Source: Spirochaetota bacterium (lineage in GTDB: Bacteria; Spirochaetota; Spirochaetia; Treponematales; Rectinemataceae). Taken from it: a stretch of DNA of 64,000 nucleotides. Below the pieces are notes generated by a model that made no database searches, had not been told where the DNA came from, and saw nothing but the letters and a program-made list of their open reading frames with translations. Positions 1 through 64,000 of the stretch are shown in pieces. Made by a program: the position numbers and the translations under genes. The stretch lies in the NCBI GenBank assembly GCA_029265615.1, contig JAJUIB010000005.1, forward strand, positions 1 through 64,000. The letters run 5' to 3'. How positions within the stretch are numbered: the first letter of the stretch is position 1; each line of letters opens with the position of its first letter.

Positions 1-2
1 AG

Positions 3-344
3 CTGGCTTCTCCCGCCGCGGGGGAGGCTACTGCATCGGCACCTGGTGCGTTCCCTGCAACCCCGGCGGGGCTCCTTTCGCTTGCCCGCAAGGAAATCGA
101 GGCGGGGAGGGCGCGGCAGGCACTCGATGCGCTCGATGCGTTGAGCGCCTTAGTCCCCGCGGGCATCGACGAGGCCTATTACCTCTATGGACTTGCCTAC
201 GAACGGAACGGCCCTGACCGCGACATCCGCAAGGCGCGCGATCAGTATCGCAAGCTCATGGCGGACTTTCCCCAGAGTCCCTTCTGGGACAAGGCCGCCG
301 AACGGCTTGCCTTCATCGAACGGCATTACTTCGATATCCGCTAA
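3..344 (+). CDS. TPR-type protein, C-terminal part (5' end outside window)
   Basis: The frame is open from the first complete codon of the window to the stop at 344, so only the last 113 residues are visible. After an Ala/Pro-rich stretch, the C-terminal region reads like tetratricopeptide helices: EAYYLYGLAYERNG, then KARDQYRKLMADFPQSPFWDKAAERL. The 'DFPQSPFWDKA' wording is typical of the TPRs of BamD/YbgF-like envelope proteins. A TTG at 141 could only be an internal start. The exact role cannot be judged without the N-terminus. Confidence 0.6.
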   Translation: MASPAAGEATASAPGAFPATPAGLLSLARKEIEAGRARQALDALDALSALVPAGIDEAYYLYGLAYERNGPDRDIRKARDQYRKLMADFPQSPFWDKAAERLAFIERHYFDIR

Positions 345-356
345 CGCTCTCCGCAT

Positions 357-385
357 TTGACAGGCTCCGCAAGAGGGGCTAGGCT
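357..385 (+). promoter_or_regulatory. sigma70-type promoter for the 422 gene
   Basis: TTGACA at 357-362, a 17-nt spacer and TAGGCT at 380-385. The predicted start of transcription is near 392, where a GTG in the frame of the downstream gene lies. The gene also has a good ribosome site further down (AAGGGGG before the ATG at 422), so a 30-nt leader is the more likely reading. Confidence 0.6.
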
Positions 386-421
386 GTAAGGGTGTTTGCC
401 TTCCTATGCCAAGGGGGATGC

Positions 422-1654
422 ATGAAACGGCGCATCATGATGATTTGTCTCGCGGCGCTTACCGCCTCGGGGTTGTGGGCTCAGGCTTCTTCGAGCGCGC
501 CGGCTACGGCAGCGCCACAGTCGGCTGCGCCGCAAGCGGCGGCGCAGATAGCGAAAGCAGAAGGCCAGCGCTATGTCGTCTACTCGGAGCGCGGCCGTTC
601 CTCGGCCGAAGGCCTAGTCGCGGAACTTGACGGCCTGTTTGCCCTATACAACAGTGTTTTCCGCTTCGATCCCTCCCTGCTCGGCGGCAAACTCACGGTG
701 CGCGAATTCGCAAGCAGGGCCGCATTTGACGCCTATCTCCAAAAAATAGCTACGCAGACCAGGGACGATTACGTCTATATCCATTATCCGAGCGCCGAGC
801 GCCGCGAACTGCTTGTGTTCCCCAAGGATGAGCCCGATCGGGCCGCGAGCCTTGCCCACCAGGCATTCATCCAGTTCCTTAAAGCCTTCGTGCAGAATCC
901 GCCCCTCTGGCTTCGCGACGGATTCGCTGTTGCTTTTGAGACCGCGCGCTGGGACGCCGATGCAAAAAGGGTTGTCTTCCCCGAAAATCTCGCCTGGCTC
1001 GAAGCGGCGAAAGCGCTCGATGCCAAGGGAAATTTTCTGCCGATCGACCGCCTACTCACGCTCGGGGCGGAGGAATCCCGGTCGCTCCTTGACGTCTACT
1101 ACCCCGAGGCCTGGGCCTTTGTATCCTTCCTCGCCAATGACACATCGCGCGACTATAACCGTTTTCTCTGGGACACGATCGCGGGCTTGCGTCGGGAGGC
1201 GAGCCTTGCGGAGAATCAGGCGGCTGTAAAAGTTCGTCTTGAAACCTGGTATGGGACGCAGGATGCTGCAAAGGCGCTGTCCGCCTACCTTGCTTCGCGA
1301 AAAACCTATCCCGAGCTGGTCGCCGATGGAGTGCGGCTCTATGGGGAAAAGGAATACGTAAGCGCGCGCAAGGCTTTCGAAGGCGCGCGGGAGCTCGATC
1401 CCTCGTCCTACGTTGTTGCGTACTACCTTGGACTCATCGCCTATGCGACGGGGGACTATGTGCGTGCCGACTTTGAGTATCAGGAGGCGCTCCGCCTTGG
1501 CTGCGAGCCGGCTATCGCGCACTATGCCCTCGGGCTTAACGCCTATGTACAAAACCGCGCCGAGGATGCGCGGCGTTACCTCGCCGTGGCGCGGGATGCG
1601 GCTCCCGAGCGCTATCGTGCCAAGGTCGAGGAGCTCCTTGGGCGCTTGAAATAG
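422..1654 (+). CDS. exported peptidase-MA-like (degenerate) TPR protein
   Basis: 410 residues starting at an ATG preceded by AAGGGGG; the N-terminus MKRRIMMICLAALTASGLWAQ is a signal peptide. A low-complexity Ala/Pro/Gln linker follows. The middle resembles the gluzincin-like peptidase MA fold: 'LAHQAFIQFL' occupies the place of the HExxH helix and 'PPLWLRDGFAVAFE' the place of the usual P-x-W-L-x-E-G-x-A motif. The second zinc histidine and the catalytic Glu are absent, so it is probably a non-catalytic relative. The last ~110 residues are TPR repeats (YVVAYYLGLIAYATGDYVRADFEYQEAL). A GTG at 392 is an alternative start. Likely a periplasmic scaffold, by inference. Confidence 0.6.
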   Translation: MKRRIMMICLAALTASGLWAQASSSAPATAAPQSAAPQAAAQIAKAEGQRYVVYSERGRSSAEGLVAELDGLFALYNSVFRFDPSLLGGKLTVREFASRAAFDAYLQKIATQTRDDYVYIHYPSAERRELLVFPKDEPDRAASLAHQAFIQFLKAFVQNPPLWLRDGFAVAFETARWDADAKRVVFPENLAWLEAAKALDAKGNFLPIDRLLTLGAEESRSLLDVYYPEAWAFVSFLANDTSRDYNRFLWDTIAGLRREASLAENQAAVKVRLETWYGTQDAAKALSAYLASRKTYPELVADGVRLYGEKEYVSARKAFEGARELDPSSYVVAYYLGLIAYATGDYVRADFEYQEALRLGCEPAIAHYALGLNAYVQNRAEDARRYLAVARDAAPERYRAKVEELLGRLK

Positions 1655-1669
1655 CGCCGAGGTCTACCT

Positions 1670-1930
1670 CTATGCGCGCTCGAGATGGCGGTTTCTGAAC
1701 CAGAGCACGACGTCGGTCGCGACCATGAGGCCGTTGAGCGCATAGAGGTAGACGACCTTGTCAAAGCGCACGAGGAGTTTGTTCAGGATGCCAAAGGCAT
1801 AGCCTAAAAGGATGACGAGGAGAAAAAAGAGGCTTTTGCCCTTGGTGCTCCGCGCGCGATATGATTTTGCGATAGAAAAAGGCCACGCGGCCCCAAAGCA
1901 CAATAACATGCCGATCTCGTAGATGCTCAT
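1670..1930 (-). CDS. small PQ-loop/SWEET-like membrane protein
   Basis: 86 residues. The start MSIYEIGMLLCFGAAWPFSI is preceded by AAAGGGATCACC, a better start than the upstream in-frame codon at 1972. Three hydrophobic helices are visible, with the sequence 'SIAKSYRARSTKGKS' between the first and second, reminiscent of the conserved loop of PQ-loop/SemiSWEET half-transporters. Proteins of this look are widespread in anaerobes as uncharacterised membrane proteins. It converges on the upstream TPR gene with only 15 nt between the stops. Substrate unknown. Confidence 0.6.
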   Translation of the reverse strand: MSIYEIGMLLCFGAAWPFSIAKSYRARSTKGKSLFFLLVILLGYAFGILNKLLVRFDKVVYLYALNGLMVATDVVLWFRNRHLERA

Positions 1931-2005
1931 GGTGATCCCTTTCCTGATGTTGCGTGCACGAACGCCGCGCATTTAGGCGCAACGTCCTGTTCTATATGCG
2001 AAAGA

Positions 2006-2029
2006 AAGGCCTCCACGAAGGGAGGCCTT
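2006..2029 (-). terminator. rho-independent terminator of the CheY-like gene
   Basis: Perfect 9-bp inverted repeat AAGGCCTCC / GGAGGCCTT with a 6-nt loop, followed on the minus strand by TCTTTC. It lies just downstream of the minus-strand response regulator. Confidence 0.7.
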
Positions 2030-2056
2030 AGCTGGAGTGCACTGTGTGCGAAGGCC

Positions 2057-2494
2057 TTAGCGCTTGAGAACTTGGAGAATGCGCTCGAGCACTTTTTTGC
2101 GGTCGAGCGGCTTGACAATGTAGCTTTTCGCGCCGAGGAGGAGGGACTTTTTGACAACATCCTCCTTGCCGAGAGCGCTCACCATGACAACCGTCGCATT
2201 CTTGTCGAATTCGAGAATCTTCTCGAGAGCGGTGACGCCGTCCATCTTCGGCATGGTGATGTCCATGGTCACGAGGTCGATGTTGGGATAGAGTTCCTTG
2301 TATTTCTCGATGCCGGAAAGCCCATCTCCTGCCGTACCAACCACCTCGAAGCCCTCCGAGGTGAGGATCTGGCCGAGCTGCTTTGCGATGAACATGGAGT
2401 CGTCTACGATGAGCACGCGATATGCCCCGCCGTCGGGCTTGAGGCCATCGGGGCGCTTCTCGTTGATGTTCGGCATGTCGGACTTGGCGATCAT
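2057..2494 (-). CDS. CheY-like single-domain response regulator
   Basis: 145 residues forming one receiver domain after a ~24-residue polar N-terminal extension. Visible are the acidic pair in VLIVDDSMF (Asp31, Asp32), the phospho-acceptor Asp78 in LVTMDITMPKMDG, and the Lys of YIVKPLD. No output domain follows, so it acts by protein-protein contact, as CheY and stand-alone regulators do. AAGGAG lies 11 nt before this ATG but only 2 nt before an in-frame TTG at 2503, so ATG 2494 was preferred. The gene is monocistronic, with its own promoter and terminator. The cognate kinase is not nearby. Confidence 0.85.
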   Translation of the reverse strand: MIAKSDMPNINEKRPDGLKPDGGAYRVLIVDDSMFIAKQLGQILTSEGFEVVGTAGDGLSGIEKYKELYPNIDLVTMDITMPKMDGVTALEKILEFDKNATVVMVSALGKEDVVKKSLLLGAKSYIVKPLDRKKVLERILQVLKR

Positions 2495-2553
2495 ACGCTT
2501 CAACGCTCCTTTTCCCTGACCCGGCCGCTCGGGCCACCTGGTCTACTGCTACG

Positions 2554-2582
2554 GTTATAATCGAAGCTTCATGCCTTTGCAA
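2554..2582 (-). promoter_or_regulatory. promoter for the CheY-like gene
   Basis: On the minus strand TTGCAA (2582-2577), a 17-nt spacer and TATAAC (2559-2554). This is a good sigma70-type match about 60 nt before the start codon. Confidence 0.6.
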
Positions 2583-2809
2583 GGCCGCCATGCATGAAAC
2601 GTACTGCGGGGATTCCCATCTCGTCTACAAAAAGTCCCATGCGTTCCCGGAAGGGCGCATAGACAGCTTTAAGAGGCGCGTGCTAGTATCAGTCAGCCGG
2701 GGGCGGTTTATGGAAAGATCGCCGCACGGCGGCTGGCTATGGTGGAAGGCGCCGCACGGCCGTAGCTTCTGGTTGTACGAACTATCCCGCCTCCGGCACC
2801 AAGGAACCG
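2583..2809. other. intergenic region between the CheY-like gene and hflX
   Basis: The divergent gap is 315 bases (2495-2809). Besides the minus-strand promoter it holds two copies of GCCGCACGGC about 30 bases apart (2724-2762), each inside a small CG-rich inverted repeat. No RNA gene was recognised. A ribosome site (AAGGAA) precedes hflX at 2810. Confidence 0.4.
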
Positions 2810-4108
2810 ATGAGCGAACTCAAAGACACGGCGATCCGCCCTGAACGGGCGTTTTTGGTTGGCGTTCAGACCGACAGGATTCCCAAGGAAGAGGCTGAGT
2901 CGCTCTTGCGCGAGCTTGCGGGGCTGGCAAAGAGCCTCGGCCTCGAGGTTGTAGGCTCCCTTTGCGTCAAACTTCGAGAGCGCAATCCCGCTCTTCTCAT
3001 TGGCTCGGGCAAGGCTGACGAGGTGGTCGCCGCCGCCAAGGCGGAAAACGCCGATTCCATTGTGTTCGATCATCAACTTTCCCCCGTACAGCAGCGTAAC
3101 TGGGAAAAGCTCGCCGAGCTCAAGGTCTACGACCGCGCGGAGCTTATCATTCGGATTTTTGCGCACCGCGCTCTTACCCGCGAGGCGGGGCTCCAGGTCG
3201 AGCTTGCCGAGCTCGAGTACTCCCTGCCGCGGCTTGCACACTCCTATGAGGCGCTTCACCGCCAGCGCGGCGGCCGTTATGGCACAAAGGGCGCAGGCGA
3301 GCAGAAGATCGAGCTCGATCGGCGAGAGATCGAAAAGCGCATCCACGAGATCAAGGAAGAGCTCAAGGTGGTCAGAAAGAGCCGCGAGACCCAGCGGAAG
3401 CGCCGCGAGCGGGAGGCCATTCCGCGCGCCGCCGTCGTTGGCTATACGAATGCGGGAAAATCGAGTCTCCTTAACGCCCTCACCCAGGCGAGTGTCCTTG
3501 TCGAAGACAAGCTCTTTGCGACGCTCGATCCGACGACGCGGCGCATAGCGCTTTCGCGGGGCGGCGCACTACTCCTCACCGATACGGTCGGCTTTGTGCG
3601 AAATTTGCCGCATGGCCTTGTCGAGGCCTTTAAGGCGACGCTCGAAGAGGCATCCGCCGCCGACCTTCTTGTCCATGTCATCGATGCCGCCGATTCCGAG
3701 GCGGAGCGCCACATTGCGACAACCGACAAGGTCCTTCGCGAAATCGGCGCAGGCGGCATTCCGCGGGTGCTTGTTTTCAACAAGATCGATCTTTTAGGAG
3801 ACTGCGCCGCCCTTGAGGGGCTTCTTGCCGCGCACCCCGGCGCGGTGCCTGTGTCGGTGAAGACGGGTGAAGGGCTACAGCTACTCATCGCCGCGATCGA
3901 GGAGGGGCTCACCGCCAAAGCCGAAGAGCTAGTGCTTGCGATTCCCGACGCGCGCTACGAGCTTGTCGCGCTTCTTTACCGGGAGGCCTCGATCATCGCC
4001 GAATCCCGCGACGAAGAAGGCACCCTGCTTCGCTGTCGCGTGCCCGAACGGCTACGCTCCCGCGTTGCGCCCTTCATCCGGCCATCCCGGTCCGCCTCGG
4101 AGGGCTAG
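2810..4108 (+). CDS. hflX: GTPase HflX
   Basis: 432 residues, the normal HflX length. An N-terminal HflX domain (about 10-195) contains the signature 'PALLIGSGKADEV' and 'VFDHQLSPVQQRNWE', and a coiled region (170-205) connects it to the G domain. G1 is GYTNAGKSS (211-219), the switch region reads ATLDPTTR (237-244), G3 is DTVGF (258-262) and G4 is NKID. HflX binds the 50S subunit and splits stalled ribosomes after heat or antibiotic stress. The start has AAGGAA three bases upstream. It converges on the 4105-5676 gene with overlapping stops. Confidence 0.96.
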   Translation: MSELKDTAIRPERAFLVGVQTDRIPKEEAESLLRELAGLAKSLGLEVVGSLCVKLRERNPALLIGSGKADEVVAAAKAENADSIVFDHQLSPVQQRNWEKLAELKVYDRAELIIRIFAHRALTREAGLQVELAELEYSLPRLAHSYEALHRQRGGRYGTKGAGEQKIELDRREIEKRIHEIKEELKVVRKSRETQRKRREREAIPRAAVVGYTNAGKSSLLNALTQASVLVEDKLFATLDPTTRRIALSRGGALLLTDTVGFVRNLPHGLVEAFKATLEEASAADLLVHVIDAADSEAERHIATTDKVLREIGAGGIPRVLVFNKIDLLGDCAALEGLLAAHPGAVPVSVKTGEGLQLLIAAIEEGLTAKAEELVLAIPDARYELVALLYREASIIAESRDEEGTLLRCRVPERLRSRVAPFIRPSRSASEG

Positions 4109-5676
4109 CCCGCCTGCTCCTCCTTCGCATAGAATTGGAGGAGCTGGACCATATAGTATATTTTCTTGTATACCTCAACGAGCCACTCTTTAAGCGGCCT
4201 GGATGCGGCGCTATCGAGTTCCTTCCAGTTGATGATAATCTCATGGTGGGGACGCTCGTGGTCCTCGATAAGGGCCTTGAGGTAGCGACCGACGGCAATG
4301 AGGTTGACGGCGGCCCGCGTGACAAGACCGAGTGCCTTGTCATTTGCATCCTTGAGCATGGTGCGCAGGTACTTGATCTGCTCTTTGTCGCGGTCGCTCT
4401 TCATGAGCGCGGTCCTAATTCGCGAGCCGAGTTCCCCCTCGTCTGCAAGGGAGTCGTCAAAGGCGAGGAGCTGCTCGGACACCTCGAGCAGGGCGTGATA
4501 GCCATCGGATAGTTGCTGCGATTGGACCATCGTCGTCCACTGGCCTCGTATGAGGAGGAGGTCGACGAGTTCGCGGATGTCCTTTTTAAAATAATCCATA
4601 AGATAGGCTTTGAGGTAGTTCAGGGCCTGCGCCTGTGTATAGCCGCCGAGCATTTTTTTTGCGAAGACGACATTCGCCTTTTCCGTGTAGTTTTTCATGC
4701 GGAGCACGATCGAGGTGCCAAAGACCTGCTTGGCCGTCTCGTCGATCTTTGCATTGCGCCGTTCCTGCACGAGCCGCTGGAGGAGCGTTTCAACCTGGGT
4801 TTTAAGCTTCTGAAGGAAGGGCTCGACGATTCGCTCGTTCGGGTAGCGCGGCTGAGGCATCCATCCAGGCGCCTTTTTGATGTGTCGGACGATGAGCTCG
4901 AGGATCTGGCTTTTGCGCACCTCGGCGAGCGCCGGCAGGAGCTTTTGCCAGGCTTCGAGCTGGATCACGTCGGTGTTCCTGTAATCGCGGAGCGCCTGGA
5001 ATATCCGCTTCCAGTCCGCCTCGAGGTCGAGTGGCACGAGGACTTCGAGAAAATTCTCAAGATCGTCAACGACGTAGTCGCCGTTGATGGGTTCGAATTT
5101 GGGTGCTTTGCCGAAGCTACGCTCCGCGAGGCTCGAATCGCACTTTTTGAGGAGAAAATAGAAGTCGAAGTTGATGAAATTGATGAAGGAGAGGAGCGTG
5201 TTGTAGGCCGTGTCGATCTGGTGGATCTTCTCTCCATCGAAGACCGCGTAGAAGGTGTTGAGGGTGTTTTTCACCTCGTCCTGGAGCGTTTTGAGATCGA
5301 CCGCCTTCGCCCGCTCGAGAATGCTCGACTCAGCGAGTCTTTCAGAGAGGGCGAGCTGTTCCTTCGACAGGAAGCTCTCGATGACAAAGGCGCGGAGCGC
5401 ACCCGAACTCGCCGCGTTCCCGAGGAGGACCTGGGCCGGGGCGGTTACGCGGTATATCTCGTAAAAAAAGCGGGCAAGCCCGGGAAGGGCTTCCTGACCC
5501 TTCGGGCGGTAGAACTTGAATCGCGAACGCTGGAGGTCCTTGCCGATGGCTTTGAGCTGCCGTTTCTTTTCCGCCTCGGGGTCACCCATGCCGGTGAAAA
5601 AGGAGAGTAGCCGCTCGAGAAAATTCTCGCCGCCGGTGTTGCCTTTCTGGGAACCGGACTGTGCCTTCGCGCTCAT
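4105..5676 (-). CDS. spirochaete-type helical protein (DUF5312-like)
   Basis: 523 residues, mostly charged amphipathic helices, with no signal peptide or membrane segment, so cytoplasmic. The sequence (NFLERLLSFFTGMGDPEAEKKRQL near the start, FINFINFDFYFLLKKCDSS in the middle) resembles a conserved family I know only from spirochaetes, which I believe is DUF5312. Function is unknown. A promoter-like TTGACC/TATAAG pair ends just 8 nt before the ATG, and no separate Shine-Dalgarno is present apart from AAGG overlapping the -10. Two further large helical proteins of similar style occur at 17396-19360 and 50745-52160. Confidence 0.75.
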   Translation of the reverse strand: MSAKAQSGSQKGNTGGENFLERLLSFFTGMGDPEAEKKRQLKAIGKDLQRSRFKFYRPKGQEALPGLARFFYEIYRVTAPAQVLLGNAASSGALRAFVIESFLSKEQLALSERLAESSILERAKAVDLKTLQDEVKNTLNTFYAVFDGEKIHQIDTAYNTLLSFINFINFDFYFLLKKCDSSLAERSFGKAPKFEPINGDYVVDDLENFLEVLVPLDLEADWKRIFQALRDYRNTDVIQLEAWQKLLPALAEVRKSQILELIVRHIKKAPGWMPQPRYPNERIVEPFLQKLKTQVETLLQRLVQERRNAKIDETAKQVFGTSIVLRMKNYTEKANVVFAKKMLGGYTQAQALNYLKAYLMDYFKKDIRELVDLLLIRGQWTTMVQSQQLSDGYHALLEVSEQLLAFDDSLADEGELGSRIRTALMKSDRDKEQIKYLRTMLKDANDKALGLVTRAAVNLIAVGRYLKALIEDHERPHHEIIINWKELDSAASRPLKEWLVEVYKKIYYMVQLLQFYAKEEQAG

Positions 5677-5684
5677 GTGCCTAC

Positions 5685-5712
5685 CTTATATGATGAACGC
5701 CGCCACGGTCAA
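5685..5712 (-). promoter_or_regulatory. promoter with -10 eight bases from the start codon (4105-5676 gene)
   Basis: TTGACC (5712-5707), 16-nt spacer, TATAAG (5690-5685) on the minus strand, then 8 nt to the ATG at 5676. The spacing predicts a transcript starting at or within a few bases of the start codon. Confidence 0.5.
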
Positions 5713-6488
5713 CTAAAGCCAGTCGGGATGCGGAGTTCGCCGGAAACGAAGCTCCGCGCCGCTTCGTCGCCCTCCGTCCGGATGAGGAGGGCGCCCGAAG
5801 GCGCTATGCCCTCAAGGATGCCTTCGACGAGCCCTTGATCTGCGGCGAGGCCGGTGAGAAACGCTACGCGCTCGCCGTGGCGCCAGAGGCGTTCAGTGGC
5901 TTCGGCCCGCCAGTCCTCGTCCACTAAAACGAAGTAGATCTGTTCGAGGGCGATTTCGAGGAGCTCGAGGCGGGGGAGGGGAGCCGCACGTCCCGCCGCG
6001 AGTACGAGGCTTGTCGCCGTGTTGCCGAGCGCCGGGGGAAAGGACCGCTGATTGACATTGATGCCGAACCCGACATAGGCCGCATCCTCGGCCGCCTCGC
6101 ACAATATGCCGGCGAGCTTCCGGTCGCCGATGAGGACATCGTTCGGCCATTTGAGGCGCGGTGCACAGTCGAGGCGCATGCCCTGCCGGATGGCGAAGAT
6201 CGAGACGGCCCTGCAAAGGGCAAGGCCGATGCGCAGGGTGAATCCGGGTAGCTCCGCGCTCGTCCGCTCAAGAATGACGGTGGCTAAGAGATTGTCGCCC
6301 GGCGCGGATTCCCAGCGTCGCTCGGGCAGACGACCTCGTCCCGCGGTTTGCGCTTCCGCGGTCACCGTGGTTCCGGGATAGAACCCCATTTTGGCGAGTC
6401 TTCGCGCATCGTCCATCGTGGAGCCCGTCGTGCCGATGCGGAAAACCGCAGCGCCGGGAAAGGCATTGCGGATATCGATCTGTTCCAT
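5709..6488 (-). CDS. birA: biotin--[acetyl-CoA-carboxylase] ligase, monofunctional
   Basis: 259 residues. The adenylation loop is TAGRGRLPERRW (around 48-59) and the biotin/ATP-site motif is KWPNDVLIGDRKLAGILCE (around 118-136). It joins biotin, through biotinyl-AMP, to carrier lysines of carboxylases. The N-terminal winged-helix DNA-binding domain of bifunctional BirA is missing, so this form should not repress biotin genes itself. A small C-terminal domain (about 215-259) is present. TTGCGC and TTAGAG, 16 bases apart, lie immediately upstream, the latter 10 nt before the ATG, without a clear ribosome site. Confidence 0.93.
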   Translation of the reverse strand: MEQIDIRNAFPGAAVFRIGTTGSTMDDARRLAKMGFYPGTTVTAEAQTAGRGRLPERRWESAPGDNLLATVILERTSAELPGFTLRIGLALCRAVSIFAIRQGMRLDCAPRLKWPNDVLIGDRKLAGILCEAAEDAAYVGFGINVNQRSFPPALGNTATSLVLAAGRAAPLPRLELLEIALEQIYFVLVDEDWRAEATERLWRHGERVAFLTGLAADQGLVEGILEGIAPSGALLIRTEGDEAARSFVSGELRIPTGFS

Positions 6489-6693
6489 GACCGTTTCACT
6501 CTAACGCCCTCCGTCGTCTTGCGCAATAATGCGTGCATGTCGAAAAGGGGCGGATCACGCGCGGTCTTGCGAAGACGTCGCTCGCGTGCTACCTTGCGGG
6601 CAGTTCTTGCGATGCTTCCCTTCCTGCGAATGGCGCCTCCAGTTTACGGGATTGTGCGCGAATCGGGGGATCGGGGATCGAGAGGAGTAAGGT

Positions 6694-8517
6694 ATGTGTG
6701 GAATCGTGGGCTACGCCGGACCACGGCGGGCCGTCCCTGTGTTGCTTGAAGGTCTCAAGCGACTTGAGTATCGCGGCTACGACTCGGCCGGCATCGCCAT
6801 TGGCGACGAGGGGCGGCTTGCGGTGGTGAAAAGGGTGGGCAAAATCGCCGTCCTGCGGAACGCGGTGCCCAAGGAGCTCCCAGGTTCCTGGGGCATCGGC
6901 CATACGCGGTGGGCGACGCATGGCGGCGTCACCGAGGCGAACGCGCACCCGCACCTTGATTCCTCGGGCAAGGTGGCGGTCGTCCACAACGGCATCATCG
7001 AAAACTACCGTGCGCTCAGGAACATGCTCGAACGCGAAGGCGTGTGCTTCGCGAGTGAAACCGACAGCGAGGTGATCCCTCATCTTGTTGCGCGCTACTA
7101 TGAGGGCGACCTTGAGCAGGCGGTGAAGGCCGCGCTCTCCCACCTCGAAGGGACTTACGGCATCGCGGTCGTCCATGCCGACGAACCGGGGCGCATCATC
7201 GGTGCCCGGAACGGCAGCCCCCTCGTTGTCGGCGTGGGTTCGGGCGAGATGTTTCTTGCAAGCGACGTCACCGCGATGATCGCGCACACCAAACAGGTTG
7301 TCTATCTTTCCGACGGCGAGGTGGTGGCCATCGATCCCTCGGGCTTCCGCACGACCGATCGCGACGACCGCCCCGTCGCCAAGAAGGTCGACGAGGTCGC
7401 CTGGGAACTCGGCTCCATCGAGAAGGGCGACTTTGCGTGCTACATGGAGAAGGAGATATTCGAGCAGCCCGAATCGGTTGCGCGGGCCTTGGGCGGCCGG
7501 CTGGAAAGTGCGGAGGCGACCGCCAAGCTCGGTGGCCTTAACCTGGACCGCCGCCAGCTCAGACAGGTGGGGCGTGTGCGGGTCATTGCCGCCGGAACGA
7601 GTTGGCATGCTGGCCTTGTCGGAGCCCAGCTTCTTGAATCGATGGCGCGCATACCCGCAAGTGCCGAGCTTGCAAGCGAGCTGAGGTATCGCAACCCCGT
7701 TGTGGAAAAGGATAGCCTCTGGTTCGCCGTCTCGCAATCCGGCGAGACCGCTGACACGCTCTACGCGCTCCGAGAAATCCAGAGAAAGGGCGGAACGGTT
7801 CTTGGCATCTGCAATGTCGTCGGTTCAACGATCGCGCGCGAATCGGACGGCGGCATCTATGTGCATTCCGGCCCCGAGATTGCGGTCGCATCGACTAAGG
7901 CCTTTACGAGCCAGCTTGCAGCCTTTTATCTGTTTACCCTCCTCATGGCGCGCATGCGCGACCTTTCACATGCCGAGGGCGCTCATTTTTCCGCCGCTCT
8001 TGCGGGGGTACCCGGCAAAATCGCGGAAACGCTCCGTTGCCGCGATCTTGTCCAGGCCCTCGCCAAGAAGTACGCCCGCTCGGAGAATTTTCTCTTTCTG
8101 GGCCGCGGCCTGATGTACCCGATCGCTCTCGAGGGGGCGCTGAAGCTCAAGGAAATTTCCTACGCACATGCCGAAGGCTGCGCCGCGGGCGAGATCAAGC
8201 ACGGCCCGATCGCGCTCGTAGCTCCCGAGGTTCCAAGCATATTCCTTGTTCCCGACGATGAGCTTCGCGAGAAGACGATCTCCAACATGCGCGAGATCAA
8301 GGCTCGCGGGGGCCCCGTTATCGCCGTCGGTGTCGAGGGGGATGCGGAGGTTGCCGCAATCGCCGACGATTTTGTGCCGACGCCCCGCATGGATCCACGG
8401 TTTTACCCCTTCACGATGGTGGTGCCGCTCCAGCTCTTCGCTTATTTTGTCGCGCTTGAGCTCGGACGCGATATCGACCAGCCGCGGAACCTTGCGAAGT
8501 CGGTGACCGTGGAATGA
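6694..8517 (+). CDS. glmS: glutamine--fructose-6-phosphate aminotransferase (isomerizing)
   Basis: 607 residues, standard length. The N-terminus MCGIVGY supplies the catalytic Cys of the class II glutaminase domain (about 1-220), followed by two SIS sugar-isomerase domains (SQSGETADT in the first; EGALKLKEISYAHAEG in the second) and the C-terminal LAKSVTVE. It makes glucosamine-6-phosphate, the first step to UDP-GlcNAc for peptidoglycan. GAGGAGTAAGGT precedes the ATG. The 200-base leader was inspected for a glmS ribozyme core and none was recognised. The stop overlaps the next gene as ATGA. Confidence 0.98.
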   Translation: MCGIVGYAGPRRAVPVLLEGLKRLEYRGYDSAGIAIGDEGRLAVVKRVGKIAVLRNAVPKELPGSWGIGHTRWATHGGVTEANAHPHLDSSGKVAVVHNGIIENYRALRNMLEREGVCFASETDSEVIPHLVARYYEGDLEQAVKAALSHLEGTYGIAVVHADEPGRIIGARNGSPLVVGVGSGEMFLASDVTAMIAHTKQVVYLSDGEVVAIDPSGFRTTDRDDRPVAKKVDEVAWELGSIEKGDFACYMEKEIFEQPESVARALGGRLESAEATAKLGGLNLDRRQLRQVGRVRVIAAGTSWHAGLVGAQLLESMARIPASAELASELRYRNPVVEKDSLWFAVSQSGETADTLYALREIQRKGGTVLGICNVVGSTIARESDGGIYVHSGPEIAVASTKAFTSQLAAFYLFTLLMARMRDLSHAEGAHFSAALAGVPGKIAETLRCRDLVQALAKKYARSENFLFLGRGLMYPIALEGALKLKEISYAHAEGCAAGEIKHGPIALVAPEVPSIFLVPDDELREKTISNMREIKARGGPVIAVGVEGDAEVAAIADDFVPTPRMDPRFYPFTMVVPLQLFAYFVALELGRDIDQPRNLAKSVTVE

Positions 8518-9026
8518 TGGAGCGATGGCGCGCCACGTGTATCGCGGCGCTTGTTGCCGCGGCCCTGCTTTTCGTGCCCCGCCCGGCGTGGTGCGAAGAG
8601 CGGCGCGCGCCGCCCGCCCCTGCCCCGCGGCCGGGGCGGGCGCTCCTCCTGCGCGGTCCCGAGCCACGGAAGGGGCTTCCGTACTTTAGCCCCAACGCCA
8701 TAGCCTCCCTTGTGGGCGTGTACGCCCACGTTGAAGGCGAGATTATCGTGCGCTATACGCGCGCGCCCCTCGTCTGGGGATCGGCATGGGAAAACGCCTT
8801 AGTGAAAACTCCTGAAAACTTTCGCGCCTATCTTCGTAAAGATTCCCTAGGTCGCGTGTTTGCGCTTGCGTCGCCGCGCTATACGCTTTTTTTTGAGCTT
8901 CACGCCGATTCAAGCGCAACACGCGCCTTCGCGCTCGCCTTCGAGCGGCGCTTCCGTTTCTTTTTCGAGGGAGCTGTAAGCGATGCGGAGCTTTCCTTCC
9001 CCGCCTATGTCGACTACGGCGATTGA
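8514..9026 (+). CDS. exported protein of unknown function
   Basis: 170 residues. The N-terminus MMERWRATCIAALVAAALLFVPRPAWCEE is a signal peptide, followed by a Pro/Ala/Arg linker. The remaining ~120 residues (FSPNAIASLVGVYAHVEGEIIVRYTR, YTLFFELHADSSATRAFALAFERRFRFFFEG) match no family I recognise and look mixed alpha/beta. It overlaps the glmS stop by 4 nt, so it is translationally coupled to glmS. The linker DNA contains a 10-bp inverted repeat (8611-8642). A T-rich run follows at 9053-9060 without a convincing hairpin. Confidence 0.7.
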   Translation: MMERWRATCIAALVAAALLFVPRPAWCEERRAPPAPAPRPGRALLLRGPEPRKGLPYFSPNAIASLVGVYAHVEGEIIVRYTRAPLVWGSAWENALVKTPENFRAYLRKDSLGRVFALASPRYTLFFELHADSSATRAFALAFERRFRFFFEGAVSDAELSFPAYVDYGD

Positions 9027-9061
9027 AATTTAATATATCAGCGAATCGCGCCTTTTTTTAT

Positions 9062-9091
9062 TTGTGCGCGCATGGCTCCCTAGGGTATACT
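9062..9091 (+). promoter_or_regulatory. promoter of the liv operon
   Basis: TTGTGC (9062-9067), 18-nt spacer, TATACT (9086-9091), about 43 bases upstream of livJ. Confidence 0.6.
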
Positions 9092-9133
9092 GACGGCGTT
9101 TCCGTATCCTGATTTCTTTTTTTGGAGGGTTTC

Positions 9134-10291
9134 ATGCGAATGCGAGCATTGCTTTGTTCCCTGCTTATTGCCGCCGTGGCGCTTGTCGGCTGCGCCGGTG
9201 GCCAGAAGGTCGATACCATCAAGGTCGGCTGGTTCGGCGCACTCACGGGCGATCAGGCGGTATGGGGTGAGAACGAGCTCAACACGGTCAAGATGCTCTT
9301 TGAGGAGTACAATGCCAAGGGCGGCATCGAAGTCGGCGGTAAAAAGTACAAGCTCGAGGTCATCGGGTACGACAACAAGGGTGACGCTCAGGAAGCCGTG
9401 AACGTGACGAAGCGCCTCACCGGACAGGACAAGGTCGTCGCAATTCTCGGGCCTAACGCCTCGGGCAACGCAATCCCCATCGCTCCCATCCTTGAGGCGG
9501 CGAAGGTGCCGGACATCGCGACGGTTGCCACGAACCCCAAGGTCACGGTGATGGACGGCAAGGTCAAGCCCTACAACTTCCGCGTCTGCTTTATCGATCC
9601 CTATCAGGGCGCGGTCGCCGCCGGCTATGCCTTCGATCGCCTCGGCGCTCGAAAGGCCGCCATCCTCTATGATGTGTCCGATGACTACTCGCAGGGTCTT
9701 CGTGAGTTCTTCAAGGCGAGCTTTACGAAGAAGGGAGGCCAGATCGTCGCCGACGAGTCCTTCAACGCGGGCGATGTCGACTTCCGGCCGCAGCTTGCGA
9801 AGATCAAGGCAGCTAATCCCGACGTCATCTTCATGCCTTACTTCTTCAAGGAAGTCGCCCTGTCCGCGAACCAGGCCCGCGAGCTTGGCATCACCCAGGT
9901 TCTTCTCGGCGGCGACGGTTGGCCTTCCGAGCAGCTCATCTCGATGGGTGGCAAGGCAGTTGAGGGGTGCTATTTCGTGAACCACCTCGACTACGCCGAT
10001 CCCGCGGTTGCCGACTATAAGGCCCGCTACAAGGCCAAGTACGGTAAGGACACCGAGCTCAACGGCTTCCTCGTCCACGACGCGGTGCTCATGTTGGTCG
10101 ACGCGCTCAAGCGCGCCGGCAAGGTCGATGGCGAGGCGGTCGCCAAGGCGCTCACGACCACGGACATCCAGGGCATCACCGGCAGGATCAAGATCGGTGC
10201 CGACACCCACAACCCGGAGGGCAAGGACGCCGCCATTCTCAAGATCGTGAACGGCCAGTACGTCTTCCAGGAAAAATACGCCGCGAACTGA
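9134..10291 (+). CDS. livJ: branched-chain amino-acid ABC transporter, substrate-binding lipoprotein
   Basis: 385 residues from the ATG preceded by GGAGGG; an in-frame TTG at 9122 lies inside the ribosome site and was rejected. The N-terminus MRMRALLCSLLIAAVALVGCAGG carries a lipobox with Cys. The mature part is a type I periplasmic-binding fold (VGWFGALTGDQAVWGENELNTV; GPNASGNAIPIAPILEAAKVP) of the Leu/Ile/Val-binding class. It captures branched-chain or related amino acids outside the membrane for LivHMGF. A terminator follows at once, which would raise the amount of this binding protein relative to the membrane components. Confidence 0.93.
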   Translation: MRMRALLCSLLIAAVALVGCAGGQKVDTIKVGWFGALTGDQAVWGENELNTVKMLFEEYNAKGGIEVGGKKYKLEVIGYDNKGDAQEAVNVTKRLTGQDKVVAILGPNASGNAIPIAPILEAAKVPDIATVATNPKVTVMDGKVKPYNFRVCFIDPYQGAVAAGYAFDRLGARKAAILYDVSDDYSQGLREFFKASFTKKGGQIVADESFNAGDVDFRPQLAKIKAANPDVIFMPYFFKEVALSANQARELGITQVLLGGDGWPSEQLISMGGKAVEGCYFVNHLDYADPAVADYKARYKAKYGKDTELNGFLVHDAVLMLVDALKRAGKVDGEAVAKALTTTDIQGITGRIKIGADTHNPEGKDAAILKIVNGQYVFQEKYAAN

Positions 10292-10305
10292 ACCCCGCGG
10301 ATCCC

Positions 10306-10337
10306 GCCCCGGCCCCTCGCGGGCCGGGGCTTTGTTT
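10306..10337 (+). terminator. intra-operon terminator/attenuator between livJ and livH
   Basis: Perfect 10-bp stem GCCCCGGCCC / GGGCCGGGGC with a 5-nt loop, followed by TTTGTTT. It lies in the gap between livJ and livH, so it should leave only part of the transcripts running into the permease genes. Confidence 0.8.
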
Positions 10338-10351
10338 AAGGACGTCACGAC

Positions 10352-11230
10352 ATGAACCAGTTACTCCAACAGCTGGTGAACGGCCTGTCTATCGGCTCGG
10401 TATACGCGCTTATGGCGGTGGGATACTCCCTCGTCTATTCGATCATGAATTTTTCGAATTTTGCCCATGGCGGCGTCATCATGCTCGGCGCGTATTTCGG
10501 GTTTTTCGGCCTCACGCTGCTTAAACTGCCCTTCGCGGCAGCTTTCATCCTCGCTTCGGTCGGCACGGCCGTCCTTGCCACCCTCATTGAACGGGTGGCG
10601 TACAAGCCTCTTCGCGACCGCAAGGCTCCCTTTCTATATTTTATCATTTCCGCGATGGGCGCCTCGATCCTCCTTGAGAACGTCGTCATCGCGACAATCG
10701 GCCCGACCTTCCGCACTTACCCCGAGATATTCGCCCGCGAGCCCATCGCGCTCGGATCCCTCGCGATCGGCCGACTCGACCTCATCATGTTTTTCGTCTC
10801 GGCTTTCTGTCTTGCCTGTCTTATCCTCTTCATCGACAAGACGAGGATCGGCAAGGCGATCCAGGCCTCCGCGTACAACATGAAAGCATGCGCCCTCATG
10901 GGCGTGAACACCGACCTTGTGGTGCTCATCGTCTTCGCCCTTGGCGGTTTCCTCGCCGGTATCGCCGGCGTGTTCTTCGGGATGAAGTACACGGTGTATC
11001 CGCAGATCGGCAACATAACGACGAAGTCCTTTATCGCGGCTGTTTTCGGCGGACTCGGAAGCCTGCCGGGCGCGGTCATCGGCTCCGTCCTGCTCGGCGT
11101 GATCGAAACGCTCGTTGCGGGCTATCTTTCCTCGCAGTTCCGCGATCTCATCGCCTTCGTGATCCTCATCGGCGTCCTCATCGTGCGGCCGACCGGCATC
11201 ATGGGCAAGACCGCCGAAGACAAGGCGTAA
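10352..11230 (+). CDS. livH: branched-chain amino-acid ABC transporter permease LivH
   Basis: 292 residues with about eight hydrophobic helices. The N-terminus QLLQQLVNGLSIGSVYALMAVGYSLVY and the EAA-like 'ALMGVNTDLVVLIVFALGGFLAG' are typical of LivH. It forms the inner-membrane channel with LivM. The start sits 14 bases after the attenuator, following AAGGACGTCACGAC. livM begins 12 bases after the stop. Confidence 0.95.
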   Translation: MNQLLQQLVNGLSIGSVYALMAVGYSLVYSIMNFSNFAHGGVIMLGAYFGFFGLTLLKLPFAAAFILASVGTAVLATLIERVAYKPLRDRKAPFLYFIISAMGASILLENVVIATIGPTFRTYPEIFAREPIALGSLAIGRLDLIMFFVSAFCLACLILFIDKTRIGKAIQASAYNMKACALMGVNTDLVVLIVFALGGFLAGIAGVFFGMKYTVYPQIGNITTKSFIAAVFGGLGSLPGAVIGSVLLGVIETLVAGYLSSQFRDLIAFVILIGVLIVRPTGIMGKTAEDKA

Positions 11231-11242
11231 AGGAGGACGACC

Positions 11243-12184
11243 ATGGACATGACCTACATCCAGGGCATCCTCATGCTGGCGGGGATCAACCTGATCGCCG
11301 TCCTTGGGCTCTGCCTCCTTACCGGATTCACAGGCCTTTTCTCTTTCGGCCATGCGGGATTCATGGCCATTGGTGCCTACATCGGCGCCCTCATGACCGT
11401 CCCGCCTTCGACCATGCCCGGGAGCATTGGCGGCCTCGGCCTGCCGTTCATTTTCGGCATTCTCGCAGGAGGTGCAGCGGCCGGTATCGTGAGCTGGTTC
11501 ATCGGCCGCATAACGCTCAATCTCAAGGGCGACTACTTCTGCATCGCGACGCTCGGCTTCGGCGAGGCGACGCGTCTCATTCTCAACAACGTGCAGACCT
11601 TCGGTGGCGCGCGCGGTTGGCCGGGCGTTCCGCAGTACTCCACCGTCCTCACGGTGTTCGTCGTCGATGTGATCGCGGTGCTGTTCCTCGCCAATCTCGT
11701 GAAGTCGCGGCACGGTCGCAATATGATCGCGGTGCGCGAGGAGGAACTCGCTGCCCAGATCGCGGGCGTTGACGTTTTCCGCTACAAGATGATCGCGCTC
11801 ATCGTGTCCGCTGTCTACGCGGGCGTGGCGGGCGTGCTCTTTGGCCACTACATGACCTTCATACAGCCGAAAATGTTCTCGATGACGAAGTCGACCGAGC
11901 TCACAATTATCGTCATCTTCGGCGGACTCGGTTCGATCTCGGGCTCGGTGCTCGGTGCGCTCGTGCTTACGGCGCTCCCTGAGCTTCTCCGCGCCTTTGA
12001 TATCTGGCGTCTTGTCTTCTATGGCGCCGCGGTCATCGTCATCATGATTTCGCGGCCCAAGGGCCTCATGGGCGGCATGGAACTGTCGCCCGCAGGCATC
12101 CGCAAGATCCGCGCCGAGCGGCGGGCGAGGCTCGCCTTGAAGGAAGAGGCCGCCCGCGAGGCGGCGTCCGGAGGCCGGTCATGA
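11243..12184 (+). CDS. livM: branched-chain amino-acid ABC transporter permease LivM
   Basis: 313 residues, about nine membrane helices. 'LLTGFTGLFSFGHAGFMAIGAY' and 'IAVREEELAAQIAGVDVFRYKMIALIVSA' are LivM family hallmarks. It is the second channel subunit of the transporter. AAGGAGG precedes the start. The basic C-terminal tail (IRAERRARLALKEEAAREA) faces the cytoplasm. The last codons overlap the start of livG by 4 nt. Confidence 0.95.
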   Translation: MDMTYIQGILMLAGINLIAVLGLCLLTGFTGLFSFGHAGFMAIGAYIGALMTVPPSTMPGSIGGLGLPFIFGILAGGAAAGIVSWFIGRITLNLKGDYFCIATLGFGEATRLILNNVQTFGGARGWPGVPQYSTVLTVFVVDVIAVLFLANLVKSRHGRNMIAVREEELAAQIAGVDVFRYKMIALIVSAVYAGVAGVLFGHYMTFIQPKMFSMTKSTELTIIVIFGGLGSISGSVLGALVLTALPELLRAFDIWRLVFYGAAVIVIMISRPKGLMGGMELSPAGIRKIRAERRARLALKEEAAREAASGGRS

Positions 12185-12963
12185 GCGTCGACATTCTCGA
12201 GATCAAGGGGCTTACCAAGCGCTTCGGCGGACTTGCCGCGGTGAACGACGTCTCCTTTTCCGTGCGCGAGGGCGGCATCTCCGGCCTCATCGGGCCGAAC
12301 GGCGCCGGAAAGACAACGATATTCAACCTCATCACGGGTGTCTACAAGGTAACATCCGGCGAGGTCGCTTTTGCCGGAAAGCGCATCGAAAATCTCGAGC
12401 CCTACAAGATCGCCGATCTGGGCGTCACGAGGACGTTCCAGAACATCCGGCTTTTCAAAAATCTCTCGGTCTTCGACAACGTCCTTACGGCCTGCCACAT
12501 GAGCGCGAAGTACACAATCCCCGAGGCGATCCTCAGGCTTCCGCGCTTCCGGCGGGAGGAGAAGCTCCTTGCAGACAAGGCGCGCGGCTTACTTGAGATC
12601 ATGGGTCTTGCCGACCGTATGGATGTCCAGGCGAACAACCTGCCCTACGGCCTGCAGCGGCGCCTGGAGATCGTTCGCGCCCTCGCTCTCGATCCGAAGC
12701 TCCTCCTCCTCGATGAACCCGCGGCGGGCATGAATCCCGACGAGACCGAACAGCTCATGCGGCTCATCATGGATATCCGCGACCGCTTCACGCTTTCGGT
12801 GCTCGTCATCGAGCACCACATGGACCTCGTGATGGGCATCTGCGAGCACATCGTCGTTCTCAACTTTGGGCAGAAGCTCGCCGAGGGCACGCCCGACGAG
12901 GTCTCCGTCGATCCGAAGGTCATGGAGGCGTACCTGGGCTCATCGGGAGGCACCGCATGCTGA
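12181..12963 (+). CDS. livG: branched-chain amino-acid ABC transporter ATPase LivG
   Basis: 260 residues. Walker A is GPNGAGKTT (about 38-46) and Walker B is LLLLDEPAAGMNP. The signature region LPYGLQRRLEIVRAL replaces LSGG, as is usual for LivG. Overlaps livM (ATGA) and livF, so the three are translationally coupled. It powers import together with LivF. Confidence 0.96.
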   Translation: MSVDILEIKGLTKRFGGLAAVNDVSFSVREGGISGLIGPNGAGKTTIFNLITGVYKVTSGEVAFAGKRIENLEPYKIADLGVTRTFQNIRLFKNLSVFDNVLTACHMSAKYTIPEAILRLPRFRREEKLLADKARGLLEIMGLADRMDVQANNLPYGLQRRLEIVRALALDPKLLLLDEPAAGMNPDETEQLMRLIMDIRDRFTLSVLVIEHHMDLVMGICEHIVVLNFGQKLAEGTPDEVSVDPKVMEAYLGSSGGTAC

Positions 12964-13685
12964 GCGTCCGCGATCTCTACGTTTCCTACGGCGGCATCCG
13001 CGCCTTGAAGGGCGTTTCGCTCGAGGTCAACAAGGGCGAAATCGTCACCATCATCGGGGCCAATGGCGCAGGGAAATCAACGCTCCTCAATACAATCTCT
13101 GGGTTTTTGAAGCCCCAGAAGGGCGAGGTTCTTTTCAATGGCCTGCGCCTTGGCAGGCAGCCCGCCAAGATCGTTAAGGCGGGCATCTGCCACGTGCCAG
13201 AGGGGCGTCTTGTGTTTGCGAATCTCACGGTTCACGACAATCTCGTCCTTGGCGCCTATTTGCGCCGTGACCGTAAGGCTATCGCCGAAGACCTCGACAA
13301 GGTCTACGGGCTCTTTCCCCGGCTCAAGGAACGCATGCGCCAGCCTGCTGGCACGCTCTCCGGCGGCGAGCAGCAAATGCTCGCGATGGGCCGCGCGCTC
13401 ATGACCAACGGCGACCTCGTCCTCATGGACGAGCCCTCGCTCGGTCTTGCTCCGCTTCTCGTGCAGACGGTGTTCGACATCATCGAGGAGATCCGGGGAC
13501 TTGGAAAGACGATTCTCCTTGTCGAGCAGAACGCCTTTAAGGCGCTCCATGTCGCCGATCGTGCCTATGTGCTCGAACAGGGCCGCATCGTCAAGGAGGG
13601 GCGCGCCTGCGATATCGCGAACGACCCTGCGGTGCGCGACGCCTATCTTGGTACAAAGTCGAAGGGCGGCGGTGGCGTAGCGTGA
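12957..13685 (+). CDS. livF: branched-chain amino-acid ABC transporter ATPase LivF
   Basis: 242 residues. Walker A is GANGAGKST, the signature is LSGGEQQMLAMGRALM and Walker B is LVLMDEPSLGLAP. The start ATG lies inside the end of livG (7-nt overlap). This is the last gene of the operon; a strong terminator follows 25 bases downstream. Confidence 0.96.
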   Translation: MLSVRDLYVSYGGIRALKGVSLEVNKGEIVTIIGANGAGKSTLLNTISGFLKPQKGEVLFNGLRLGRQPAKIVKAGICHVPEGRLVFANLTVHDNLVLGAYLRRDRKAIAEDLDKVYGLFPRLKERMRQPAGTLSGGEQQMLAMGRALMTNGDLVLMDEPSLGLAPLLVQTVFDIIEEIRGLGKTILLVEQNAFKALHVADRAYVLEQGRIVKEGRACDIANDPAVRDAYLGTKSKGGGGVA

Positions 13686-13710
13686 GGGCGCTACGAGTGT
13701 CCAGACTATA

Positions 13711-13745
13711 AAGGGGCTTGCCCGTAAAGGGCAGCCCCTTTTTTT
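13711..13745 (+). terminator. rho-independent terminator of the liv operon
   Basis: AAGGGGCT-T-GCCC pairs with GGGCAGCCCCTT (12 bp with one bulged T, 5-nt loop) and runs into seven T residues. Confidence 0.9.
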
Positions 13746-13765
13746 GGGCGCTGCGCGCGCTCAGG

Positions 13766-15223
13766 CTACAGTGACTCTATAAGCCGCTTATAGAACAATG
13801 CGCAGCGTTTGAGGTTGCCGAGTTCCACGCGTTCGTCGCGGCCATGCACGCCCTCGAGGTCGGCCGATGTCTGCTTGAGGGGGGTAAGGCGGTAGATTGC
13901 CTCGGTGATTTCGCGGTAGTGCTTCGTATCCGTGCCCGCGCTGAAGAGAAAGGGCACCGGTGCCGCATCGGGGAAGGAGCGAGCGAGCGCGACTTCAATC
14001 GCGCGGTAGCCTTCGTGGTCGACCGGTGATTCTGGAAGGGGTTCAACGACGTGCTCCGGGTGCGCGATGGCGACCGAGGCGCCAAAAGGTTTGACGAGTC
14101 GCGCAAGACGCGCGAGGGCCTCTTCGACGCTTTCGCCAGGGAGGATGCGCATGTTGACCGTGGCGCGCGCACGATCGGGGAGTACGTTTTCCTTGGGACT
14201 GCCCTCGAGCATGGTAGGGGCGGCTGTCGTCCGGATGAGCGCATTGGTGCTCGGAGCCGCGGCAAAGGCCGCCTTGACGAGCGGCGCGGTGAGCCAAAGG
14301 TTGCGGAACAGAAGGCGCATCGGAAAGGGCACGTAAGGCGAAAGGTGCATGAGGAAATTTCGAACCGTGTAACCGAGCCGCGCCGGAGCTGGCTTCTCTT
14401 CGACCGCCGCGACCGCGCGCGCAAGGTCGCCCGCCGCGCTTCTTTTCGGAGGCATCGAAGCATGGCCGCCCCGCCCCTGTGTCTCGATCAGGGCATCGAC
14501 ATAGCCTTTTTCCGCGATGCCTACAAGGGCAAGCGGGCGGTCCGCGAAGGCGAGCATGCCGTCCGCGATCGGTCCTCCCTCGTCGAGGAGAAAGGATGCT
14601 TTGACGCCGAGCTCCGAAAGCCGCGCCGCGATGCGGGCGGCGCCGCAGTTGCCGCCAACCTCCTCGTCACCTCCGAAGGCGAAGTAGACGGTCCTGCGGG
14701 GGCGGCGGCCTTCGGCAAGGAGCTGCTCGACCGCCCAGAGTGCGGAAGCCATAGAGACCTTGATGTCCTGCGTACCGCGGCCCCAGAGGGCGCCATCGGC
14801 GACGATGCCCGAAAAAGGGCCGTGGCGCCAGGTCTCGGCGGCTTCGGCTGGGACGACGTCGAAATGTGCGCAGAGGATGACGGGCTCAAGGGATGGCTCG
14901 GCGCCCTTCCAGGTGAAGAGGATCGCGCGCGGTCCGAGTTCTTCCCGCTCAAGGTGGCGATGGACAAGGGGGTAGAGGCTCCGAAGTTCGTCTTTGAGGG
15001 CGGTGAATGCGGCTTCGTCCTCGCGGGCGGGATCGAAATGCGAGACGGTGGGCTTTTGGACGAGAGCGGCAAGGCGCTCCTCGACGCCCTCGGCCTCGGC
15101 GAGGGCCTCTTCGGGGAGGGGCGCGCCGGGCGGCGCGGCGCGCGGTGTCGCGAGGGCGCGAACAAGGGCGACCGTGAGCGCGGCCGCGAGGGCGGAAAGC
15201 AGGGCGACGAGGGCGTAGGACAT
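13766..15223 (-). CDS. membrane-anchored M20 metallopeptidase (PM20D1/CPS1-like)
   Basis: 485 residues. An N-terminal hydrophobic helix (about 3-27) anchors or exports it. The M20 zinc-site motifs are present: CAHFDVVPA (first His), WGRGTQDIK (bridging Asp), FGGDEEVGG (catalytic Glu pair) and GTDTKHYRE (C-terminal His). A dimerisation domain lies between (KGYVDALIETQGRGGHASMPP). Overall it resembles Gly-X carboxypeptidase and PM20D1-type N-acyl-amino-acid hydrolases more than DapE or ArgE. AAGGAG precedes the ATG. It is divergent from the YfcC carrier, suggesting a shared substrate such as peptides or acylated amino acids (inference). Confidence 0.87.
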   Translation of the reverse strand: MSYALVALLSALAAALTVALVRALATPRAAPPGAPLPEEALAEAEGVEERLAALVQKPTVSHFDPAREDEAAFTALKDELRSLYPLVHRHLEREELGPRAILFTWKGAEPSLEPVILCAHFDVVPAEAAETWRHGPFSGIVADGALWGRGTQDIKVSMASALWAVEQLLAEGRRPRRTVYFAFGGDEEVGGNCGAARIAARLSELGVKASFLLDEGGPIADGMLAFADRPLALVGIAEKGYVDALIETQGRGGHASMPPKRSAAGDLARAVAAVEEKPAPARLGYTVRNFLMHLSPYVPFPMRLLFRNLWLTAPLVKAAFAAAPSTNALIRTTAAPTMLEGSPKENVLPDRARATVNMRILPGESVEEALARLARLVKPFGASVAIAHPEHVVEPLPESPVDHEGYRAIEVALARSFPDAAPVPFLFSAGTDTKHYREITEAIYRLTPLKQTSADLEGVHGRDERVELGNLKRCALFYKRLIESL

Positions 15224-15244
15224 GGTAGCTCCTTACGGGTTTTG

Positions 15245-15274
15245 AGTATCCGCCCCCTTAAGCGCCTGAGTCAA
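15245..15274 (-). promoter_or_regulatory. promoter for the M20 peptidase
   Basis: TTGACT (15274-15269), 18-nt spacer, GATACT (15250-15245) on the minus strand. Confidence 0.55.
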
Positions 15275-15328
15275 CGGGCCGTGGCCCGCGCGTATGCGCT
15301 CCGCGTTGTGTTATCGAGGAGTCTTACG

Positions 15329-15358
15329 TCGACAGGAGCCCGCCTTTGCGCCTATACT
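15329..15358 (+). promoter_or_regulatory. promoter for the YfcC-type carrier
   Basis: TCGACA (15329-15334), 18-nt spacer, TATACT (15353-15358), about 50 bases before the start codon. Confidence 0.55.
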
Positions 15359-15407
15359 CGCGCTGCGCGGCACCGCGGATCCACGGAGCCTTGCGCAAGG
15401 AGGCATC

Positions 15408-16838
15408 ATGGCTGAAAAGCGGGCGGGCGTCTCGATCGGCGCAAAAGCCTTTCTCGCAAGCTTCCTCATCCTTTTCTGTCTCATGCTTGGAGCGGGTGTC
15501 CTCACCCGGATTCTTCCTGCAGGAAGCTTCGACCGGATTGAGGGAGCCTCAGGGCCGGTCATCGATCCAGAAAGCTACCGTGAACTTCCGCGGCCCGACT
15601 ATCCCGTCTGGCGCTGGCTCCTCGCCCCGTTCGAAGTTCTCATCTCCGAGGATGCGCTTCAGGTTCTCGTCATTGTTGCCTTTATCGCGATCGTGGGCGG
15701 CGCCTTCGCGGTGCTTAAAGAGGCGGGAATTCTTAAGGGCGCGGTGCACGGCCTTGCGGCGCGCGCGGGTGGGCAAAGATACCGCCTCCTTGCCCTCGTC
15801 GCCCTTTTCTTTATGCTCATTGGCTCCCTCATGGGTATTTTCGAGGAGGTGGTTCCCCTCGTCCCTGTCGCTATCGCCCTCGCGGCGACCCTCGGCTGGG
15901 ATATCATGACGGGCCTCGGGATGAGCATTCTCGCGACCGGCTTCGGTTTTTCCGCAGCGATCGCGAACCCTTTCTCAATCGGTACTGCGCAGCGCCTTGC
16001 AGGTGTTCCGGTCTTCTCGGGCGCGGCCTTCCGCGTCCTCGTTTTCGCGGTGGTGTACGGGTTCTACGTGACCTGGCTCCTGCGACTTGCACAGCGCTCC
16101 GAGTCGCGCAAAGGCGCGGACGCCTCCGCGGCGCCCGAGTCCGGGACGCTGGACTCAGGCGCGGTTCTGCTTGATCCCGCAAAGACTAAGAGAGGCGTCC
16201 GCTTCTTCGCGGCCTCCGCCGTCATCCTCCTTCTTGCGGTGATGGCGATCTCGCTCACGCGTTTCCTCGCGGACTACTCGATGCCGATAACCGCATTACT
16301 CTTCCTCGCCGCAGGCCTTGGCTCGGGGCTCGTTGCGGGCCTCGACGCACGGCAAGCGGGGAAGGCCTTCCTTGAGGGGATCGTCGGCATCATCCCGGGC
16401 GCCGTCCTCATCCTCATGGCGGTGAGCGTGAAGCGGATCATCGTCCAGGGCGGCATCATGGATACGATCCTCGAACGTGCGCGCATCGCGGTCGCGGGGT
16501 CCTCGGGCTACGGGGCGGCGGCCCTCATCTACCTCTTTACCCTCGGCATGAACTTTTTTGTCGGTTCGGCGACGGCCAAGGCCTTCCTCCTCATGCCGGT
16601 TCTCGCGCCCCTTGGCGACCTTGCGGGCGTGTCGCGGCAGGTGGTCGTGCAAGCCTTCGCCTTCGGCGACGGCTTTTCGAACATGCTTTATCCGACAAAT
16701 GCCGTGCTCCTCATCAGTCTCGGCATCGCTGGCCTCTCCTGGCCGCAGTGGTTTAAGCGCACCTGGAAGCTACAGCTCGGGATGTTTGTCGTCACCATGG
16801 GCCTCCTCATGCTCGCCGTGGCGACTGGCTACGTCTGA
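15408..16838 (+). CDS. YfcC-family carrier (basic amino acid/dicarboxylate type)
   Basis: 476 residues with 11-12 predicted membrane helices. AAGGAGGC precedes the ATG; the longer in-frame extension to 15294 runs through the promoter and was rejected. Family features are RILPAGSF after the first helix, 'SLMGIFEEVVPLVPVAIALA' and 'FSAAIANPFSIGTAQRLAGVP'. YfcC proteins are inner-membrane secondary carriers related to C4-dicarboxylate and arginine/ornithine exchangers. The true substrate is unknown. A hydrophilic loop around residues 240-260 is encoded by an inverted repeat (16131-16162). A short CGCCC/GGGCG hairpin with TTT follows the stop (16855-16870). Confidence 0.85.
   Translation: MAEKRAGVSIGAKAFLASFLILFCLMLGAGVLTRILPAGSFDRIEGASGPVIDPESYRELPRPDYPVWRWLLAPFEVLISEDALQVLVIVAFIAIVGGAFAVLKEAGILKGAVHGLAARAGGQRYRLLALVALFFMLIGSLMGIFEEVVPLVPVAIALAATLGWDIMTGLGMSILATGFGFSAAIANPFSIGTAQRLAGVPVFSGAAFRVLVFAVVYGFYVTWLLRLAQRSESRKGADASAAPESGTLDSGAVLLDPAKTKRGVRFFAASAVILLLAVMAISLTRFLADYSMPITALLFLAAGLGSGLVAGLDARQAGKAFLEGIVGIIPGAVLILMAVSVKRIIVQGGIMDTILERARIAVAGSSGYGAAALIYLFTLGMNFFVGSATAKAFLLMPVLAPLGDLAGVSRQVVVQAFAFGDGFSNMLYPTNAVLLISLGIAGLSWPQWFKRTWKLQLGMFVVTMGLLMLAVATGYV
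16131..16162 (+). repeat. intragenic inverted repeat in the YfcC gene
   Basis: GCGCCCGAGTCC (16131-16142) pairs with GGACTCAGGCGC (16151-16162) over 11 of 12 positions around an 8-nt loop. It encodes part of the loop 'APESGTLDSGAV'. Confidence 0.5.
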
Positions 16839-17098
16839 GGCGCGACCATTACGGCGCCCGAAGGGCGTTTGCGGCAGAGTGTCTAGCTCTGTGCCCGGAG
16901 TCGAGGTCGCGGCTTCCGAGCGCTGCCGCGGGGCGTCCGGTGAGGAGGAGGGGAGGGGACGCCCGAGGAGAAGCTCCTCGGCGTCGCCGGGCTTGCGCTT
17001 CATGCGAGCATGATAACCCGGTGCGCTTTCCGTGTCAGGAAGGCCCCTGCGCGGTCCCAAGGACACTTCTCCCTTGCATTGACGATACTAGGGCCCTC
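16839..17098. other. intergenic region after the YfcC gene
   Basis: No gene recognised in about 260 bases. I looked for tRNA, tmRNA and 4.5S RNA features and saw none. A notable hairpin occupies 16958-16985 (listed separately). A weak terminator-like hairpin lies just after the YfcC stop at 16855-16870. Confidence 0.4.
16958..16985. repeat. intergenic 12-bp hairpin with AAG loop
   Basis: GACGCC(C)GAGGAG pairs with CTCCTCGGCGTC over 12 bp with one bulged C and the 3-nt loop AAG. There is no T tail, so it is not an ordinary terminator. Tight 3-nt loops also occur in the intragenic palindromes at 27308 and 54797. Confidence 0.55.
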
Positions 17099-17127
17099 TT
17101 GACGCGTGGAATGCCATGTGCTTTAAT
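17099..17127 (+). promoter_or_regulatory. strong promoter of the 30-aa basic protein gene
   Basis: TTGACG (17099-17104), exactly 17-nt spacer, TTTAAT (17122-17127). This is one of the best sigma70 matches in the window, fitting a highly expressed small ribosomal protein. Confidence 0.7.
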
Positions 17128-17200
17128 CGGCGAAGCGAATTTGCGCGGAAGCCTTGAGATTCCGCGATATTGCCGAATCGCTACGCGAAGGAGAGGCAAA

Positions 17201-17293
17201 GTGCCCTGCGGTAGAAAAAGGAAGCTCAAGAAGATAGCGACGCACAAGCGTAAGAAGAAGCGGAGAAGCAATCGGCACAAGACCCGAAAGTAG
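17201..17293 (+). CDS. 30-residue AURKAIP1/COX24-type small ribosomal-protein-like protein
   Basis: GTG start with AAGGAG seven bases upstream; 30 residues, over half Lys/Arg. The sequence begins MPCGRKRKLKKIATHKRKKK and ends RRSNRHKTRK. It is nearly the same as the short 'MPSGKKRKRHKIATHKRKK...NRHKK' proteins annotated AURKAIP1/COX24 domain in Bacteroidetes and spirochaetes, which are thought to be small-subunit ribosomal components related to mitochondrial mS38. It has its own strong promoter and a terminator 24 bases after the stop, so it is a complete transcription unit. Easily missed because of its length and GTG start. Confidence 0.85.
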   Translation: MPCGRKRKLKKIATHKRKKKRRSNRHKTRK

Positions 17294-17316
17294 CGTCGCG
17301 ATCTTCGGACTGGATT

Positions 17317-17349
17317 CGGCCGCCCCCTTCAAGGGGCGGCCGTTTCACT
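17317..17349 (+). terminator. terminator of the 30-aa protein gene
   Basis: CGGCCGCCCC / GGGGCGGCCG, perfect 10-bp stem with a 6-nt loop, followed by TTTCACTT. Confidence 0.8.
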
Positions 17350-17356
17350 TCTTCGC

Positions 17357-17386
17357 TTGCGTCTACCGCTCCGGGTAGGCTAGGAT
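17357..17386 (+). promoter_or_regulatory. promoter with -10 nine bases from the start codon (17396 gene)
   Basis: TTGCGT (17357-17362), 18-nt spacer, TAGGAT (17381-17386), then 9 nt to the ATG. A GGAG overlaps the expected transcription start, so the mRNA would have almost no leader. Confidence 0.5.
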
Positions 17387-17395
17387 TGGAGCATT

Positions 17396-19360
17396 ATGGC
17401 GCGGGACCTCGATGTTTATCAGCTTGTGCGCGCGTTTGCCCACAAAAACGGCATCACCGAAATCGAGTACCGTGCCTTCGCCGATGCCTGCCAGCGCCAG
17501 GCGCGCCTTGCCTCGTCCGCTGAGCCCCTTTACCGTGATCTTGCCCTTAATCCTGACGCAGTGCTTGTGCCGCGCCTTTTCCTCTGTGCAAAGGACCAGA
17601 AGTTCGTTCTTGAGATGGCGGGCAACACGGTGCGGTCCATCATTCTGCCTGAGCGGTATTCCGATGCGTTTTTCCAGGAATATCGGCGCATGGACGAGGC
17701 CCCTGAGGTGCCTTTCCCCGACGAGGACTCGCTCAAACTCATCGTTCCGCCCGAATGGATTAAAACCCTTGCGCTCGATACGGATTTGGGCGCCGCTTCC
17801 GATAAGGGGGCGGCTGAGGGGCTACTCCTGTACAAGATCGTCTTTCCCGACAATCAACGACCCATTGTTATACCGGCGGCCTTTGTTCCTGACAAACTGA
17901 TCGAATATGCAGTCCTCAAGGTGCGCCACTACCTCCGTCGAGGCGCGAACAAGGAGTACATCCACAACAAGCTCGCCTACGCATTCGCTGGCAAAGAACT
18001 GCAGCTCAAGGACGCGCTCAGCGCCGTGCTCACTAAGCCCTATGAGGCGATCACCGAGCTCAAGAAGTCATCGAGCGACTTCACCTTTCCCTTTTGGGCC
18101 TACCTTGCAGGCCATGTCAAAAAGGATCTCGACAAAAAAACCGACAAGACACTCGAGGATCTTTCGGTGTACCAGGCGGCGGTGCTTTGCGAGTTTTATG
18201 CGAACCATTACAAGAGCAAGGCTCAAAGACTTCTCGATCTCGAGCTTGCCTATAAGGCGCTCGACCAGGCGCTTCGGAAGCCGCCCTATCATTTCACGAT
18301 CGAGGATGTGCTTGCATTCCGCGATACAAAAGGCCAGCCCCTCTTAGGCAAGTACAGCCGCGAGGAGCTCGAGGCGCGGCTCCGTGAGCTTTCGACCAAG
18401 GCGGATCCGCCTCTTCTTCCCGAGCTTCTTGTCGTGGCGACGGGGAGCGGCCGCCGTGCCTATGTGGCGAAGGATCGCCTCTTTCCGCTTGCGTTGCGCT
18501 TTGTTGCCGAGGCGCGCGAGGATCTGCGGCCGCGCCTTCTCGAGGCCTGGCGGCGCCTCCTTGCGGAGTTTAAGCGTGCGCCGGCGATGGACGACGAATC
18601 GGCCTACCTTGCGGAACTCGGCCTCCTCATCGAGGCGCGCTTTCCTCTTTTTGACGCCGTGCTCAAAGAGGGCCTCCTGCCGCTCGTCTATGCCGAACTT
18701 GTCTCCCGCGGCGAGAATCCCGCCGAACTCGACCGTCTCTTTTATAAAGGCGCGCTCATTCCCCTCGACGAGCTTCTCGACCTTCCGCGCAAGACCCTCC
18801 TTGCGGATGCCAAGATGCTCCTCCCTGTGTGGTATTCGGTTCCGTTTATTGCCGGCCTCGTGCGCCTGTTCCGCCGTCTGGGCGCTGCGCCGCGGGGCGG
18901 TGGCTCGCGGCGCGCCACCTCGCAACCAGCGGCTCGTTCTTCGGCCGCCAAGGGGATAGTGGCCGAAAAGCCTGCGCCGTCCTCGCAACCAGCACAGGCT
19001 GCTCCGAATGCTCCTAAGGATCGCCGTACCGAATTCTCACAGGCCGCCTCCGCCGTTGCCCGAGAGCTTGTGCCCTCGGGGTATAGCCTCGATGAATACC
19101 TGCGCGAGCTCGAGGGGCGATGGAACACCCTCCTCAATCCGACGGCCAAGGCGAATCTGACGGAAGACGTCAACAGCCTCGTCCGTGATTACCTAAGGAG
19201 TGTGCTTCGCACGATGCGGGCCTCGGCATTTACGCATGAGCGCGTCAAAAGTCTCGCCGCCACGCTCGCCGACAGTCCTGCTCTTCTCAAAATCAAAAAT
19301 CATGCCGCCCTTGAGCTCTATATCCAGCTCTACATGGTCAAGGTCTTGCGCCGCTCATGA
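17396..19360 (+). CDS. large spirochaete-type protein of unknown function
   Basis: 654 residues, soluble, without signal peptide. The N-terminal half mixes alpha and beta (ITEIEYRAFADACQRQARLAS; LKLIVPPEWIKTLAL); the rest is largely helical. A disordered Ser/Ala/Pro/Gln linker at about 495-545 (RRATSQPAARSSAA, APSSQPAQAAP) separates a C-terminal domain of ~110 residues (LVPSGYSLDEYLRELEGRWN; LKIKNHAALELYIQLYMVKVL). The linker DNA has a 13-base direct repeat (CCTCGCAACCAGC). I recognise this only as a conserved spirochaetal hypothetical; no function can be given. Confidence 0.7.
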   Translation: MARDLDVYQLVRAFAHKNGITEIEYRAFADACQRQARLASSAEPLYRDLALNPDAVLVPRLFLCAKDQKFVLEMAGNTVRSIILPERYSDAFFQEYRRMDEAPEVPFPDEDSLKLIVPPEWIKTLALDTDLGAASDKGAAEGLLLYKIVFPDNQRPIVIPAAFVPDKLIEYAVLKVRHYLRRGANKEYIHNKLAYAFAGKELQLKDALSAVLTKPYEAITELKKSSSDFTFPFWAYLAGHVKKDLDKKTDKTLEDLSVYQAAVLCEFYANHYKSKAQRLLDLELAYKALDQALRKPPYHFTIEDVLAFRDTKGQPLLGKYSREELEARLRELSTKADPPLLPELLVVATGSGRRAYVAKDRLFPLALRFVAEAREDLRPRLLEAWRRLLAEFKRAPAMDDESAYLAELGLLIEARFPLFDAVLKEGLLPLVYAELVSRGENPAELDRLFYKGALIPLDELLDLPRKTLLADAKMLLPVWYSVPFIAGLVRLFRRLGAAPRGGGSRRATSQPAARSSAAKGIVAEKPAPSSQPAQAAPNAPKDRRTEFSQAASAVARELVPSGYSLDEYLRELEGRWNTLLNPTAKANLTEDVNSLVRDYLRSVLRTMRASAFTHERVKSLAATLADSPALLKIKNHAALELYIQLYMVKVLRRS

Positions 19361-19464
19361 GGGTGTCGTGCGGGCGGCGAGTGCTTTTGTTGACACATTT
19401 GTTCACTAATAAGCTGTGTTTGTTCCAATAGATAAAACGCCCTTTCGTTTTTTACACTTTTCGG

Positions 19465-19492
19465 TTGCGGATTGCCTGAACCATGGTATACT
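19465..19492 (+). promoter_or_regulatory. promoter of the buk-ptb-vor operon
   Basis: TTGCGG (19465-19470), 16-nt spacer, TATACT (19487-19492), 45 bases upstream of buk. The preceding 19385-19460 stretch is unusually A/T-rich for this sequence and contains a weak A/T hairpin with a T run (19434-19453). An isolated TTGACA at 19390 has no matching -10. Confidence 0.6.
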
Positions 19493-19536
19493 GCCTTTGC
19501 GCGATCTCCCAATTATAGGCGCGGGAAGGAGCGGTT

Positions 19537-20604
19537 ATGCCGTACACGATTCTTGTCATCAATCCCGGATCGACCTCGACAAAAATCGGCGTTTTCGAGG
19601 ATCAGAAACAGGTCTTCACCGAGGGCATTGAGCACTCGGCTGAGGAAATCGGCAAATTTCCGAATATAGCCGCCCAGTACGATTTTCGTCGAAAGCACAT
19701 TGAAGCGGCGCTCGAACGGCGCGGATTTGACAAAAAGCGGCTTTCCGCAGTCGTCGGGCGCGGCGGCCTTCTGAGGCCTATCCCCGGTGGCGTTTATGCG
19801 GTGACTGAGGCGATGAAGGCCGACCTCGCCTCGGCGAAGTACGGCGAGCACGCTTCCAACCTCGGTGCCCTCATAGCTGATGCGATCGGCGCTGAACTCG
19901 GCATACCCGCCTTTATCGCGGATCCTGTCGTTGTTGACGAGCTTGACGATGTCGCCCGGGTGTCGGGGCACAAGCTTTTTTCCCGGGTTTCGATTTTCCA
20001 TGCGCTCAACCAAAAGGCGGTGTCGCGCCGCTGGTGTAAGGAACACGGCAAAAAGTACGAGGAATCCACGCTCATCGTCGCCCACATGGGTGGTGGTGTC
20101 TCCGTCGGTCTCCACAAAGACGGTCGGGTTGTCGATGTCAACAACGCCCTCAACGGCGAGGGTCCATTCAGCCCCGAGCGCTCAGGCACCCTGCCTGCGG
20201 CGCAGCTTGCCAAGCTCTGCTTCTCCGGAAAGTACACGGAGAAGGAGGTACTCAAGATGATCACGGGGCAGGGCGGCCTTGTGTCGTTCATGGGCTCCAA
20301 CGACATGCGGGTGGCCGAAAAAGCGTACCATGAGGGCGATCCTGCGGGGACGCTCTACTACCGGGCTTTTATTTACCAGGTCGGCAAGGCCATCGGGGCC
20401 CTCGCCGCCGCCGCGCGGGGCAAGGTGGATGCGATCATCCTTACGGGTGGCATTGCATACGGGAAGGAAGTCGTCCAGGGCCTTGCCGAGATGTGCGCCT
20501 TCATCGCGCCCGTTGTCGCTTATCCCGGCGAAGGAGAACTCGAGGCGCTTGCGCTTGCCGGCGTCCGCGCGCTTTCGGGCGAGGCGGCAATCCAGCAGTA
20601 CTAG
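19537..20604 (+). CDS. buk: butyrate (branched-chain acyl) kinase
   Basis: 355 residues, the family length. The ASKHA phosphate-1 motif is VINPGSTSTKIGVF, followed by GRGGLLRPIPGG, the adenosine-site motif VAHMGGGVSVG and ILTGGIAYG near the C-terminus. It converts acyl-phosphate + ADP to the free acid + ATP (butyrate, isobutyrate, isovalerate). AAGGAG precedes the ATG. It begins an operon with ptb and a 2-oxoacid:ferredoxin oxidoreductase, which points to branched-chain substrates. Confidence 0.95.
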   Translation: MPYTILVINPGSTSTKIGVFEDQKQVFTEGIEHSAEEIGKFPNIAAQYDFRRKHIEAALERRGFDKKRLSAVVGRGGLLRPIPGGVYAVTEAMKADLASAKYGEHASNLGALIADAIGAELGIPAFIADPVVVDELDDVARVSGHKLFSRVSIFHALNQKAVSRRWCKEHGKKYEESTLIVAHMGGGVSVGLHKDGRVVDVNNALNGEGPFSPERSGTLPAAQLAKLCFSGKYTEKEVLKMITGQGGLVSFMGSNDMRVAEKAYHEGDPAGTLYYRAFIYQVGKAIGALAAAARGKVDAIILTGGIAYGKEVVQGLAEMCAFIAPVVAYPGEGELEALALAGVRALSGEAAIQQY

Positions 20605-20612
20605 GAGCCGAC

Positions 20613-21512
20613 ATGAAGACGATAGCCGATATCATCGAGGCCGCGAAAAAAGGCGGCCGCAAGAGAATCGCCGTTGCGGCGGCCCAGGAGCACTCCGCGC
20701 TCGAGGCGGCGGTCGACGCCTGGAAGGCGGGGCTTGCTGAACCCATCCTTATCGGCGATCTTGCCGCGATTGAGGCGATTGGCCGCGAGCTCGGTCTGGA
20801 ACTTGCGCCCTTTGAAAAGATCGAGGAAAAGGATTTCTCGAAGTCTGCGGCGAAGGCCGTCGAGCTCGTCCGCGAAGGGCGGGCCGACATGCTTATGAAG
20901 GGGCTCCTCGACACCTCCATCATTCTCAAGGCCGCGCTCAACAAAGAGAGCGGGATCAACGCGGGGCGACTTGCGAGCCATGTCGCCGTGATGGAGGCGA
21001 AGCACTATCACAAGCTTTTCCTCGTGACGGATGCAGCGATCAACATCGCGCCCGATGTGCCTGCGAAGCTCGACATCATCGCGAACGCCGTCCAGGTGGC
21101 GAAAGCGATCGGCGTGGAGACGCCCAAGGTCGCCCTTCTTGCCGCTGTGGAAAAGGTCAATTTCGAGAAGATGCCCTGCACCGCGGATGCCGCGATCATC
21201 ACCCAGATGAATCGGCGCGGTCAGCTTAAGGGTTGCGTTGTCGATGGGCCGCTAGCCCTCGACAACGCCGTGAGCGCCGAGAGCGCGAAGATTAAAAAGA
21301 TCGTCTCCGAGGTTGCAGGCGACGCCGACATCCTCGTGACGCCCGACATCGAGGCCGGCAATGTGCTCTACAAGAGCCTCCTCGACCTCGGCGGGGCGAA
21401 GGGAGCCGGCCTCGTGATGGGCGCCGCGAAACCAATCGTACTCACGAGCCGCGCCGACACCGCGGAAACCAAACTAGCCTCCATAGCCCTCGCTTCGCTG
21501 GCGAGCCGCTAG
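20613..21512 (+). CDS. ptb: phosphate butyryltransferase
   Basis: 299 residues. Start chosen at the ATG whose AGGAG overlaps the buk stop codon; the in-frame extension to 20493 lies inside buk. Features of the phosphate acyltransferase family: 'ADMLMKGLLDTSIILKAALNKESG', 'TDAAINIAPDVPAKLDIIANAV', 'VTPDIEAGNVLYKSL'. It exchanges CoA for phosphate on butyryl-CoA or branched acyl-CoA and supplies the acyl-phosphate used by Buk. Confidence 0.95.
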   Translation: MKTIADIIEAAKKGGRKRIAVAAAQEHSALEAAVDAWKAGLAEPILIGDLAAIEAIGRELGLELAPFEKIEEKDFSKSAAKAVELVREGRADMLMKGLLDTSIILKAALNKESGINAGRLASHVAVMEAKHYHKLFLVTDAAINIAPDVPAKLDIIANAVQVAKAIGVETPKVALLAAVEKVNFEKMPCTADAAIITQMNRRGQLKGCVVDGPLALDNAVSAESAKIKKIVSEVAGDADILVTPDIEAGNVLYKSLLDLGGAKGAGLVMGAAKPIVLTSRADTAETKLASIALASLASR

Positions 21513-21528
21513 GGAAAAGGAGATACCG

Positions 21529-21744
21529 ATGGCTACCAAAGGCAAGCCCGAGATCGACCGGGAGCGCTGCAAGGGCTGCCACCTCTGTGTGCGCGCCTGC
21601 CCGACCAAGGTTCTCGCTCCGGATGAGGAGCCGAATTCCTGGGGCTACTATCCCGCGAAGGCGGCGGCCCCCGATAAGTGCATCGCCTGCGGCAACTGCT
21701 ACGCGGTCTGCCCGGACGTCGCGATCACCGTTTACAAGCTCTAA
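21529..21744 (+). CDS. vorD: 2-oxoacid:ferredoxin oxidoreductase, ferredoxin (delta) subunit
   Basis: 71 residues with two 4Fe-4S cluster motifs, CKGCHLCVRACP (about 15-26) and CIACGNCYAVCP (about 50-61). It carries electrons within the complex to external ferredoxin. AAAAGGAG precedes the start. It lies between ptb and the alpha-subunit gene with gaps of 16 and 12 bases. Confidence 0.92.
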   Translation: MATKGKPEIDRERCKGCHLCVRACPTKVLAPDEEPNSWGYYPAKAAAPDKCIACGNCYAVCPDVAITVYKL

Positions 21745-21756
21745 AGGAGGAGCGAT

Positions 21757-22824
21757 ATGGCTGAAGAAAAGCGCCTCATGAAGGGCAACGAGGCCATCGG
21801 CGAGGCCGCCGTCCGCGCCGGCTGCATGGCCTATTTCGGATACCCCATTACGCCCCAGAACGAGCTTACCGCCTACATGGCGAAGCATATGCTCGACAAG
21901 AAGCGGACCTTCATCCAGGCCGAATCCGAGACCGCCGCGATCAACATGGTCTTCGGCGCGGCGTCCACGGGCGCGCGGGCGATGACGAGTTCCTCGAGCC
22001 CGGGCATTTCGCTCAAGCAGGAGGGCATCTCCTACGCCTGCGGCGCCGATCTTCCGATGGTCATCGTCAACGTCGCGCGCTCGGGTCCGGGCCTTGGCGG
22101 CATTTCGCCCGGCCAGGCTGACTATTTCCAGTCGACGCGCGGCGGTGGCCACGGCGACTACTTCCATCTCGTTCTTGCGCCTAAGAGCGTCCAGGAGGCG
22201 GCCGACCTCACCTACAAGGCTTTCGCGCTCGCCGACAAGTGGCGCATGCCCGTGATGATCCTCGCTGACGGCCTCATCGGCCAGATGATGGAGGGCGTCG
22301 TCCTGCCGCCGCCCGTCGATCCTGCGAGCCTTCCCGCCAAGCCCTGGGCCGTGGGCTACCAGGACGCCTCGCACCGCCCGAACAACCATGTTACCTCGAT
22401 CAACCTCGTTCCTGCGGAGCTTGAGGCGCTCGTGAAGGCGCGGTTCAAGCGCTACGAAGAAATCAAGGCAACCGAGGTCCGCTACGAGGAAGTTGGCTGC
22501 GAGGACGCCGACCTCATCCTCGTCGGCTATGGCACCTCGAGCCGCGTTGCCCTCGGCGCCATCGAAATGGCGAAGGCCGAAGGGATCAAGCTCGGTCTCT
22601 TCCGCCCCATTACCCTCTGGCCCTTCCCCGCGAAGCGTATCGGTGAGCTCGCCGCCAAGGGAAAGAAGTTCCTCACGGTCGAGATGAGCATGGGTCAGAT
22701 GGTCGAGGATGTGCGCCTTGCCGCGGCGGGCAAGGGCGAGGTTTATTTTTACGGCCGCTGCGGCGGCGTCATCCCGACCGAGGACGAGGTCCTCGCTGAG
22801 GCCAAGCGCCTCCTCGGCAAGTGA
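21757..22824 (+). CDS. vorB: 2-oxoacid:ferredoxin oxidoreductase alpha subunit (VorB type)
   Basis: 355 residues. 'MKGNEAIGEAAVRAGC', 'YFGYPITPQNEL' and 'MTSSSSPGISLKQEGISYA' match VorB, the 2-ketoisovalerate-type subunit. Domain I (about 5-235) is the pyrimidine-binding domain and domain II the C-terminal transketolase-like domain (DLILVGYGTSSRVALGAIEMA). The holoenzyme oxidatively decarboxylates branched-chain 2-oxoacids to acyl-CoA and reduces ferredoxin. A 2-oxoglutarate (Kor) preference cannot be excluded by sequence, but the Buk/Ptb neighbours favour branched-chain acids. Confidence 0.9.
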   Translation: MAEEKRLMKGNEAIGEAAVRAGCMAYFGYPITPQNELTAYMAKHMLDKKRTFIQAESETAAINMVFGAASTGARAMTSSSSPGISLKQEGISYACGADLPMVIVNVARSGPGLGGISPGQADYFQSTRGGGHGDYFHLVLAPKSVQEAADLTYKAFALADKWRMPVMILADGLIGQMMEGVVLPPPVDPASLPAKPWAVGYQDASHRPNNHVTSINLVPAELEALVKARFKRYEEIKATEVRYEEVGCEDADLILVGYGTSSRVALGAIEMAKAEGIKLGLFRPITLWPFPAKRIGELAAKGKKFLTVEMSMGQMVEDVRLAAAGKGEVYFYGRCGGVIPTEDEVLAEAKRLLGK

Positions 22825-22842
22825 GCGAAGGAGCGAGAAGCC

Positions 22843-23601
22843 ATGGAACTCGTGTACGGCCACCCGAAGAGCCTTAAATCCGTCCAGACCAAGTACTGCC
22901 CCGGCTGCGGTCACGGCGTCATCCACCGCCTCGTCTGCGAGGTGATCGACGAGCTCGGGATGCAGGAAAAATCGGTCATCATGAACCCCGTCGGTTGCTC
23001 GATCTGGGCCGACCTCTACTTCGACTTCGATTCCGTTCAGTCGCCGCATGGCCGCACGCCGGCCGCTGCGACCGGCGTGAAGCGCATGCTTCCCGACCAC
23101 CTCGTCGTCTGCTATCAGGGCGACGGCGATCTCGCCGCCATTGGCACCGCGGAGATCGTCCATGCCGCGAACCGCGGCGAGAAGTTCACGGGCATCTTCG
23201 TGAACAACGCAATCTACGGCATGACCGGTGGCCAGATGGCGCCCACCACCCTTGTTGGCCAGAAAGCGACCACTGCCCCCTACGGCCGCGATCCCGTCGA
23301 TGCGGGCATGGGCTACCCGATCCAGGTCTGCGAGCTCCTCGCGACGCTCGGCGGCACCCGCTACCTTGCGCGCGGCGCGGTCGATACGCCGGCCAACGTG
23401 CGCAAGACCAAGCAGTATATCAAGAAAGCCTTCGAGGCCCAGCTCCGCGGGGAAGGTTTCGGCATGGTCGAGATACTCTCTCCTTGCCCGACCAACTGGC
23501 AGATGAAACCCGCCGAGGCTGTCGAGTGGCTCGAGCAGAACATGATGAACTACTACAAGCTCGGCGAGATTAAGAACACCCTCGAGGAGGCCAAGAAATG
23601 A
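22843..23601 (+). CDS. vorA: 2-oxoacid:ferredoxin oxidoreductase beta subunit (TPP-binding)
   Basis: 252 residues. The near-N-terminal CPGCGHG supplies cluster/TPP contacts. The thiamine-diphosphate motif is GDGDLAAIGTAEIVHAAN...NNAIYGMTGGQMAPTT. The C-terminal 'FGMVEILSPCPTNW' is also typical of the beta chain. It forms the active site with VorB. Preceded by AAGGAG. Its stop overlaps the gamma-subunit start (ATGA). Confidence 0.93.
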   Translation: MELVYGHPKSLKSVQTKYCPGCGHGVIHRLVCEVIDELGMQEKSVIMNPVGCSIWADLYFDFDSVQSPHGRTPAAATGVKRMLPDHLVVCYQGDGDLAAIGTAEIVHAANRGEKFTGIFVNNAIYGMTGGQMAPTTLVGQKATTAPYGRDPVDAGMGYPIQVCELLATLGGTRYLARGAVDTPANVRKTKQYIKKAFEAQLRGEGFGMVEILSPCPTNWQMKPAEAVEWLEQNMMNYYKLGEIKNTLEEAKK

Positions 23602-24131
23602 CCGAGAAGACCTTCATGGCGGGCTTCGGCGGCCAGGGCATCATTTCCCTTGGCCAGCTCTGGGTCTATTGCGCGATGAAGGAGGGCCTCGAGGTTACCT
23701 TCTTCCCCTTCTACGGCGCCGAAAAGCGTGGCGGTGTCGCCCGCGCCTCGGTTATCGTGTCGACGAAAGAGATTGCAAGCCCCCTCGTCACGAGCCCCGA
23801 TTCGTCCATCGTGATGAATATGGATTCCCTTCCGATCTGCGAGGAGGTTGCGAAAAAGGGCGGCCTCATGCTCATCAACTCGAGCCTCGTCAAGGTCGAT
23901 CCGAAGCGCGGCGATCTTAAGGTGATCAAGATCCCCTGCAACGACATCGCCGAGGGCATCGGGGATGTCAAGATCGCGAACATGGTGATGATGGGTGCGC
24001 TCTCCAAAGCGACGGGGGCCGTCAAGCTCGACAAGCTCGAGGCCGTGCTCAAGACCTTCTTCCCTGAGAACAAGCACAAGTTCATACCGATGAACATGGC
24101 CGCCATCGAGGCGGGCATGAAGGCGGTCTAG
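23598..24131 (+). CDS. vorC: 2-oxoacid:ferredoxin oxidoreductase gamma subunit
   Basis: 177 residues. 'MAGFGGQGIISLGQLWVYCAM' and 'FFPFYGAEKRGGVARASVIVS' are signatures of the gamma/CoA-binding domain. Coupled to vorA by a 4-nt overlap. It is the last gene of the operon; a GC-rich hairpin with TTATT lies 50 bases downstream. Confidence 0.93.
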   Translation: MTEKTFMAGFGGQGIISLGQLWVYCAMKEGLEVTFFPFYGAEKRGGVARASVIVSTKEIASPLVTSPDSSIVMNMDSLPICEEVAKKGGLMLINSSLVKVDPKRGDLKVIKIPCNDIAEGIGDVKIANMVMMGALSKATGAVKLDKLEAVLKTFFPENKHKFIPMNMAAIEAGMKAV

Positions 24132-24183
24132 TCCGGCTACCTAGCTTTCTTTTCCGCTCGACGCACAGCGGCAGAGAGCGTTT

Positions 24184-24214
24184 GGGGCCCCGCGATGCGG
24201 GGCCCCGCCTTATT
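24184..24214 (+). terminator. terminator of the buk-ptb-vor operon
   Basis: GGGGCCCCGC / GCGGGGCCCC, perfect 10-bp stem with loop GAT, followed by GCCTTATT. Each arm contains the palindrome GGGGCCCC, so alternative folds exist. Confidence 0.7.
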
Positions 24215-24259
24215 ATGCCGCATTGCGACGGTGCGGCGCCTGTGGCGGGGAAACCATGC

Positions 24260-24265
24260 TATACT
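24260..24265 (+). promoter_or_regulatory. -10-like TATACT ten bases before the start of the 24276 gene
   Basis: TATACT lies 10 nt before the ATG and no Shine-Dalgarno is visible. The -35 region is weak (GC-rich). If used, the transcript would be essentially leaderless. Confidence 0.35.
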
Positions 24266-24275
24266 CGTTTCCGCC

Positions 24276-25274
24276 ATGGAACGCTTTGCGCGCGTCATGC
24301 TCCTTCTTTTCGCGGTCGCCTTTGTCGGCGCGGCGGCGTATACAGCCGTTCTTGTGAGTTCGGGACGGAGCGCGCTTATCGGCACCGCGGGGGGCGGCGC
24401 TGCCGCGCCCCGCATGCGCTACCACCTCGTGCTCATCACCCCTGATTCGGAGGACTCATTTTACGGGGGTTTTGTGCGCGGTGCCGTCGAGCGCGCCGCT
24501 CTTGTCGGCGCCGCGGTTCAGGTGCTTCGCTACGCGCCTTCGTCGGGTGCCGAGGTGGAGCGAGCCTATGACATCGCCATCCGATCAAGGGCCGACGGCA
24601 TCATCATGGTCGTGCCGCGCGGCGACTCGGTAGCCTTGCGGGCCGAGGGCGCACGGCGCCGCGGCATTGCCTTTGTTCCCGTTGGCGCCGACCCCCAGAC
24701 ATCCGGGCCGGGCGATGCCCGTGGGGGCTTCACCCTGGCCTCAAGCGGCTTACTCCAGGGGCTCGAGGCCGGGAAGCTCGTGGGGGCGCGGCTCGGGGCG
24801 GCCGCGCGGATCGGCGTGGTACTGCCGCCGGGGGAAGAGCGTGAGTCCGCCGAGGAACCCCTCGCCCGCGGCCTGCGTGCCGCCCTTGGCGCCTATCCGG
24901 GCGCTCGGATACAGGCGACGCTGCGCGCGCGGCCCGGCGCCCTCTCAGGCGAGGAGAGCGCCTCGTCCCTCCTACGCGCTCATCCTGAGATCAACGCGCT
25001 CGTCTGCTCAAGCGCCCTCGACACGGTCGGCGCCGCCCAGGTCGTCGTCGATCTCAATCTTGTCGGCAAGGTGCTGATCGTCGGTGCCGACGAGAATGAG
25101 GAGATCCGCCGCTATCTTGCAAAAGGGGTCATCGCTGCGAGCGTGGTCCGCGACTCCCGGCGCCTCGGCGCGGAGGCAGTGCGCGCCTTTGAGAGCATCA
25201 AGGCCGGCTTGGGCGAGATTGCGCCGATCGAGGTTGGGTTCAGCCTCAAGCTGGCCGCGGAGGCCGCACCGTGA
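24276..25274 (+). CDS. membrane-anchored sugar-binding protein (ribose/xylose type), probable sensor partner
   Basis: 332 residues starting MERFARVMLLLFAVAFVGAAAYTAVLV, an uncleaved-looking signal anchor, then a Gly/Ala linker. The rest is a periplasmic binding fold of the peripl_BP_4 class: 'LVLITPDSEDSFYGGFVRGAVERAALVGAAVQVL' is reached at about residue 50 and 'INALVCSSALDTVGAAQVVVDL' later. It overlaps the histidine-kinase gene by 4 nt, so it is made together with it. By analogy with XylFII of Clostridium beijerinckii, it may present sugar occupancy to the kinase rather than feed a transporter (inference). The DNA of the linker is a near-perfect hairpin (24387-24413). Confidence 0.75.
   Translation: MERFARVMLLLFAVAFVGAAAYTAVLVSSGRSALIGTAGGGAAAPRMRYHLVLITPDSEDSFYGGFVRGAVERAALVGAAVQVLRYAPSSGAEVERAYDIAIRSRADGIIMVVPRGDSVALRAEGARRRGIAFVPVGADPQTSGPGDARGGFTLASSGLLQGLEAGKLVGARLGAAARIGVVLPPGEERESAEEPLARGLRAALGAYPGARIQATLRARPGALSGEESASSLLRAHPEINALVCSSALDTVGAAQVVVDLNLVGKVLIVGADENEEIRRYLAKGVIAASVVRDSRRLGAEAVRAFESIKAGLGEIAPIEVGFSLKLAAEAAP
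24387..24413 (+). repeat. intragenic 12-bp hairpin (one mismatch) with GCT loop
   Basis: GCGGGGGGCGGC and GCCGCGCCCCGC pair at 11 of 12 positions around GCT. It encodes the Gly/Ala linker just after the membrane anchor. Confidence 0.45.
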
Positions 25275-26755
25275 GACGGCCGGCGAGCCTCCGTCGGAAG
25301 ATCATCGCGAACTCGGGCCTCCTCCTCGGCATCATGGCCATTGCCACGCTCTACACGGGATTTTCCTCCTATGAGCTTGCCCGCGGGGTTGAGTCCCTAT
25401 TCCGCAATAACCGCCGCATGGAGACGATCCGCCGCAACCTCAATGCCACCGAGGCGAGCCTCGTCGCCTACCTGCGTTCGAAGAGCTCGGATTCGCTTAA
25501 GGACTTTATCATGTTCTCGTCGCGACTTTCGGAGAGCTCGCAGGTCTTAAACCGCGAGATTCGTGCGGACGAACGCCTCCTCCTCGAACGTAGCATCGCC
25601 GCCCTCATCGATGGCTATATCGAGGAGGCCGAAGCCGCGGTCGCCGCGAAGCGGGGGCGCGATGTCGCAGCCTACACCGAGCGCTATCACGCATCCGAAC
25701 GGAGCGCCGAGCTGGTGCGCCAGCTTCTGTCCAATACAGAGGGGCTGTTTCTTGCCGACTCCCTTGCAGGCTTCGATCTCTTCGAGCGGCGCATGTCGCG
25801 CATAATCCTGTCCGACCTCGTGCTTGTGCTTACGGCGAGTCTCCTCGGTGCGGCGCTCCTTGTGCGCTATTCCTATCGCCTCACCGGTCCGCTCTCGCGC
25901 CTTGCCGAAGCGGCCCGCGCGGTGGGCCGCGGCGAGTACGACCACGAACTGCCGCCGCTTGCCGCCGATGACGAGATCGGGACGATGGCGGAGGCATTTT
26001 CCGCCATGCAGCGTTCGGTCAAGCAGGCATTCGAGGAGCTCAAGGAGAAAGCCGAGGTGGAAAAGCGCCTCATGGCGGAACGCGTCCGCGTTCTCGATAT
26101 GGAGCACAAGCTCAAAGATGCCGAACTCGCCGCGCTCCAGGCGCAGATAAACCCGCATTTCCTCTTCAATACGCTCGCCGCCGGCATGCAGCTCGCCCTC
26201 GCTGAGGATGCGGAACGAACCGCGGACTTCCTCGACAATCTTGCGAGCTTCATCCGCTACGCGCTTAAGCCTGCTTCGCGGACCGTGAGCCTCGGCGATG
26301 AGATCGATTGCCTTGAGCGGTACATTTGGCTTCTGAAACTTCGATTTGGCGAACGGTATCGATTCGAGCTCCTCGTTGATCCCGCCGTGCTTTCACGCGA
26401 AACGCCCGCCCTCGTGCTCCAGCCCCTCGTCGAAAACGCTGTCGCCCACGGGCTCAAGGACTGTGCCGAAGGCGGGGTGGTTGTCATCGAGGCCCGAAAC
26501 TCAGGCGGCGCGACCCTGCTCCGGGTGGCGGACAATGGCGAGGGAATGGATGCTACGGAACTTGCGCGGCTTGAGGCGGAAGGCGCGGGTGCGGAGCTAG
26601 GCAGTGAGGGTCTCCGGGAAGGTGGCATCGGCCTGCGCAACGTCCTAAGGCGCGTGAGCCTTTCGTCGGGCGGGGCAGGCTGTTTTGAACTTAAGAGCGA
26701 ACCGGGAAAGGGCACCGAGGTTATTCTCCGCCTGCCGGGGGAAGGGGAGGCATGA
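25271..26755 (+). CDS. sensor histidine kinase, LytS/YesM family
   Basis: 494 residues. TM1 is about 12-32, a helical extracytoplasmic region 33-176 looks like a four-helix-bundle sensor, TM2 is 178-199 and HAMP about 202-255. The His_kinase region has the phospho-acceptor His296 in AALQAQINPHFLFNTL, then the N box LQPLVENAVAHGL and G box VADNGEGM. The family autophosphorylates and passes phosphate to AraC-type regulators. It is translationally coupled on both sides (binding protein before, regulator after). A small helical ectodomain suits sensing through the neighbouring binding proteins rather than direct ligand binding. Confidence 0.92.
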   Translation: MRRPASLRRKIIANSGLLLGIMAIATLYTGFSSYELARGVESLFRNNRRMETIRRNLNATEASLVAYLRSKSSDSLKDFIMFSSRLSESSQVLNREIRADERLLLERSIAALIDGYIEEAEAAVAAKRGRDVAAYTERYHASERSAELVRQLLSNTEGLFLADSLAGFDLFERRMSRIILSDLVLVLTASLLGAALLVRYSYRLTGPLSRLAEAARAVGRGEYDHELPPLAADDEIGTMAEAFSAMQRSVKQAFEELKEKAEVEKRLMAERVRVLDMEHKLKDAELAALQAQINPHFLFNTLAAGMQLALAEDAERTADFLDNLASFIRYALKPASRTVSLGDEIDCLERYIWLLKLRFGERYRFELLVDPAVLSRETPALVLQPLVENAVAHGLKDCAEGGVVVIEARNSGGATLLRVADNGEGMDATELARLEAEGAGAELGSEGLREGGIGLRNVLRRVSLSSGGAGCFELKSEPGKGTEVILRLPGEGEA

Positions 26756-28317
26756 AGCGCATTCTCGTCGCGGACGACGAGCGCCCCGCCATCGAGGGCC
26801 TCGCACTCATTCTAAAGCGGGATTTTGCGGGCGAATTCGAGCTTGCGGGCACGGCGAGTTCCGGGCGCGAGGCGATAGAGAGCGCTGCCGAACTTGCGCC
26901 CGACATCGTGCTCATGGACGTCCGCATGCCGGGTATCTCGGGACTCGAAGCGATCCGCGAGATGCGCAGGCGTGGCGCAACCTGCGCCTTCGTTCTCGTC
27001 ACCGCCTACGAGCGGTTTGAGATAGCGCGCGAGGCTGTCGAGCTTGGGGTCATCGACTACATTCTCAAACCGGTCACTCGCGACCGCCTCGCGCCCGCCT
27101 TACGCGCGGCGGCGGCCTATGTAGAGCGCCGCACCGAGCTCGACCAACGCGAGATTGAGCATCGCGAGCGCGAGGCCTCGCTCCGATCGCTCGTTGAATC
27201 GGCCTTTCTTTCGGGCATGGTGCTTGGGGAGGACTTCGGCGAGTCGCTTGGCCTCTACCGGGAGGCGCTCGGACTCCGCGCTGGGCGCTATATTGCGGGG
27301 CTTGCCTCCTTTATGCCTTGCGCCGCCGAAACGGCGGCGCAAGGCATAAAGGCGCGCGCCGATCTTCACAGGCGGTTTAGGGAGTTCGTCCGCTACAAGA
27401 CCGATGCACTCGCCGGACCGCTCTTCGATGGACGTTGCGCGCTGCTCATTCCCGCGGTCGAGGACGGAGAAGATGGCGCCGAGCGCGGTTTTGTCGAGGT
27501 CCTCCGTACGGCATTTCACGCGGAACTTGCGCGAAATGACATTGCACTCGCCTTTGGCCCGCCGCGGCCGATTGCGGAGGCCGCCGCGTCATTCCGCGAG
27601 GCGCTCCGCGCACATTCCCGCGGCGACGATCTAGACCGCGCCTGCGAGGCCGAAGGCCGTCCCTTCGAGGACGATGTCGCTTTTCTCGAGGCACTTTTTG
27701 CAGGCCGGCTCGAGAGCGCCCGATGCACCCTCGAACGGCTCCTCGACCGCTTCGCCGCCGCAGGGAAGGGCCAGCCTGCGCGCGCCGAGAGGTACCGACT
27801 TGCTACGCTCTTCGCCGAGGCCTATCGCACGCTCGCGCGCCGGGGGCGCATCGACCGACGCGAGGCGGCATGCCTTCTCGATCTTGATGACCTCGTGCTC
27901 GCGCAAGATGCTGCATCGCTTTCCCGCGCATCGCACGCGCGGCTTTCAGCGCTCGAAGCGGCGGCGAGCGCCCCGCCTCGGTTTTCGCCCGCGGTCGCGC
28001 ATGCGCTCTCCTTCATCCGCGAGTCTTACGGTCGACAGATCGGCCTTGAACAGGCGGCTGAGGCCGCGGGTCTCTCGCCGAGCCGCCTGTCCCGTCTTTT
28101 TATCGAGGAGACCGGGCGGGCCTTCACGGACTATCTTATCGACTACCGCATCGCCCGTGCAAAGGAACTCCTCGCTGCGCCCGGCGCGAGCGTCAAGGCG
28201 GTGAGCCTTGCCTGTGGCTATCCCGATCCCAACTATTTTTCGCGCCTGTTCAAAAAGGCGACGGGTCTTACGCCCTCTGCGTTTGCGGACGGCGCCGTGG
28301 AGGGCTGCGATGTGTGA
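26752..28317 (+). CDS. response regulator with AraC-type DNA-binding domain (YesN-like)
   Basis: 521 residues. The receiver domain (1-120) has Asp8/Asp9, phospho-acceptor Asp56 in DIVLMDVRMPG and Lys in YILKPVT. A coiled helix (120-150) and a middle domain follow. The C-terminal ~100 residues are a double helix-turn-helix: IGLEQAAEAAGLSPSRLSRLFIEETG and VKAVSLACGYPDPNYFSRLFKKATG. It overlaps the kinase by 4 nt and the next lipoprotein by 8 nt. It should activate the chvE-gguAB transporter genes downstream. The DNA for residues 186-200 is a 21-bp perfect inverted repeat (27308-27352). Confidence 0.93.
   Translation: MKRILVADDERPAIEGLALILKRDFAGEFELAGTASSGREAIESAAELAPDIVLMDVRMPGISGLEAIREMRRRGATCAFVLVTAYERFEIAREAVELGVIDYILKPVTRDRLAPALRAAAAYVERRTELDQREIEHREREASLRSLVESAFLSGMVLGEDFGESLGLYREALGLRAGRYIAGLASFMPCAAETAAQGIKARADLHRRFREFVRYKTDALAGPLFDGRCALLIPAVEDGEDGAERGFVEVLRTAFHAELARNDIALAFGPPRPIAEAAASFREALRAHSRGDDLDRACEAEGRPFEDDVAFLEALFAGRLESARCTLERLLDRFAAAGKGQPARAERYRLATLFAEAYRTLARRGRIDRREAACLLDLDDLVLAQDAASLSRASHARLSALEAAASAPPRFSPAVAHALSFIRESYGRQIGLEQAAEAAGLSPSRLSRLFIEETGRAFTDYLIDYRIARAKELLAAPGASVKAVSLACGYPDPNYFSRLFKKATGLTPSAFADGAVEGCDV
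27308..27352. repeat. 21-bp perfect inverted repeat with AAA loop inside a coding region
   Basis: Left arm 27308-27328 (ending CTTGCGCCGCCG), loop AAA 27329-27331, right arm 27332-27352 (starting CGGCGGCGCAAGG). All 21 positions pair. It is translated in frame as part of ASFMPCAAETAAQGIKA in the regulator between the receiver and effector domains. It has no T tail and lies well inside the gene. Confidence 0.95.
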
Positions 28318-29368
28318 GCCGCGCTTCCCGAATCCGATGCGTTTACGCGCTCGCGCAAGCGCGGCGCTTTTTCTTCTTGCGCTCGGCTTGACGGCATGCG
28401 GACCACGCCGTCATTTAGTACCTCCCGACAGGGCGCCGGTCATCGGCTTTTCGCTCGATTCGCTTGTTGTCGAGCGGTGGAGCCGCGATATCGAGACCTT
28501 CAGCCGCGCGTCGCGCGATCTCGGTGCCGAGGTGATCTTGCGCCTTGCAAACCAGGACGCAGAGGTGCAGGCGGCGCAGGTTCGGGAGCTTGCGTCTCTT
28601 GGGATCGATGTGCTTGTCATCGTGCCCAACGACGCGGACCGGCTTTCCGCCGCTGTTTCCGAGGTGAAGGCCAAGGGCATACCGGTCCTCTCCTATGATC
28701 GCCTTGTGCGCAGGGCCGGCGTCGACCTGTACGTTTCCTTCGACAACGAGAAGGTCGGCGCGCTCATGGCCGAGGCGGCGGTCAAATCCGTTCCGGCGGG
28801 TAAGTACGTCGTCATCAACGGCGCACGGAGCGACCATAACGCGGCGATGCTGTCCGCAGGCGTGCATCGGGTGCTTGATCCGCTCATCGCGGAAGGCAAA
28901 ATCCGTCTCGTCGCCGAGCGCTGGCCCGAGACCTGGGACAGTGAGGAAGCGCGCAAGGGAATCGAGCAGGCGCTTGCACGGAGCCGGGAGATCGACGCGG
29001 TTATCGCAGGCAACGATATGCTCGCGGAGGCGGCCATCGCCGCGCTCGCTGAAAGCGGACTGGCCGGTCGCGCCTCGGTGACCGGTCAGGATGCCGAGCT
29101 CGCCGCCTGCCAGCGCATCGCGGAGGGGCCGCAGCTCGCGACGGTCTATAAACCCATCGAGCGGCTTGCGCTCACGGCCGCAGGCTACGCGGTCGCCCTC
29201 GCGCGGGGAGAACGGATTGAGGCAAGCGCGAGCATCGATGACGGTAGGATGAAAGTGCCCTATATCCGCCTCGAACCCATTCTCGTCACGCGAGAGCTCC
29301 TCGACGCCACGGTTATCCGCGACGGGTTTCACACCGCTACTGAGGTGTACCGCAATGTCGGGAAGTGA
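28310..29368 (+). CDS. xylose-type sugar-binding lipoprotein (XylF-like)
   Basis: 352 residues. The start at 28310 has GGAGGG upstream and overlaps the regulator by 8 nt; the longer in-frame reading from 28208 lies inside the regulator. Signal MRLRARASAALFLLALGLTAC gives a lipobox Cys. The binding fold is close to XylF/ChvE: 'LSYDRLVRRAGVDLYVSFDNEKVG', 'VTGQDAELAACQRIAEG', 'ATVYKPIERLA'. Being in the kinase-regulator operon rather than with the transporter, it may be a second sensor input. A GC hairpin with CTTTCT follows at 29399-29418. Confidence 0.85.
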   Translation: MCEPRFPNPMRLRARASAALFLLALGLTACGPRRHLVPPDRAPVIGFSLDSLVVERWSRDIETFSRASRDLGAEVILRLANQDAEVQAAQVRELASLGIDVLVIVPNDADRLSAAVSEVKAKGIPVLSYDRLVRRAGVDLYVSFDNEKVGALMAEAAVKSVPAGKYVVINGARSDHNAAMLSAGVHRVLDPLIAEGKIRLVAERWPETWDSEEARKGIEQALARSREIDAVIAGNDMLAEAAIAALAESGLAGRASVTGQDAELAACQRIAEGPQLATVYKPIERLALTAAGYAVALARGERIEASASIDDGRMKVPYIRLEPILVTRELLDATVIRDGFHTATEVYRNVGK

Positions 29369-29398
29369 ACGCGTGCTTTTGTGAGGGACTGAGTGTCC

Positions 29399-29418
29399 GC
29401 CCGCGTTGCGGGCCTTTC
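29399..29418 (+). terminator. short GC hairpin with T-rich tail after the sensor operon
   Basis: GCCCGC / GCGGGC with loop GTT, followed by CTTTCT. The stem is only 6 bp, so it is a probable but weak terminator. Confidence 0.45.
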
Positions 29419-29635
29419 TGGACTTTTGTGCTTGGGGTGTGCGTAAAAGTGCTAATAGGCAGTCGGGGCGGCGGCGCGGCTACCGGAAAAGTGCGATTGA
29501 ATGGCCGAAGTTTCCTGCTGACGGTTTGAAAAAACGGGGCGAATACTGGCTTCTAGACGGTTGATACGACCGCCCACCGGCCCATAAGGGCCACGGCCCA
29601 GAGGGGCCGCAAGGTCAGTAAGGAGGCTTACGCAC
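29419..29635 (+). promoter_or_regulatory. leader region of chvE with two tandem small hairpins
   Basis: The non-coding gap before chvE should hold its regulated promoter. Two consecutive inverted repeats, GGCCCATAAGGGCC (29579-29592) and GGCCCAGAGGGGCC (29595-29608), lie immediately upstream of the AAGGAGG ribosome site. They could be hairpins near the ribosome site or a tandem protein-binding site. No clear -35/-10 pair was recognised. Confidence 0.4.
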
Positions 29636-30727
29636 ATGAAACGCGCATTTGCCGCTCTCCTCGCACTGGTGTTCGCCTTGGCGCTCGGCGCCGCTGCATT
29701 CGCCCAGACCCAGGTCGGCATCGTCCTTCCGACCAAGGACGAGCCGCGTTGGATCCAGGATCAGACCCGCTTCCTCGACGCGCTCAAGACCGCGGGCATC
29801 TCCGCGAAGGTACTCTTTTCGCAGGGCGACTCCGCGAAGGAAAAGGCCAACGTCGAAGCGTTGATCACCGAGGGCATTAAGGTGCTGGTGATCTGCCCCC
29901 AGGATGGCGCCGCCGCCGCCGCCGCCGCTGACGCCGCCGCAAAAGCCGGCGTAAAGGTTATTTCCTACGACCGGCTCATCCGCGGTACGGCCAACGTCGA
30001 CTACTATGTGACCTTCGACTCGTTCCAGGTTGGTGCCGCGTGGGGAAGCTACCTCGTCTCGAAGGTGCCCGCCGGCTCGAAGGGCAACAACCTCTACCTC
30101 TATGCGGGCGCGGCCTCCGACAACAACGCCTTTATCTTCTTCGAGGGTGCGTGGTCGGTGCTCCAGCCCAAGATCGCCGACGGCACCTTCATCGTCCGCA
30201 ACTCCGACAAGGCCGTTGCGCTCATGAAGAAACCCACGCTCACCCGCGACGAGCAGGCTCAGATTATCGGTCAGGTCACGACGAACTGGAATTTTGCCGA
30301 TGCGAAGGCTAAGGCCGAGGCCAATCTCACCGCCGCCAAGGCCGCCGCGAAAGGCACGGTTTACATCTGCGCCCCGAACGATGGCACTGCCCGCGCCATC
30401 GCCGACGCTTTCCGCGCCGACAAGGCGGTGAAGACCTACTACATCACCGGCCAGGATGCGGAAATCGCCTCCATTCAGTACATCATCTACGGCAAGCAGT
30501 CGATGACGGTCCTCAAGGATGTCCGCACACTCGTCTCCGACGCGATTGCTGCCGCCATCGCGTTCACAAAGGGCCAGGTGCCCCCGAAGACCACGACGTA
30601 CAACAACGGCGTGAAGGACGTCCCTGCGAAGCCGACGGCTATCGTCACCGTGACGAAGGACAACGTGAAGGCCGCCATTGTGGACTCTGGCTACTGGCCT
30701 GCTTCGAACTTTACCGGCCTAAAGTGA
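29636..30727 (+). CDS. chvE: multiple-monosaccharide ABC transporter, periplasmic binding protein (ChvE-like)
   Basis: 363 residues with a signal peptide (MKRAFAALLALVFALALGAAAFAQ). The binding fold contains 'GIVLPTKDEPRWIQDQTRF', 'VISYDRLIRGTANVDYYVTFDSFQVG' and 'TYYITGQDAEIASIQYIIYGKQSMTVLKD', typical of ChvE, which binds several aldoses. AAGGAGG lies 9 bases before the ATG. Followed by gguA and gguB on the same strand after a 112-base gap. Confidence 0.92.
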   Translation: MKRAFAALLALVFALALGAAAFAQTQVGIVLPTKDEPRWIQDQTRFLDALKTAGISAKVLFSQGDSAKEKANVEALITEGIKVLVICPQDGAAAAAAADAAAKAGVKVISYDRLIRGTANVDYYVTFDSFQVGAAWGSYLVSKVPAGSKGNNLYLYAGAASDNNAFIFFEGAWSVLQPKIADGTFIVRNSDKAVALMKKPTLTRDEQAQIIGQVTTNWNFADAKAKAEANLTAAKAAAKGTVYICAPNDGTARAIADAFRADKAVKTYYITGQDAEIASIQYIIYGKQSMTVLKDVRTLVSDAIAAAIAFTKGQVPPKTTTYNNGVKDVPAKPTAIVTVTKDNVKAAIVDSGYWPASNFTGLK

Positions 30728-30839
30728 CCGATTCGCTTCCTGCGCTCTAAAAAAACGCGCTAAGGGGGAGGTCGGCGCCGTGAGGGACCGACCTTTCCCG
30801 TGCGAAGCATCCAGGAAACGCGAAGACGGAGAATACACG

Positions 30840-32363
30840 ATGAGCGACACCATTCTCGAAATGCGGAAAATCACGAAGACCTTCCCCGGCGTCACTGCTT
30901 TGAGCGATGTGAGCTTCAAGGTGCGGCGCGGGGACATTCATTGCCTCGTCGGCGAGAATGGAGCCGGGAAATCGACGCTCATGAAGGTTCTTTCTGGCGT
31001 GCATCCGCACGGGAGCTTCGAGGGGGACATCCTTATCGACGGGGAGCGGCGCGCTTTCCGCGGCATCGCCGACAGCGAAAGGGCCGGCATCGCCATTATC
31101 TACCAGGAGCTCGCGCTGGTGCCCGAAATGACTGTTTACGAGAACATCCTCCTCGGCCATGAGCTCAGGCGGGGGCCGGTCATCGATTGGAACGCCACGA
31201 TCCAAAAGGCGAGCAGTATGCTCGAGCGCGTGCGGCTCGACGTCAACCCCGCGACCAAGGTGAAGGACCTTGGGGTTGGAAAGCAGCAACTCGTCGAGAT
31301 CGCGAAGGCGCTTTCCCGCGATGTGCGGCTCCTCATTCTCGACGAGCCCACCGCGGCGCTCAACGAGGATGATTGCGACAACCTCCTCGGTATCATCCGT
31401 GACCTTAAGACGCAAGGCGTGACCTGCGTCATGATCTCGCACAAGCTCAAGGAGGTCATCTCGATCGCGGATCGGGTGACGGTCCTTCGCGACGGAAAAA
31501 CGGTCCGCGACCTCGACGCCGCGAAAGGTGAGATAGCGGAGCCGGTTCTCATAAAGCACATGGTCGGCCGAGAGATCGACAACGTCTATCCGCCGCGGCT
31601 GGCTAAGCCCAAGGACGAGGTTGTGCTCGAGGTGCGGGATTGGAACGCCTACGATCCTCGCATCGGAAGAAAGGTGCTCAAGGATGTCGCGCTCCATGTG
31701 CGAAAAGGCGAGATCGTCGGCATAGCCGGACTCATGGGCTCGGGGCGGACCGAGCTCGCACGGAGCCTTTTTGGCAACCCCGACGGCTACGAACTTTCAG
31801 GCGAGCTCGTCCTGAAAGGCCGTCCTCGCCGCTTCAAAAGCCCCCGCGACGCGATCGACGCGGGGCTTGCGTATGCGAGCGAGGATCGAAAGGGCAATGG
31901 CCTTATTCTCATCCAGGATGTCAAGCAGAACATCACGCTTGCGAACCTCCGGGCCCTCGTGCGCCGCGGCGCGGCCGTGGACGCTAACGCGGAAGTCAAG
32001 GTCGCGAACGGCTATCGCGAAGCGCTCAATATAAAGACGCCGAGCGTAGAGCAGAAGGTCGTAAATCTTTCAGGCGGGAATCAGCAGAAGGTCTCCGTCG
32101 CCAAGTGGCTATTCGTGAAGCCCGACGTCCTCATCCTCGACGAGCCGACGCGCGGCATCGACGTCGGCGCGAAGTATGAGATTTATACAATCATGAACCG
32201 ACTCGTCGAGGAGGGCATGAGCATCATCATGATCTCCTCGGAGCTTCCCGAGGTTCTCGGCATGAGCGACCGCGTATACGTCATCTCCGCGGGCCGCGTG
32301 ACGGGCGAGCTTGCCGCCGCCGAGGCGAACCAGGAAAACATCATGCGGCTCGCGACGAGCTAG
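30840..32363 (+). CDS. gguA: multiple-monosaccharide ABC transporter ATPase (GguA/MmsA)
   Basis: 507 residues with two fused ATPase domains, as in all sugar CUT2 systems. The first has GENGAGKST and DEPTAALNEDD; in the second the Walker A is degenerate (GLMGSGRTE), while LSGGNQQKVSVAKWL and DEPTRGIDVGAKYE are intact. 'GVHPHGSFEGDILIDGE' and 'MVGREIDNVYPPR' mark the GguA/MmsA branch. Start chosen at MSDTILEMRKI, the usual N-terminus, instead of an upstream in-frame codon at 30780. Confidence 0.95.
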   Translation: MSDTILEMRKITKTFPGVTALSDVSFKVRRGDIHCLVGENGAGKSTLMKVLSGVHPHGSFEGDILIDGERRAFRGIADSERAGIAIIYQELALVPEMTVYENILLGHELRRGPVIDWNATIQKASSMLERVRLDVNPATKVKDLGVGKQQLVEIAKALSRDVRLLILDEPTAALNEDDCDNLLGIIRDLKTQGVTCVMISHKLKEVISIADRVTVLRDGKTVRDLDAAKGEIAEPVLIKHMVGREIDNVYPPRLAKPKDEVVLEVRDWNAYDPRIGRKVLKDVALHVRKGEIVGIAGLMGSGRTELARSLFGNPDGYELSGELVLKGRPRRFKSPRDAIDAGLAYASEDRKGNGLILIQDVKQNITLANLRALVRRGAAVDANAEVKVANGYREALNIKTPSVEQKVVNLSGGNQQKVSVAKWLFVKPDVLILDEPTRGIDVGAKYEIYTIMNRLVEEGMSIIMISSELPEVLGMSDRVYVISAGRVTGELAAAEANQENIMRLATS

Positions 32364-32373
32364 GGGGAAGGAA

Positions 32374-33567
32374 ATGACCATCCAGGGGCTTAAGAAAATA
32401 GTGCGGAGTAACATCCGCGAATACGGCATGTACATCGCCCTCGTGGTGATCATGGCCATATTCTCGATCGCGACGAAGGGTACCTTTATCTCGTCGCGCA
32501 ACATCGCCAATCTCCTCAACCAGACGGGGTACATCGCGGTGCTCGCCGTTGGCATGACCCTCGTCATCGTCATCAGGCACATCGACCTCTCGGTCGGCTT
32601 CCTTGCGGGTTTCCTTGGAGCAGTGGCGGCAATCGCGATCGTCGCGTGGGAGCTACCGGTCTGGCTCGTCATCCCCATGATCCTTGCGATGGGCGTCGTG
32701 GCAGGCCTCGTCACCGCCTTTCCGGTGGCGGCCCTCGGCATACCCGCCTTTGTCGCGTCGCTCGCAGGCTGGCTCATCTATCGGGGCCTTCTTCTCCGCG
32801 TCACCTCTGCCACTGGAACGATCATCATTCCGAACGAGGCGTTCAATGCGATTGGCAACGGCTATATCCCCGATCTCTTCCCGGCCGAATCGCCTTTCCT
32901 CCCCGGAATGCACAAGCTCACGCTTTTACTCGGACTTTGCGCAGCGCTCTTTTTTGTCGTATCGCAGATCCGCGCCCGTCGAGCGAAAAGGGCCTACGCG
33001 CTCGAGGTGCTTCCTGCCGACCTTTTCGCGCTCAAGCTCGTGTTCGTCGTCGGCGTTGTCGCCCTCGTCACCTGGATACTCGCCGGCTACAACGGCCTTT
33101 CGTGGACGCTCGTCATCGTACTCGCCGTCGTTGCGGCCTACGACTATGTCACCAAGCAGACCGTCCTTGGCCGCCACATCTACGCCGTGGGCGGTAATCC
33201 CGAGGCGGCTGAGCTTTCGGGCATTAGCGTAAAGCGCATAACCTACATCGTCTTCGCCTCGATGGGCTTTCTCACCGCGCTTTCGGGTATTCTCTTCGCC
33301 TCGCGCCTTCAGTCGGCGACGCCAACCGCGGGCACGCTCTTCGAAATGGACGCCATCGCCTCCGCATACATAGGCGGCGTTTCCGCGGCGGGCGGAGTCG
33401 GTTCGATCACCGGCTCACTCGTTGGCGCACTCGTCTACATGTCGCTTATGAACGGGATGAATCTTCTCGGCACCGACATATCGCTCCAGTACGTGATCCG
33501 GGGCGCGGTGCTTGCCCTGGCGGTTATCTTCGACGTGGCGACCCGCCGGAGGGCAGCGAAGTCCTGA
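32374..33567 (+). CDS. gguB: multiple-monosaccharide ABC transporter permease (GguB/MmsB)
   Basis: 397 residues, about ten membrane helices. 'FISSRNIANLLNQTGYIAVLAVGMTLVIV' and 'IDLSVGFLAGFLGAVAA' are the CUT2 permease signature, and 'YAVGGNPEAAELSGISVKRITYIVF' is the EAA-like loop facing GguA. The ATG is 10 bases after the gguA stop with GGGGGAAGGAA before it. It ends the transport operon; a terminator follows at 33624. Confidence 0.95.
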   Translation: MTIQGLKKIVRSNIREYGMYIALVVIMAIFSIATKGTFISSRNIANLLNQTGYIAVLAVGMTLVIVIRHIDLSVGFLAGFLGAVAAIAIVAWELPVWLVIPMILAMGVVAGLVTAFPVAALGIPAFVASLAGWLIYRGLLLRVTSATGTIIIPNEAFNAIGNGYIPDLFPAESPFLPGMHKLTLLLGLCAALFFVVSQIRARRAKRAYALEVLPADLFALKLVFVVGVVALVTWILAGYNGLSWTLVIVLAVVAAYDYVTKQTVLGRHIYAVGGNPEAAELSGISVKRITYIVFASMGFLTALSGILFASRLQSATPTAGTLFEMDAIASAYIGGVSAAGGVGSITGSLVGALVYMSLMNGMNLLGTDISLQYVIRGAVLALAVIFDVATRRRAAKS

Positions 33568-33623
33568 TCCTTGCACGGGCCCCCCACGGGGCCCGCACGC
33601 GCCGTCTGCCTGGGCGATGCAGG

Positions 33624-33652
33624 GGATGCGTCCTCAAAGGACGCGTCCTTTT
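33624..33652 (+). terminator. terminator of chvE-gguAB
   Basis: GGATGCGTCC / GGACGCGTCC (10 bp including one G-T pair), loop TCAAA, then TTTT. A second hairpin CGGGCCCC / GGGGCCCG (33576-33595) without a T run precedes it. Confidence 0.75.
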
Positions 33653-33672
33653 GTACGATGCGGAGGACATTT

Positions 33673-34008
33673 TTATGAGCGAACGAAGTGCGGCATTTCC
33701 GTAGGTAGCTCGAGGGACAGCTCGACGAGGCCGGCTATCGCGCCATCGCGCTTCCACGGCGCCTGGTAGATGAGCTTGCGGATGCCGCCTTTTTCTATCG
33801 TGTAGACGTTGGGCTCTCCCGTTTCGAGGATCCTCCGCATTGTCGCGATTGATTCGGGTTTGTGGCAGCCCATGAGGTTTTTTCCGAGAAGGCTTGCGCC
33901 GCCCCATTTTTCGAACACTTTCGCCGACTTGTCGTTCATGTACACGATGGTGAGATCGCGGTCGCACACGGTGATCGCGCCGGGAAATTCGAGTGGCCAA
34001 TCCTGCAT
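33673..34008 (-). CDS. stand-alone PAS-domain protein
   Basis: 111 residues starting MQDWPLEFPGAITVCDRDLTIVYMNDKSA, with AAGGAG 8 bases upstream; the longer in-frame reading to 34098 passes through the promoter. Almost the whole chain is one PAS domain ('LLGKNLMGCHKPES', 'YTIEKGGIRKLIYQAPWKRDGAIAGLVELSLELP'). No kinase, cyclase or HTH is attached. Similar solo PAS proteins occur in anaerobes. A ligand such as heme or a small molecule is possible but not shown. Divergent from the NUDIX gene. Confidence 0.82.
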   Translation of the reverse strand: MQDWPLEFPGAITVCDRDLTIVYMNDKSAKVFEKWGGASLLGKNLMGCHKPESIATMRRILETGEPNVYTIEKGGIRKLIYQAPWKRDGAIAGLVELSLELPTEMPHFVRS

Positions 34009-34032
34009 TGCAGAGTCTCCTTGTGTGATAGG

Positions 34033-34061
34033 ATAGTACGGGCTGTCGGTGCCGACCGCAA
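34033..34061 (-). promoter_or_regulatory. promoter of the PAS-protein gene
   Basis: TTGCGG (34061-34056), 17-nt spacer, TACTAT (34038-34033) on the minus strand, 24 bases before the ATG and leaving room for the AAGGAG ribosome site. Confidence 0.6.
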
Positions 34062-34136
34062 GGGGTCTATTTATGCACGATTTTGTGCACACGTGCATGC
34101 AGCACCGGGAAGATGTCAGCCCGAGGAGGAGCGTGC

Positions 34137-34793
34137 ATGCTTGCAGGCGACGGACGCGGTGGCGAAAAGTGGCGCCGGCTTATGGAGCGGACGCTACTCG
34201 CTTGTCCCATTTTTACGGTGAACGAGATCGAAAGCGAGTCTCCCTACGGGAAGCACAGTCGTTTTGTCCGTCTTGCGGCGCCCGACTGGGCGGCTGTCGT
34301 ACCCTATCTTCCCGCCTGCGAGGGACGGGCTGAGGAGGCTTTTATCATGGTCAGGCAGTACCGCCACGGTTCGGACGAAGCTTCGCTCGAGTTCCCGGGC
34401 GGCGTTGTCGAACCCGGGGAGGATCCAGCCTGTGCCGCCGCGCGCGAGCTCGAAGAGGAGACGGGTTGGAAGGCGGGACGGCTACGGAGCGCCGGGTGGA
34501 CCTATCCCAATCCCGCCTTCATGGCAAATCGCTTTCATGTCTTCGTCGCCGACCAGCTTGAGCCCAGCGGTCGCCGCGCCCTCGACGAGCATGAGCTCGT
34601 CGATGCCTTCGTTGTGCCGGTCGCCGAGATCAGGCAGCGCATGGGAAGGGGAGAGTGTCGCCATGCGCTCATGGTTGCCGCTCTCTTTCTGGCCGAACGG
34701 CTCCTTGCGCACGACCGAGCTAGGTGTATAGCCACCCCGGACGGGAGCGACGTTGAAGGCGGTTGGGATGAGGCGTCCTTAACGGGGCTTTAG
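34137..34793 (+). CDS. NUDIX hydrolase (ADP-ribose pyrophosphatase-like)
   Basis: 218 residues. The start has GAGGAGGAG before it; an earlier in-frame codon at 34083 lacks one. The NUDIX box is complete: GGVVEPGEDPACAAARELEE followed by ETGW, matching Gx5Ex7REUxEExGU. The preceding 'MVRQYRHGSDEASLEFPGG' is typical of the ADP-ribose/ADP-sugar pyrophosphatase branch. It probably cleaves nucleoside diphosphates linked to another moiety. Its stop overlaps the convergent fumarase stop. Confidence 0.9.
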   Translation: MLAGDGRGGEKWRRLMERTLLACPIFTVNEIESESPYGKHSRFVRLAAPDWAAVVPYLPACEGRAEEAFIMVRQYRHGSDEASLEFPGGVVEPGEDPACAAARELEEETGWKAGRLRSAGWTYPNPAFMANRFHVFVADQLEPSGRRALDEHELVDAFVVPVAEIRQRMGRGECRHALMVAALFLAERLLAHDRARCIATPDGSDVEGGWDEASLTGL

Positions 34794-36433
34794 ACCTCCG
34801 TGGGGCGTTCAAGCGTCGTGTAAAAGTCGCGGCCCTCGCGGCCGATCACCAGGATTGCGGGTAGCTCACGAAGGACGACGCGGCGCACCGCCTCCATGCC
34901 GAGATCGGCATGGTCGATCACCTCGCTTGCGGCGACGTGCTCCCGCGCGGCGAGGGCCGCGGCTCCGCCGATCGCCGCAAGATAGGCGCCGCCCAGGCGG
35001 CCGATTGCGGCGGCTGCGCCAGCCGATCTGCCGCCCTTTGCGATGCTGATAAGTGAGGCGCCTCGCTCCATGAGCGTCTCGATGTAGCTGTCCATCCGCC
35101 CCGCCGTCGTGGGGCCGAAGGATCCGGAGACCGAGCCGGGAGCGGCCTCGGTGGGCCCCGCATAAAAGACGGGGTGGCGCATAAGGTAGTCGGGAAGCGG
35201 CCTACCTGCCGCGATGGCTGCGCGAAATCTCGCGTGGGCGGCGTCGCGCGCCGTGATAACGGTGCCCGAGAGGAGGAGCGGTGTGCCGAGCGGAAGGGCG
35301 GCAAGTTCGCAGGCGAGTTCCGGCATTGGGCGGTCGAGGTCGACGCGCCGCGCCTTTTCAAAAACAGGCACGTTCTGCGGAAGAAAGCGCCCGGGATCCG
35401 CCTCCATGCGCTCGAGAAAAAAGCCATCACGCGTTATGCGCGCCCGCGCGCGGCGGTGTGCGGCGCAGGAGACTCCGAAGGCGAGGGGGAGGCTCGCCGC
35501 ATGGCGGGAAAGGCGAATCGCCCGTGCGTCGAGGGCGAGGCGGGTCCCGCCAAACTGGGCGCCGACGCCCGTCTCCGCGGCGAGGCGGACAAGCCGATCC
35601 TCCCAGCGAGGATCGCGGAGCGGCAGGCCAGGCTCCGTTCCATGGTCGCTAGGAGCTACGGGGAGGCCATCGAGTAGGCCGAGGCCTGCGAGCGCAAGGA
35701 CATGGAGCGCCTCGTCGGGGCCCTCGCCGCCGAGTACCATGCAGAGGCGGTAGGGCGGACAGCCCGAGGCGCCAAGTCCGCGGACCAGTGCGGAAAGGCG
35801 CGCACGTAAGGCTGTTTCGTCGAGAAGGGCGGGGGACTCCATGGAGAGGCTTGTCCGGTTCTGCGAGCCGCCGCCCTTCGCGGCGAAACACAGGCGGTAC
35901 TCGTTCCCTCCTACCGCGCGAAGATCGACCATGGCGGGAAGATTGGTGCCGGTGTTGTGTTCGGCGAGAAAATCCGTGGGTGCAAGCTGCGAGGCGCGGA
36001 GGCGACAAGCGGCGTAGGCATCTCGGGCGCCTTGTGCGAGCGCTTCCTCGTCCCCGCCTGCGGTGACAAGCCCTGCGCCCTTCCAGCCGTAGATGGCCGC
36101 GGTTCCCGTGTCCTGGCAGAGCGGCAGGACGCCCTCCGCCGCGATGACCGCATTGCGTATGAGGCTCGCCGCGACAAAGCGCTCGGCCTCCGATGCGGCG
36201 GGATCCGCGAGTATCGAGGCAAAGCCTGCAAGCTGGCTTTCAGGAAGGCGAAAGGAGATATCTTCGAAAGCAGCGCGTGCGAGGGCTGTGAGGGATGCCT
36301 CTTCGACAAAAAGGAAGATGCCGCGCCCCTCATCGTGTAGCTCGCAAGGCTCGGGATCGGGGAGATCGAGACGGCGATAGGCGCATTCAGGCCCGAAAGC
36401 GAGGTGTCGCTCGAGAGGGATCTGGCGTTTCAT
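34790..36433 (-). CDS. class I (Fe-S) fumarate hydratase, fused alpha and beta domains
   Basis: 547 residues, the FumA/FumB length. The alpha part has the cluster-binding CQDTGT (Cys106) and GVGAQFGGTRLALDARAIRLS followed by FGVSCAAHRRA; a middle Cys lies in GLGASGCPPYR. The C-terminal beta part contains SGSFGPTTAGRMDSY. It interconverts fumarate and malate with an oxygen-sensitive 4Fe-4S cluster, consistent with anaerobic life. It is the third gene of a minus-strand unit, 8 bases after the DUF362 ferredoxin gene. Confidence 0.93.
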   Translation of the reverse strand: MKRQIPLERHLAFGPECAYRRLDLPDPEPCELHDEGRGIFLFVEEASLTALARAAFEDISFRLPESQLAGFASILADPAASEAERFVAASLIRNAVIAAEGVLPLCQDTGTAAIYGWKGAGLVTAGGDEEALAQGARDAYAACRLRASQLAPTDFLAEHNTGTNLPAMVDLRAVGGNEYRLCFAAKGGGSQNRTSLSMESPALLDETALRARLSALVRGLGASGCPPYRLCMVLGGEGPDEALHVLALAGLGLLDGLPVAPSDHGTEPGLPLRDPRWEDRLVRLAAETGVGAQFGGTRLALDARAIRLSRHAASLPLAFGVSCAAHRRARARITRDGFFLERMEADPGRFLPQNVPVFEKARRVDLDRPMPELACELAALPLGTPLLLSGTVITARDAAHARFRAAIAAGRPLPDYLMRHPVFYAGPTEAAPGSVSGSFGPTTAGRMDSYIETLMERGASLISIAKGGRSAGAAAAIGRLGGAYLAAIGGAAALAAREHVAASEVIDHADLGMEAVRRVVLRELPAILVIGREGRDFYTTLERPTEV

Positions 36434-36441
36434 GCTTCATC

Positions 36442-37650
36442 CTAGCGCGAGGGGCGAGGGCCGGGAAAGGGCCCGCGCACGAGCTCGATCGCGTCTTCGG
36501 GACAGATCTCATGGCAACAGTAGCAGCGGATGCATTTGGGGTAGTCGATTTCTACGCGACCCGATCCTCCTTCCCGTGGCGGGACGAGACTGAGCGCCTT
36601 CGCAGGACATATGCGCACACAGCCCGAGCAGCGGAGGCACTTTCCGTGATCAAAGCGCGGCCGGGGCACGGTGCAGTCGCGAACAAGACGGTGGAGCCAG
36701 GCGGGCATGCGCGCGTGGAAAAAGTCATTCTCTTTAAGGATCGGCACAAGTGCGAAGGACGCAGGTCGCGCTTCGTCGAGCGCAAGGCCGCGCACTTCGA
36801 TCGCGTCCGCCCTGCCAATCCAGGCGGGGCTCTGGCGGTCTTTGGCGCTTCGGCCTTCGCGCGCCGCTTCGCTTTCTGCCATGCGCTTGAGGAGCTCGGC
36901 AAGATAGGGAATGGTGGCGGGATCATAGCCGATGAGATCTGCCGCAGTCCAGTCGAGTGCGAGCGGGTCGCGCGATGCCATGATAAGGCCGAGTTCCCGT
37001 GGCTTGCCGTTGTTGGGCCCCGGTCCCTCCATCGCGACCACGGCGTCCATGAGGGAAAAGTCGGGAAGAGCCGCGAGCGCAAGATCGGCGAGCATTGCGG
37101 CAAAGGCACCACGTTCGGGGAAACGAAGGTGAAAGGCGCTTTTTTGAAGCCCTGGCACGAGACCGAAGAGGTTTTTCACCGCGCCTGTGAAGTACATGAG
37201 CTGGTGGGTTTTGAGCTTGGGGAGGTCGACGAGAAGGTCGGCTTCGGCGAGCGGGCGGGCGAGGCGGAAGCGGCGCGCCATCTTTCCCGTAGGCAGTTCG
37301 AACTCGGCTTCTGCGGAAAAATCCGCCCATTCGCCCCCCGCGGCGATGGCGGCGTCCATCGCGCCCGTTTTGCGCCCGACAAAGTCCTGGGGCTGCCAGC
37401 CGGGTGAGTCGCCGACAAGAACGCGCGTCGCTCCCGCCGCCTTGAGCCACCGCACCATGGCGGCGATCAGGGCGGGGTGGACGGTGACCGCCCGCTCATG
37501 GCCATTTGCGTTGAGGAGATTGGGCTTTAAAAGAACGATGGCGCCGCGCGGATCAAAGCCGCCTGCAAGTTCGATTGCGGCGGCGATCGAGCGGTCAAGG
37601 TCTTCGGAATCGTAGGATGTACAGCGGACGAGGGAAACCGGTGACTTCAT
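36442..37650 (-). CDS. DUF362 protein with C-terminal 2x[4Fe-4S] ferredoxin domain
   Basis: 402 residues from MKSPVSLVRCTSYDSEDL (AAAGGACAAGCC upstream; longer in-frame sequence belongs to another frame of the PEGA gene). The DUF362 core is visible in 'GAIVLLKPNLLNANGHERAVTVHP', 'VLVGDSPGW', 'LPKLKTHQLMYFTGAVKNLFGLVPG' and 'DAVVAMEGPGPNNGKPRELGLIMAS'. The C-terminus has CLRCSGCVRICP and CIRCYCCHEICP. DUF362 ferredoxins are common in anaerobes, with function unsettled. Its position between a PEGA protein and an Fe-S fumarase hints at cluster or electron handling (inference). Confidence 0.88.
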   Translation of the reverse strand: MKSPVSLVRCTSYDSEDLDRSIAAAIELAGGFDPRGAIVLLKPNLLNANGHERAVTVHPALIAAMVRWLKAAGATRVLVGDSPGWQPQDFVGRKTGAMDAAIAAGGEWADFSAEAEFELPTGKMARRFRLARPLAEADLLVDLPKLKTHQLMYFTGAVKNLFGLVPGLQKSAFHLRFPERGAFAAMLADLALAALPDFSLMDAVVAMEGPGPNNGKPRELGLIMASRDPLALDWTAADLIGYDPATIPYLAELLKRMAESEAAREGRSAKDRQSPAWIGRADAIEVRGLALDEARPASFALVPILKENDFFHARMPAWLHRLVRDCTVPRPRFDHGKCLRCSGCVRICPAKALSLVPPREGGSGRVEIDYPKCIRCYCCHEICPEDAIELVRGPFPGPRPSR

Positions 37651-37661
37651 GGCTTGTCCTT

Positions 37662-39275
37662 TCACATGATAAAGCCGAGCCCGAGGCCGACAGTGATGCG
37701 GGGCGCCATCGCGGGAGCAAGAGCGCCATAGATGCCGCCTGAGAGCACAAAGGGCGAAGCACCGATGATGTACCTGCCTTCGAGTGCGATGCGGGCGGGC
37801 CAGGCTAGGTCGAAGATGCCGCGCGTAAGACCGCCCCAGGCACACTCAGCGGAAAGCCCCGTGCGGAAGCGGGGGCCGGAAAGCCATGCGCCTGCGCGGA
37901 TGAACGACCGAAGGGCGGCCTCCTCGTGCGCGAATTCGCAAGCGACGCCCGGTGCGATCCCGAGACTTGCGCAACCAGCGCGAATGGCCAGGGGGAGGGC
38001 CGCTTCAAGCGAAGCGCAGTCAGCGGCCGCGGCTACCGGGGCACGGGGCGAGGAGGGCGCATAGCCGCCCCGCATGAACAGCGCTAGGGAAATAGGCCGC
38101 CACTCTTCCGCAAGGCGCCAGAACAGGGAGGCTGCAAGGCTTCCGCTCGATTCTGCTGTTTCGGAAGTCTCGACCGCCGATGAAAGGCCTATGCCGAGAC
38201 GGCCGAGGGATGCGCCGAAATGTACGGCCAGTGCGGGTGGAACATCGAGCGATGTCGCATATGCGCTCAGGTCGAGCGACAGGGTACCGCGGGGAACGGG
38301 CTGCGGATCAGGGAAGTACGCAAGCCCCGGCGATGCCGCCGCCATGCCGAAGGGTTCGACGATGAGACTCGAGTCGATGCGAATCGCTTGTTCGCGGACA
38401 AGCGCGGTTCCGCCCTCCGCTCCCGCGGCGAAGGCCTCAAGCCGCGCGCGATAGACGCCATCGGGTAGCGGTGCACCACTTCCATCACGGCCGTTCCAGG
38501 AAAATGAGTGGTTCCAGGTTTCGAACGAGGGGAAGTCCTGCCTGGCGAGCCGTTCCCCCTTCTGCGAATAGAGTTCGATGGCGCCATGGCCGTAGCTTGT
38601 CACCTCAAAGGAGAGGACGGTTTCGCCGAGCGGGCCTGCGTTGCGCGGATTGAAGGCAGGCTTCGAAACGCGCAGGTCGGAAAGTTCGAAGGGAGCGAGG
38701 TCGAGCCGCGCATCGAGGAAGACCGTTCCCCGGTCGGGTATGTCAACCGCATAGACCCGTTCGACATAGCCGAATCTCCGTATCCGTATCCGGTGCAGCC
38801 CTGTTGCAAGTTCGATGCTGCCTTGGCGCTGGGGGCGGCCATCGATGAAGATGTCCGCATCGGCCGGTTCGGCGTGGATGGCGAGGAATCCGGTCCGGCG
38901 CGTCAGGGTGAAGGTGAGAACATAGCGTGTTTTTTCCGCAAAGACGATGAGTATCTCCGCAGGATAGTAGCCGGACGCACGCACGCCGACCACATAGGTC
39001 CCTGGCGGAACCGCTGTATCGACGTAGGGGGTCCTTCCCATGTACGCCCGGTAGAAATAGACCTCGGCGCCTGCATATCCGCCTTTGAGCTCTTCGCCAG
39101 TGTCTTCGGCAAAGGCGCGCACCGATACGGACGCAAACCCGGCTGTATCCGTCGCCTCGGTCGTGACGAGGGGGGTAGGAGAACTCCCCGACTCTGCGCC
39201 CGTAGCGAAGACCGAGAGAGGAAGGAGCAGGGCGGCGATAAAGCCCACAAGCGGGGCGCGCACAGCAACATACAT
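37662..39275 (-). CDS. exported PEGA-domain protein
   Basis: 537 residues with a signal peptide (MYVAVRAPLVGFIAALLLPLSVFA). A PEGA-like repeat pair (about 75-185: 'YVDTAVPPGTYVVGVRASGYY'; 'GFLAIHAEPADADIFIDGRPQ') is followed by a FlgD-like Ig region (NHSFSWNGRDGSGAPLPDGVYRARL) and a C-terminal ~200 residues rich in alternating small/hydrophobic residues that could be an outer-membrane beta-barrel. The chain ends in ...LGFIM. A promoter 6 nt before the ATG and no Shine-Dalgarno suggest a leaderless transcript. First gene of the unit with the DUF362 protein and fumarase. Confidence 0.8.
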   Translation of the reverse strand: MYVAVRAPLVGFIAALLLPLSVFATGAESGSSPTPLVTTEATDTAGFASVSVRAFAEDTGEELKGGYAGAEVYFYRAYMGRTPYVDTAVPPGTYVVGVRASGYYPAEILIVFAEKTRYVLTFTLTRRTGFLAIHAEPADADIFIDGRPQRQGSIELATGLHRIRIRRFGYVERVYAVDIPDRGTVFLDARLDLAPFELSDLRVSKPAFNPRNAGPLGETVLSFEVTSYGHGAIELYSQKGERLARQDFPSFETWNHSFSWNGRDGSGAPLPDGVYRARLEAFAAGAEGGTALVREQAIRIDSSLIVEPFGMAAASPGLAYFPDPQPVPRGTLSLDLSAYATSLDVPPALAVHFGASLGRLGIGLSSAVETSETAESSGSLAASLFWRLAEEWRPISLALFMRGGYAPSSPRAPVAAAADCASLEAALPLAIRAGCASLGIAPGVACEFAHEEAALRSFIRAGAWLSGPRFRTGLSAECAWGGLTRGIFDLAWPARIALEGRYIIGASPFVLSGGIYGALAPAMAPRITVGLGLGFIM

Positions 39276-39281
39276 GGCCTA

Positions 39282-39310
39282 ACCATACCTCGCGGTCCTT
39301 TCGAGGGCAA
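39282..39310 (-). promoter_or_regulatory. promoter with -10 six bases from the start codon (PEGA gene)
   Basis: TTGCCC (39310-39305), 17-nt spacer, TATGGT (39287-39282), then TAGGCC and the ATG at 39275. With normal spacing, transcription would begin on the start codon itself. Confidence 0.55.
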
Positions 39311-39315
39311 CCGCC

Positions 39316-39345
39316 TTGCGCCGTGCTGTGCGCAGAGAGTACAGT
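39316..39345 (+). promoter_or_regulatory. promoter of the MinD/FlhG-like gene
   Basis: TTGCGC (39316-39321), 18-nt spacer, TACAGT (39340-39345), back-to-back with the PEGA promoter. Confidence 0.5.
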
Positions 39346-39373
39346 CGATCTCAAACGAGGCTAAGGAGGCAGC

Positions 39374-40330
39374 ATGCAAAGGCTTGTGCCCGTCGCGTCC
39401 GGCAAGGGCGGCGTCGGAAAGAGTGTCCTCACGGCAAATCTCGGCATAGCCCTTGCGCAGCTCGGAAAGACTGTCGTTCTCGTCGACCTTGACCTTGGCG
39501 CTTCGAATCTCCACACCTGCCTGGGGATTAAAAACCGCCATGCGGGCCTTGGCGCCTACGTCTGGAAAGCGGAAAGGACCCTTTCGGCCCTCCTCGTGGA
39601 GTCGGGGAGGGAACGCCTCTGGTTCATTCCCGGTGACAACCTGCTCCCGGGCACCGCCAATCTCGAATGGAACACGAAGAGGCGCCTCATCAAGGAGCTC
39701 GCCGCCCTTCCTGCTGACTATGTGCTCCTCGACCTCGGAGCGGGTTCTTCGTACAACGTCGTCGACTTTTTTCTCGCATCCCCCGCGGGGCTCCTCGTCC
39801 TTTGCCCCGAAATCACCTCGGTGCTCAACGCATATTCGCTTTTGAAAACCTCGGCCTTCCGCCTTCTCCTGCGCGCCTTTCCCGAGGGGAGCGAGGAACG
39901 CGCCCGCGTGCTTGCATTTTCGGGCGAAAAAACGGAAGGATCGGGGCAGAGCTTTCTCGATTTTGCGCGCGAGCTTGCCGCGCGGGAGCCGGAGCGAGGC
40001 GGTCAGGCCCTCGCCGCGCTTACGCGGCTTTCTCCCAGCATGGTGCTTAATCGCGCGCGACGTTCCGAGGATGCAGAACTTGGCTATCGCCTTCGCGACA
40101 TCAGCCGCAAGAACCTTGGATTTGAGCCGGCCTTTTCGGCCTTTCTTCTCGAAGACGAAGGCGTGCAGCGCAGTGTCGCCCTGCGCCGTCCGCTTATCGA
40201 GTTTGATCCTGATTCGCCCTTTGCGCGGGGGGTGCGTGCCTTTGCGACACGGCTTGTCGCCGAAACCGAGCGTCCTTTGGACGAGCGTCCTTCAGACGAG
40301 CGTCCTTCAGGCACAGCACAAGCTTCGTAA
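39374..40330 (+). CDS. MinD/ParA-superfamily ATPase (FlhG/MRP-like)
   Basis: 318 residues. The deviant Walker A KGGVGKSVLTANLGIALAQLG (about 11-31) is followed by VVLVDLDLGASNLHTCLGI and YVLLDLGAGSSYNVVDFFL. AAGGAGG precedes the ATG. 'GLGAYVWKAERTLSALL' resembles FlhG/YlxH-type ATPases that position flagella or other surface structures. A membrane-targeting amphipathic helix at the C-terminus is not evident; instead the chain ends RPLDERPSDERPSG, coded by three 15-bp repeats. No flagellar gene is adjacent, so the role is unproven. Confidence 0.82.
   Translation: MQRLVPVASGKGGVGKSVLTANLGIALAQLGKTVVLVDLDLGASNLHTCLGIKNRHAGLGAYVWKAERTLSALLVESGRERLWFIPGDNLLPGTANLEWNTKRRLIKELAALPADYVLLDLGAGSSYNVVDFFLASPAGLLVLCPEITSVLNAYSLLKTSAFRLLLRAFPEGSEERARVLAFSGEKTEGSGQSFLDFARELAAREPERGGQALAALTRLSPSMVLNRARRSEDAELGYRLRDISRKNLGFEPAFSAFLLEDEGVQRSVALRRPLIEFDPDSPFARGVRAFATRLVAETERPLDERPSDERPSGTAQAS
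40268..40312 (+). repeat. three in-frame 15-bp tandem repeats in the MinD-like gene
   Basis: Units GAGCGTCCTTTGGAC, GAGCGTCCTTCAGAC and GAGCGTCCTTCAGGC, coding ERPLD/ERPSD/ERPSG near the C-terminus. Consecutive units create small GGACGAGCGTCC inverted repeats. Confidence 0.9.
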
Positions 40331-40337
40331 CACGCAC

Positions 40338-40979
40338 CTAAAGCGCCAAGAGCGCGAAAAAGTGGCAAACACAGGCGCTGAGCGTGAATGCATGCCAGAT
40401 CGCATGGTGGTAGGGCATCGCATCACGCGCGCGAAATACCAAGCCCGTTGCAAAGACCAGTCCCGCAAGTGCCACCCATCCAAAAACAAGCTCTCCGAGC
40501 AAGCTTCGGAACGGCTCGAGGAGGGGCAGGATAAGCGTTATGCCTAGGTAGTAGGCGGCAAGAACGAGGTCTTTTGCCCGTCCTATGTAGATGAGCGCGA
40601 CGACAAAGTCAAAAATCGCAAGTCCCCAGATGATGCCGAAAAGCGTCCAGCCGAGTGCTCCGCGAAAAACCGAAAAGCACAGGGGGGTCCATGAGCCGGC
40701 GATGAGGAAGAAGTTCCCCGCCTCGTCGAGGGCGGAAAAGACCCGTCGTGCGCGAGGGGCATCGAGAAAATGGTAGAGGCTTGAGATGACAAAGTAGTAG
40801 AGGACGCTTGCGCCGTAGAGCGAAAAGCCGACGACGAGGCCTGTCGCGCCGCGCACGGCTGCGCGTATGACGAGGATGGGAATGCCTGCGGCCGCCAGCG
40901 AGGCGCCGACGATATGGACTACCGCAGCGGCGACATCGCCCATGGCCCTCGCCCCCTGGCGGTGATTTGATTCATGCAT
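40338..40979 (-). CDS. hemolysin III / PAQR-family membrane protein
   Basis: 213 residues with seven membrane helices. Family marks: 'SSLYHFLDAPRARRVFSALDEAGNFFLIAGSWTPLCF' (the H and D residues are the metal-site positions of PAQR proteins) and 'YHHAIWHAF' near the C-terminus. Despite the name, a membrane hydrolase or homeostasis role is more likely than lysis. Start uncertain: ATG 40979 fits the usual N-terminal length, while ATG 40943 has a better AGGGGGCGAGGG ribosome site. Converges on the MinD-like gene with 7 bases between stops. Confidence 0.85.
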   Translation of the reverse strand: MHESNHRQGARAMGDVAAAVVHIVGASLAAAGIPILVIRAAVRGATGLVVGFSLYGASVLYYFVISSLYHFLDAPRARRVFSALDEAGNFFLIAGSWTPLCFSVFRGALGWTLFGIIWGLAIFDFVVALIYIGRAKDLVLAAYYLGITLILPLLEPFRSLLGELVFGWVALAGLVFATGLVFRARDAMPYHHAIWHAFTLSACVCHFFALLAL

Positions 40980-41032
40980 AGTCACATAAGTAGAGCCTCT
41001 TGTCGGTGCCCTGTCCAGCCCCCCTTCTCCGC

Positions 41033-41062
41033 TTGCCCAGGGCCGCTCCTTCACGCTACTGT
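41033..41062 (+). promoter_or_regulatory. promoter with -10 six bases from a GTG start (NagZ-like gene)
   Basis: TTGCCC (41033-41038), 18-nt spacer, TACTGT (41057-41062), then CCCTTC and GTG at 41069. Confidence 0.5.
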
Positions 41063-41068
41063 CCCTTC

Positions 41069-42361
41069 GTGCGCCTCGGTCGTTTGGTTTATCACGTTTG
41101 TGCGGTGACGCTGTGCTTTCTCGTGCTCGCCTCGGGCTGTGGCATCGCGGGTGGGGAGACGCTCGCTGCACGCGATGCCTCCGGCGAGCGCCGTGCCCTG
41201 CCGCGCTCCGCGGACCAGCTGCGTCTGCAAGCCCTTACACGCCTGCGCGGGCTTTCAACGGAGCAAAAGGCCGCGCAGGTGCTCCTCATCGGTGTCGATG
41301 GCTGCGGCGTCCCGAGCGAGGAGAGTCTTGCAACAGTGGGTAGTCTCTGTCCCGGCGGTGTTGTGCTTTTTGGCTTCAATATCGGGGGTGAAGCGGCCTC
41401 GCTCGGCCCCTTTGTGGCTGCACTCCAGGACGCCGCCGCAGGCTCGGTGGCGGCTTTGCCACTCATCGTCGCCCTCGACCACGAGGGAGGGGCCGTTTTC
41501 CGCTTCAAGGGCGGCATGACGCGCTTACCGCCTCCTTCCGAGGTCGGCCTTCGGGGCGCCCCCTATGCCCGGCTTCTTGGCGAGCGTGCTGGGCTTGAAC
41601 TCCGGGCGCTCGGCGTCAACCTTGCGCTCGCTCCCGTTGTCGAACTCCTCACCGCGGACAACCGCGCGCTTCTCGAGCAGCGTAGCTATGGACGAAATCC
41701 GGAAATCGTGGATGCCGTGGCGGGCGCGTTCATCGAGGGACTTCAGTCCGCAGGCGTTGCCGCGACCGCGAAGCACTTTCCGGGCAACGCCGGTGTCGAT
41801 CCTCACCGCGGCTTGCCGCGTCTTGACGCGCAACGCGATGAGCTTGCGCGGTCCTATTACCCGCGTTTTGCCGCGGCGATCGGGCATGGTGTGGGCGCGG
41901 TGCTCCTTTCCCACGTCCTGGTGCCTGCGGTTGACCCCGAGCGCCCGGCCACGCTTTCGCACGCGCTCGTGACGGAGGAGCTCGAGGAGCGGCTCGGCTT
42001 CGAGGGGCTTGTCATCACCGACGACCTCTACATGGGTGCACTTTCAGGGACGCGGCGTCCCGAACGTTCCGCGGTCGAGGCGCTCGCCGCAGGCGCCGAC
42101 CTCCTCATGCTGAGTTCAGGCGCTTCGGCGCTCCGTGTGCGCGACGCCATCGTCCGCGCAGTGGAGACAGGCGCCCTCCCCCCGGGGCGCCTCGATGATG
42201 CGGCCGGACGGGTCATCGCGCTCAAGCTTCGCTTCGCGATGGCCGAAGGCTTCGACGGACGCCTCCGCGCGGAGCGCCTTGCCGCGCTTCCCTCCATTGT
42301 CGAGGAAAGCCGCGTACGGATTGAACAGGCAACGCGGAAATTCATATCGCACCGACCTTGA
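41069..42361 (+). CDS. GH3 beta-N-acetylhexosaminidase (NagZ-like), probable lipoprotein
   Basis: 430 residues if read from the GTG at 41069, chosen because the -10 box lies 6 bases away and a signal peptide ending LVLASGC starts there; an open frame reaches TTG 41000. GH3 motifs: VALDHEGGAVFRFKGGMTRLP, NLALAPVVELLTA, KHFPGNAGVDPHRGLP and the nucleophile region VITDDLYMGAL. The general-acid loop is shortened relative to KHFPGHGDTxxDSH, but an Asp and His (D-P-H) remain. It would remove GlcNAc from peptidoglycan fragments at the cell surface. The VWA gene follows after 15 bases. Confidence 0.83.
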   Translation: MRLGRLVYHVCAVTLCFLVLASGCGIAGGETLAARDASGERRALPRSADQLRLQALTRLRGLSTEQKAAQVLLIGVDGCGVPSEESLATVGSLCPGGVVLFGFNIGGEAASLGPFVAALQDAAAGSVAALPLIVALDHEGGAVFRFKGGMTRLPPPSEVGLRGAPYARLLGERAGLELRALGVNLALAPVVELLTADNRALLEQRSYGRNPEIVDAVAGAFIEGLQSAGVAATAKHFPGNAGVDPHRGLPRLDAQRDELARSYYPRFAAAIGHGVGAVLLSHVLVPAVDPERPATLSHALVTEELEERLGFEGLVITDDLYMGALSGTRRPERSAVEALAAGADLLMLSSGASALRVRDAIVRAVETGALPPGRLDDAAGRVIALKLRFAMAEGFDGRLRAERLAALPSIVEESRVRIEQATRKFISHRP

Positions 42362-42376
42362 GCCGATGATGAAAGG

Positions 42377-43609
42377 GTGAAAACAAGCACGAGGGGCCTG
42401 GCCCTTGCTGTGGCGTTCGTTGTGGGCTTCTGCGCGGTTCCGCTTGAGGCGCAGAAGGCGACAAAGGATGATCTTGTCCTTCGTCCCGAGGACCTACGTA
42501 TCGAACAGCGGACCGACGGGGGGTATCACCTCTATGTCCGCAAAAAGCCGGGTCTGGGGAGCGTGCTTCTTACGGAGAGCACGAAGGATCCTGCACTTAA
42601 AGCGGACAATTACGCCTATCGGGCCAAGGAGTGGAATCCGGTCAACGGCGACGAAAAGCGCATGCTCGATGGCGCCTTCATTCCCGCTTCGCGTAGACTT
42701 TATTCCATCATCGACTCGACGCCCGAACCCGATGCCGTCTTCGGCGAGGCTTTTCACCTCTTTATCCCCTGGGTCGTCGAGTGGGGCTACCCGTGGACGA
42801 GAAACGGCGAAACCTTCATCGCCGATGGGACCTTTGTCAACATCCGCGCTTTTGCCGCTCCCTATGCCGACTATCGGGGGGCCTTTGCCGACAATCCCTA
42901 CCTCATCCGCGTCACGCAGGCGCCGCGTCCCCGGCCGGCGCCCAGCCCGCCGCTCGAGCCGTCTGTCCCGCCTGCGCCGTCTGTCCCGCCACCTGCGCCC
43001 CTGTCAAAGGAGCCGCCCCGCAAGGAACCGGATCCCGACCTCTACATGCCAGAGACGGTTCGTGCCTTCGAGGGAATCGCTGCAGCCGGCAAGGGGGAAG
43101 CGCGCTTTTCGGAAGGGGCGGCCGACATTGTGCCGGTGCTCTCGTCCATGCTTGACCGCGCGCGGGGAAAGAGCCTCGATCTTGTGGTCTGTCTTGATAC
43201 GACTGACTCGATGAAGGACGACATCGATGCGGTTAAGCGAGCGCTTCCCGAGATGCTCCGCTCGCGGCTTGCGGAATTCGCGTCCTTTCGCCTGGGCTTT
43301 GTCCTGTATAAGGACTATTTCGAGGACTACCTCGTCAAGAAATTCGATTTCACGACCGATTTCGCCCGCTTCACCGCGGAGCTGTCGAGCGTCCGCGTTG
43401 CAGGCGGACGCGACATACCCGAGGCAGTGTACGAAGCGCTCTATGCGGCGCTTACGGGCTATCCCTGGGCCGCAGAAAAGAAGATGATCGTGCTTATTGG
43501 CGACGCGCCGCCCCATCCAATTCCGCGCGGAACGATCGATCGGAGCAAAGTTGAAGCCGAGGCGGTCCGTCGTGAGGTGGAAATCGACACGATTATTCTG
43601 CCACATTAG
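42377..43609 (+). CDS. exported VWA-domain protein
   Basis: 410 residues from a GTG; a TGA 18 bases upstream bounds the frame. Signal peptide MKTSTRGLALAVAFVVGFCAVPLEA. The N-terminal ~180 residues (VKKDEL-like start, YHLYVRKKPGLGSVLLTEST) are of unknown family. A Pro-rich linker (about 180-215, two 18-bp DNA repeats) leads to a von Willebrand A domain with the MIDAS start VVCLDTTDSMKDDI and FRLGFVLYKDYFEDYLV. VWA domains bind proteins through a metal ion. Sits between NagZ and an M23 protein, so a cell-envelope role is likely. Confidence 0.8.
   Translation: MKTSTRGLALAVAFVVGFCAVPLEAQKATKDDLVLRPEDLRIEQRTDGGYHLYVRKKPGLGSVLLTESTKDPALKADNYAYRAKEWNPVNGDEKRMLDGAFIPASRRLYSIIDSTPEPDAVFGEAFHLFIPWVVEWGYPWTRNGETFIADGTFVNIRAFAAPYADYRGAFADNPYLIRVTQAPRPRPAPSPPLEPSVPPAPSVPPPAPLSKEPPRKEPDPDLYMPETVRAFEGIAAAGKGEARFSEGAADIVPVLSSMLDRARGKSLDLVVCLDTTDSMKDDIDAVKRALPEMLRSRLAEFASFRLGFVLYKDYFEDYLVKKFDFTTDFARFTAELSSVRVAGGRDIPEAVYEALYAALTGYPWAAEKKMIVLIGDAPPHPIPRGTIDRSKVEAEAVRREVEIDTIILPH
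42961..42996 (+). repeat. 18-bp tandem repeat coding a proline-rich linker
   Basis: GTCTGTCCCGCCTGCGCC followed by a near copy (the second unit has a 3-base insertion, ACC), coding SVPPAP-type repeats between the two domains of the VWA protein. Confidence 0.7.
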
Positions 43610-43627
43610 TGCGCAAAGATTTTTTCC

Positions 43628-43657
43628 TTGCGCGGCGCGGGGATTTCGTTGTAGATT
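43628..43657 (+). promoter_or_regulatory. promoter of the LysM-M23 gene
   Basis: TTGCGC (43628-43633), 18-nt spacer, TAGATT (43652-43657), about 21 bases before the ATG at 43679. Confidence 0.5.
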
Positions 43658-43678
43658 CAGGCTGATTTTTGAGAAAGG

Positions 43679-44629
43679 ATGCGCGGCGCAAACATGGCAC
43701 AGCGACGGAAAGCCGAGGCGGCGGAACTTCTCATGCGCGTGGTGAGTAGAAAGACGCTCATTCTTGTTTCGGCGACGCTCGCGGCGCTTTTTGTCCTTGA
43801 AGGTTCGCCCGCGCGGCTTACCGACCCTGCGGAACGCGCGATGGGCGGCATGAGCCAGTCCCGGCCCGAGCTCCTTGCGGAGGCGGATCCTCCCTCTGAA
43901 GACCGCGGTCTTTTTTTCAGCGCCTACCGCGTTAGCGCAGGGGATACTGTTGGTGCCATCGCCGAGCGCTTCGGGGTAAGCCAGGATAGCATCATCTCAT
44001 TCAACGACATCCAGAACACCCGCGCGCTTAGGCCCGGCCAGATCCTCAAAATTCCCAGCATGGCGGGGATCCTCTATACGGCCAAGGCGGGCGACACCGT
44101 GGAATCGGTGGCGGCGGCGTTTGAGATTGACGCGAACGGTATTGTCGAGGCGAACCGGCTCCTGAAGTCCGAACTTCCCGCCAGTAAGGTCGTGTTTCTC
44201 CCCGATGCCCGGCTTCCCAGCTTCAAGCTCCGCGAGATCAACGGCGACCTCTTCCGCTGGCCGGTGCGGGGCTGGATCACGAGCCGTTATGGATGGCGGA
44301 GCGATCCGTTTTCCGGAACGAGAAGCTTCCATAACGGCCTTGACATCGGTGCAGCAATGGGGACGCCGATCGGCGCGGCGATGGAGGGGCGTGTTGTCGA
44401 GACGGGCTATTCGTCCACGCTTGGCAATTACGTCTATGTCTCTCACCACTCGGGGTGGTCGAGCTTCTACGGGCATATGAGCTCGATAGCTGTCAAGGCC
44501 GGCCAATATGTCGCGATGGGCCAGAAAATTGGCGCTGTCGGTTCCACTGGCTACAGCACGGGTCCCCATCTCCACTTTTCCGTGTTCAAGTATGGGCGGC
44601 CGATGAACCCCTCGGTCGTTCTTCACTGA
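43679..44629 (+). CDS. LysM / M23 peptidoglycan endopeptidase
   Basis: 316 residues. A membrane segment at about 24-42 (TLILVSATLAALFVLEG) is followed by two LysM domains (YRVSAGDTVGAIAERFGVSQ; YTAKAGDTVESVAAAFEID) and a C-terminal M23 domain with all zinc ligands: HNGLDIGAAMGTPI (HxxxD) and HLHFSVF (HxH). It should cleave peptide crosslinks of peptidoglycan. ATG 43694 is an alternative start; GAGAAAGG touches the first one. Follows the NagZ-VWA pair and may work with them in wall turnover. Confidence 0.92.
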   Translation: MRGANMAQRRKAEAAELLMRVVSRKTLILVSATLAALFVLEGSPARLTDPAERAMGGMSQSRPELLAEADPPSEDRGLFFSAYRVSAGDTVGAIAERFGVSQDSIISFNDIQNTRALRPGQILKIPSMAGILYTAKAGDTVESVAAAFEIDANGIVEANRLLKSELPASKVVFLPDARLPSFKLREINGDLFRWPVRGWITSRYGWRSDPFSGTRSFHNGLDIGAAMGTPIGAAMEGRVVETGYSSTLGNYVYVSHHSGWSSFYGHMSSIAVKAGQYVAMGQKIGAVGSTGYSTGPHLHFSVFKYGRPMNPSVVLH

Positions 44630-44665
44630 TTTTCGTTTTCCTCTGCATAGGCCGCGCATCCGCGG

Positions 44666-44671
44666 TACAAT
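44666..44671 (+). promoter_or_regulatory. -10-like TACAAT six bases before the AlaX start
   Basis: TACAAT followed by GCCTCC and ATG. The -35 match is poor (CTGCAT at 17-nt spacing). There is no Shine-Dalgarno, in keeping with other short-leader genes here. Confidence 0.4.
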
Positions 44672-44677
44672 GCCTCC

Positions 44678-45907
44678 ATGAACCACGTTGAACGTCTCTA
44701 CTATACGACCCCCGGCCTTACCGCGGTGGAGGCCCGTGTCCTTTCGGTCGAGGGGAGTTCCGCGAATCCGATTCTCATGCTTGATCCCTGCCTGTTCTAC
44801 CCAGAAGGCGGCGGCCAGCCCTGCGACCTTGGGACCATCGAGGGCGTTCCGCTTGCGGCGGTGGAGAGCGTCGCGGGGCGCATCCTCCATCGCCTCGCCG
44901 CGCCGCTTCCCGGCGGACGCGAGCTAGGGCCGGGGGACCGCGTCACCTGCATTCTCGATGCGGTGCGGCGCCGCGACCACGCCGAGCAGCATACGGGTCA
45001 GCATCTGCTCTCTGCGATCGCCTACCGCCGCCTTGGCTCTGCGACGCGTGGCTTTCATCTCGGTTTAGAGCGTTCGACCGTCGATCTTGCGTTTGAACTT
45101 CCGGCCGAGGAGGCGATCCGCCTCCTCGAAGAGGCAGTGGAAGAGGAAATCGTCCGCGACCGTCCGCTTATCGTGCATGTTTCGCCGCCTGAGGATCTCT
45201 CGAGGCTCGACCTAAGGAAGATGCCGCCTCACGGCGAGGACGAGATCCGCGTGGTCGAGATTGAAGGTCTTGACGCAAGCCCCTGTTGCGGCACGCACCT
45301 TGGGCGAACCAAGGAGCTTCGACTCGTCCGTGTGCTCGCGGCCGAACGGTACAAGGGCATGACGCGCGTGACCTTTGTGGCGGGCGCACGGGCCGCACGT
45401 GAGGCCCGGATGACGGCCTTTCTTGCGCGGGAGGCCGCGCGGATTCTTGGTGCCTCGGTATCGGGCCTGCCCGACGAGTCGGCGCGGCTTGCGGGGCGGC
45501 TCAAAGAGGCCGAAGGCCGGGCCCTTGCGCTTTTCCGCGAGCGCGCCGCGCTCGAGGCGGCGCTTGCGCTTGCGCGGAGGGATGGTGGCGATGAGCGCGG
45601 CCCCCTTGTTTTCCGATTTGACGACCGCGGGGCGGACGCGGCGTTCGAGGCCGTTCGCGCCGCTCAGGCTCTCGGCGCCTCCGCCGTGGCGGCGTCTCTT
45701 CCTGCGCTCACCGCCTGCGCCGTCCTTGAGGGTGGCTCTTCGCTGCGTGGCGACATTGCAAGCGTCCTCGGCCCCCTTGTGGCGGCACACGGGGGGCGCG
45801 GGGGCGGACGGGGCGTCTTTCGCGCATCCTTCCCCGATAAAGCCGCGCTTGAGGCATTTCTCGCCGACTGCACAGCGCTTTTTACCGGTCATGAGCTTGA
45901 CAATTGA
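44678..45907 (+). CDS. AlaX-type alanyl-tRNA editing protein with DHHA1 domain
   Basis: 409 residues. The N-terminal domain resembles the AlaRS editing insert (PCLFYPEGGGQPCDLGTI). The zinc-site HTGQH (in RRRDHAEQHTGQHLLSA) and SPCCGTHL supply the editing-site ligands. A DHHA1 domain with GGRGGGRG ends the protein. No aminoacylation domain is present. It should hydrolyse Ser- or Gly-tRNA-Ala in trans (AlaX-L form). Monocistronic; the marR gene promoter overlaps its last codons. Confidence 0.9.
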   Translation: MNHVERLYYTTPGLTAVEARVLSVEGSSANPILMLDPCLFYPEGGGQPCDLGTIEGVPLAAVESVAGRILHRLAAPLPGGRELGPGDRVTCILDAVRRRDHAEQHTGQHLLSAIAYRRLGSATRGFHLGLERSTVDLAFELPAEEAIRLLEEAVEEEIVRDRPLIVHVSPPEDLSRLDLRKMPPHGEDEIRVVEIEGLDASPCCGTHLGRTKELRLVRVLAAERYKGMTRVTFVAGARAAREARMTAFLAREAARILGASVSGLPDESARLAGRLKEAEGRALALFRERAALEAALALARRDGGDERGPLVFRFDDRGADAAFEAVRAAQALGASAVAASLPALTACAVLEGGSSLRGDIASVLGPLVAAHGGRGGGRGVFRASFPDKAALEAFLADCTALFTGHELDN

Positions 45908-45925
45908 TAAAATTACAAATAACAT
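45897..45925 (+). promoter_or_regulatory. A/T-rich promoter/operator of the MarR gene
   Basis: TTGACA (45897-45902), 17-nt spacer, TAACAT (45920-45925). In 45901-45950, 38 of 50 bases are A or T in an otherwise GC-rich sequence. CAATTG and repeated AATT motifs within it could be operator half sites for the MarR domain or targets of its AT-hook. Confidence 0.65.
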
Positions 45926-45955
45926 TAAAGAAATCCCAATTATTAAGGGGCATGT

Positions 45956-46726
45956 ATGGATGCATCATCCTTGGACGCACGGCGCCTTTTTGAGCTTGCG
46001 GCCCGGGCCTATAACCGACTGCGGCGCGCTGTTGAGCTCAAGCTTCGGGCTGTCGGCATAACCTACGCACAGTATGGCGCGCTCGCCGCGCTTGCACGAT
46101 CGGACGGCGTTTCCCAGTCCGAGCTCGCAAGCCTCCTTGAGACCGATGCGACAACCGCCATGGTTCTTCGCAATTCCCTTGAAAAAAAGGGTTTTGTCGA
46201 GCGCGCAAGCGACGAGCGCGACGGGCGGGTTAGGCGCATTACCATCACGGCCGGGGGGCGCAAGGCGCTCGAAGCAGCCGAAGCCTCCGTTGCCGGCATC
46301 TACGCCGATGCCGAGCCGCTTGTCTCCGAGACCGAGGCGAAAAAGGTCGGCGCGGTTCTCGAGCGCCTTGGCGCGTATGCAAGTGCCACTGCGGACGGCC
46401 TTGATCCACGCAAGGTCAAAAAAGCCGAGGGCGGAAAGCGCCGCGGGCGCCCGCCCAAGGACGAGACTGTTGCGGCGGCGAGAAAGTCCTCCGCCGAGGA
46501 CGCTGGCACGGCAAAAGCCGCGCGCGCGCGGAAGGCCCCCGCATCTTCCGCCAGGGCGCTTACGTCTAAGGCGGCGTCGCCGAAAACGGCGTCGCCGAAG
46601 GGACGGACGAAGGACGTAAAGACGCTCGCAGACGGCGCCATGGCTCGAAAAGGCAAGGCTACCTCTTCCTCCGAGCCCCTGACGGACAAGCGGCCGCGGC
46701 GGCCGCGGAAGAGCACCGAATCCTAA
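45956..46726 (+). CDS. MarR-family regulator with AT-hook / histone-H1-like C-terminal tail
   Basis: 256 residues; AAGGGG lies 5 bases before the ATG. Residues 1-145 are a normal MarR winged helix (SQSELASLLETDATTAMVLRNSLEKKGFVERASDERDGRVRRI). Residues 150-256 are an added, presumably disordered tail of Lys, Ala, Ser, Pro and Arg with an AT-hook KRRGRPPK (161-168), two SPK motifs (208-215) and a terminal KRPRRPRK (245-252). The tail resembles histone H1 and the basic tails of bacterial nucleoid proteins. It may bind A/T-rich DNA, including its own A/T-rich promoter. Ligand unknown. A strong terminator follows. Confidence 0.88.
   Translation: MDASSLDARRLFELAARAYNRLRRAVELKLRAVGITYAQYGALAALARSDGVSQSELASLLETDATTAMVLRNSLEKKGFVERASDERDGRVRRITITAGGRKALEAAEASVAGIYADAEPLVSETEAKKVGAVLERLGAYASATADGLDPRKVKKAEGGKRRGRPPKDETVAAARKSSAEDAGTAKAARARKAPASSARALTSKAASPKTASPKGRTKDVKTLADGAMARKGKATSSSEPLTDKRPRRPRKSTES
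46573..46602 (+). repeat. two in-frame 15-bp repeats in the MarR tail
   Basis: GGCGTCGCCGAAAAC and GGCGTCGCCGAAGGG, coding ASPKT/ASPKG. The unit resembles the GGCGCTCGCCGAAAC repeat in phoR. Confidence 0.8.
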
Positions 46727-46736
46727 TGTCTGCCGC

Positions 46737-46759
46737 AAGCGGCCGCGGCCGCTTTTTTT
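46737..46759 (+). terminator. terminator of the MarR gene
   Basis: AAGCGGCCGCGGCCGCTT is a perfect 18-base palindrome that runs directly into a T7 tract. It lies 10 bases after the stop. Confidence 0.9.
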
Positions 46760-46813
46760 GCCCCGCCTTCGCGCGTGGCGGCCTTGAGGGGCGTGTGCGG
46801 GCTATCTAGAGCG

Positions 46814-47944
46814 CTAGAGGTCGATCGGACGGCGGTTGTCTGCAAGGCGCCGCTCAAGGTATGCGCGGTCGAGCCCGAGATCTCGCACGATCGCGCGCAG
46901 CTGTTCCGCTGAAAGAAGGTTCTGTTCGGCATAGAGGTAGACGAGGGCCCGCTCGGCGATGCAGGGGACTTTGAGCGCGTTCATCTGCATCGGGCAGGGC
47001 TCGGCGCATTTGAGGTAGCGTTTCTCGAGCGAAGCGTAGAGCCGGGAATGTTCAATGGCGCCCGCCACTGCGTTGAGTTCGGCAAGGAGAGGCTTAAGCT
47101 CGCCTCGCGCCGCGGCTTCGCCGAGGGGCTTGAGCGTAAAATAGGCGTACTCCTTACCTGGGAGATAGTGGTGTTCATCGCAGCGCGTGCAATAGTTCGG
47201 CTCACGGCCGTCGGCCTTGGCGCGGTCGCCGCCGATGATAATGAGCGGGTCGAAATAGAGCGCCGGACATTCGAGGTCGTCGATGAGGTAGTATCGGTAG
47301 GTGTAGAGTGAGTCGGCAAGGCAGTCGGAATGCTCGCAATACGCGGAAAGCGGAAACACGTCGGTCGCCGTCTCGAGGAGGAGCCTTGCAGTCTGGTTGA
47401 AGATCTCGCGCCGGAAGTTGAGGACCAGGGTGGGGCAAACAAAGGTGAGGCCGCGCCGCTCGCTTTCGTCTTTCATAAGATAGGCGATGCGCTCGTCATA
47501 AAAGGCCGCCTCGTCGACAATCCACGTGCCCGAGCCTGGGTTTTCCGCAATAAGCGATTCGAGGGCAAATGAATCGCGCGCCTGGCCGAGCCGTGCTCCG
47601 CAGCGTTCGAAGCCGCCACGATAGGCCAGCGCGTCGCTTGGGTAGTCGGGAAAGCGAGCGGCGTCAAGAGTCGAGCGGACGACGAAAATGTCGCGTCGAT
47701 CCGCCCCTGCGCTACTCGTCGCCGCGGCGACGGCCGTTCCTTTGCGGCGGGCGATCGCGCCATCGCGCCATATTCGCGCCGCATATTCGGTCTTTCCCGA
47801 GCCCATCGGGCCGATGACGAGGATGCGCCGCCCCGCCTTCGAAAAATCGAAGTGGTTGAAGGGATGGTGCATGCGTATGCGGGGAAAGCCGAGGTTCCTC
47901 AGAAGCTCGACTTCCCCTTCGCGGCTCGATTCGATATCGCTCAT
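46814..47944 (-). CDS. P-loop protein related to type II thymidine kinase
   Basis: 376 residues, about twice a normal thymidine kinase. Walker A is VIGPMGSGKTEYAARI (about 43-58, close to the GPMFSGKT of Tdk), Walker B-like WIVDEAAFYDERIAYL matches the Tdk DEAQFF position, and a zinc-lasso-like YCTRCDEHHYLPGKEYAYF follows. An additional C-terminal ~110 residues contain CAEPCPMQMNALKVPCIAE, possibly a second metal site. It could be a true nucleoside kinase or a diverged spirochaetal relative. AAGGAA precedes the ATG. The DNA for its SSAG loop is a 16-bp palindrome (47717-47732). Confidence 0.65.
   Translation of the reverse strand: MSDIESSREGEVELLRNLGFPRIRMHHPFNHFDFSKAGRRILVIGPMGSGKTEYAARIWRDGAIARRKGTAVAAATSSAGADRRDIFVVRSTLDAARFPDYPSDALAYRGGFERCGARLGQARDSFALESLIAENPGSGTWIVDEAAFYDERIAYLMKDESERRGLTFVCPTLVLNFRREIFNQTARLLLETATDVFPLSAYCEHSDCLADSLYTYRYYLIDDLECPALYFDPLIIIGGDRAKADGREPNYCTRCDEHHYLPGKEYAYFTLKPLGEAAARGELKPLLAELNAVAGAIEHSRLYASLEKRYLKCAEPCPMQMNALKVPCIAERALVYLYAEQNLLSAEQLRAIVRDLGLDRAYLERRLADNRRPIDL
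47717..47732. repeat. 16-bp perfect palindrome inside the thymidine-kinase-like gene
   Basis: CGTCGCCGCGGCGACG reads the same on both strands. It codes Ala-rich residues (AVAAATS) in a loop after Walker A. Confidence 0.6.
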
Positions 47945-47983
47945 CCTGCGTTCCTTGTTCTGTCCATCGCCTGCTTGGGCAGG

Positions 47984-48964
47984 CTAGACTTCATGGGGCT
48001 CGAAGATGCGGCGGAGCGATTTGAGTGCGGCGCCCAGGGAGAGGCCGACAAGCCCCGCCACAAAGAAGCTCCGACCCATCGGCCCAAGGACGGCACCCAG
48101 ATACTCGTGGAATGCCCGACCTGCGTCGCTAGCGAGGAAGCGCGCAAGTTCGGCGGGCATGCCCGGCATGGCTTTCCGCGTGATGACGGTCCAGGGCATG
48201 GAGAGTATGACGCCAGGGACGAGGATGAGCACCGAAGGGGGAATGAGATAGGAGCCTGCGCGCGAAAGGACTGAGACCGCGCCGCCGCCTCCGAGGAGCG
48301 CAAGTCCCGCAATGAGCGCGAAGGCAAAGCCGGTCAAGGTCGCGGTCGCCTGATCGAAGGCCGCCTTGACCGAGCGTCCCTTTATGCCAGCATCGATGCG
48401 GAGTGTGTTCGAAACGACGTCGGGTATCGATGTGGCGGCTTTGCCGAGGGCGGCGCGGGTCTCTGCGTCCATCCGCGCAGGGGCGATCGATGCGGGGCGA
48501 AAGGAGAGATCGGCGGGATTCGGGCTTTCGTCGCGGACCGGAAGGGCCCGAACATACGCCTCGGCGGCTGCATCCGTCATCGCAAGGAGCGATGCCTTGA
48601 GCGGCCGCATGTCAAGCATGAGGTCTGCATCCGGCCTGTTCTGCGCACCCGATTCGAGGGCGTCAAAGGTCTGGTCAATCGCCGCATGCCCGAGCGCGGT
48701 AAGTTCCTTTTCTGGAAGGCGGGGCTGGAGCGCGGTGACGAGGGCGGGGCCGGAAAAGGTGAAGCCGCCGAATTCAAGGCGCGCATCGACGCCGCGTGCA
48801 ATATCCGGGGAGCGGAGCGCTGCGTAGAGGCGCCGGTCTTCGATCACCCGCTTGTAAAACGCGCGATCGAGCGCCCAGGGCTTGACCGCGAGACAGAATA
48901 AGGCGGAGAGGGTGATGGGCAGGCCGAGAAAGAGATAGAGAATCGTGGATAGACCTTTGCGCAT
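47984..48964 (-). CDS. membrane protein of unknown function
   Basis: 326 residues. One N-terminal helix (about 7-27) is followed by a ~180-residue soluble region (LEFGGFTFSGPALVTALQPRLPEKEL...) and three C-terminal helices (about 210-315: LTGFAFALIAGLALLGGGG; YLIPPSVLILVPGVILSMP; FFVAGLVGLSLGAAL). The soluble region is probably extracytoplasmic. No family recognised. AAGGAG lies 5 bases before the ATG. 39 bases upstream of the thymidine-kinase-like gene on the same strand. Confidence 0.7.
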   Translation of the reverse strand: MRKGLSTILYLFLGLPITLSALFCLAVKPWALDRAFYKRVIEDRRLYAALRSPDIARGVDARLEFGGFTFSGPALVTALQPRLPEKELTALGHAAIDQTFDALESGAQNRPDADLMLDMRPLKASLLAMTDAAAEAYVRALPVRDESPNPADLSFRPASIAPARMDAETRAALGKAATSIPDVVSNTLRIDAGIKGRSVKAAFDQATATLTGFAFALIAGLALLGGGGAVSVLSRAGSYLIPPSVLILVPGVILSMPWTVITRKAMPGMPAELARFLASDAGRAFHEYLGAVLGPMGRSFFVAGLVGLSLGAALKSLRRIFEPHEV

Positions 48965-49015
48965 AGAGACTCCTTGAAAAGGCTGTGGCCTAAAACTCCC
49001 TCGATCCTGGAAACG

Positions 49016-50668
49016 CTACTCGAGACGGGAAGGCGATATCTCTGCGCGGGCGACATTGGGCCGTATCCTGCGTTCGCCAAAGCCCAGGTATTTGAAGGGA
49101 TGTATGTCGAGGGCGTTCGAAAACCACCCTTCGATAAAATCGATGTCGATCACGTTGACCGCGATGCTGTGGTGGACGGGGAGGGCAGCGGCGCCCTCGA
49201 GGAGGCGCGTCTCCGCCGCGGCGAGGAGGGAGAGCCGTTCCGCCCCGTCCTTTTTCGCCGCCTCGGCGAGAAGGCCGTCGTACTCAGGATCAGAGAAGCG
49301 CGCATCGTTGAGGTTTGAGTCGGCGTTCCACATGCCGAGGAAGGCGAGGGGGTCGGCAAAATCTCCGATCCAGGTGGTGAGGGCGAGGGCGTAGCCGCCT
49401 TTCGCGAGCCCCGCGCGAACTGTGCTGAAATAGGCGGAGGCGGGCACCTCGACCACATCGACCGAGAGGCCCGGAAGGCGCTCCCATGCCGCCTCCATGA
49501 GTCGGCTGACCCGGACGGCGTCCTGCCCACCCTTTGGCGCAAGGATGCGCACGAGAGGAAGGCCCTTGCCATCGGGAAAACCCGCTTCCGCAAGGAGGCG
49601 TCGCGCCTCCGCTTCGTCTGTGTCCTTGATCCCCTTTGCCTTGTCATAGCCTGCGAAGGGCAGTACGAGGGTCTCCGCCGTGATGAGGTAGGCGTCCTTC
49701 GAGCGGATTTCTTTCCAGGGGAGGAGGAGGGCAAGCGCCCGCCGCACCTCGCGCAAGTTCCATGGCTGTGTGCTGCAGTCGAAAAACCAATAACTGGTGC
49801 CAAACATGGGCGCCACCTGGATCGCCGCGCGGTTGAGGAGGGCGTCGGGATCCATGGGGCCGGCGAGCCAATGGAGCTCGCCATTGTCATACAGGCGGGT
49901 CATCTCGGCGTCATCGTCGCTCAAAACGAGCCTGAGCCGCGGAATGCGGACCGAGGATGCGTCCCAGTACCGCTCGTTTCGTTCAAGGACGAGCTCGCCT
50001 GAAGTGTAAGACGCGATGCGGTAGGGGCCGTTCACGGGGAAGGGGACCGCCTTGCCCCAATCACGTGCGCTCAGCATCGAGGGGTGGATGGGGGAAAATG
50101 AGTGGTGGCAGAGGAGGCGCGTGAAATAGGGGGTAGGCTGGACGAGCTTTACCTGTAGCACCTTGTCGCTGATCACGCTCACGCCGACCGACTCAGGATC
50201 GCTGTTCTTTCCGAGCCTATAGTCCCGTGCTCCCTCGATCACATCGAAAAACGCAGCATAATCGGCCTTTTCCGCGGGCTTGAGGGCGCGTAGCCATGCG
50301 TCGCGGAAATCCCCCGCACGGAGGGGCGTGCCGTCTGACCAGGCTGCGGATTCACGGATGTAGAAGGTGTATGTCTTTCCGTCCGCCGTCCGCTTATAGG
50401 TGGCGCATGCCGCCTTTACGGGGTCGAGGCTCGAAGGGTCATAGGAAAACAGCCCCTCGTAGATGCCGGTAAATATCTGCGCCTCCGCGGAGTAGATCGA
50501 GTGGTGGGGGTCGAATTGCAGATCCAGCGCATTGAACGCGACGGCGAGTTCCTCTGGCTCGTCCGATGCGGCAAAGGCGCAGGGCGCCGCCGCAAGGGAT
50601 AGGGCGAAGATGGCAAGGATGCAGACGAGGGCCGGGGATGCAGAGAATTTCGCTGCGCGCTGATGCAT
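49016..50668 (-). CDS. peptide-type ABC transporter substrate-binding protein (OppA/SBP_bac_5), orphan
   Basis: 550 residues beginning MHQRAAKFSASPALVCILAIFALSLAAAPCAFAASD, a signal peptide; GAAGGAGGGAGCG precedes the ATG. Family marks: FTGIYEGLFSYDPSSLDPVKAA, YTFYIRESAAWSDGTPLRAGDF, PVNGPYRIASYTSGELVLERN. It should bind oligopeptides outside the membrane. No opp/dpp permease or ATPase is in the window, so it must use a distant transporter or act as a receptor. Confidence 0.9.
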   Translation of the reverse strand: MHQRAAKFSASPALVCILAIFALSLAAAPCAFAASDEPEELAVAFNALDLQFDPHHSIYSAEAQIFTGIYEGLFSYDPSSLDPVKAACATYKRTADGKTYTFYIRESAAWSDGTPLRAGDFRDAWLRALKPAEKADYAAFFDVIEGARDYRLGKNSDPESVGVSVISDKVLQVKLVQPTPYFTRLLCHHSFSPIHPSMLSARDWGKAVPFPVNGPYRIASYTSGELVLERNERYWDASSVRIPRLRLVLSDDDAEMTRLYDNGELHWLAGPMDPDALLNRAAIQVAPMFGTSYWFFDCSTQPWNLREVRRALALLLPWKEIRSKDAYLITAETLVLPFAGYDKAKGIKDTDEAEARRLLAEAGFPDGKGLPLVRILAPKGGQDAVRVSRLMEAAWERLPGLSVDVVEVPASAYFSTVRAGLAKGGYALALTTWIGDFADPLAFLGMWNADSNLNDARFSDPEYDGLLAEAAKKDGAERLSLLAAAETRLLEGAAALPVHHSIAVNVIDIDFIEGWFSNALDIHPFKYLGFGERRIRPNVARAEISPSRLE

Positions 50669-50744
50669 GACGCTCCCTCCTTCGGGTGCTTGACGTGGCA
50701 TGATTAAGGTATCGCGCCGGAGGCGGTGTATCACTTTAGCCGCC

Positions 50745-52160
50745 TCATTCGGAGCGAATGCCGAGCCGCCGCAGTTGCTCCTGTTCTTCTTTTTGGGCGA
50801 CATACTCGTGTTTTTTCTGGTTCGCCTTGATGAGCGCGCCCTTAATCGTCGTTATCTCGGCTTTGCAACCACGGAGACGCGGCTTGTCTTCGGGGGACAC
50901 GGCCTCCTTGAAAAACTCATCGAGGGCGCCGATCCGCTTCACGAGGCGCTGAAGCTCCTCGATGTTCCGCTCGAGGAATTTGTACGATTGGTCCTCGGGG
51001 GCGGTTTCAAGGCGTTTCCAGGCGGGCCCTGAGCGTTGGAGGAGACCGGCAAGCTGCTTCGCCTTGCGCGTGCATTCCTCCACGAAGCGGCCGAAGTCGA
51101 TCTCCTCCGCGCTCCGCGCCCCCGTTACGGGATCGAGGATCTCTACCTCGTAGCACAGGCCCTTGTTGTCAGGAGCAAAGACGTTGCGGATCGCTTTTTT
51201 GAGCTTGTAGAAAAAACCTTGCTTGCGCGACTCAAGGATCGTCGAGTTGTCGGCGAGCTTTTGTGCGGCGTCTTCAAGCGGATAATTAACGCCCGCAAGT
51301 AGCCTTATCCCCTCGAGGATGACGGCGCGGTAGGATTTTTCGGCCTTTTTTTCGGTCTTTTTCTCCTCTTTGACCTCGAGTCGCTTAAGAAGTTCGTCGC
51401 GGAGCCGCTCGCCGTCGGAGGAGTGATCCTCCATGAGGATTTCTTCGACGAGCTCGGGATAAAAGGGGCGTTCTCCCGCAACATCCGCGAACTTCCGCTT
51501 GATCTGCCGGACTGCCTCGTCTCGATGGGTGATCACCGCGGTGGAGTCGAATGCAAGACCGGGCAGAACGAGCTGGCGTATCTCTAGTTTGTAGCGTTCG
51601 CGGTGGTATGCGGCAAGCTCCTTGAGCGTTCCGAGGATGTCGCGGCTTGCGCGGTCGAGCTGGGATATCGATTCCGCGATGATGCCCGAGGAAAGCTGAT
51701 CCGAGCCGCGCTTCACCATGTTGACGAGTTCGGCGAGACAGCGGGTGTTGAGCTGGTTCGAAGTGTCGGTGAGCTGGGCGAAATTGAAGTATTTGACGAG
51801 CCCCAAGAGCCGTTTTATCCGCCCCATCGAGAGGAAATCGACGCTGAACTGGTAGTAGTTGTTGAGAAAGTCGAGATAAGACTCAAATTGGGAAAGCCGC
51901 ATGCTCATCTGATCGATCTTTTCGGATTCGGAGAAAGGGCCCTCGGGCGGCGTCGTGACTTCGGATATTTTGAGCTCGTACTTGTACGGGTCTTCGTGGA
52001 CGATGCCCTTGCGGTCGAGCACTCCGTACAGCCCCTGGAAGGCGGTCTGGAACAGCTTCCAATCTTCCTTGAGTTTGGGAAGCGCGACGCGGTCGAGGTT
52101 GTCGCGTTTTGCGTCGAGTCTCTCCTCGAGGGCCTTGGTAAAGGCCTGGCTGTCATACAT
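50745..52160 (-). CDS. spirochaete-type helical protein of unknown function
   Basis: 471 residues, highly charged and almost entirely helical, with coiled-coil stretches (LKRLEVKEEKKTEKKAEKS around 255; KKHEYVAQKEEQEQLRRLG at the end). No signal peptide. It is similar in style to the 4105-5676 and 17396-19360 proteins, though I cannot show homology by eye. Start at ATG 52160; a TTG at 52181 lies within the promoter region. Promoter TTGCCT/CATACT ends 9 bases before the ATG, with no clear ribosome site. Function unknown. Confidence 0.7.
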   Translation of the reverse strand: MYDSQAFTKALEERLDAKRDNLDRVALPKLKEDWKLFQTAFQGLYGVLDRKGIVHEDPYKYELKISEVTTPPEGPFSESEKIDQMSMRLSQFESYLDFLNNYYQFSVDFLSMGRIKRLLGLVKYFNFAQLTDTSNQLNTRCLAELVNMVKRGSDQLSSGIIAESISQLDRASRDILGTLKELAAYHRERYKLEIRQLVLPGLAFDSTAVITHRDEAVRQIKRKFADVAGERPFYPELVEEILMEDHSSDGERLRDELLKRLEVKEEKKTEKKAEKSYRAVILEGIRLLAGVNYPLEDAAQKLADNSTILESRKQGFFYKLKKAIRNVFAPDNKGLCYEVEILDPVTGARSAEEIDFGRFVEECTRKAKQLAGLLQRSGPAWKRLETAPEDQSYKFLERNIEELQRLVKRIGALDEFFKEAVSPEDKPRLRGCKAEITTIKGALIKANQKKHEYVAQKEEQEQLRRLGIRSE

Positions 52161-52169
52161 GGTACGCTC

Positions 52170-52198
52170 AGTATGGGCCAAAAATCAGCCTAAGGCAA
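52170..52198 (-). promoter_or_regulatory. promoter with -10 nine bases from the start codon (50745-52160 gene)
   Basis: TTGCCT (52198-52193), 17-nt spacer, CATACT (52175-52170), 9 nt, ATG at 52160. Confidence 0.5.
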
Positions 52199-52251
52199 TA
52201 TGCGGCCTTCCCCTCAAGCGGAAGGGCGCGCAGGGTGGCGTAGCCCCATAT

Positions 52252-53043
52252 ATGGCGGAACCGCTTGTGAGCCTCGCCACCGCGCTACGTCGTATCTCCC
52301 CCCTGCGATGGGCGGTCCTTGCCGCAATTGTCGCTGGCGCAGGCTGCTCGTTTCCCGAGGGACCCGCTAGTGTCGAAAGCCTCCTTGTCTCGACGCCGCA
52401 GCCGCCAGAGTCCTGGGCTGTGCTGCCCAGGCTCAGTTATCGCCTCACTTGGTGCAGACCTGACGGCTCCGCCGCAAGCGTCGTGCTTGAGCCCGGCGCT
52501 TCGACGGTGATCACCGTGGCGCGCGGTCGTGTCCAGTGGCTATTCGCCGAGCCGTTTTTTGCAGGGCGGAGCCTCCGCCCTGCAGGGGCGCTCTATCCGT
52601 TCGGCCGCGCCCCCGATGCCGCCGGGGGGCCGACGCTGGTGCTCGGCTGGCGCGAGGGCTGGCTCGCCGCGGTTGCTCGCGCCCTTGAGGAAGGCGGTGC
52701 CGATCCGCGTGCCTACGACCTTGCGCGGCTCATGCGCGAGCTTGCTGCAGAAGGCGGCGATCCCTGGGCGGCCCTTCCGCCGCGCAGGGCTGCGGGCGCC
52801 CTCGTGGCGGGGACATTCCGCACCACCCTCCTTCGGGCTGCGCCCGCCGTGCCGCTTTGCCTTCCGGGGCCGGGGCCCTGGGTGCCGGAAAGCGCTCTTG
52901 CCTCCGCGCCACTCCTTCGTGCCGACGGTGCCTACGCGGCGAGTCTAAGTCCGGGCGAACATCGTTTTTTCGGGACAGATTCGCGGCTCCTTGTCAGGGT
53001 CGAGGAGGGGGGCGGCGCGTATGTGCTTGAGGCGGGGCCATGA
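52252..53043 (+). CDS. putative lipoprotein of unknown function
   Basis: 263 residues from ATG 52252; the longer in-frame reading from 51955 is antisense to the neighbouring gene. Signal region MAEPLVSLATALRRISPLRWAVLAAIVAGAGC gives a possible lipobox Cys. The mature part (LVSTPQPPESWAVLPRLSYRLTWCRPDGS; VQWLFAEPFFAGRSLRPAGALYPFGRAP) is probably beta-rich. No family recognised. Its DNA contains a 25-base palindrome (52560-52584). Ends 28 bases from the convergent phoR stop. Confidence 0.65.
   Translation: MAEPLVSLATALRRISPLRWAVLAAIVAGAGCSFPEGPASVESLLVSTPQPPESWAVLPRLSYRLTWCRPDGSAASVVLEPGASTVITVARGRVQWLFAEPFFAGRSLRPAGALYPFGRAPDAAGGPTLVLGWREGWLAAVARALEEGGADPRAYDLARLMRELAAEGGDPWAALPPRRAAGALVAGTFRTTLLRAAPAVPLCLPGPGPWVPESALASAPLLRADGAYAASLSPGEHRFFGTDSRLLVRVEEGGGAYVLEAGP
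52560..52584. repeat. 12-bp perfect inverted repeat around one base, intragenic
   Basis: TGCAGGGCGGAG-C-CTCCGCCCTGCA. Coded in frame as part of FFAGRSLRPAGALY in the lipoprotein gene. Confidence 0.9.
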
Positions 53044-53071
53044 GTGCCGCGGCCTTCACCCCGCCTCCCAT

Positions 53072-55027
53072 CTACGGCGAGGGCTTTTTCGCGGGCAAGC
53101 GGAGTATGAAGCGCGAGCCTTCGCCTTCGAAGCTCTCCACGGATGCCTCGCCGCCATGGGCGAGCGCGACGTGCCGCACGATCGCAAGCCCAAGGCCGGT
53201 GCCGCCGAGTTCGCGCGACCTCCCCTTGTCGACGCGATAAAAGCGCTCGAATATCCGCGGCAGGTCGCGGGCGGGGATGCCGTAGCCCCGGTCGCGCACC
53301 TCGATCACTAGCGTCGTGCCGAGGGCGGGGTCTTCTTCTTTTCGTGCCACAACGCGTACCGGTCGCGTCTCGGGCGAGTACTTCACCGCGTTGTCAAGGA
53401 GATTGGCGACCGCCTGCTCCACGAGTCCTGCGTTGAGCTCCCCTTCGAGCCGCTCGTCGCAGTCGATGCTGATCTCTATGCCCTTGGCCTCCGCGCGGGG
53501 GAGTACGGCATCGCGTGCTGCCTCGAGCACCTCTCTAAGCCGCGTGCGCTCGCGGGGTAGCTCCCCCCTGCCGTCCTGCTCAAGCCGGGCGAGCGAGAGA
53601 AGGTCTTCGATGAGACTTTCCATGCGCGCCGCATTCCGTTCGATAATCGACAAAAAGCGTTCGGCCCGTACTGGGTCGCTCATCGCACCGCCTCGGAGTC
53701 CTTCGGCGAAGCCCTTGACGAGCTGCACGGGTGTGCGCAGTTCATGCGATACATTGGCGACAAAGTCCTTGCGGACGCGCTCAAGGCGGCGGAGCCGGGT
53801 TATGTCATTGAGCACGATGACGAGTCCTGAGCGCGGGTTCATGCTTTTGGCCGCGTCGGCGCTCGCCGGCACGGCGCTCGCCGGCACGGCGCTCGTGCTG
53901 GGGTTTGCGCTCGCATCGAGGGGCGAGATGACCGCCTGGAACCAGCGCTCGCCTTCGCCGTAGAGCGCAATCTCCGCCTCAAGGCGTTCGGCCCGCATAA
54001 GCGCCTCTTCTGCCGCCTTTTCAAGTTCGCTTGAATGGCTCGCCTCAAGGAGGCTCTTACCGAGCGCCTCCTCAGGTGCCGAGAGACCGAAGAGTGCGGC
54101 GGCCGCAGGATTGGCGAGCCGCACGCGCAAGCCAGCGTCGAGGCCGAGCACGGCCTCCGCCATGCCGTCGAGGAGGGCGCGGCGCTCGCGCCCTTCCGCT
54201 TCGGCTTCGGCGACGCGTGCGGCGAGCTCGCGCGCCATCGCATCGAGGCTACGTCCGAGCACCCTGATCTCGGCGGGCCCCTCGCCGACGAGGAAGCCAG
54301 TCCGAAGCGGCGCCGATTCGGGGCGCCCCGACACGGCGCTCGCCGAAACGGCGCTCGCCGAAACGGCGCTCCGCACAAGGTAGGCATCCGCCGCGGCGGC
54401 GAGCCGCGCAAGGGGCGTCGCCGCGTGGCGGCTATACAGCGCGGCGGCGACGAGCGAGAGAAGGGCGGCAAGGAGAGCGGCGAGACCCAGGCTGAGCCGC
54501 GCGGCGCCGAGGCGCGACTCAAGTGCGGGGAGGTCGGCGGCGATGCGGAGAACGCCCTGGACTTTTCCCTCGCGGAGAACGGGCGCGGCCGCGTAGAAGA
54601 GCTCCATGCCCACCGTGCGCGAGGTCCGGCGCGCCGTGCCTGTTTGGCCGCGGAGGGCCATAAGCACCTCGGGTCTCTGTCCGTGGTTCTCCATGCGCTC
54701 GGGCTCGGCGCCCGAGTCCGCGATCACGCGCCCCTCCGTATCGATGAGGGTGAGGCGGAAATGCGAGCCGGAGGCGGCACGCCGGACAAACTCCTTCGCC
54801 GGTAACGGCGCCGCCGTTACCGGCGAGGCAGAAGTCGGGCATTCTCCGAGAGCCGCGTCGGGGAGGACCGCCGCGAGCGCCTGAGCCGCCTCTCCGAGGT
54901 CCCGGCTGTTCGCTTCATCGTAGAGGGTTCGCATGACACGGAGCGCCGCCCCCGCGGTGAACAGGGTCGCCGCGAGTGCCGCCCCCGCGATTGCCGCAAG
55001 GCTGCGTCTGAAGAGTCCCGATGCCAC
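53072..55027 (-). CDS. phoR: phosphate-regulon-type sensor histidine kinase
   Basis: 651 residues from a GTG 4 bases after the phoB stop; the longer open frame reaching 55318 is an out-of-frame reading of phoB. TM1 (about 3-26), a periplasmic region to ~170, TM2 (around 175-195, LAALLAALLSLVAAALYS), HAMP-like linker, PAS domain (MAEAVLGLDAGLRVRLANPAAAALFG), HisKA with VANVSHELRTPVQLVKGFAEG and HATPase (NLLDNAVKYSPE; GTGLGLAIVRHVALAHGG). It phosphorylates PhoB. Two arrays of 15-bp repeats and a 14-bp palindrome lie inside it. A periplasmic domain is longer than in E. coli PhoR. Confidence 0.92.
   Translation of the reverse strand: MASGLFRRSLAAIAGAALAATLFTAGAALRVMRTLYDEANSRDLGEAAQALAAVLPDAALGECPTSASPVTAAPLPAKEFVRRAASGSHFRLTLIDTEGRVIADSGAEPERMENHGQRPEVLMALRGQTGTARRTSRTVGMELFYAAAPVLREGKVQGVLRIAADLPALESRLGAARLSLGLAALLAALLSLVAAALYSRHAATPLARLAAAADAYLVRSAVSASAVSASAVSGRPESAPLRTGFLVGEGPAEIRVLGRSLDAMARELAARVAEAEAEGRERRALLDGMAEAVLGLDAGLRVRLANPAAAALFGLSAPEEALGKSLLEASHSSELEKAAEEALMRAERLEAEIALYGEGERWFQAVISPLDASANPSTSAVPASAVPASADAAKSMNPRSGLVIVLNDITRLRRLERVRKDFVANVSHELRTPVQLVKGFAEGLRGGAMSDPVRAERFLSIIERNAARMESLIEDLLSLARLEQDGRGELPRERTRLREVLEAARDAVLPRAEAKGIEISIDCDERLEGELNAGLVEQAVANLLDNAVKYSPETRPVRVVARKEEDPALGTTLVIEVRDRGYGIPARDLPRIFERFYRVDKGRSRELGGTGLGLAIVRHVALAHGGEASVESFEGEGSRFILRLPAKKPSP
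53856..53895 (-). repeat. 15-bp tandem repeats in phoR, array 1
   Basis: Plus-strand units TCGGCGCTCGCCGGC, ACGGCGCTCGCCGGC and a partial ACGGCGCTCG, coding SAVPASAVPASA between the PAS and HisKA domains. Confidence 0.9.
54333..54371 (-). repeat. 15-bp tandem repeats in phoR, array 2
   Basis: Two ACGGCGCTCGCCGAA units and a partial third (plus strand), coding SAVSASAVSASAVS just after TM2/HAMP. The same core GGCGCTCGCCG is used 450 bp away in array 1. Confidence 0.9.
54797..54827. repeat. 14-bp perfect inverted repeat with GCC loop in phoR
   Basis: TCGCCGGTAACGGC / GCCGTTACCGGCGA around GCC. Coded in frame as FAGNGAAVTGEAE in the periplasmic part of the kinase. Confidence 0.95.
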
Positions 55028-55031
55028 CGCC

Positions 55032-55727
55032 CTAGCCCTTGAGGCGATAGCCGACGCCCCGGACGGTTTCGATATAGTCGCCGCCCTCGCCGAGCTTTTT
55101 TCTGAGCGAGAGGATCTGGACGTCGACGGAACGATCGGTGACGGGGTAGTCGCGGCCACGCACCGCATCGATAATCTGGGAGCGCGAAAAGACCCAGCCC
55201 GGGCTGCGCATGAGGAACTCGAGGATGGCGAATTCCGTCGCCGAGAGTTCGAGCCTGCGGTCGCGGAAATGCACCTCGTGCCGGGCTGAGTCGAGCGAGA
55301 GCTCGCCGCGCCGGACAAGCGTTCCGCCCGAAGCGGCCTGTTCGGCGAGATCCGCGCGGCGCCTCAGTGCGGCGCGGATGCGGGCCGCGAGCACCTTGGG
55401 GCTGTAGGGCTTTACGACATAATCGTCGGCGCCGAGTTCGAGCCCTGCGACTACGTCAGCATCCTCGCCGCGTGCCGTCGTCATGAGCACGGGGAGGCGG
55501 CGCCGGGAGGGTTCGGCCCTGATGCGCCTGAGCGCCTCAAGGCCGTCTATCCCCGGGAGCATGATGTCGAGGACGACGCAGTCCGGTTTTTCGGACTCAA
55601 GGAGCATAAGCCCCTTTTCCGCATCTTCCGCTAGCACGAGGGTCCAGCCCTCGCTCGCGAGTGAAAACGAAAGGAGCTCGCGAATTTCCGGATCGTCTTC
55701 TACGACAAGAACCTTCGCCTTGGCCAT
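55032..55727 (-). CDS. phoB: phosphate-regulon response regulator
   Basis: 231 residues from MAKAKVLVVEDDPEIRELL; an upstream in-frame extension to 55793 overlaps phoU. Receiver domain with acidic pair in VVEDD, phospho-acceptor in CVVLDIMLPGIDG and Lys in DYVVKPYSPK. C-terminal OmpR/PhoB winged helix (LELSATEFAILEFLMRSPGWVFSR; DRSVDVQILSLRKKLG; YIETVRGVGYRLKG). Lies 11 bases after phoU and 4 before phoR. It should bind the Pho-box-like repeats upstream of pstS. Confidence 0.94.
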   Translation of the reverse strand: MAKAKVLVVEDDPEIRELLSFSLASEGWTLVLAEDAEKGLMLLESEKPDCVVLDIMLPGIDGLEALRRIRAEPSRRRLPVLMTTARGEDADVVAGLELGADDYVVKPYSPKVLAARIRAALRRRADLAEQAASGGTLVRRGELSLDSARHEVHFRDRRLELSATEFAILEFLMRSPGWVFSRSQIIDAVRGRDYPVTDRSVDVQILSLRKKLGEGGDYIETVRGVGYRLKG

Positions 55728-55738
55728 CCTCGCAGTCC

Positions 55739-56398
55739 CTATTCGTTGAGTTCGACGTGAGATCCCTCGACCATGTACACGACCGCCTCGCAAAGATTCG
55801 TCATGTGGTCGCCGAGCCGTTCGAGGAAGCCCGCTGTTTTTATGATGCGGTTGGCGCGCTCGATCTGCTCGGGGTGGTCGCGCATAAAGCCGAGTGCCTC
55901 GTCGACGACGGCCTTGTGTTCATGGTCGATCTCGTCGTCGAGGGCGGCGATACGCCGCGCCTCCTCAGCATCGCGGGCGAGGAAGGCGCCCACAGCGCCG
56001 CGCACCATTTCGCAACCGGAATTCGCCATGCGTTCGAGCCGCTCGATGTGTCTGAAGGGCGGTTCGCCTGCGAGCTTGATCACGGCCTTCGCAAGGTGGA
56101 CCGCGTGGTCACCCGAGCGCTCGAGGTTGTCGGTCGCCTTGAACACCGCCACGAGCTCACGGAGATCACGCGCCACGGGCTGCTGGGTGGCAATGAGCAT
56201 CGCTGCTTGGTCCTCGATCTTGAGCTGGAGCGCGTTGACGAGTTCGTCGTCAGCCTTAACTTCACGCGCGAGCTCCACGTCCTGGGTCCTCATCGCCTCG
56301 GCGGCCTTGCGGAGGCTCTCCTCGACCCGCGTCCCCATGAGGAGCAGGTCGTGGCGGAGGCGGTTCATCTCGTCCATGAGTTGCGTTCGGTTTCCCAT
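55739..56398 (-). CDS. phoU: phosphate transport system regulator PhoU
   Basis: 219 residues, two three-helix repeats with the metal-binding style motifs VKADDELVNALQLKIEDQ and ERSGDHAVHLAKAV, and FLERLGDHMTNLCEAVVYMVEG in the second repeat. PhoU links the Pst transporter to PhoR signalling and limits phosphate uptake. Starts 19 bases after pstB; same transcription unit. Confidence 0.95.
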   Translation of the reverse strand: MGNRTQLMDEMNRLRHDLLLMGTRVEESLRKAAEAMRTQDVELAREVKADDELVNALQLKIEDQAAMLIATQQPVARDLRELVAVFKATDNLERSGDHAVHLAKAVIKLAGEPPFRHIERLERMANSGCEMVRGAVGAFLARDAEEARRIAALDDEIDHEHKAVVDEALGFMRDHPEQIERANRIIKTAGFLERLGDHMTNLCEAVVYMVEGSHVELNE

Positions 56399-56417
56399 AT
56401 TGTCTCGTTCCCCCGCA

Positions 56418-57281
56418 TCAACCGAAGCGGCCCGAGATGTAGCTCTCGGTGCGTTCGTCCCGCGGGTTGAAGAATAGATCCTTTGTCGGCGCGTACTCGA
56501 CGAGCTCGCCGTGGAGGAGGAATGCGGTGGAGTCCGAAACCCGCCCCGCCTGCTGCATGTTATGCGTCACGATGATTATTGTATACCGCTTTTTGAGCTC
56601 GTCGAGGAGATCCTCGATCTTCGAGGTGGAGATTGGGTCGAGCGCGCTCGTCGGTTCGTCCATGAGTATGATCTCGGGGCGGACGGCGATGGCGCGGGCG
56701 ATGCAGAGCCGCTGTTGCTGGCCGCCTGAGAGCGCGTAGGCGCTTTTTTTAAGCTTGTCCTTCACCTCGTCCCAGAGCGCGACTTGCACGAGGCTCGATT
56801 CAACCAGCTCGTCCATGTCGCCTTGAAAGCCGTTGATCCGCGCCCCCCAGGCGATGTTCTCGTAGATCGTCTTGGGAAAGGGGTTCGGCTTCTGAAAGAC
56901 CATGCCGATCCAGCGTCGCACCTGGACGGGATCTACGCCCGGGGCGTAGATGTTGACGCCGCGGAAGAGCACCTCGCCACCCGTCGTGGTGCCGGGGATG
57001 AGCTCGTTCATGCGGTTGAATGCCCGCAAGGCCGTCGACTTGCCACAGCCCGAGGGGCCGATGATCGCCGTGACGCTCCGCTTGGGGAAGCTCATGGCAA
57101 GTCCCTTCACCGCATGAAAGCCGTCTGCGTAGCGGATGTCGAGCCCGCGGACGTCGAGCGCAGGCGCATCCGATGCGTCGTTTTTTACGGCGTCGAGGCT
57201 CTCCGTGCGGAGTGTTGGTGCTTCGGGGGCAAGGTCCAAGCCTTGAGGATTTTCGCGAGTAGTGGTGCTGTTCGCGGTCAT
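56418..57281 (-). CDS. pstB: phosphate ABC transporter ATPase
   Basis: 287 residues from [11 protein letters not shown], whose ATG overlaps the pstA stop (ATGA). The long open frame upstream to 57926 is an antisense-like artefact. Walker [10 protein letters not shown], signature [16 protein letters not shown] and Walker [14 protein letters not shown]. The PstB hallmark [19 protein letters not shown] is present. A ~40-residue polar N-terminal extension precedes the ATPase. Confidence 0.96.
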
Positions 57282-58522
57282 CGTGCGAGCCTCTTCTCTT
57301 TGCGGTACTTGTTCCGCGCTATGATGGCCGTCGCGTTGAGCGACAGAAGAAGGACGAGGAGGACGAGTATCGCGGCCGCCGCGAGATTGCGGAATTCCTG
57401 CTGCGGCCGGGCGGTCCATTGGTAGACCTGGATGGGCAGGGTAGTGAATTTGGAAAACGGCCCCGTCGGATCCTTTGTGAGAAAAGTCGAGGCGCCGATA
57501 ACGACGAGCGGCGCCGTTTCGCCGAGCGCCCGCGAGATCGCGAGCACGGCGCCTGTGAGAATGCGGTCGATACTCGCAGGGAGGACGTGGTGGAGTATTG
57601 TCTGCCATTTTGTCGCGCCGACCGCGAGGCTCGAGTGTCTGAGCGTCTGGGGGACCGCGCGGATCGCCTCCTGGGCGTTGATGATGACGATCGGGAGGAC
57701 GAGTATGGCGAGCGTGAGCGAGGCGGATAGAACCGTTCTGCCGTTCGCTCCTCCACCTGTCTCCGCGGCTCCGAAGGCGGCTCCGGAGGTTATGGGTTCG
57801 AGGAGGCGAACGAACAGCGCAAGCCCGAGCATGCCGTAGATGATCGAGGGGACGCCCGCGAGGTTGTAGATGTTTGTCCGTATGATGCGGGTGAGAAGGT
57901 TCTCCTGCGCATACTCTTCGAGCCATATCGCCGCGCCGATACCGAGCGGCAGGGCGATGATGATGGTGAAAAAGATGGTAAGGAGAGAGCCGATGATCGC
58001 GCCGCGGAGCCCCGCGAGCGCCGCAACGCTCGACTGCGGGTTTTCAAGAAGGCCGCGATTGACCCAGGAACGGAACACAAGCCTGCCATCGGGCGCGTTT
58101 TCGACTTTGAACGCCTCGATGCGCGCGCGGCCGAAGAGGCTTTCGGCGAGCGTCCAGGTCTCGACGACGCGGGATTTGACGATCTCGGCTTCGATAAAGG
58201 CAAGGAGCTCGGCCTTACTGCGCGATTCGAAGGGTTTGTCGCTGTCTTCCTTGATGAAAAGGCGGCGGGACACATTCTCTCGGATCGTTTCGATGAGGTC
58301 GAGAGGCTCCTGCTCCTCGAGCGGGATGCCGCCGCGCGCGAGCGTCGCCGGTTCGACTTCGGCCACCGACAGGACAAAGCCGAAGCTCTGATTGACGATA
58401 CTTGCGATGAGTGCGACGAGGAAGAGCACCGCGAGGATGGTGGCGCAGAGGAAGACGGTGCGCCAGCGTTTTCCGCGGGAACTTCTTGCGGCAAGGTTCG
58501 GGGCGAAGTCCCTGTCGCTCAT
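57278..58522 (-). CDS. pstA: phosphate ABC transporter permease PstA with enlarged extracytoplasmic domain
   Basis: 414 residues against ~290 in typical PstA. TM1 (about 22-45) is followed by ~120 hydrophilic residues ([37 protein letters not shown]... are spread over about 65-165) before the permease core. The core has five helices, with '[39 protein letters not shown]' style sequence and the EAA loop [13 protein letters not shown]. Coupled to pstC and pstB by ATGA overlaps. Such extended PstA occur in some spirochaetes and other lineages. Confidence 0.92.
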
Positions 58523-59481
58523 TCGTACACCTCCTGGTAGCGCTTGATGATGCGGCGCGAGAGGATGTTGAGGCCGAGCGTCACGAGGAAGAGCACGAGG
58601 GCTATGGCGAAAAGACTCTTGTAGTCGATGGAGTCGTACGAGAGGTCGCCGCCCGATATCCGCACGATGTGGCCTGTCATCGTTTCGGCCGATTTGCCCG
58701 GGTTGAGGGTCAGATTGGGACCGGCGCCGGCTGCCAGTGCGACGATCATCGTCTCGCCGACCGCGCGCGAGAGGCCGAGGATGAAGGCCGCGGCGAGGCC
58801 CGAAAAGGCGGCGGGCACGACGACCTTGAGCGAAACTTCGAATTTGGTCGCGCCCATCGCGTAGGCGCCCTCGCGGAGCGCGGCGGGTACGGAAGAGAGC
58901 GCGTCCTCGCACATCGAGGCGATGAGGGGGAGGATGAGGACGCCCATAACAAGACCTGCGGAGAGCGTGTTGTAGACCTCTATCCGCCCCTCGCCGAAGA
59001 CGGCGCGCAGAGCCGGCGTCACCGTGGTGAGGGCGAAATAGCCATAGACCACTGTCGGAATGCCGGCGAGCACCTCGAGTACGGGTTTAAGGAATTCGCG
59101 GAGGCGCAGGCTTGCGTATTCGGACAGGTAGATCGCGACGACGAGTCCAAGGGGCAGTGCGACAAGCATGGCCCAAAAGCTCGTCTGGAGCGTCGCGGTG
59201 AGGAGCGGGAGAATCCCAAAGCGCTCGATGGCGGGCTGCCAAACCGAGCCCGTGAAGAACTCAAGAAGATTCACGCCTTTGAAGAATCCGAACGACTCCT
59301 CGCCAAGCGTGACCACGATGCCGACCGTCGTGAGGATGGAGACGGCAGCGCAGAAAAAGAGGAAAGCTTGCACGAGAGCCTCGCCCGGCCTCCGTTTCCG
59401 GGCCAGGAAGGCCGGAAGCGAATTCCGGGCAAGGCTCCGCGTACCGGACTTCCCTTTAAGGAGAATGCCGGTATCGCTCAT
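58519..59481 (-). CDS. pstC: phosphate ABC transporter permease PstC
   Basis: 320 residues with six to seven membrane helices. 'GVNLLEFFTGSVWQPAIERFGILPLLTATLQTSFWA', 'GIPTVVYGYFALTTVTP' and 'GLSRAVGETMIVALAAGAGPNLTLNP' are characteristic. It begins 6 bases after the pstS stop, so it is co-transcribed. Pairs with PstA to form the phosphate channel. Confidence 0.95.
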   Translation of the reverse strand: MSDTGILLKGKSGTRSLARNSLPAFLARKRRPGEALVQAFLFFCAAVSILTTVGIVVTLGEESFGFFKGVNLLEFFTGSVWQPAIERFGILPLLTATLQTSFWAMLVALPLGLVVAIYLSEYASLRLREFLKPVLEVLAGIPTVVYGYFALTTVTPALRAVFGEGRIEVYNTLSAGLVMGVLILPLIASMCEDALSSVPAALREGAYAMGATKFEVSLKVVVPAAFSGLAAAFILGLSRAVGETMIVALAAGAGPNLTLNPGKSAETMTGHIVRISGGDLSYDSIDYKSLFAIALVLFLVTLGLNILSRRIIKRYQEVYE

Positions 59482-59487
59482 CGCGGC

Positions 59488-60468
59488 TTAGTACCTGCCC
59501 TTCATCGCGTCGGCGAGCGCCTGCTTGGACTTTTTGAGGGCCTCGGGCGTCGCGGGGAAGTAGCCGACCTTCTTGATCACGTCGTTGACGTAGGTGAGGT
59601 AGTAGGTGAGGAAGGCGGCGACCTGCGGCTTCTCATTGATGATCCGCGCGTCGGAGTAGAGGAAGAGGGGGCGAGAGAGGGGGTACTTGTTCGCGTCGAC
59701 GTTGGCCGGGTTCGGTTCGACGCCGTCGACCGAGATCGGGCGGATCTTGCCTTTGTTTTCGACCGCGTAGGCGAAGCCGAAGTATCCGATCGCGTTTTCA
59801 TCACCAGCGATGCCCTGCACAAGGACGTTGTCATCCTCCGAAAGCTGGAGATTTTTGGCCGCGAGGAGGGGCTTCTTGTCCTTTTTGAAGACGTGCTCGA
59901 CAAAGTAGTCGAAGGTGCCCGAATCGGTGCCGGGCGAGAAGCGCTTGATCTCCTTTTTGGGCCAGGTCGGGCGGACGTCAGACCAGTACTGAGCGGTGGA
60001 GAAGATGAGGGCGAGCTCGGCGGTCGTCGCGTCCTGGACGAACTTGTTCTTCGTGCTCACGCAGACGGCGAGGGCGTCGGTGCCAATTTGGAAACCGATC
60101 GGCGTCCGGGGCTGGGTGAGCGCCTTGGCCCATTCGACCTCGGAGGACTTGATCGCGCGGGATGCGTTGGCGATGTCGATTTCGCCGGTTTTGGCGAAGC
60201 GCTCAAAGCCGGCGCCGGAGCCGATGGAGTCGATGGTGATCTGGCCCGCGAAGCCCTCTTTCTTGAAACGCTCGGCGATCGCCTCGGAGAGGGGGAACAC
60301 GGTTGAGGAACCGGCGGTTACGATGGTGCCGGTCACTTTGGTGGGATTGACGCCGGGCAGGATCTTGTCTTTGTCGTCGGAGACGGAGTCGATCCAGGCG
60401 AATTTGCCTTGGGCGAAGGTGCTGGCCGCCGCGAGAGCAAGGGCCAGGGCGAGCATCGTCTTCTTCAT
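59488..60468 (-). CDS. pstS: phosphate-binding protein PstS
   Basis: 326 residues from MKKTMLALALALAAASTFAQ, a signal peptide; GGAGGAAAGGC precedes the ATG (the in-frame codon at 60531 is farther upstream and lacks one). Phosphate-site motifs: TAGSSTVFPLSEAIAERFK, DSIGSGAGFERF, and SPGTDSGTFDYF. It delivers phosphate to PstCAB. An 8-bp hairpin (CCCTTGCG/CGCAAGGG, 60508-60533) lies in its leader. Confidence 0.95.
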   Translation of the reverse strand: MKKTMLALALALAAASTFAQGKFAWIDSVSDDKDKILPGVNPTKVTGTIVTAGSSTVFPLSEAIAERFKKEGFAGQITIDSIGSGAGFERFAKTGEIDIANASRAIKSSEVEWAKALTQPRTPIGFQIGTDALAVCVSTKNKFVQDATTAELALIFSTAQYWSDVRPTWPKKEIKRFSPGTDSGTFDYFVEHVFKKDKKPLLAAKNLQLSEDDNVLVQGIAGDENAIGYFGFAYAVENKGKIRPISVDGVEPNPANVDANKYPLSRPLFLYSDARIINEKPQVAAFLTYYLTYVNDVIKKVGYFPATPEALKKSKQALADAMKGRY

Positions 60469-60579
60469 GCCTTTCCTCCGGAAGTCGGGGTATGCCCCGT
60501 GGGAGATGCCCTTGCGGGAAAGTCCTCGCAAGGGATGGCTAGACCATACGCGCCGCTCATGAGGGCATCGTGCTCTTAG

Positions 60580-60596
60580 TGTTAAAAAACGGTTAA
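60580..60596 (-). promoter_or_regulatory. Pho-box-like direct repeat upstream of pstS
   Basis: On the minus strand TTAACC-GTTTT-TTAACA: two TTAAC(C/A) units at 11-base spacing, 112 bases before the pstS start. This is the pattern of TT(A/T)ACA repeats bound by PhoP/PhoB in Gram-positive bacteria. A TATGGT -10 candidate lies at 60548-60543. Confidence 0.5.
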
Positions 60597-60622
60597 TCCG
60601 CCGTTCGCGTGCTTTGTGGCGC

Positions 60623-60639
60623 TTAACACACTCTTTACC
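60623..60639 (+). promoter_or_regulatory. second Pho-box-like repeat, opposite orientation
   Basis: TTAACA-CACTC-TTTACC on the plus strand, again 11-base spacing, pointing towards the chemoreceptor gene. Could regulate either divergent gene. Confidence 0.4.
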
Positions 60640-60698
60640 TGAGCCTCATACGGCGCATGCACAGGGCCTTGTATGCTCGCGGGGCGAAAGGAGTCCCC

Positions 60699-62528
60699 AT
60701 GCGCTTCAAAACAGGCCTTCGCACCCGGCTACGCCTCCTCGTCCTCGCCGAGGCCCTCCTCCTCGCGCTGGTCATCGGGCTCATCCAGAGTTTGAGCTTT
60801 GGCCGCTTCGCCAGTAGACTTGCGGGCGAAGTGTTTGGCCGCATGCTCGAAGCGGATCTGCGCTCCTTCGGCCACTATGTGAAAACCTACTACGGAAAGC
60901 TCTTTGCGGTCGATGGCGCGCTCGTCGATCGGAATCTCGTGCCGATCGACGGGCGATCCGAGATGCCCGAGGCGCTCAAGCGCGAGCTCGGCGTCGAGGC
61001 TGCGATCTACACCCTCGACCCGCGCGGCTTTCGCTGCGTCGTGTCGAGCGTCGCCGGCGCCGTGGGAACCATTGTGGAAGCGGATGAGGCACCCGCAAAG
61101 GCCGCTGCAGAGGGGAAGCAGCACCGCGGCGCCGCCCGAGTCCTCGGCGAGGACTACTTCGCGGCCTATGCACCGCTCTTGGGGCTTGATGAGGAACTCA
61201 TCGGTCTTGTGTTTCTCGGGGTGCCGCGCTCCACGGTCGATCGCCTCGTCGAAGCGGAGCGGCGCAAAAGCCTCACCGGCCTTATTGCTACCGCTTTAGC
61301 CGCGGCGCTCGCGGCCGCCTTCGCGGCCGAGCTTGTCCTCGGCGCATCACTGTCCCCGCTCGGCCGCCTCGCCCGGGCCCTTGAGGAGCTGGGCGAAGGT
61401 GGTACGCTTGCCGCGCGTATCCCCGTGCTTGACGCCGACGAGATCGGCGCCGTCGCACAGGCTTTTAACCATTTCGCGGAGCGCGTATCGGGCGGCGTCG
61501 GCAAGGCGAGTGAGGCACTCGACTCGCTCGGCGACGCCTCCGCTGAACTTGCCGAAGCGCTTAAAGCAGTCTCGAATGCAGCTTTTGATATTTCCTCAGA
61601 GGTGGGCGCCGCCGAGGACGCGGCGGCAGCGCGACTTTCGGCCTTCCACGCGGGACGGGAGGAGTCGGCGCTCATCGCCCGCGAGTCGACCGCGCTCGCG
61701 GCGCGTTCCGTCGCCATGCTCAGCCGCGCTTCGGAGGCGAAAAGGGCAGTGGATGGCATGGCGCGAGGGCTTTCCCGCGCCGCCGCGTCCTCGGCTGACG
61801 CCGCACGGCTCGGCGCTGAACTCCGCCTCCGCGCCGGAGAGGGAGGAGCTCGGCTTGCGGAGCTTGCCGAGCTATCTCGCGGTCTTTCCGAGCGTCAGGC
61901 ACGCCTTGATGCCGCGAACAGCCTTATTGCGGAGGTTGCGGAGCGAACGGGGGTGCTCGCGCTCAACGCGGCGATCGAAGCGGCGCACGCGGGCGTCTAT
62001 GGCCGCGGCTTCGAGGTGCTCGCGGGTGAAATCCGCCGCCTTGCCGAGGAGTCGGCTGAGCGAAGCGGCGAAGTCAAGATGGTGCTCGGCGAGACAGCGG
62101 CCTTGGCCGCCCGCAGCGCCGAGGCCGCCGCCCTCTCCGAGGCTGCCTTCGCGGCGATGTCCGCCGCCCTTGCGGAGGTTGAGACCGCCATGATGCGTCT
62201 TGACGAAGAGCTTGCCGCTGAGGCCTCGTGTTCGCGCCCCGTACTCGAGGCGCTCGACGCTATGGCGGAGGAAGCCGCCGCGACGGCCTCCTCCGCCGAG
62301 GCTTCCCGCGAGGCCGCATCACGCGTGATGCGGGGCATGGATGGCCTCATCGAGGGTTCGGACGACGCCGCAGCGCGCCTTATAGGCATCCATCGGAGTA
62401 TCGCATCCATCGAGGCCCGCCTCGCGGCGATGCGCGAGATGGGCGAACGAAACGAACGCGGAGCCGCCGCCGTCGGCGAACTCCTGCGTGCGCTCGGCGG
62501 TGATAGCTCATGTTCCGCTGCGGGATGA
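60699..62528 (+). CDS. methyl-accepting chemotaxis protein
   Basis: 609 residues from MRFKTGLRTRLRLLVLAEALLLALV, with AAAGGAG before the ATG. TM1 about 10-35; a periplasmic Cache-like domain (YYGKLFAVDGALVDRNLVPIDG; VLGEDYFAAYAPLLGLDEELIGLVFLGVP) to ~185; TM2 about 193-215; HAMP; then a long coiled signalling domain whose tip is IAEVAERTGVLALNAAIEAAHAG (HK-interaction hairpin) and GFEVLAGEIRRLAEESAERS. Ala-rich methylation helices flank it. Divergent from pstS; a phosphate-related stimulus is a guess only. Confidence 0.93.
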   Translation: MRFKTGLRTRLRLLVLAEALLLALVIGLIQSLSFGRFASRLAGEVFGRMLEADLRSFGHYVKTYYGKLFAVDGALVDRNLVPIDGRSEMPEALKRELGVEAAIYTLDPRGFRCVVSSVAGAVGTIVEADEAPAKAAAEGKQHRGAARVLGEDYFAAYAPLLGLDEELIGLVFLGVPRSTVDRLVEAERRKSLTGLIATALAAALAAAFAAELVLGASLSPLGRLARALEELGEGGTLAARIPVLDADEIGAVAQAFNHFAERVSGGVGKASEALDSLGDASAELAEALKAVSNAAFDISSEVGAAEDAAAARLSAFHAGREESALIARESTALAARSVAMLSRASEAKRAVDGMARGLSRAAASSADAARLGAELRLRAGEGGARLAELAELSRGLSERQARLDAANSLIAEVAERTGVLALNAAIEAAHAGVYGRGFEVLAGEIRRLAEESAERSGEVKMVLGETAALAARSAEAAALSEAAFAAMSAALAEVETAMMRLDEELAAEASCSRPVLEALDAMAEEAAATASSAEASREAASRVMRGMDGLIEGSDDAAARLIGIHRSIASIEARLAAMREMGERNERGAAAVGELLRALGGDSSCSAAG

Positions 62529-62621
62529 TGCGGATGCGTACACGAAAGCGGCGCTAAGCCGCCGGGATTTGCGTATGGCTAGGTAGAGCGCTCGCGGCCT
62601 TGGTCGCAAGCGACTTAGCCC

Positions 62622-63116
62622 TCAACCAAGCTCCTTCGCGAACTCCTCTGCCCAGGTCTTGATGGCGGACCAGTCCCGCGAGTCGAGGGGCGCGTCTTTT
62701 TTGACGCCGAATGCCAGGCGGAGGGGCCAGGGCGCGGGCCCCTGCATCGTCCCGCCGAAGTAGCCCGCCTTCGCGCGGGGCAGGATCGCGAGCGCGGGAT
62801 CGAGGAAGGAGAGGGCGCGTCTACGGGCGCTCGGCCGCCCGAGGCCGTACATGATCGAGAGGAGGAAGAGGCCTGTGGGCTTTGCGGCAAGGACGGCCCG
62901 GTGCCGCTCCACGAAGGCCAGCGCCTCCGGCCTCCAGCGGAAGCCGTTGACCGGTGCGCCGACGACGAAGGCTTCGTAGCCTTCGATGTCCCTCGCCTCG
63001 CCGAGCGGCGTGCAATCCACCGCCGATCCGCGCTCGCGGAGCACGGCGGCGATTGCCTCCGCGGCCCCGCGCGTACTTCCCGTGGCGCTGTAGTAGGTGA
63101 CCAAGACTTTGCCCAT
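62622..63116 (-). CDS. flavodoxin-fold protein
   Basis: 164 residues from MGKVLVTYYSATGSTRGAAEAIAAVL; AAGGAGGACGAC precedes the ATG. YSATGSTRG is the FMN phosphate loop and 'YEAFVVGAPVNGFRW' the second FMN segment. The C-terminal half (PLDSRDWSAIKTWAEEFAKELG) resembles the flavodoxin-domain/HemG-like class. Probably an FMN electron carrier or reductase for anaerobic metabolism. Upstream in-frame sequence to 63215 lacks a ribosome site. Confidence 0.85.
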   Translation of the reverse strand: MGKVLVTYYSATGSTRGAAEAIAAVLRERGSAVDCTPLGEARDIEGYEAFVVGAPVNGFRWRPEALAFVERHRAVLAAKPTGLFLLSIMYGLGRPSARRRALSFLDPALAILPRAKAGYFGGTMQGPAPWPLRLAFGVKKDAPLDSRDWSAIKTWAEEFAKELG

Positions 63117-63195
63117 GTCGTCCTCCTTGCCGGTTTCTATCGATGCTACGCTAGGTCTCCCCGCCTTGTCCACAAATCTCGTGTTCCTTAAAGGC

Positions 63196-63242
63196 AAAAA
63201 TGATGCGGCGGTCAAGAGGGATCCCTCCCGACCGCCGCATCA
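63196..63242 (-). terminator. terminator of the alkaline-phosphatase gene
   Basis: TGATGCGGCGGTC / GACCGCCGCATCA, perfect 13-bp stem. The 16-nt loop contains the palindrome GAGGGATCCCTC. On the minus strand it is followed by TTTTT (63200-63196). Confidence 0.9.
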
Positions 63243-63268
63243 CGGACGAGCCCTATGGCCGTGCCAGC

Positions 63269-64000
63269 TTATTTGATAAGATCGACAGCCTTCTTGCCAA
63301 GGTACCACCTTCCGGTATCCGCGATGAAGACCGTGACGCCGTCGAGCGTCTTCGTCTCGCCGCCTGAATAGGAGGTCTTGCCGTCCTTGGTTTCAAGCTT
63401 CGCGCCGACGATGGCGTAGTTTTTGTTGCGCGGGAAGAGGACGGTCTGGCCGCCTTTTTCCGCGACAAGGATGGGGTTCGCAGGTGCCGTCGTGTCGACG
63501 GAAACCTTTGCCCCCTTCGCCTTCAAGGCGGATTCGGCCTCGATGAAGAGCGCAGAGGTCGTTTTGGCAAGATCAAGGCCGAGCGCTTTCTCGATGTAGC
63601 GCGCAATGTCGGTGTTCTCGACGGTGCCCAAAAGCCTGCCGGCCGGATCGGGCGAGTAGGTGTAGAGAATGGTGTCCTCACCGGTATGGCCGTTGGTTGT
63701 GAAGCCGAGCTTCGCGCGCTTTGCGAGCATGGGACCGACCACATAGTTGAGCGAGCCAGCGGCCGCCTTTTTGACGGCGGTGATTTCCTCGTCGGTCGCG
63801 TCGGTGATGCCGTAGTAGTCGGCAAGGACGGCCTTGGCGTTCGAGCGCTCCGTGTCGAGCAGGGCTTCAAGGCCCTCGCCCGTGAGCTTTGCGCGCTTTA
63901 AGGGCTCGATGAAGGAGGCGAGTGGAACGGCGGTGTAGTTATTGCTCGTCGAGTAGTCGCCGATGGTGATGCCAGAGTTCCCATGGTCGGGAACAGATAT
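63269..64000 (-). CDS. phoA: alkaline phosphatase, C-terminal part (5' end outside window)
   Basis: The frame stays open to the window edge; 243 residues are visible. Starting at the edge it reads SVPDHGNSGITIGDYSTSN, the zinc-site D-H-G motif of PhoA, and later GFTTNGHTGEDTILYTYSP, equivalent to GWTTxxHTGxDVPVYAYGP with the zinc His. It releases phosphate from organic esters outside the cytoplasm. Its place near pstSCAB-phoUBR fits phosphate-starvation control, though its promoter lies outside the window. The catalytic Ser is outside as well. Confidence 0.9.
   Translation of the reverse strand: MSVPDHGNSGITIGDYSTSNNYTAVPLASFIEPLKRAKLTGEGLEALLDTERSNAKAVLADYYGITDATDEEITAVKKAAAGSLNYVVGPMLAKRAKLGFTTNGHTGEDTILYTYSPDPAGRLLGTVENTDIARYIEKALGLDLAKTTSALFIEAESALKAKGAKVSVDTTAPANPILVAEKGGQTVLFPRNKNYAIVGAKLETKDGKTSYSGGETKTLDGVTVFIADTGRWYLGKKAVDLIK

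Follow-up and report, generated by a model that had tools for sequence, protein, structure and literature searches.

A MarR-type regulator with an AT-hook and histone H1-like tail, and a probable operator in its own promoter, in the spirochaete family Rectinemataceae

What does a long, histone-like basic tail do on a sequence-specific bacterial repressor? This question is raised by a gene for a MarR protein (45956-46726, plus strand) in the window, which is the whole 64,000-nucleotide stretch of DNA analysed here. The open reading frame runs from ATG to TAA and its translation, MDASSLDARRLFEL...KRPRRPRKSTES, has 256 residues. Pfam matches at residues 34-92 (MarR_2, E 1e-12; MarR, E 6e-10) pass the curated cut-offs (PF12802, 48.4 bits against 27; PF01047, 39.2 bits against 24.6), and the Pfam scan of this frame returned MarR/winged-helix families only, the CarD_CdnL domain not being found. 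By AlphaFold, run with eight family sequences, residues ~10-148 are confidently predicted with the expected helices and wing, while confidence is low past ~158 (pLDDT mostly below 50 after residue 158). Foldseek matched many solved MarR structures with a probability of 1.00. The MarR winged-helix and dimerisation part occupies residues 1-147 (45956-46396), followed by a disordered basic tail of 109 residues (residues 148-256, 46397-46723) with a net charge of +20. An antisense open reading frame (45965-46738, 257 amino acids) was rejected as a gene, because the plus-strand frame matches Pfam and homologues, and GC content by codon position is coding-like in folded part and tail alike.

The tail carries an AT-hook, KRRGRPPK (residues 161-168, 46436-46459), two SPK motifs (residues 208-210 and 213-215, 46577-46600) and a terminal KRPRRPRK (residues 245-252, 46688-46711), the last of which is not conserved among homologues. 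The AT-hook has been defined as a GRP core flanked by basic residues (PMC11354804), which is the arrangement in KRRGRPPK, and the long, disordered, Lys/Ala/Pro-rich C-terminus is of the H1-like type. The winged helix, the disordered basic tail and all of these motifs had been described in a sequence-only reading of the locus, and translation, Pfam and AlphaFold bear each of them out. No cysteine is present in this protein or in any tailed member checked, so an OhrR-type cysteine sensor was rejected.

A sigma-70 promoter conserved in seven genomes lies upstream of the gene (45897-45925, plus strand), consisting of TTGACA (45897-45902), a 17-base spacer and TAACAT (45920-45925); a probable ribosome-binding site, AAGGGG (45945-45950), can be read from the sequence. 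TTGACA is invariant in the seven genomes and the spacer is 71% identical, versus 33% for the 20 bases before and 31% for the 17 bases after. Spacers are not normally conserved, suggesting that something reads the conserved spacer of the MarR promoter. The best 15-base palindrome has the same register in each of the seven genomes, ranging from perfect-armed TTGTAAAAATTACAA (G001) to diverged GTATTATTATAGTAT (G004); the window copy, TTGATAAAATTACAA (45904-45918; family form TTGtaannnttaCAA), is imperfect (4 of 7 pairs) and shares bases with the upstream gene's stop codon. Taken genome by genome, the palindrome does no better than shuffled sequences, and its support comes from the shared register and the conservation of the spacer. 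An eighth family member (G008), whose protein ends at 150 residues, has a near match, ATTATGACAATAACAAAT, at C8:41184-41201, 22 bases before the start codon. Since a site this similar stands before the gene of a homologue with no tail, the site would belong to the winged helix, independent of the tail, and the spacer palindrome is probably its operator.

The sequence-only reading had also pointed to an exceptionally A/T-rich promoter (38 of 50 bases) as a possible target of the tail. The count is exact at 45891-45940, and its height is uncommon, with 15 separate peaks that high in 761 kb. As evidence that the tail binds there, the A/T-richness does not hold up, because the -35 and -10 hexamers and the conserved operator explain it, and a near-identical site stands before the gene of the tail-less homologue. 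The A/T tract downstream of the -10 box in the window genome is not conserved.

The upstream neighbour, an alaX-type alanyl-tRNA editing gene (44678-45907, plus strand), accompanies the tailed MarR gene in each of the seven genomes (the G001 copy is a fragment at a contig end), and G008 lacks it; the linkage has no evident functional reason. The layout of the MarR gene is monocistronic, with a convergent downstream gene; a terminator-like hairpin and T run (46737-46760, plus strand) matches the consensus, its fold being no better than that of shuffled sequences. Elsewhere in the window, an unusual, well-conserved protein of 376 amino acids (46814-47944, minus strand; 72-75% identical in G010 and G018) matches thymidine kinase at residues 141-240 only (E 3e-6), and a TP0584-family protein is encoded at 50745-52181 (E 4.5e-176). 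The latter indirectly supports a spirochaete origin of the DNA, as do treponeme-like members of the same order, among them a 1.1-Mb genome with 14 MOSP_C matches.

From the computed MarR fold, the tail and the conservation of promoter and operator, we infer, as the best reading, a repressor of its own gene that has an HMGA/H1-like tail to raise its affinity, and we give this a probability of roughly 0.6; repression, the response to a ligand and the contact of the tail with DNA would then fit together as follows. The gene would encode a dimeric MarR-type autorepressor, whose winged helices would bind the 15-base palindrome in the -35/-10 spacer of its own promoter. There the repressor would block RNA polymerase, and a ligand would lift the block by releasing it from the DNA. 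The tail, present in two copies per dimer, would act as a disordered polycation; its AT-hook and Lys/Ala/Pro stretches would add minor-groove and electrostatic contacts with DNA, which would raise affinity and residence time and possibly join distant DNA.

How far the protein might act beyond its own promoter depends on further sites. The extended site, allowing up to 2 mismatches, has one match in its own genome, at its own promoter (control 0), and likewise one each in G001 and G010; at 3 mismatches, only three more sites appear in its own genome. A regulon search with the operator gave nothing credible, the relaxed palindrome occurring at 34 sites versus 73 for the reversed control, per strand. 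One further site, TTGTAATGATATCAA (C38:11110; L100:1501-1515), was considered as a MarR target and rejected; it precedes a rubrerythrin-like gene and then a Fur/PerR-like gene, and is probably a PerR box resembling the MarR operator.

With a single good operator in the genome, any other role would need diverged sites or the tail. This keeps alive, by an argument from absence, a second explanation, which we regard as unlikely: the protein might be mainly nucleoid-associated or architectural, its winged helix setting only its own level while the tail spreads over A/T-rich chromosomal DNA and coats or bridges it. The specific domain indeed seems to recognise one target only, the tail is strongly basic and H1-like, and the MarR gene, with its convergent neighbour, seems to stand alone. 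However, every genome tested has HU-family proteins, a pattern search would overlook a diverged regulon, and, unlike a core nucleoid protein, the gene is missing from many family members, although partly incomplete genomes may explain some of these absences. If this explanation were nevertheless true, a MarR repressor would have been turned into a chromosome-organising protein by gaining a tail in one spirochaete family.

The autorepressor reading gives the tail a role in DNA affinity, and here the homologues are informative. Six close homologues, with orthologue-like genes, were found (G001, G003, G004, G010, G015 and G018) in four genera of the host's own family. Far from being absent in orthologues, the tail is conserved in all six, as in-frame, Lys/Ala/Pro-rich extensions of 71-105 residues with net charges of +21 to +31, while the folded parts are 45-60% identical to that of the window protein. 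Across the seven proteins, the folded parts are near neutral (-1 to +5) and the tails are low in hydrophobic content. GRP(R/K)K stands at tail position 14-17 in four of the six homologues, so that, counting the window protein (GRP[KRP]K), the motif is kept in five of seven; GRP[KRP]K arose in 0.4% of shuffles of the window tail and in 0.1-0.6% of shuffled tails in general. Its in-place retention is thus more than chance. The core is missing in two tailed homologues (degenerate GKPKK in G003, none in G004), and SPK occurs outside the window protein in one homologue only, G018. Given its persistence in related species, the tail probably makes DNA binding stronger or broader.

It could be argued that the tail is a neutral low-complexity basic extension, functionless and tolerated while drifting in a GC-rich genome, since its alignment between species is poor and its length varies, and GC-rich DNA easily makes Lys/Ala-rich low complexity. 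We consider this improbable, as the tail is kept, and is always strongly basic, in seven genomes of four genera despite the divergence of the folded parts, GRPxK is held in place in five of the seven, and such tails are rare, with two genuine cases in the 761 kb sampled (about 28% of a genome of 63% GC), both on DNA-acting proteins. Still less probable is that the tail serves some end besides DNA affinity, be it binding of RNA, formation of condensates, contact with a protein partner or control by lysine acetylation. Although RNA and proteins can be bound by AT-hooks and by basic disordered tails, which can also be modified (reviewed in PMC11354804), this tail is joined to a DNA-binding domain, and the part of it that is best conserved is a motif for the DNA minor groove.

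The one other real gene in that sample with a comparable disordered K/A-rich tail encodes a topoisomerase IV subunit A-like protein (L145:11054-13405; C20:111054 onward in its own genome), whose C-terminal tail is Lys/Ala-rich. The same topoisomerase-like gene has a basic K/A/P-rich end in G003, G004, G008, G010 and G015 too; in G008, this protein is tailed whereas the MarR homologue is tail-less. The family Rectinemataceae may have a preference for such tails on DNA-acting proteins.

A profile was run against 394 genomes from the order and 393 from the phylum; close matches were confined to the family (E 4e-58 or better), followed by a gap; the next-best relatives, from other classes (E 1e-31 to 1e-35), end at about 150 residues. 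No independent tail was found among 57 named genome loci plus additional relatives, a set chosen by winged-helix similarity in which several loci were unaligned. As the relatives examined outside the family have no tail, it looks like a family-specific addition. Gain within the family would be the simplest reading, with possible loss in G008; the protein tree has long branches and does not settle the order of events. L204, a tail-less relative in another class, carries a long palindrome, TTAGTATCATCATAATTATGATAATACTAA, in the promoter of its MarR gene, and TAGTAC-type repeats are common to L203, L205 and L206. Own-promoter operators seem to be old, with changed half-sites. The locus thus offers a natural experiment in how a repressor with sequence specificity acquires a tail for general DNA binding, and tailed, hook-less tailed and tail-less relatives with related operators allow a direct comparison of the tail's contribution.

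Among bacterial transcription factors, CarD and WhiB7, both outside the MarR family, are already known to have AT-hook or H1-like tails, and the effect of an HMGA/H1-like tail on a bacterial repressor is a question studied so far mainly with these two. A literature search, with most subscription journals outside its reach, found no description of a MarR protein with an AT-hook tail. The best structural and sequence matches of the window protein are MarR regulators (OhrR, MepR, YusO and MarR), with which it shares the winged-helix fold and probable autorepression via a palindrome in its own promoter; the relatives compared end after about 150 residues, whereas the window protein is tailed, and OhrR has a cysteine sensor, unlike the tailed members. 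Lysine-rich C-terminal extensions of actinobacterial HU proteins and topoisomerase I, in the latter case lysine-repeat tails (PMC7398561), aid DNA binding or processivity (PMC7398561, PMC11229371), but they sit on HU or a topoisomerase and not on a sequence-specific repressor. CarD of Myxococcus xanthus uses its folded part to bind RNA polymerase and CarG rather than DNA, and has four hooks and an acidic segment, whereas the window protein has one hook and a folded part that would itself bind DNA. WhiB7 of actinobacteria resembles it in being a transcription factor that acts on its own promoter and has a single AT-hook at its C-terminus; its activity depends on the hook, and its promoter must contain an A/T-rich element (PMC3905903). 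However, WhiB7 is an iron-sulfur activator bound to a sigma factor, with four cysteines against none in the window protein, and its A/T element lies upstream of the -35 box, while the probable operator of the tailed MarR protein lies in the promoter spacer.
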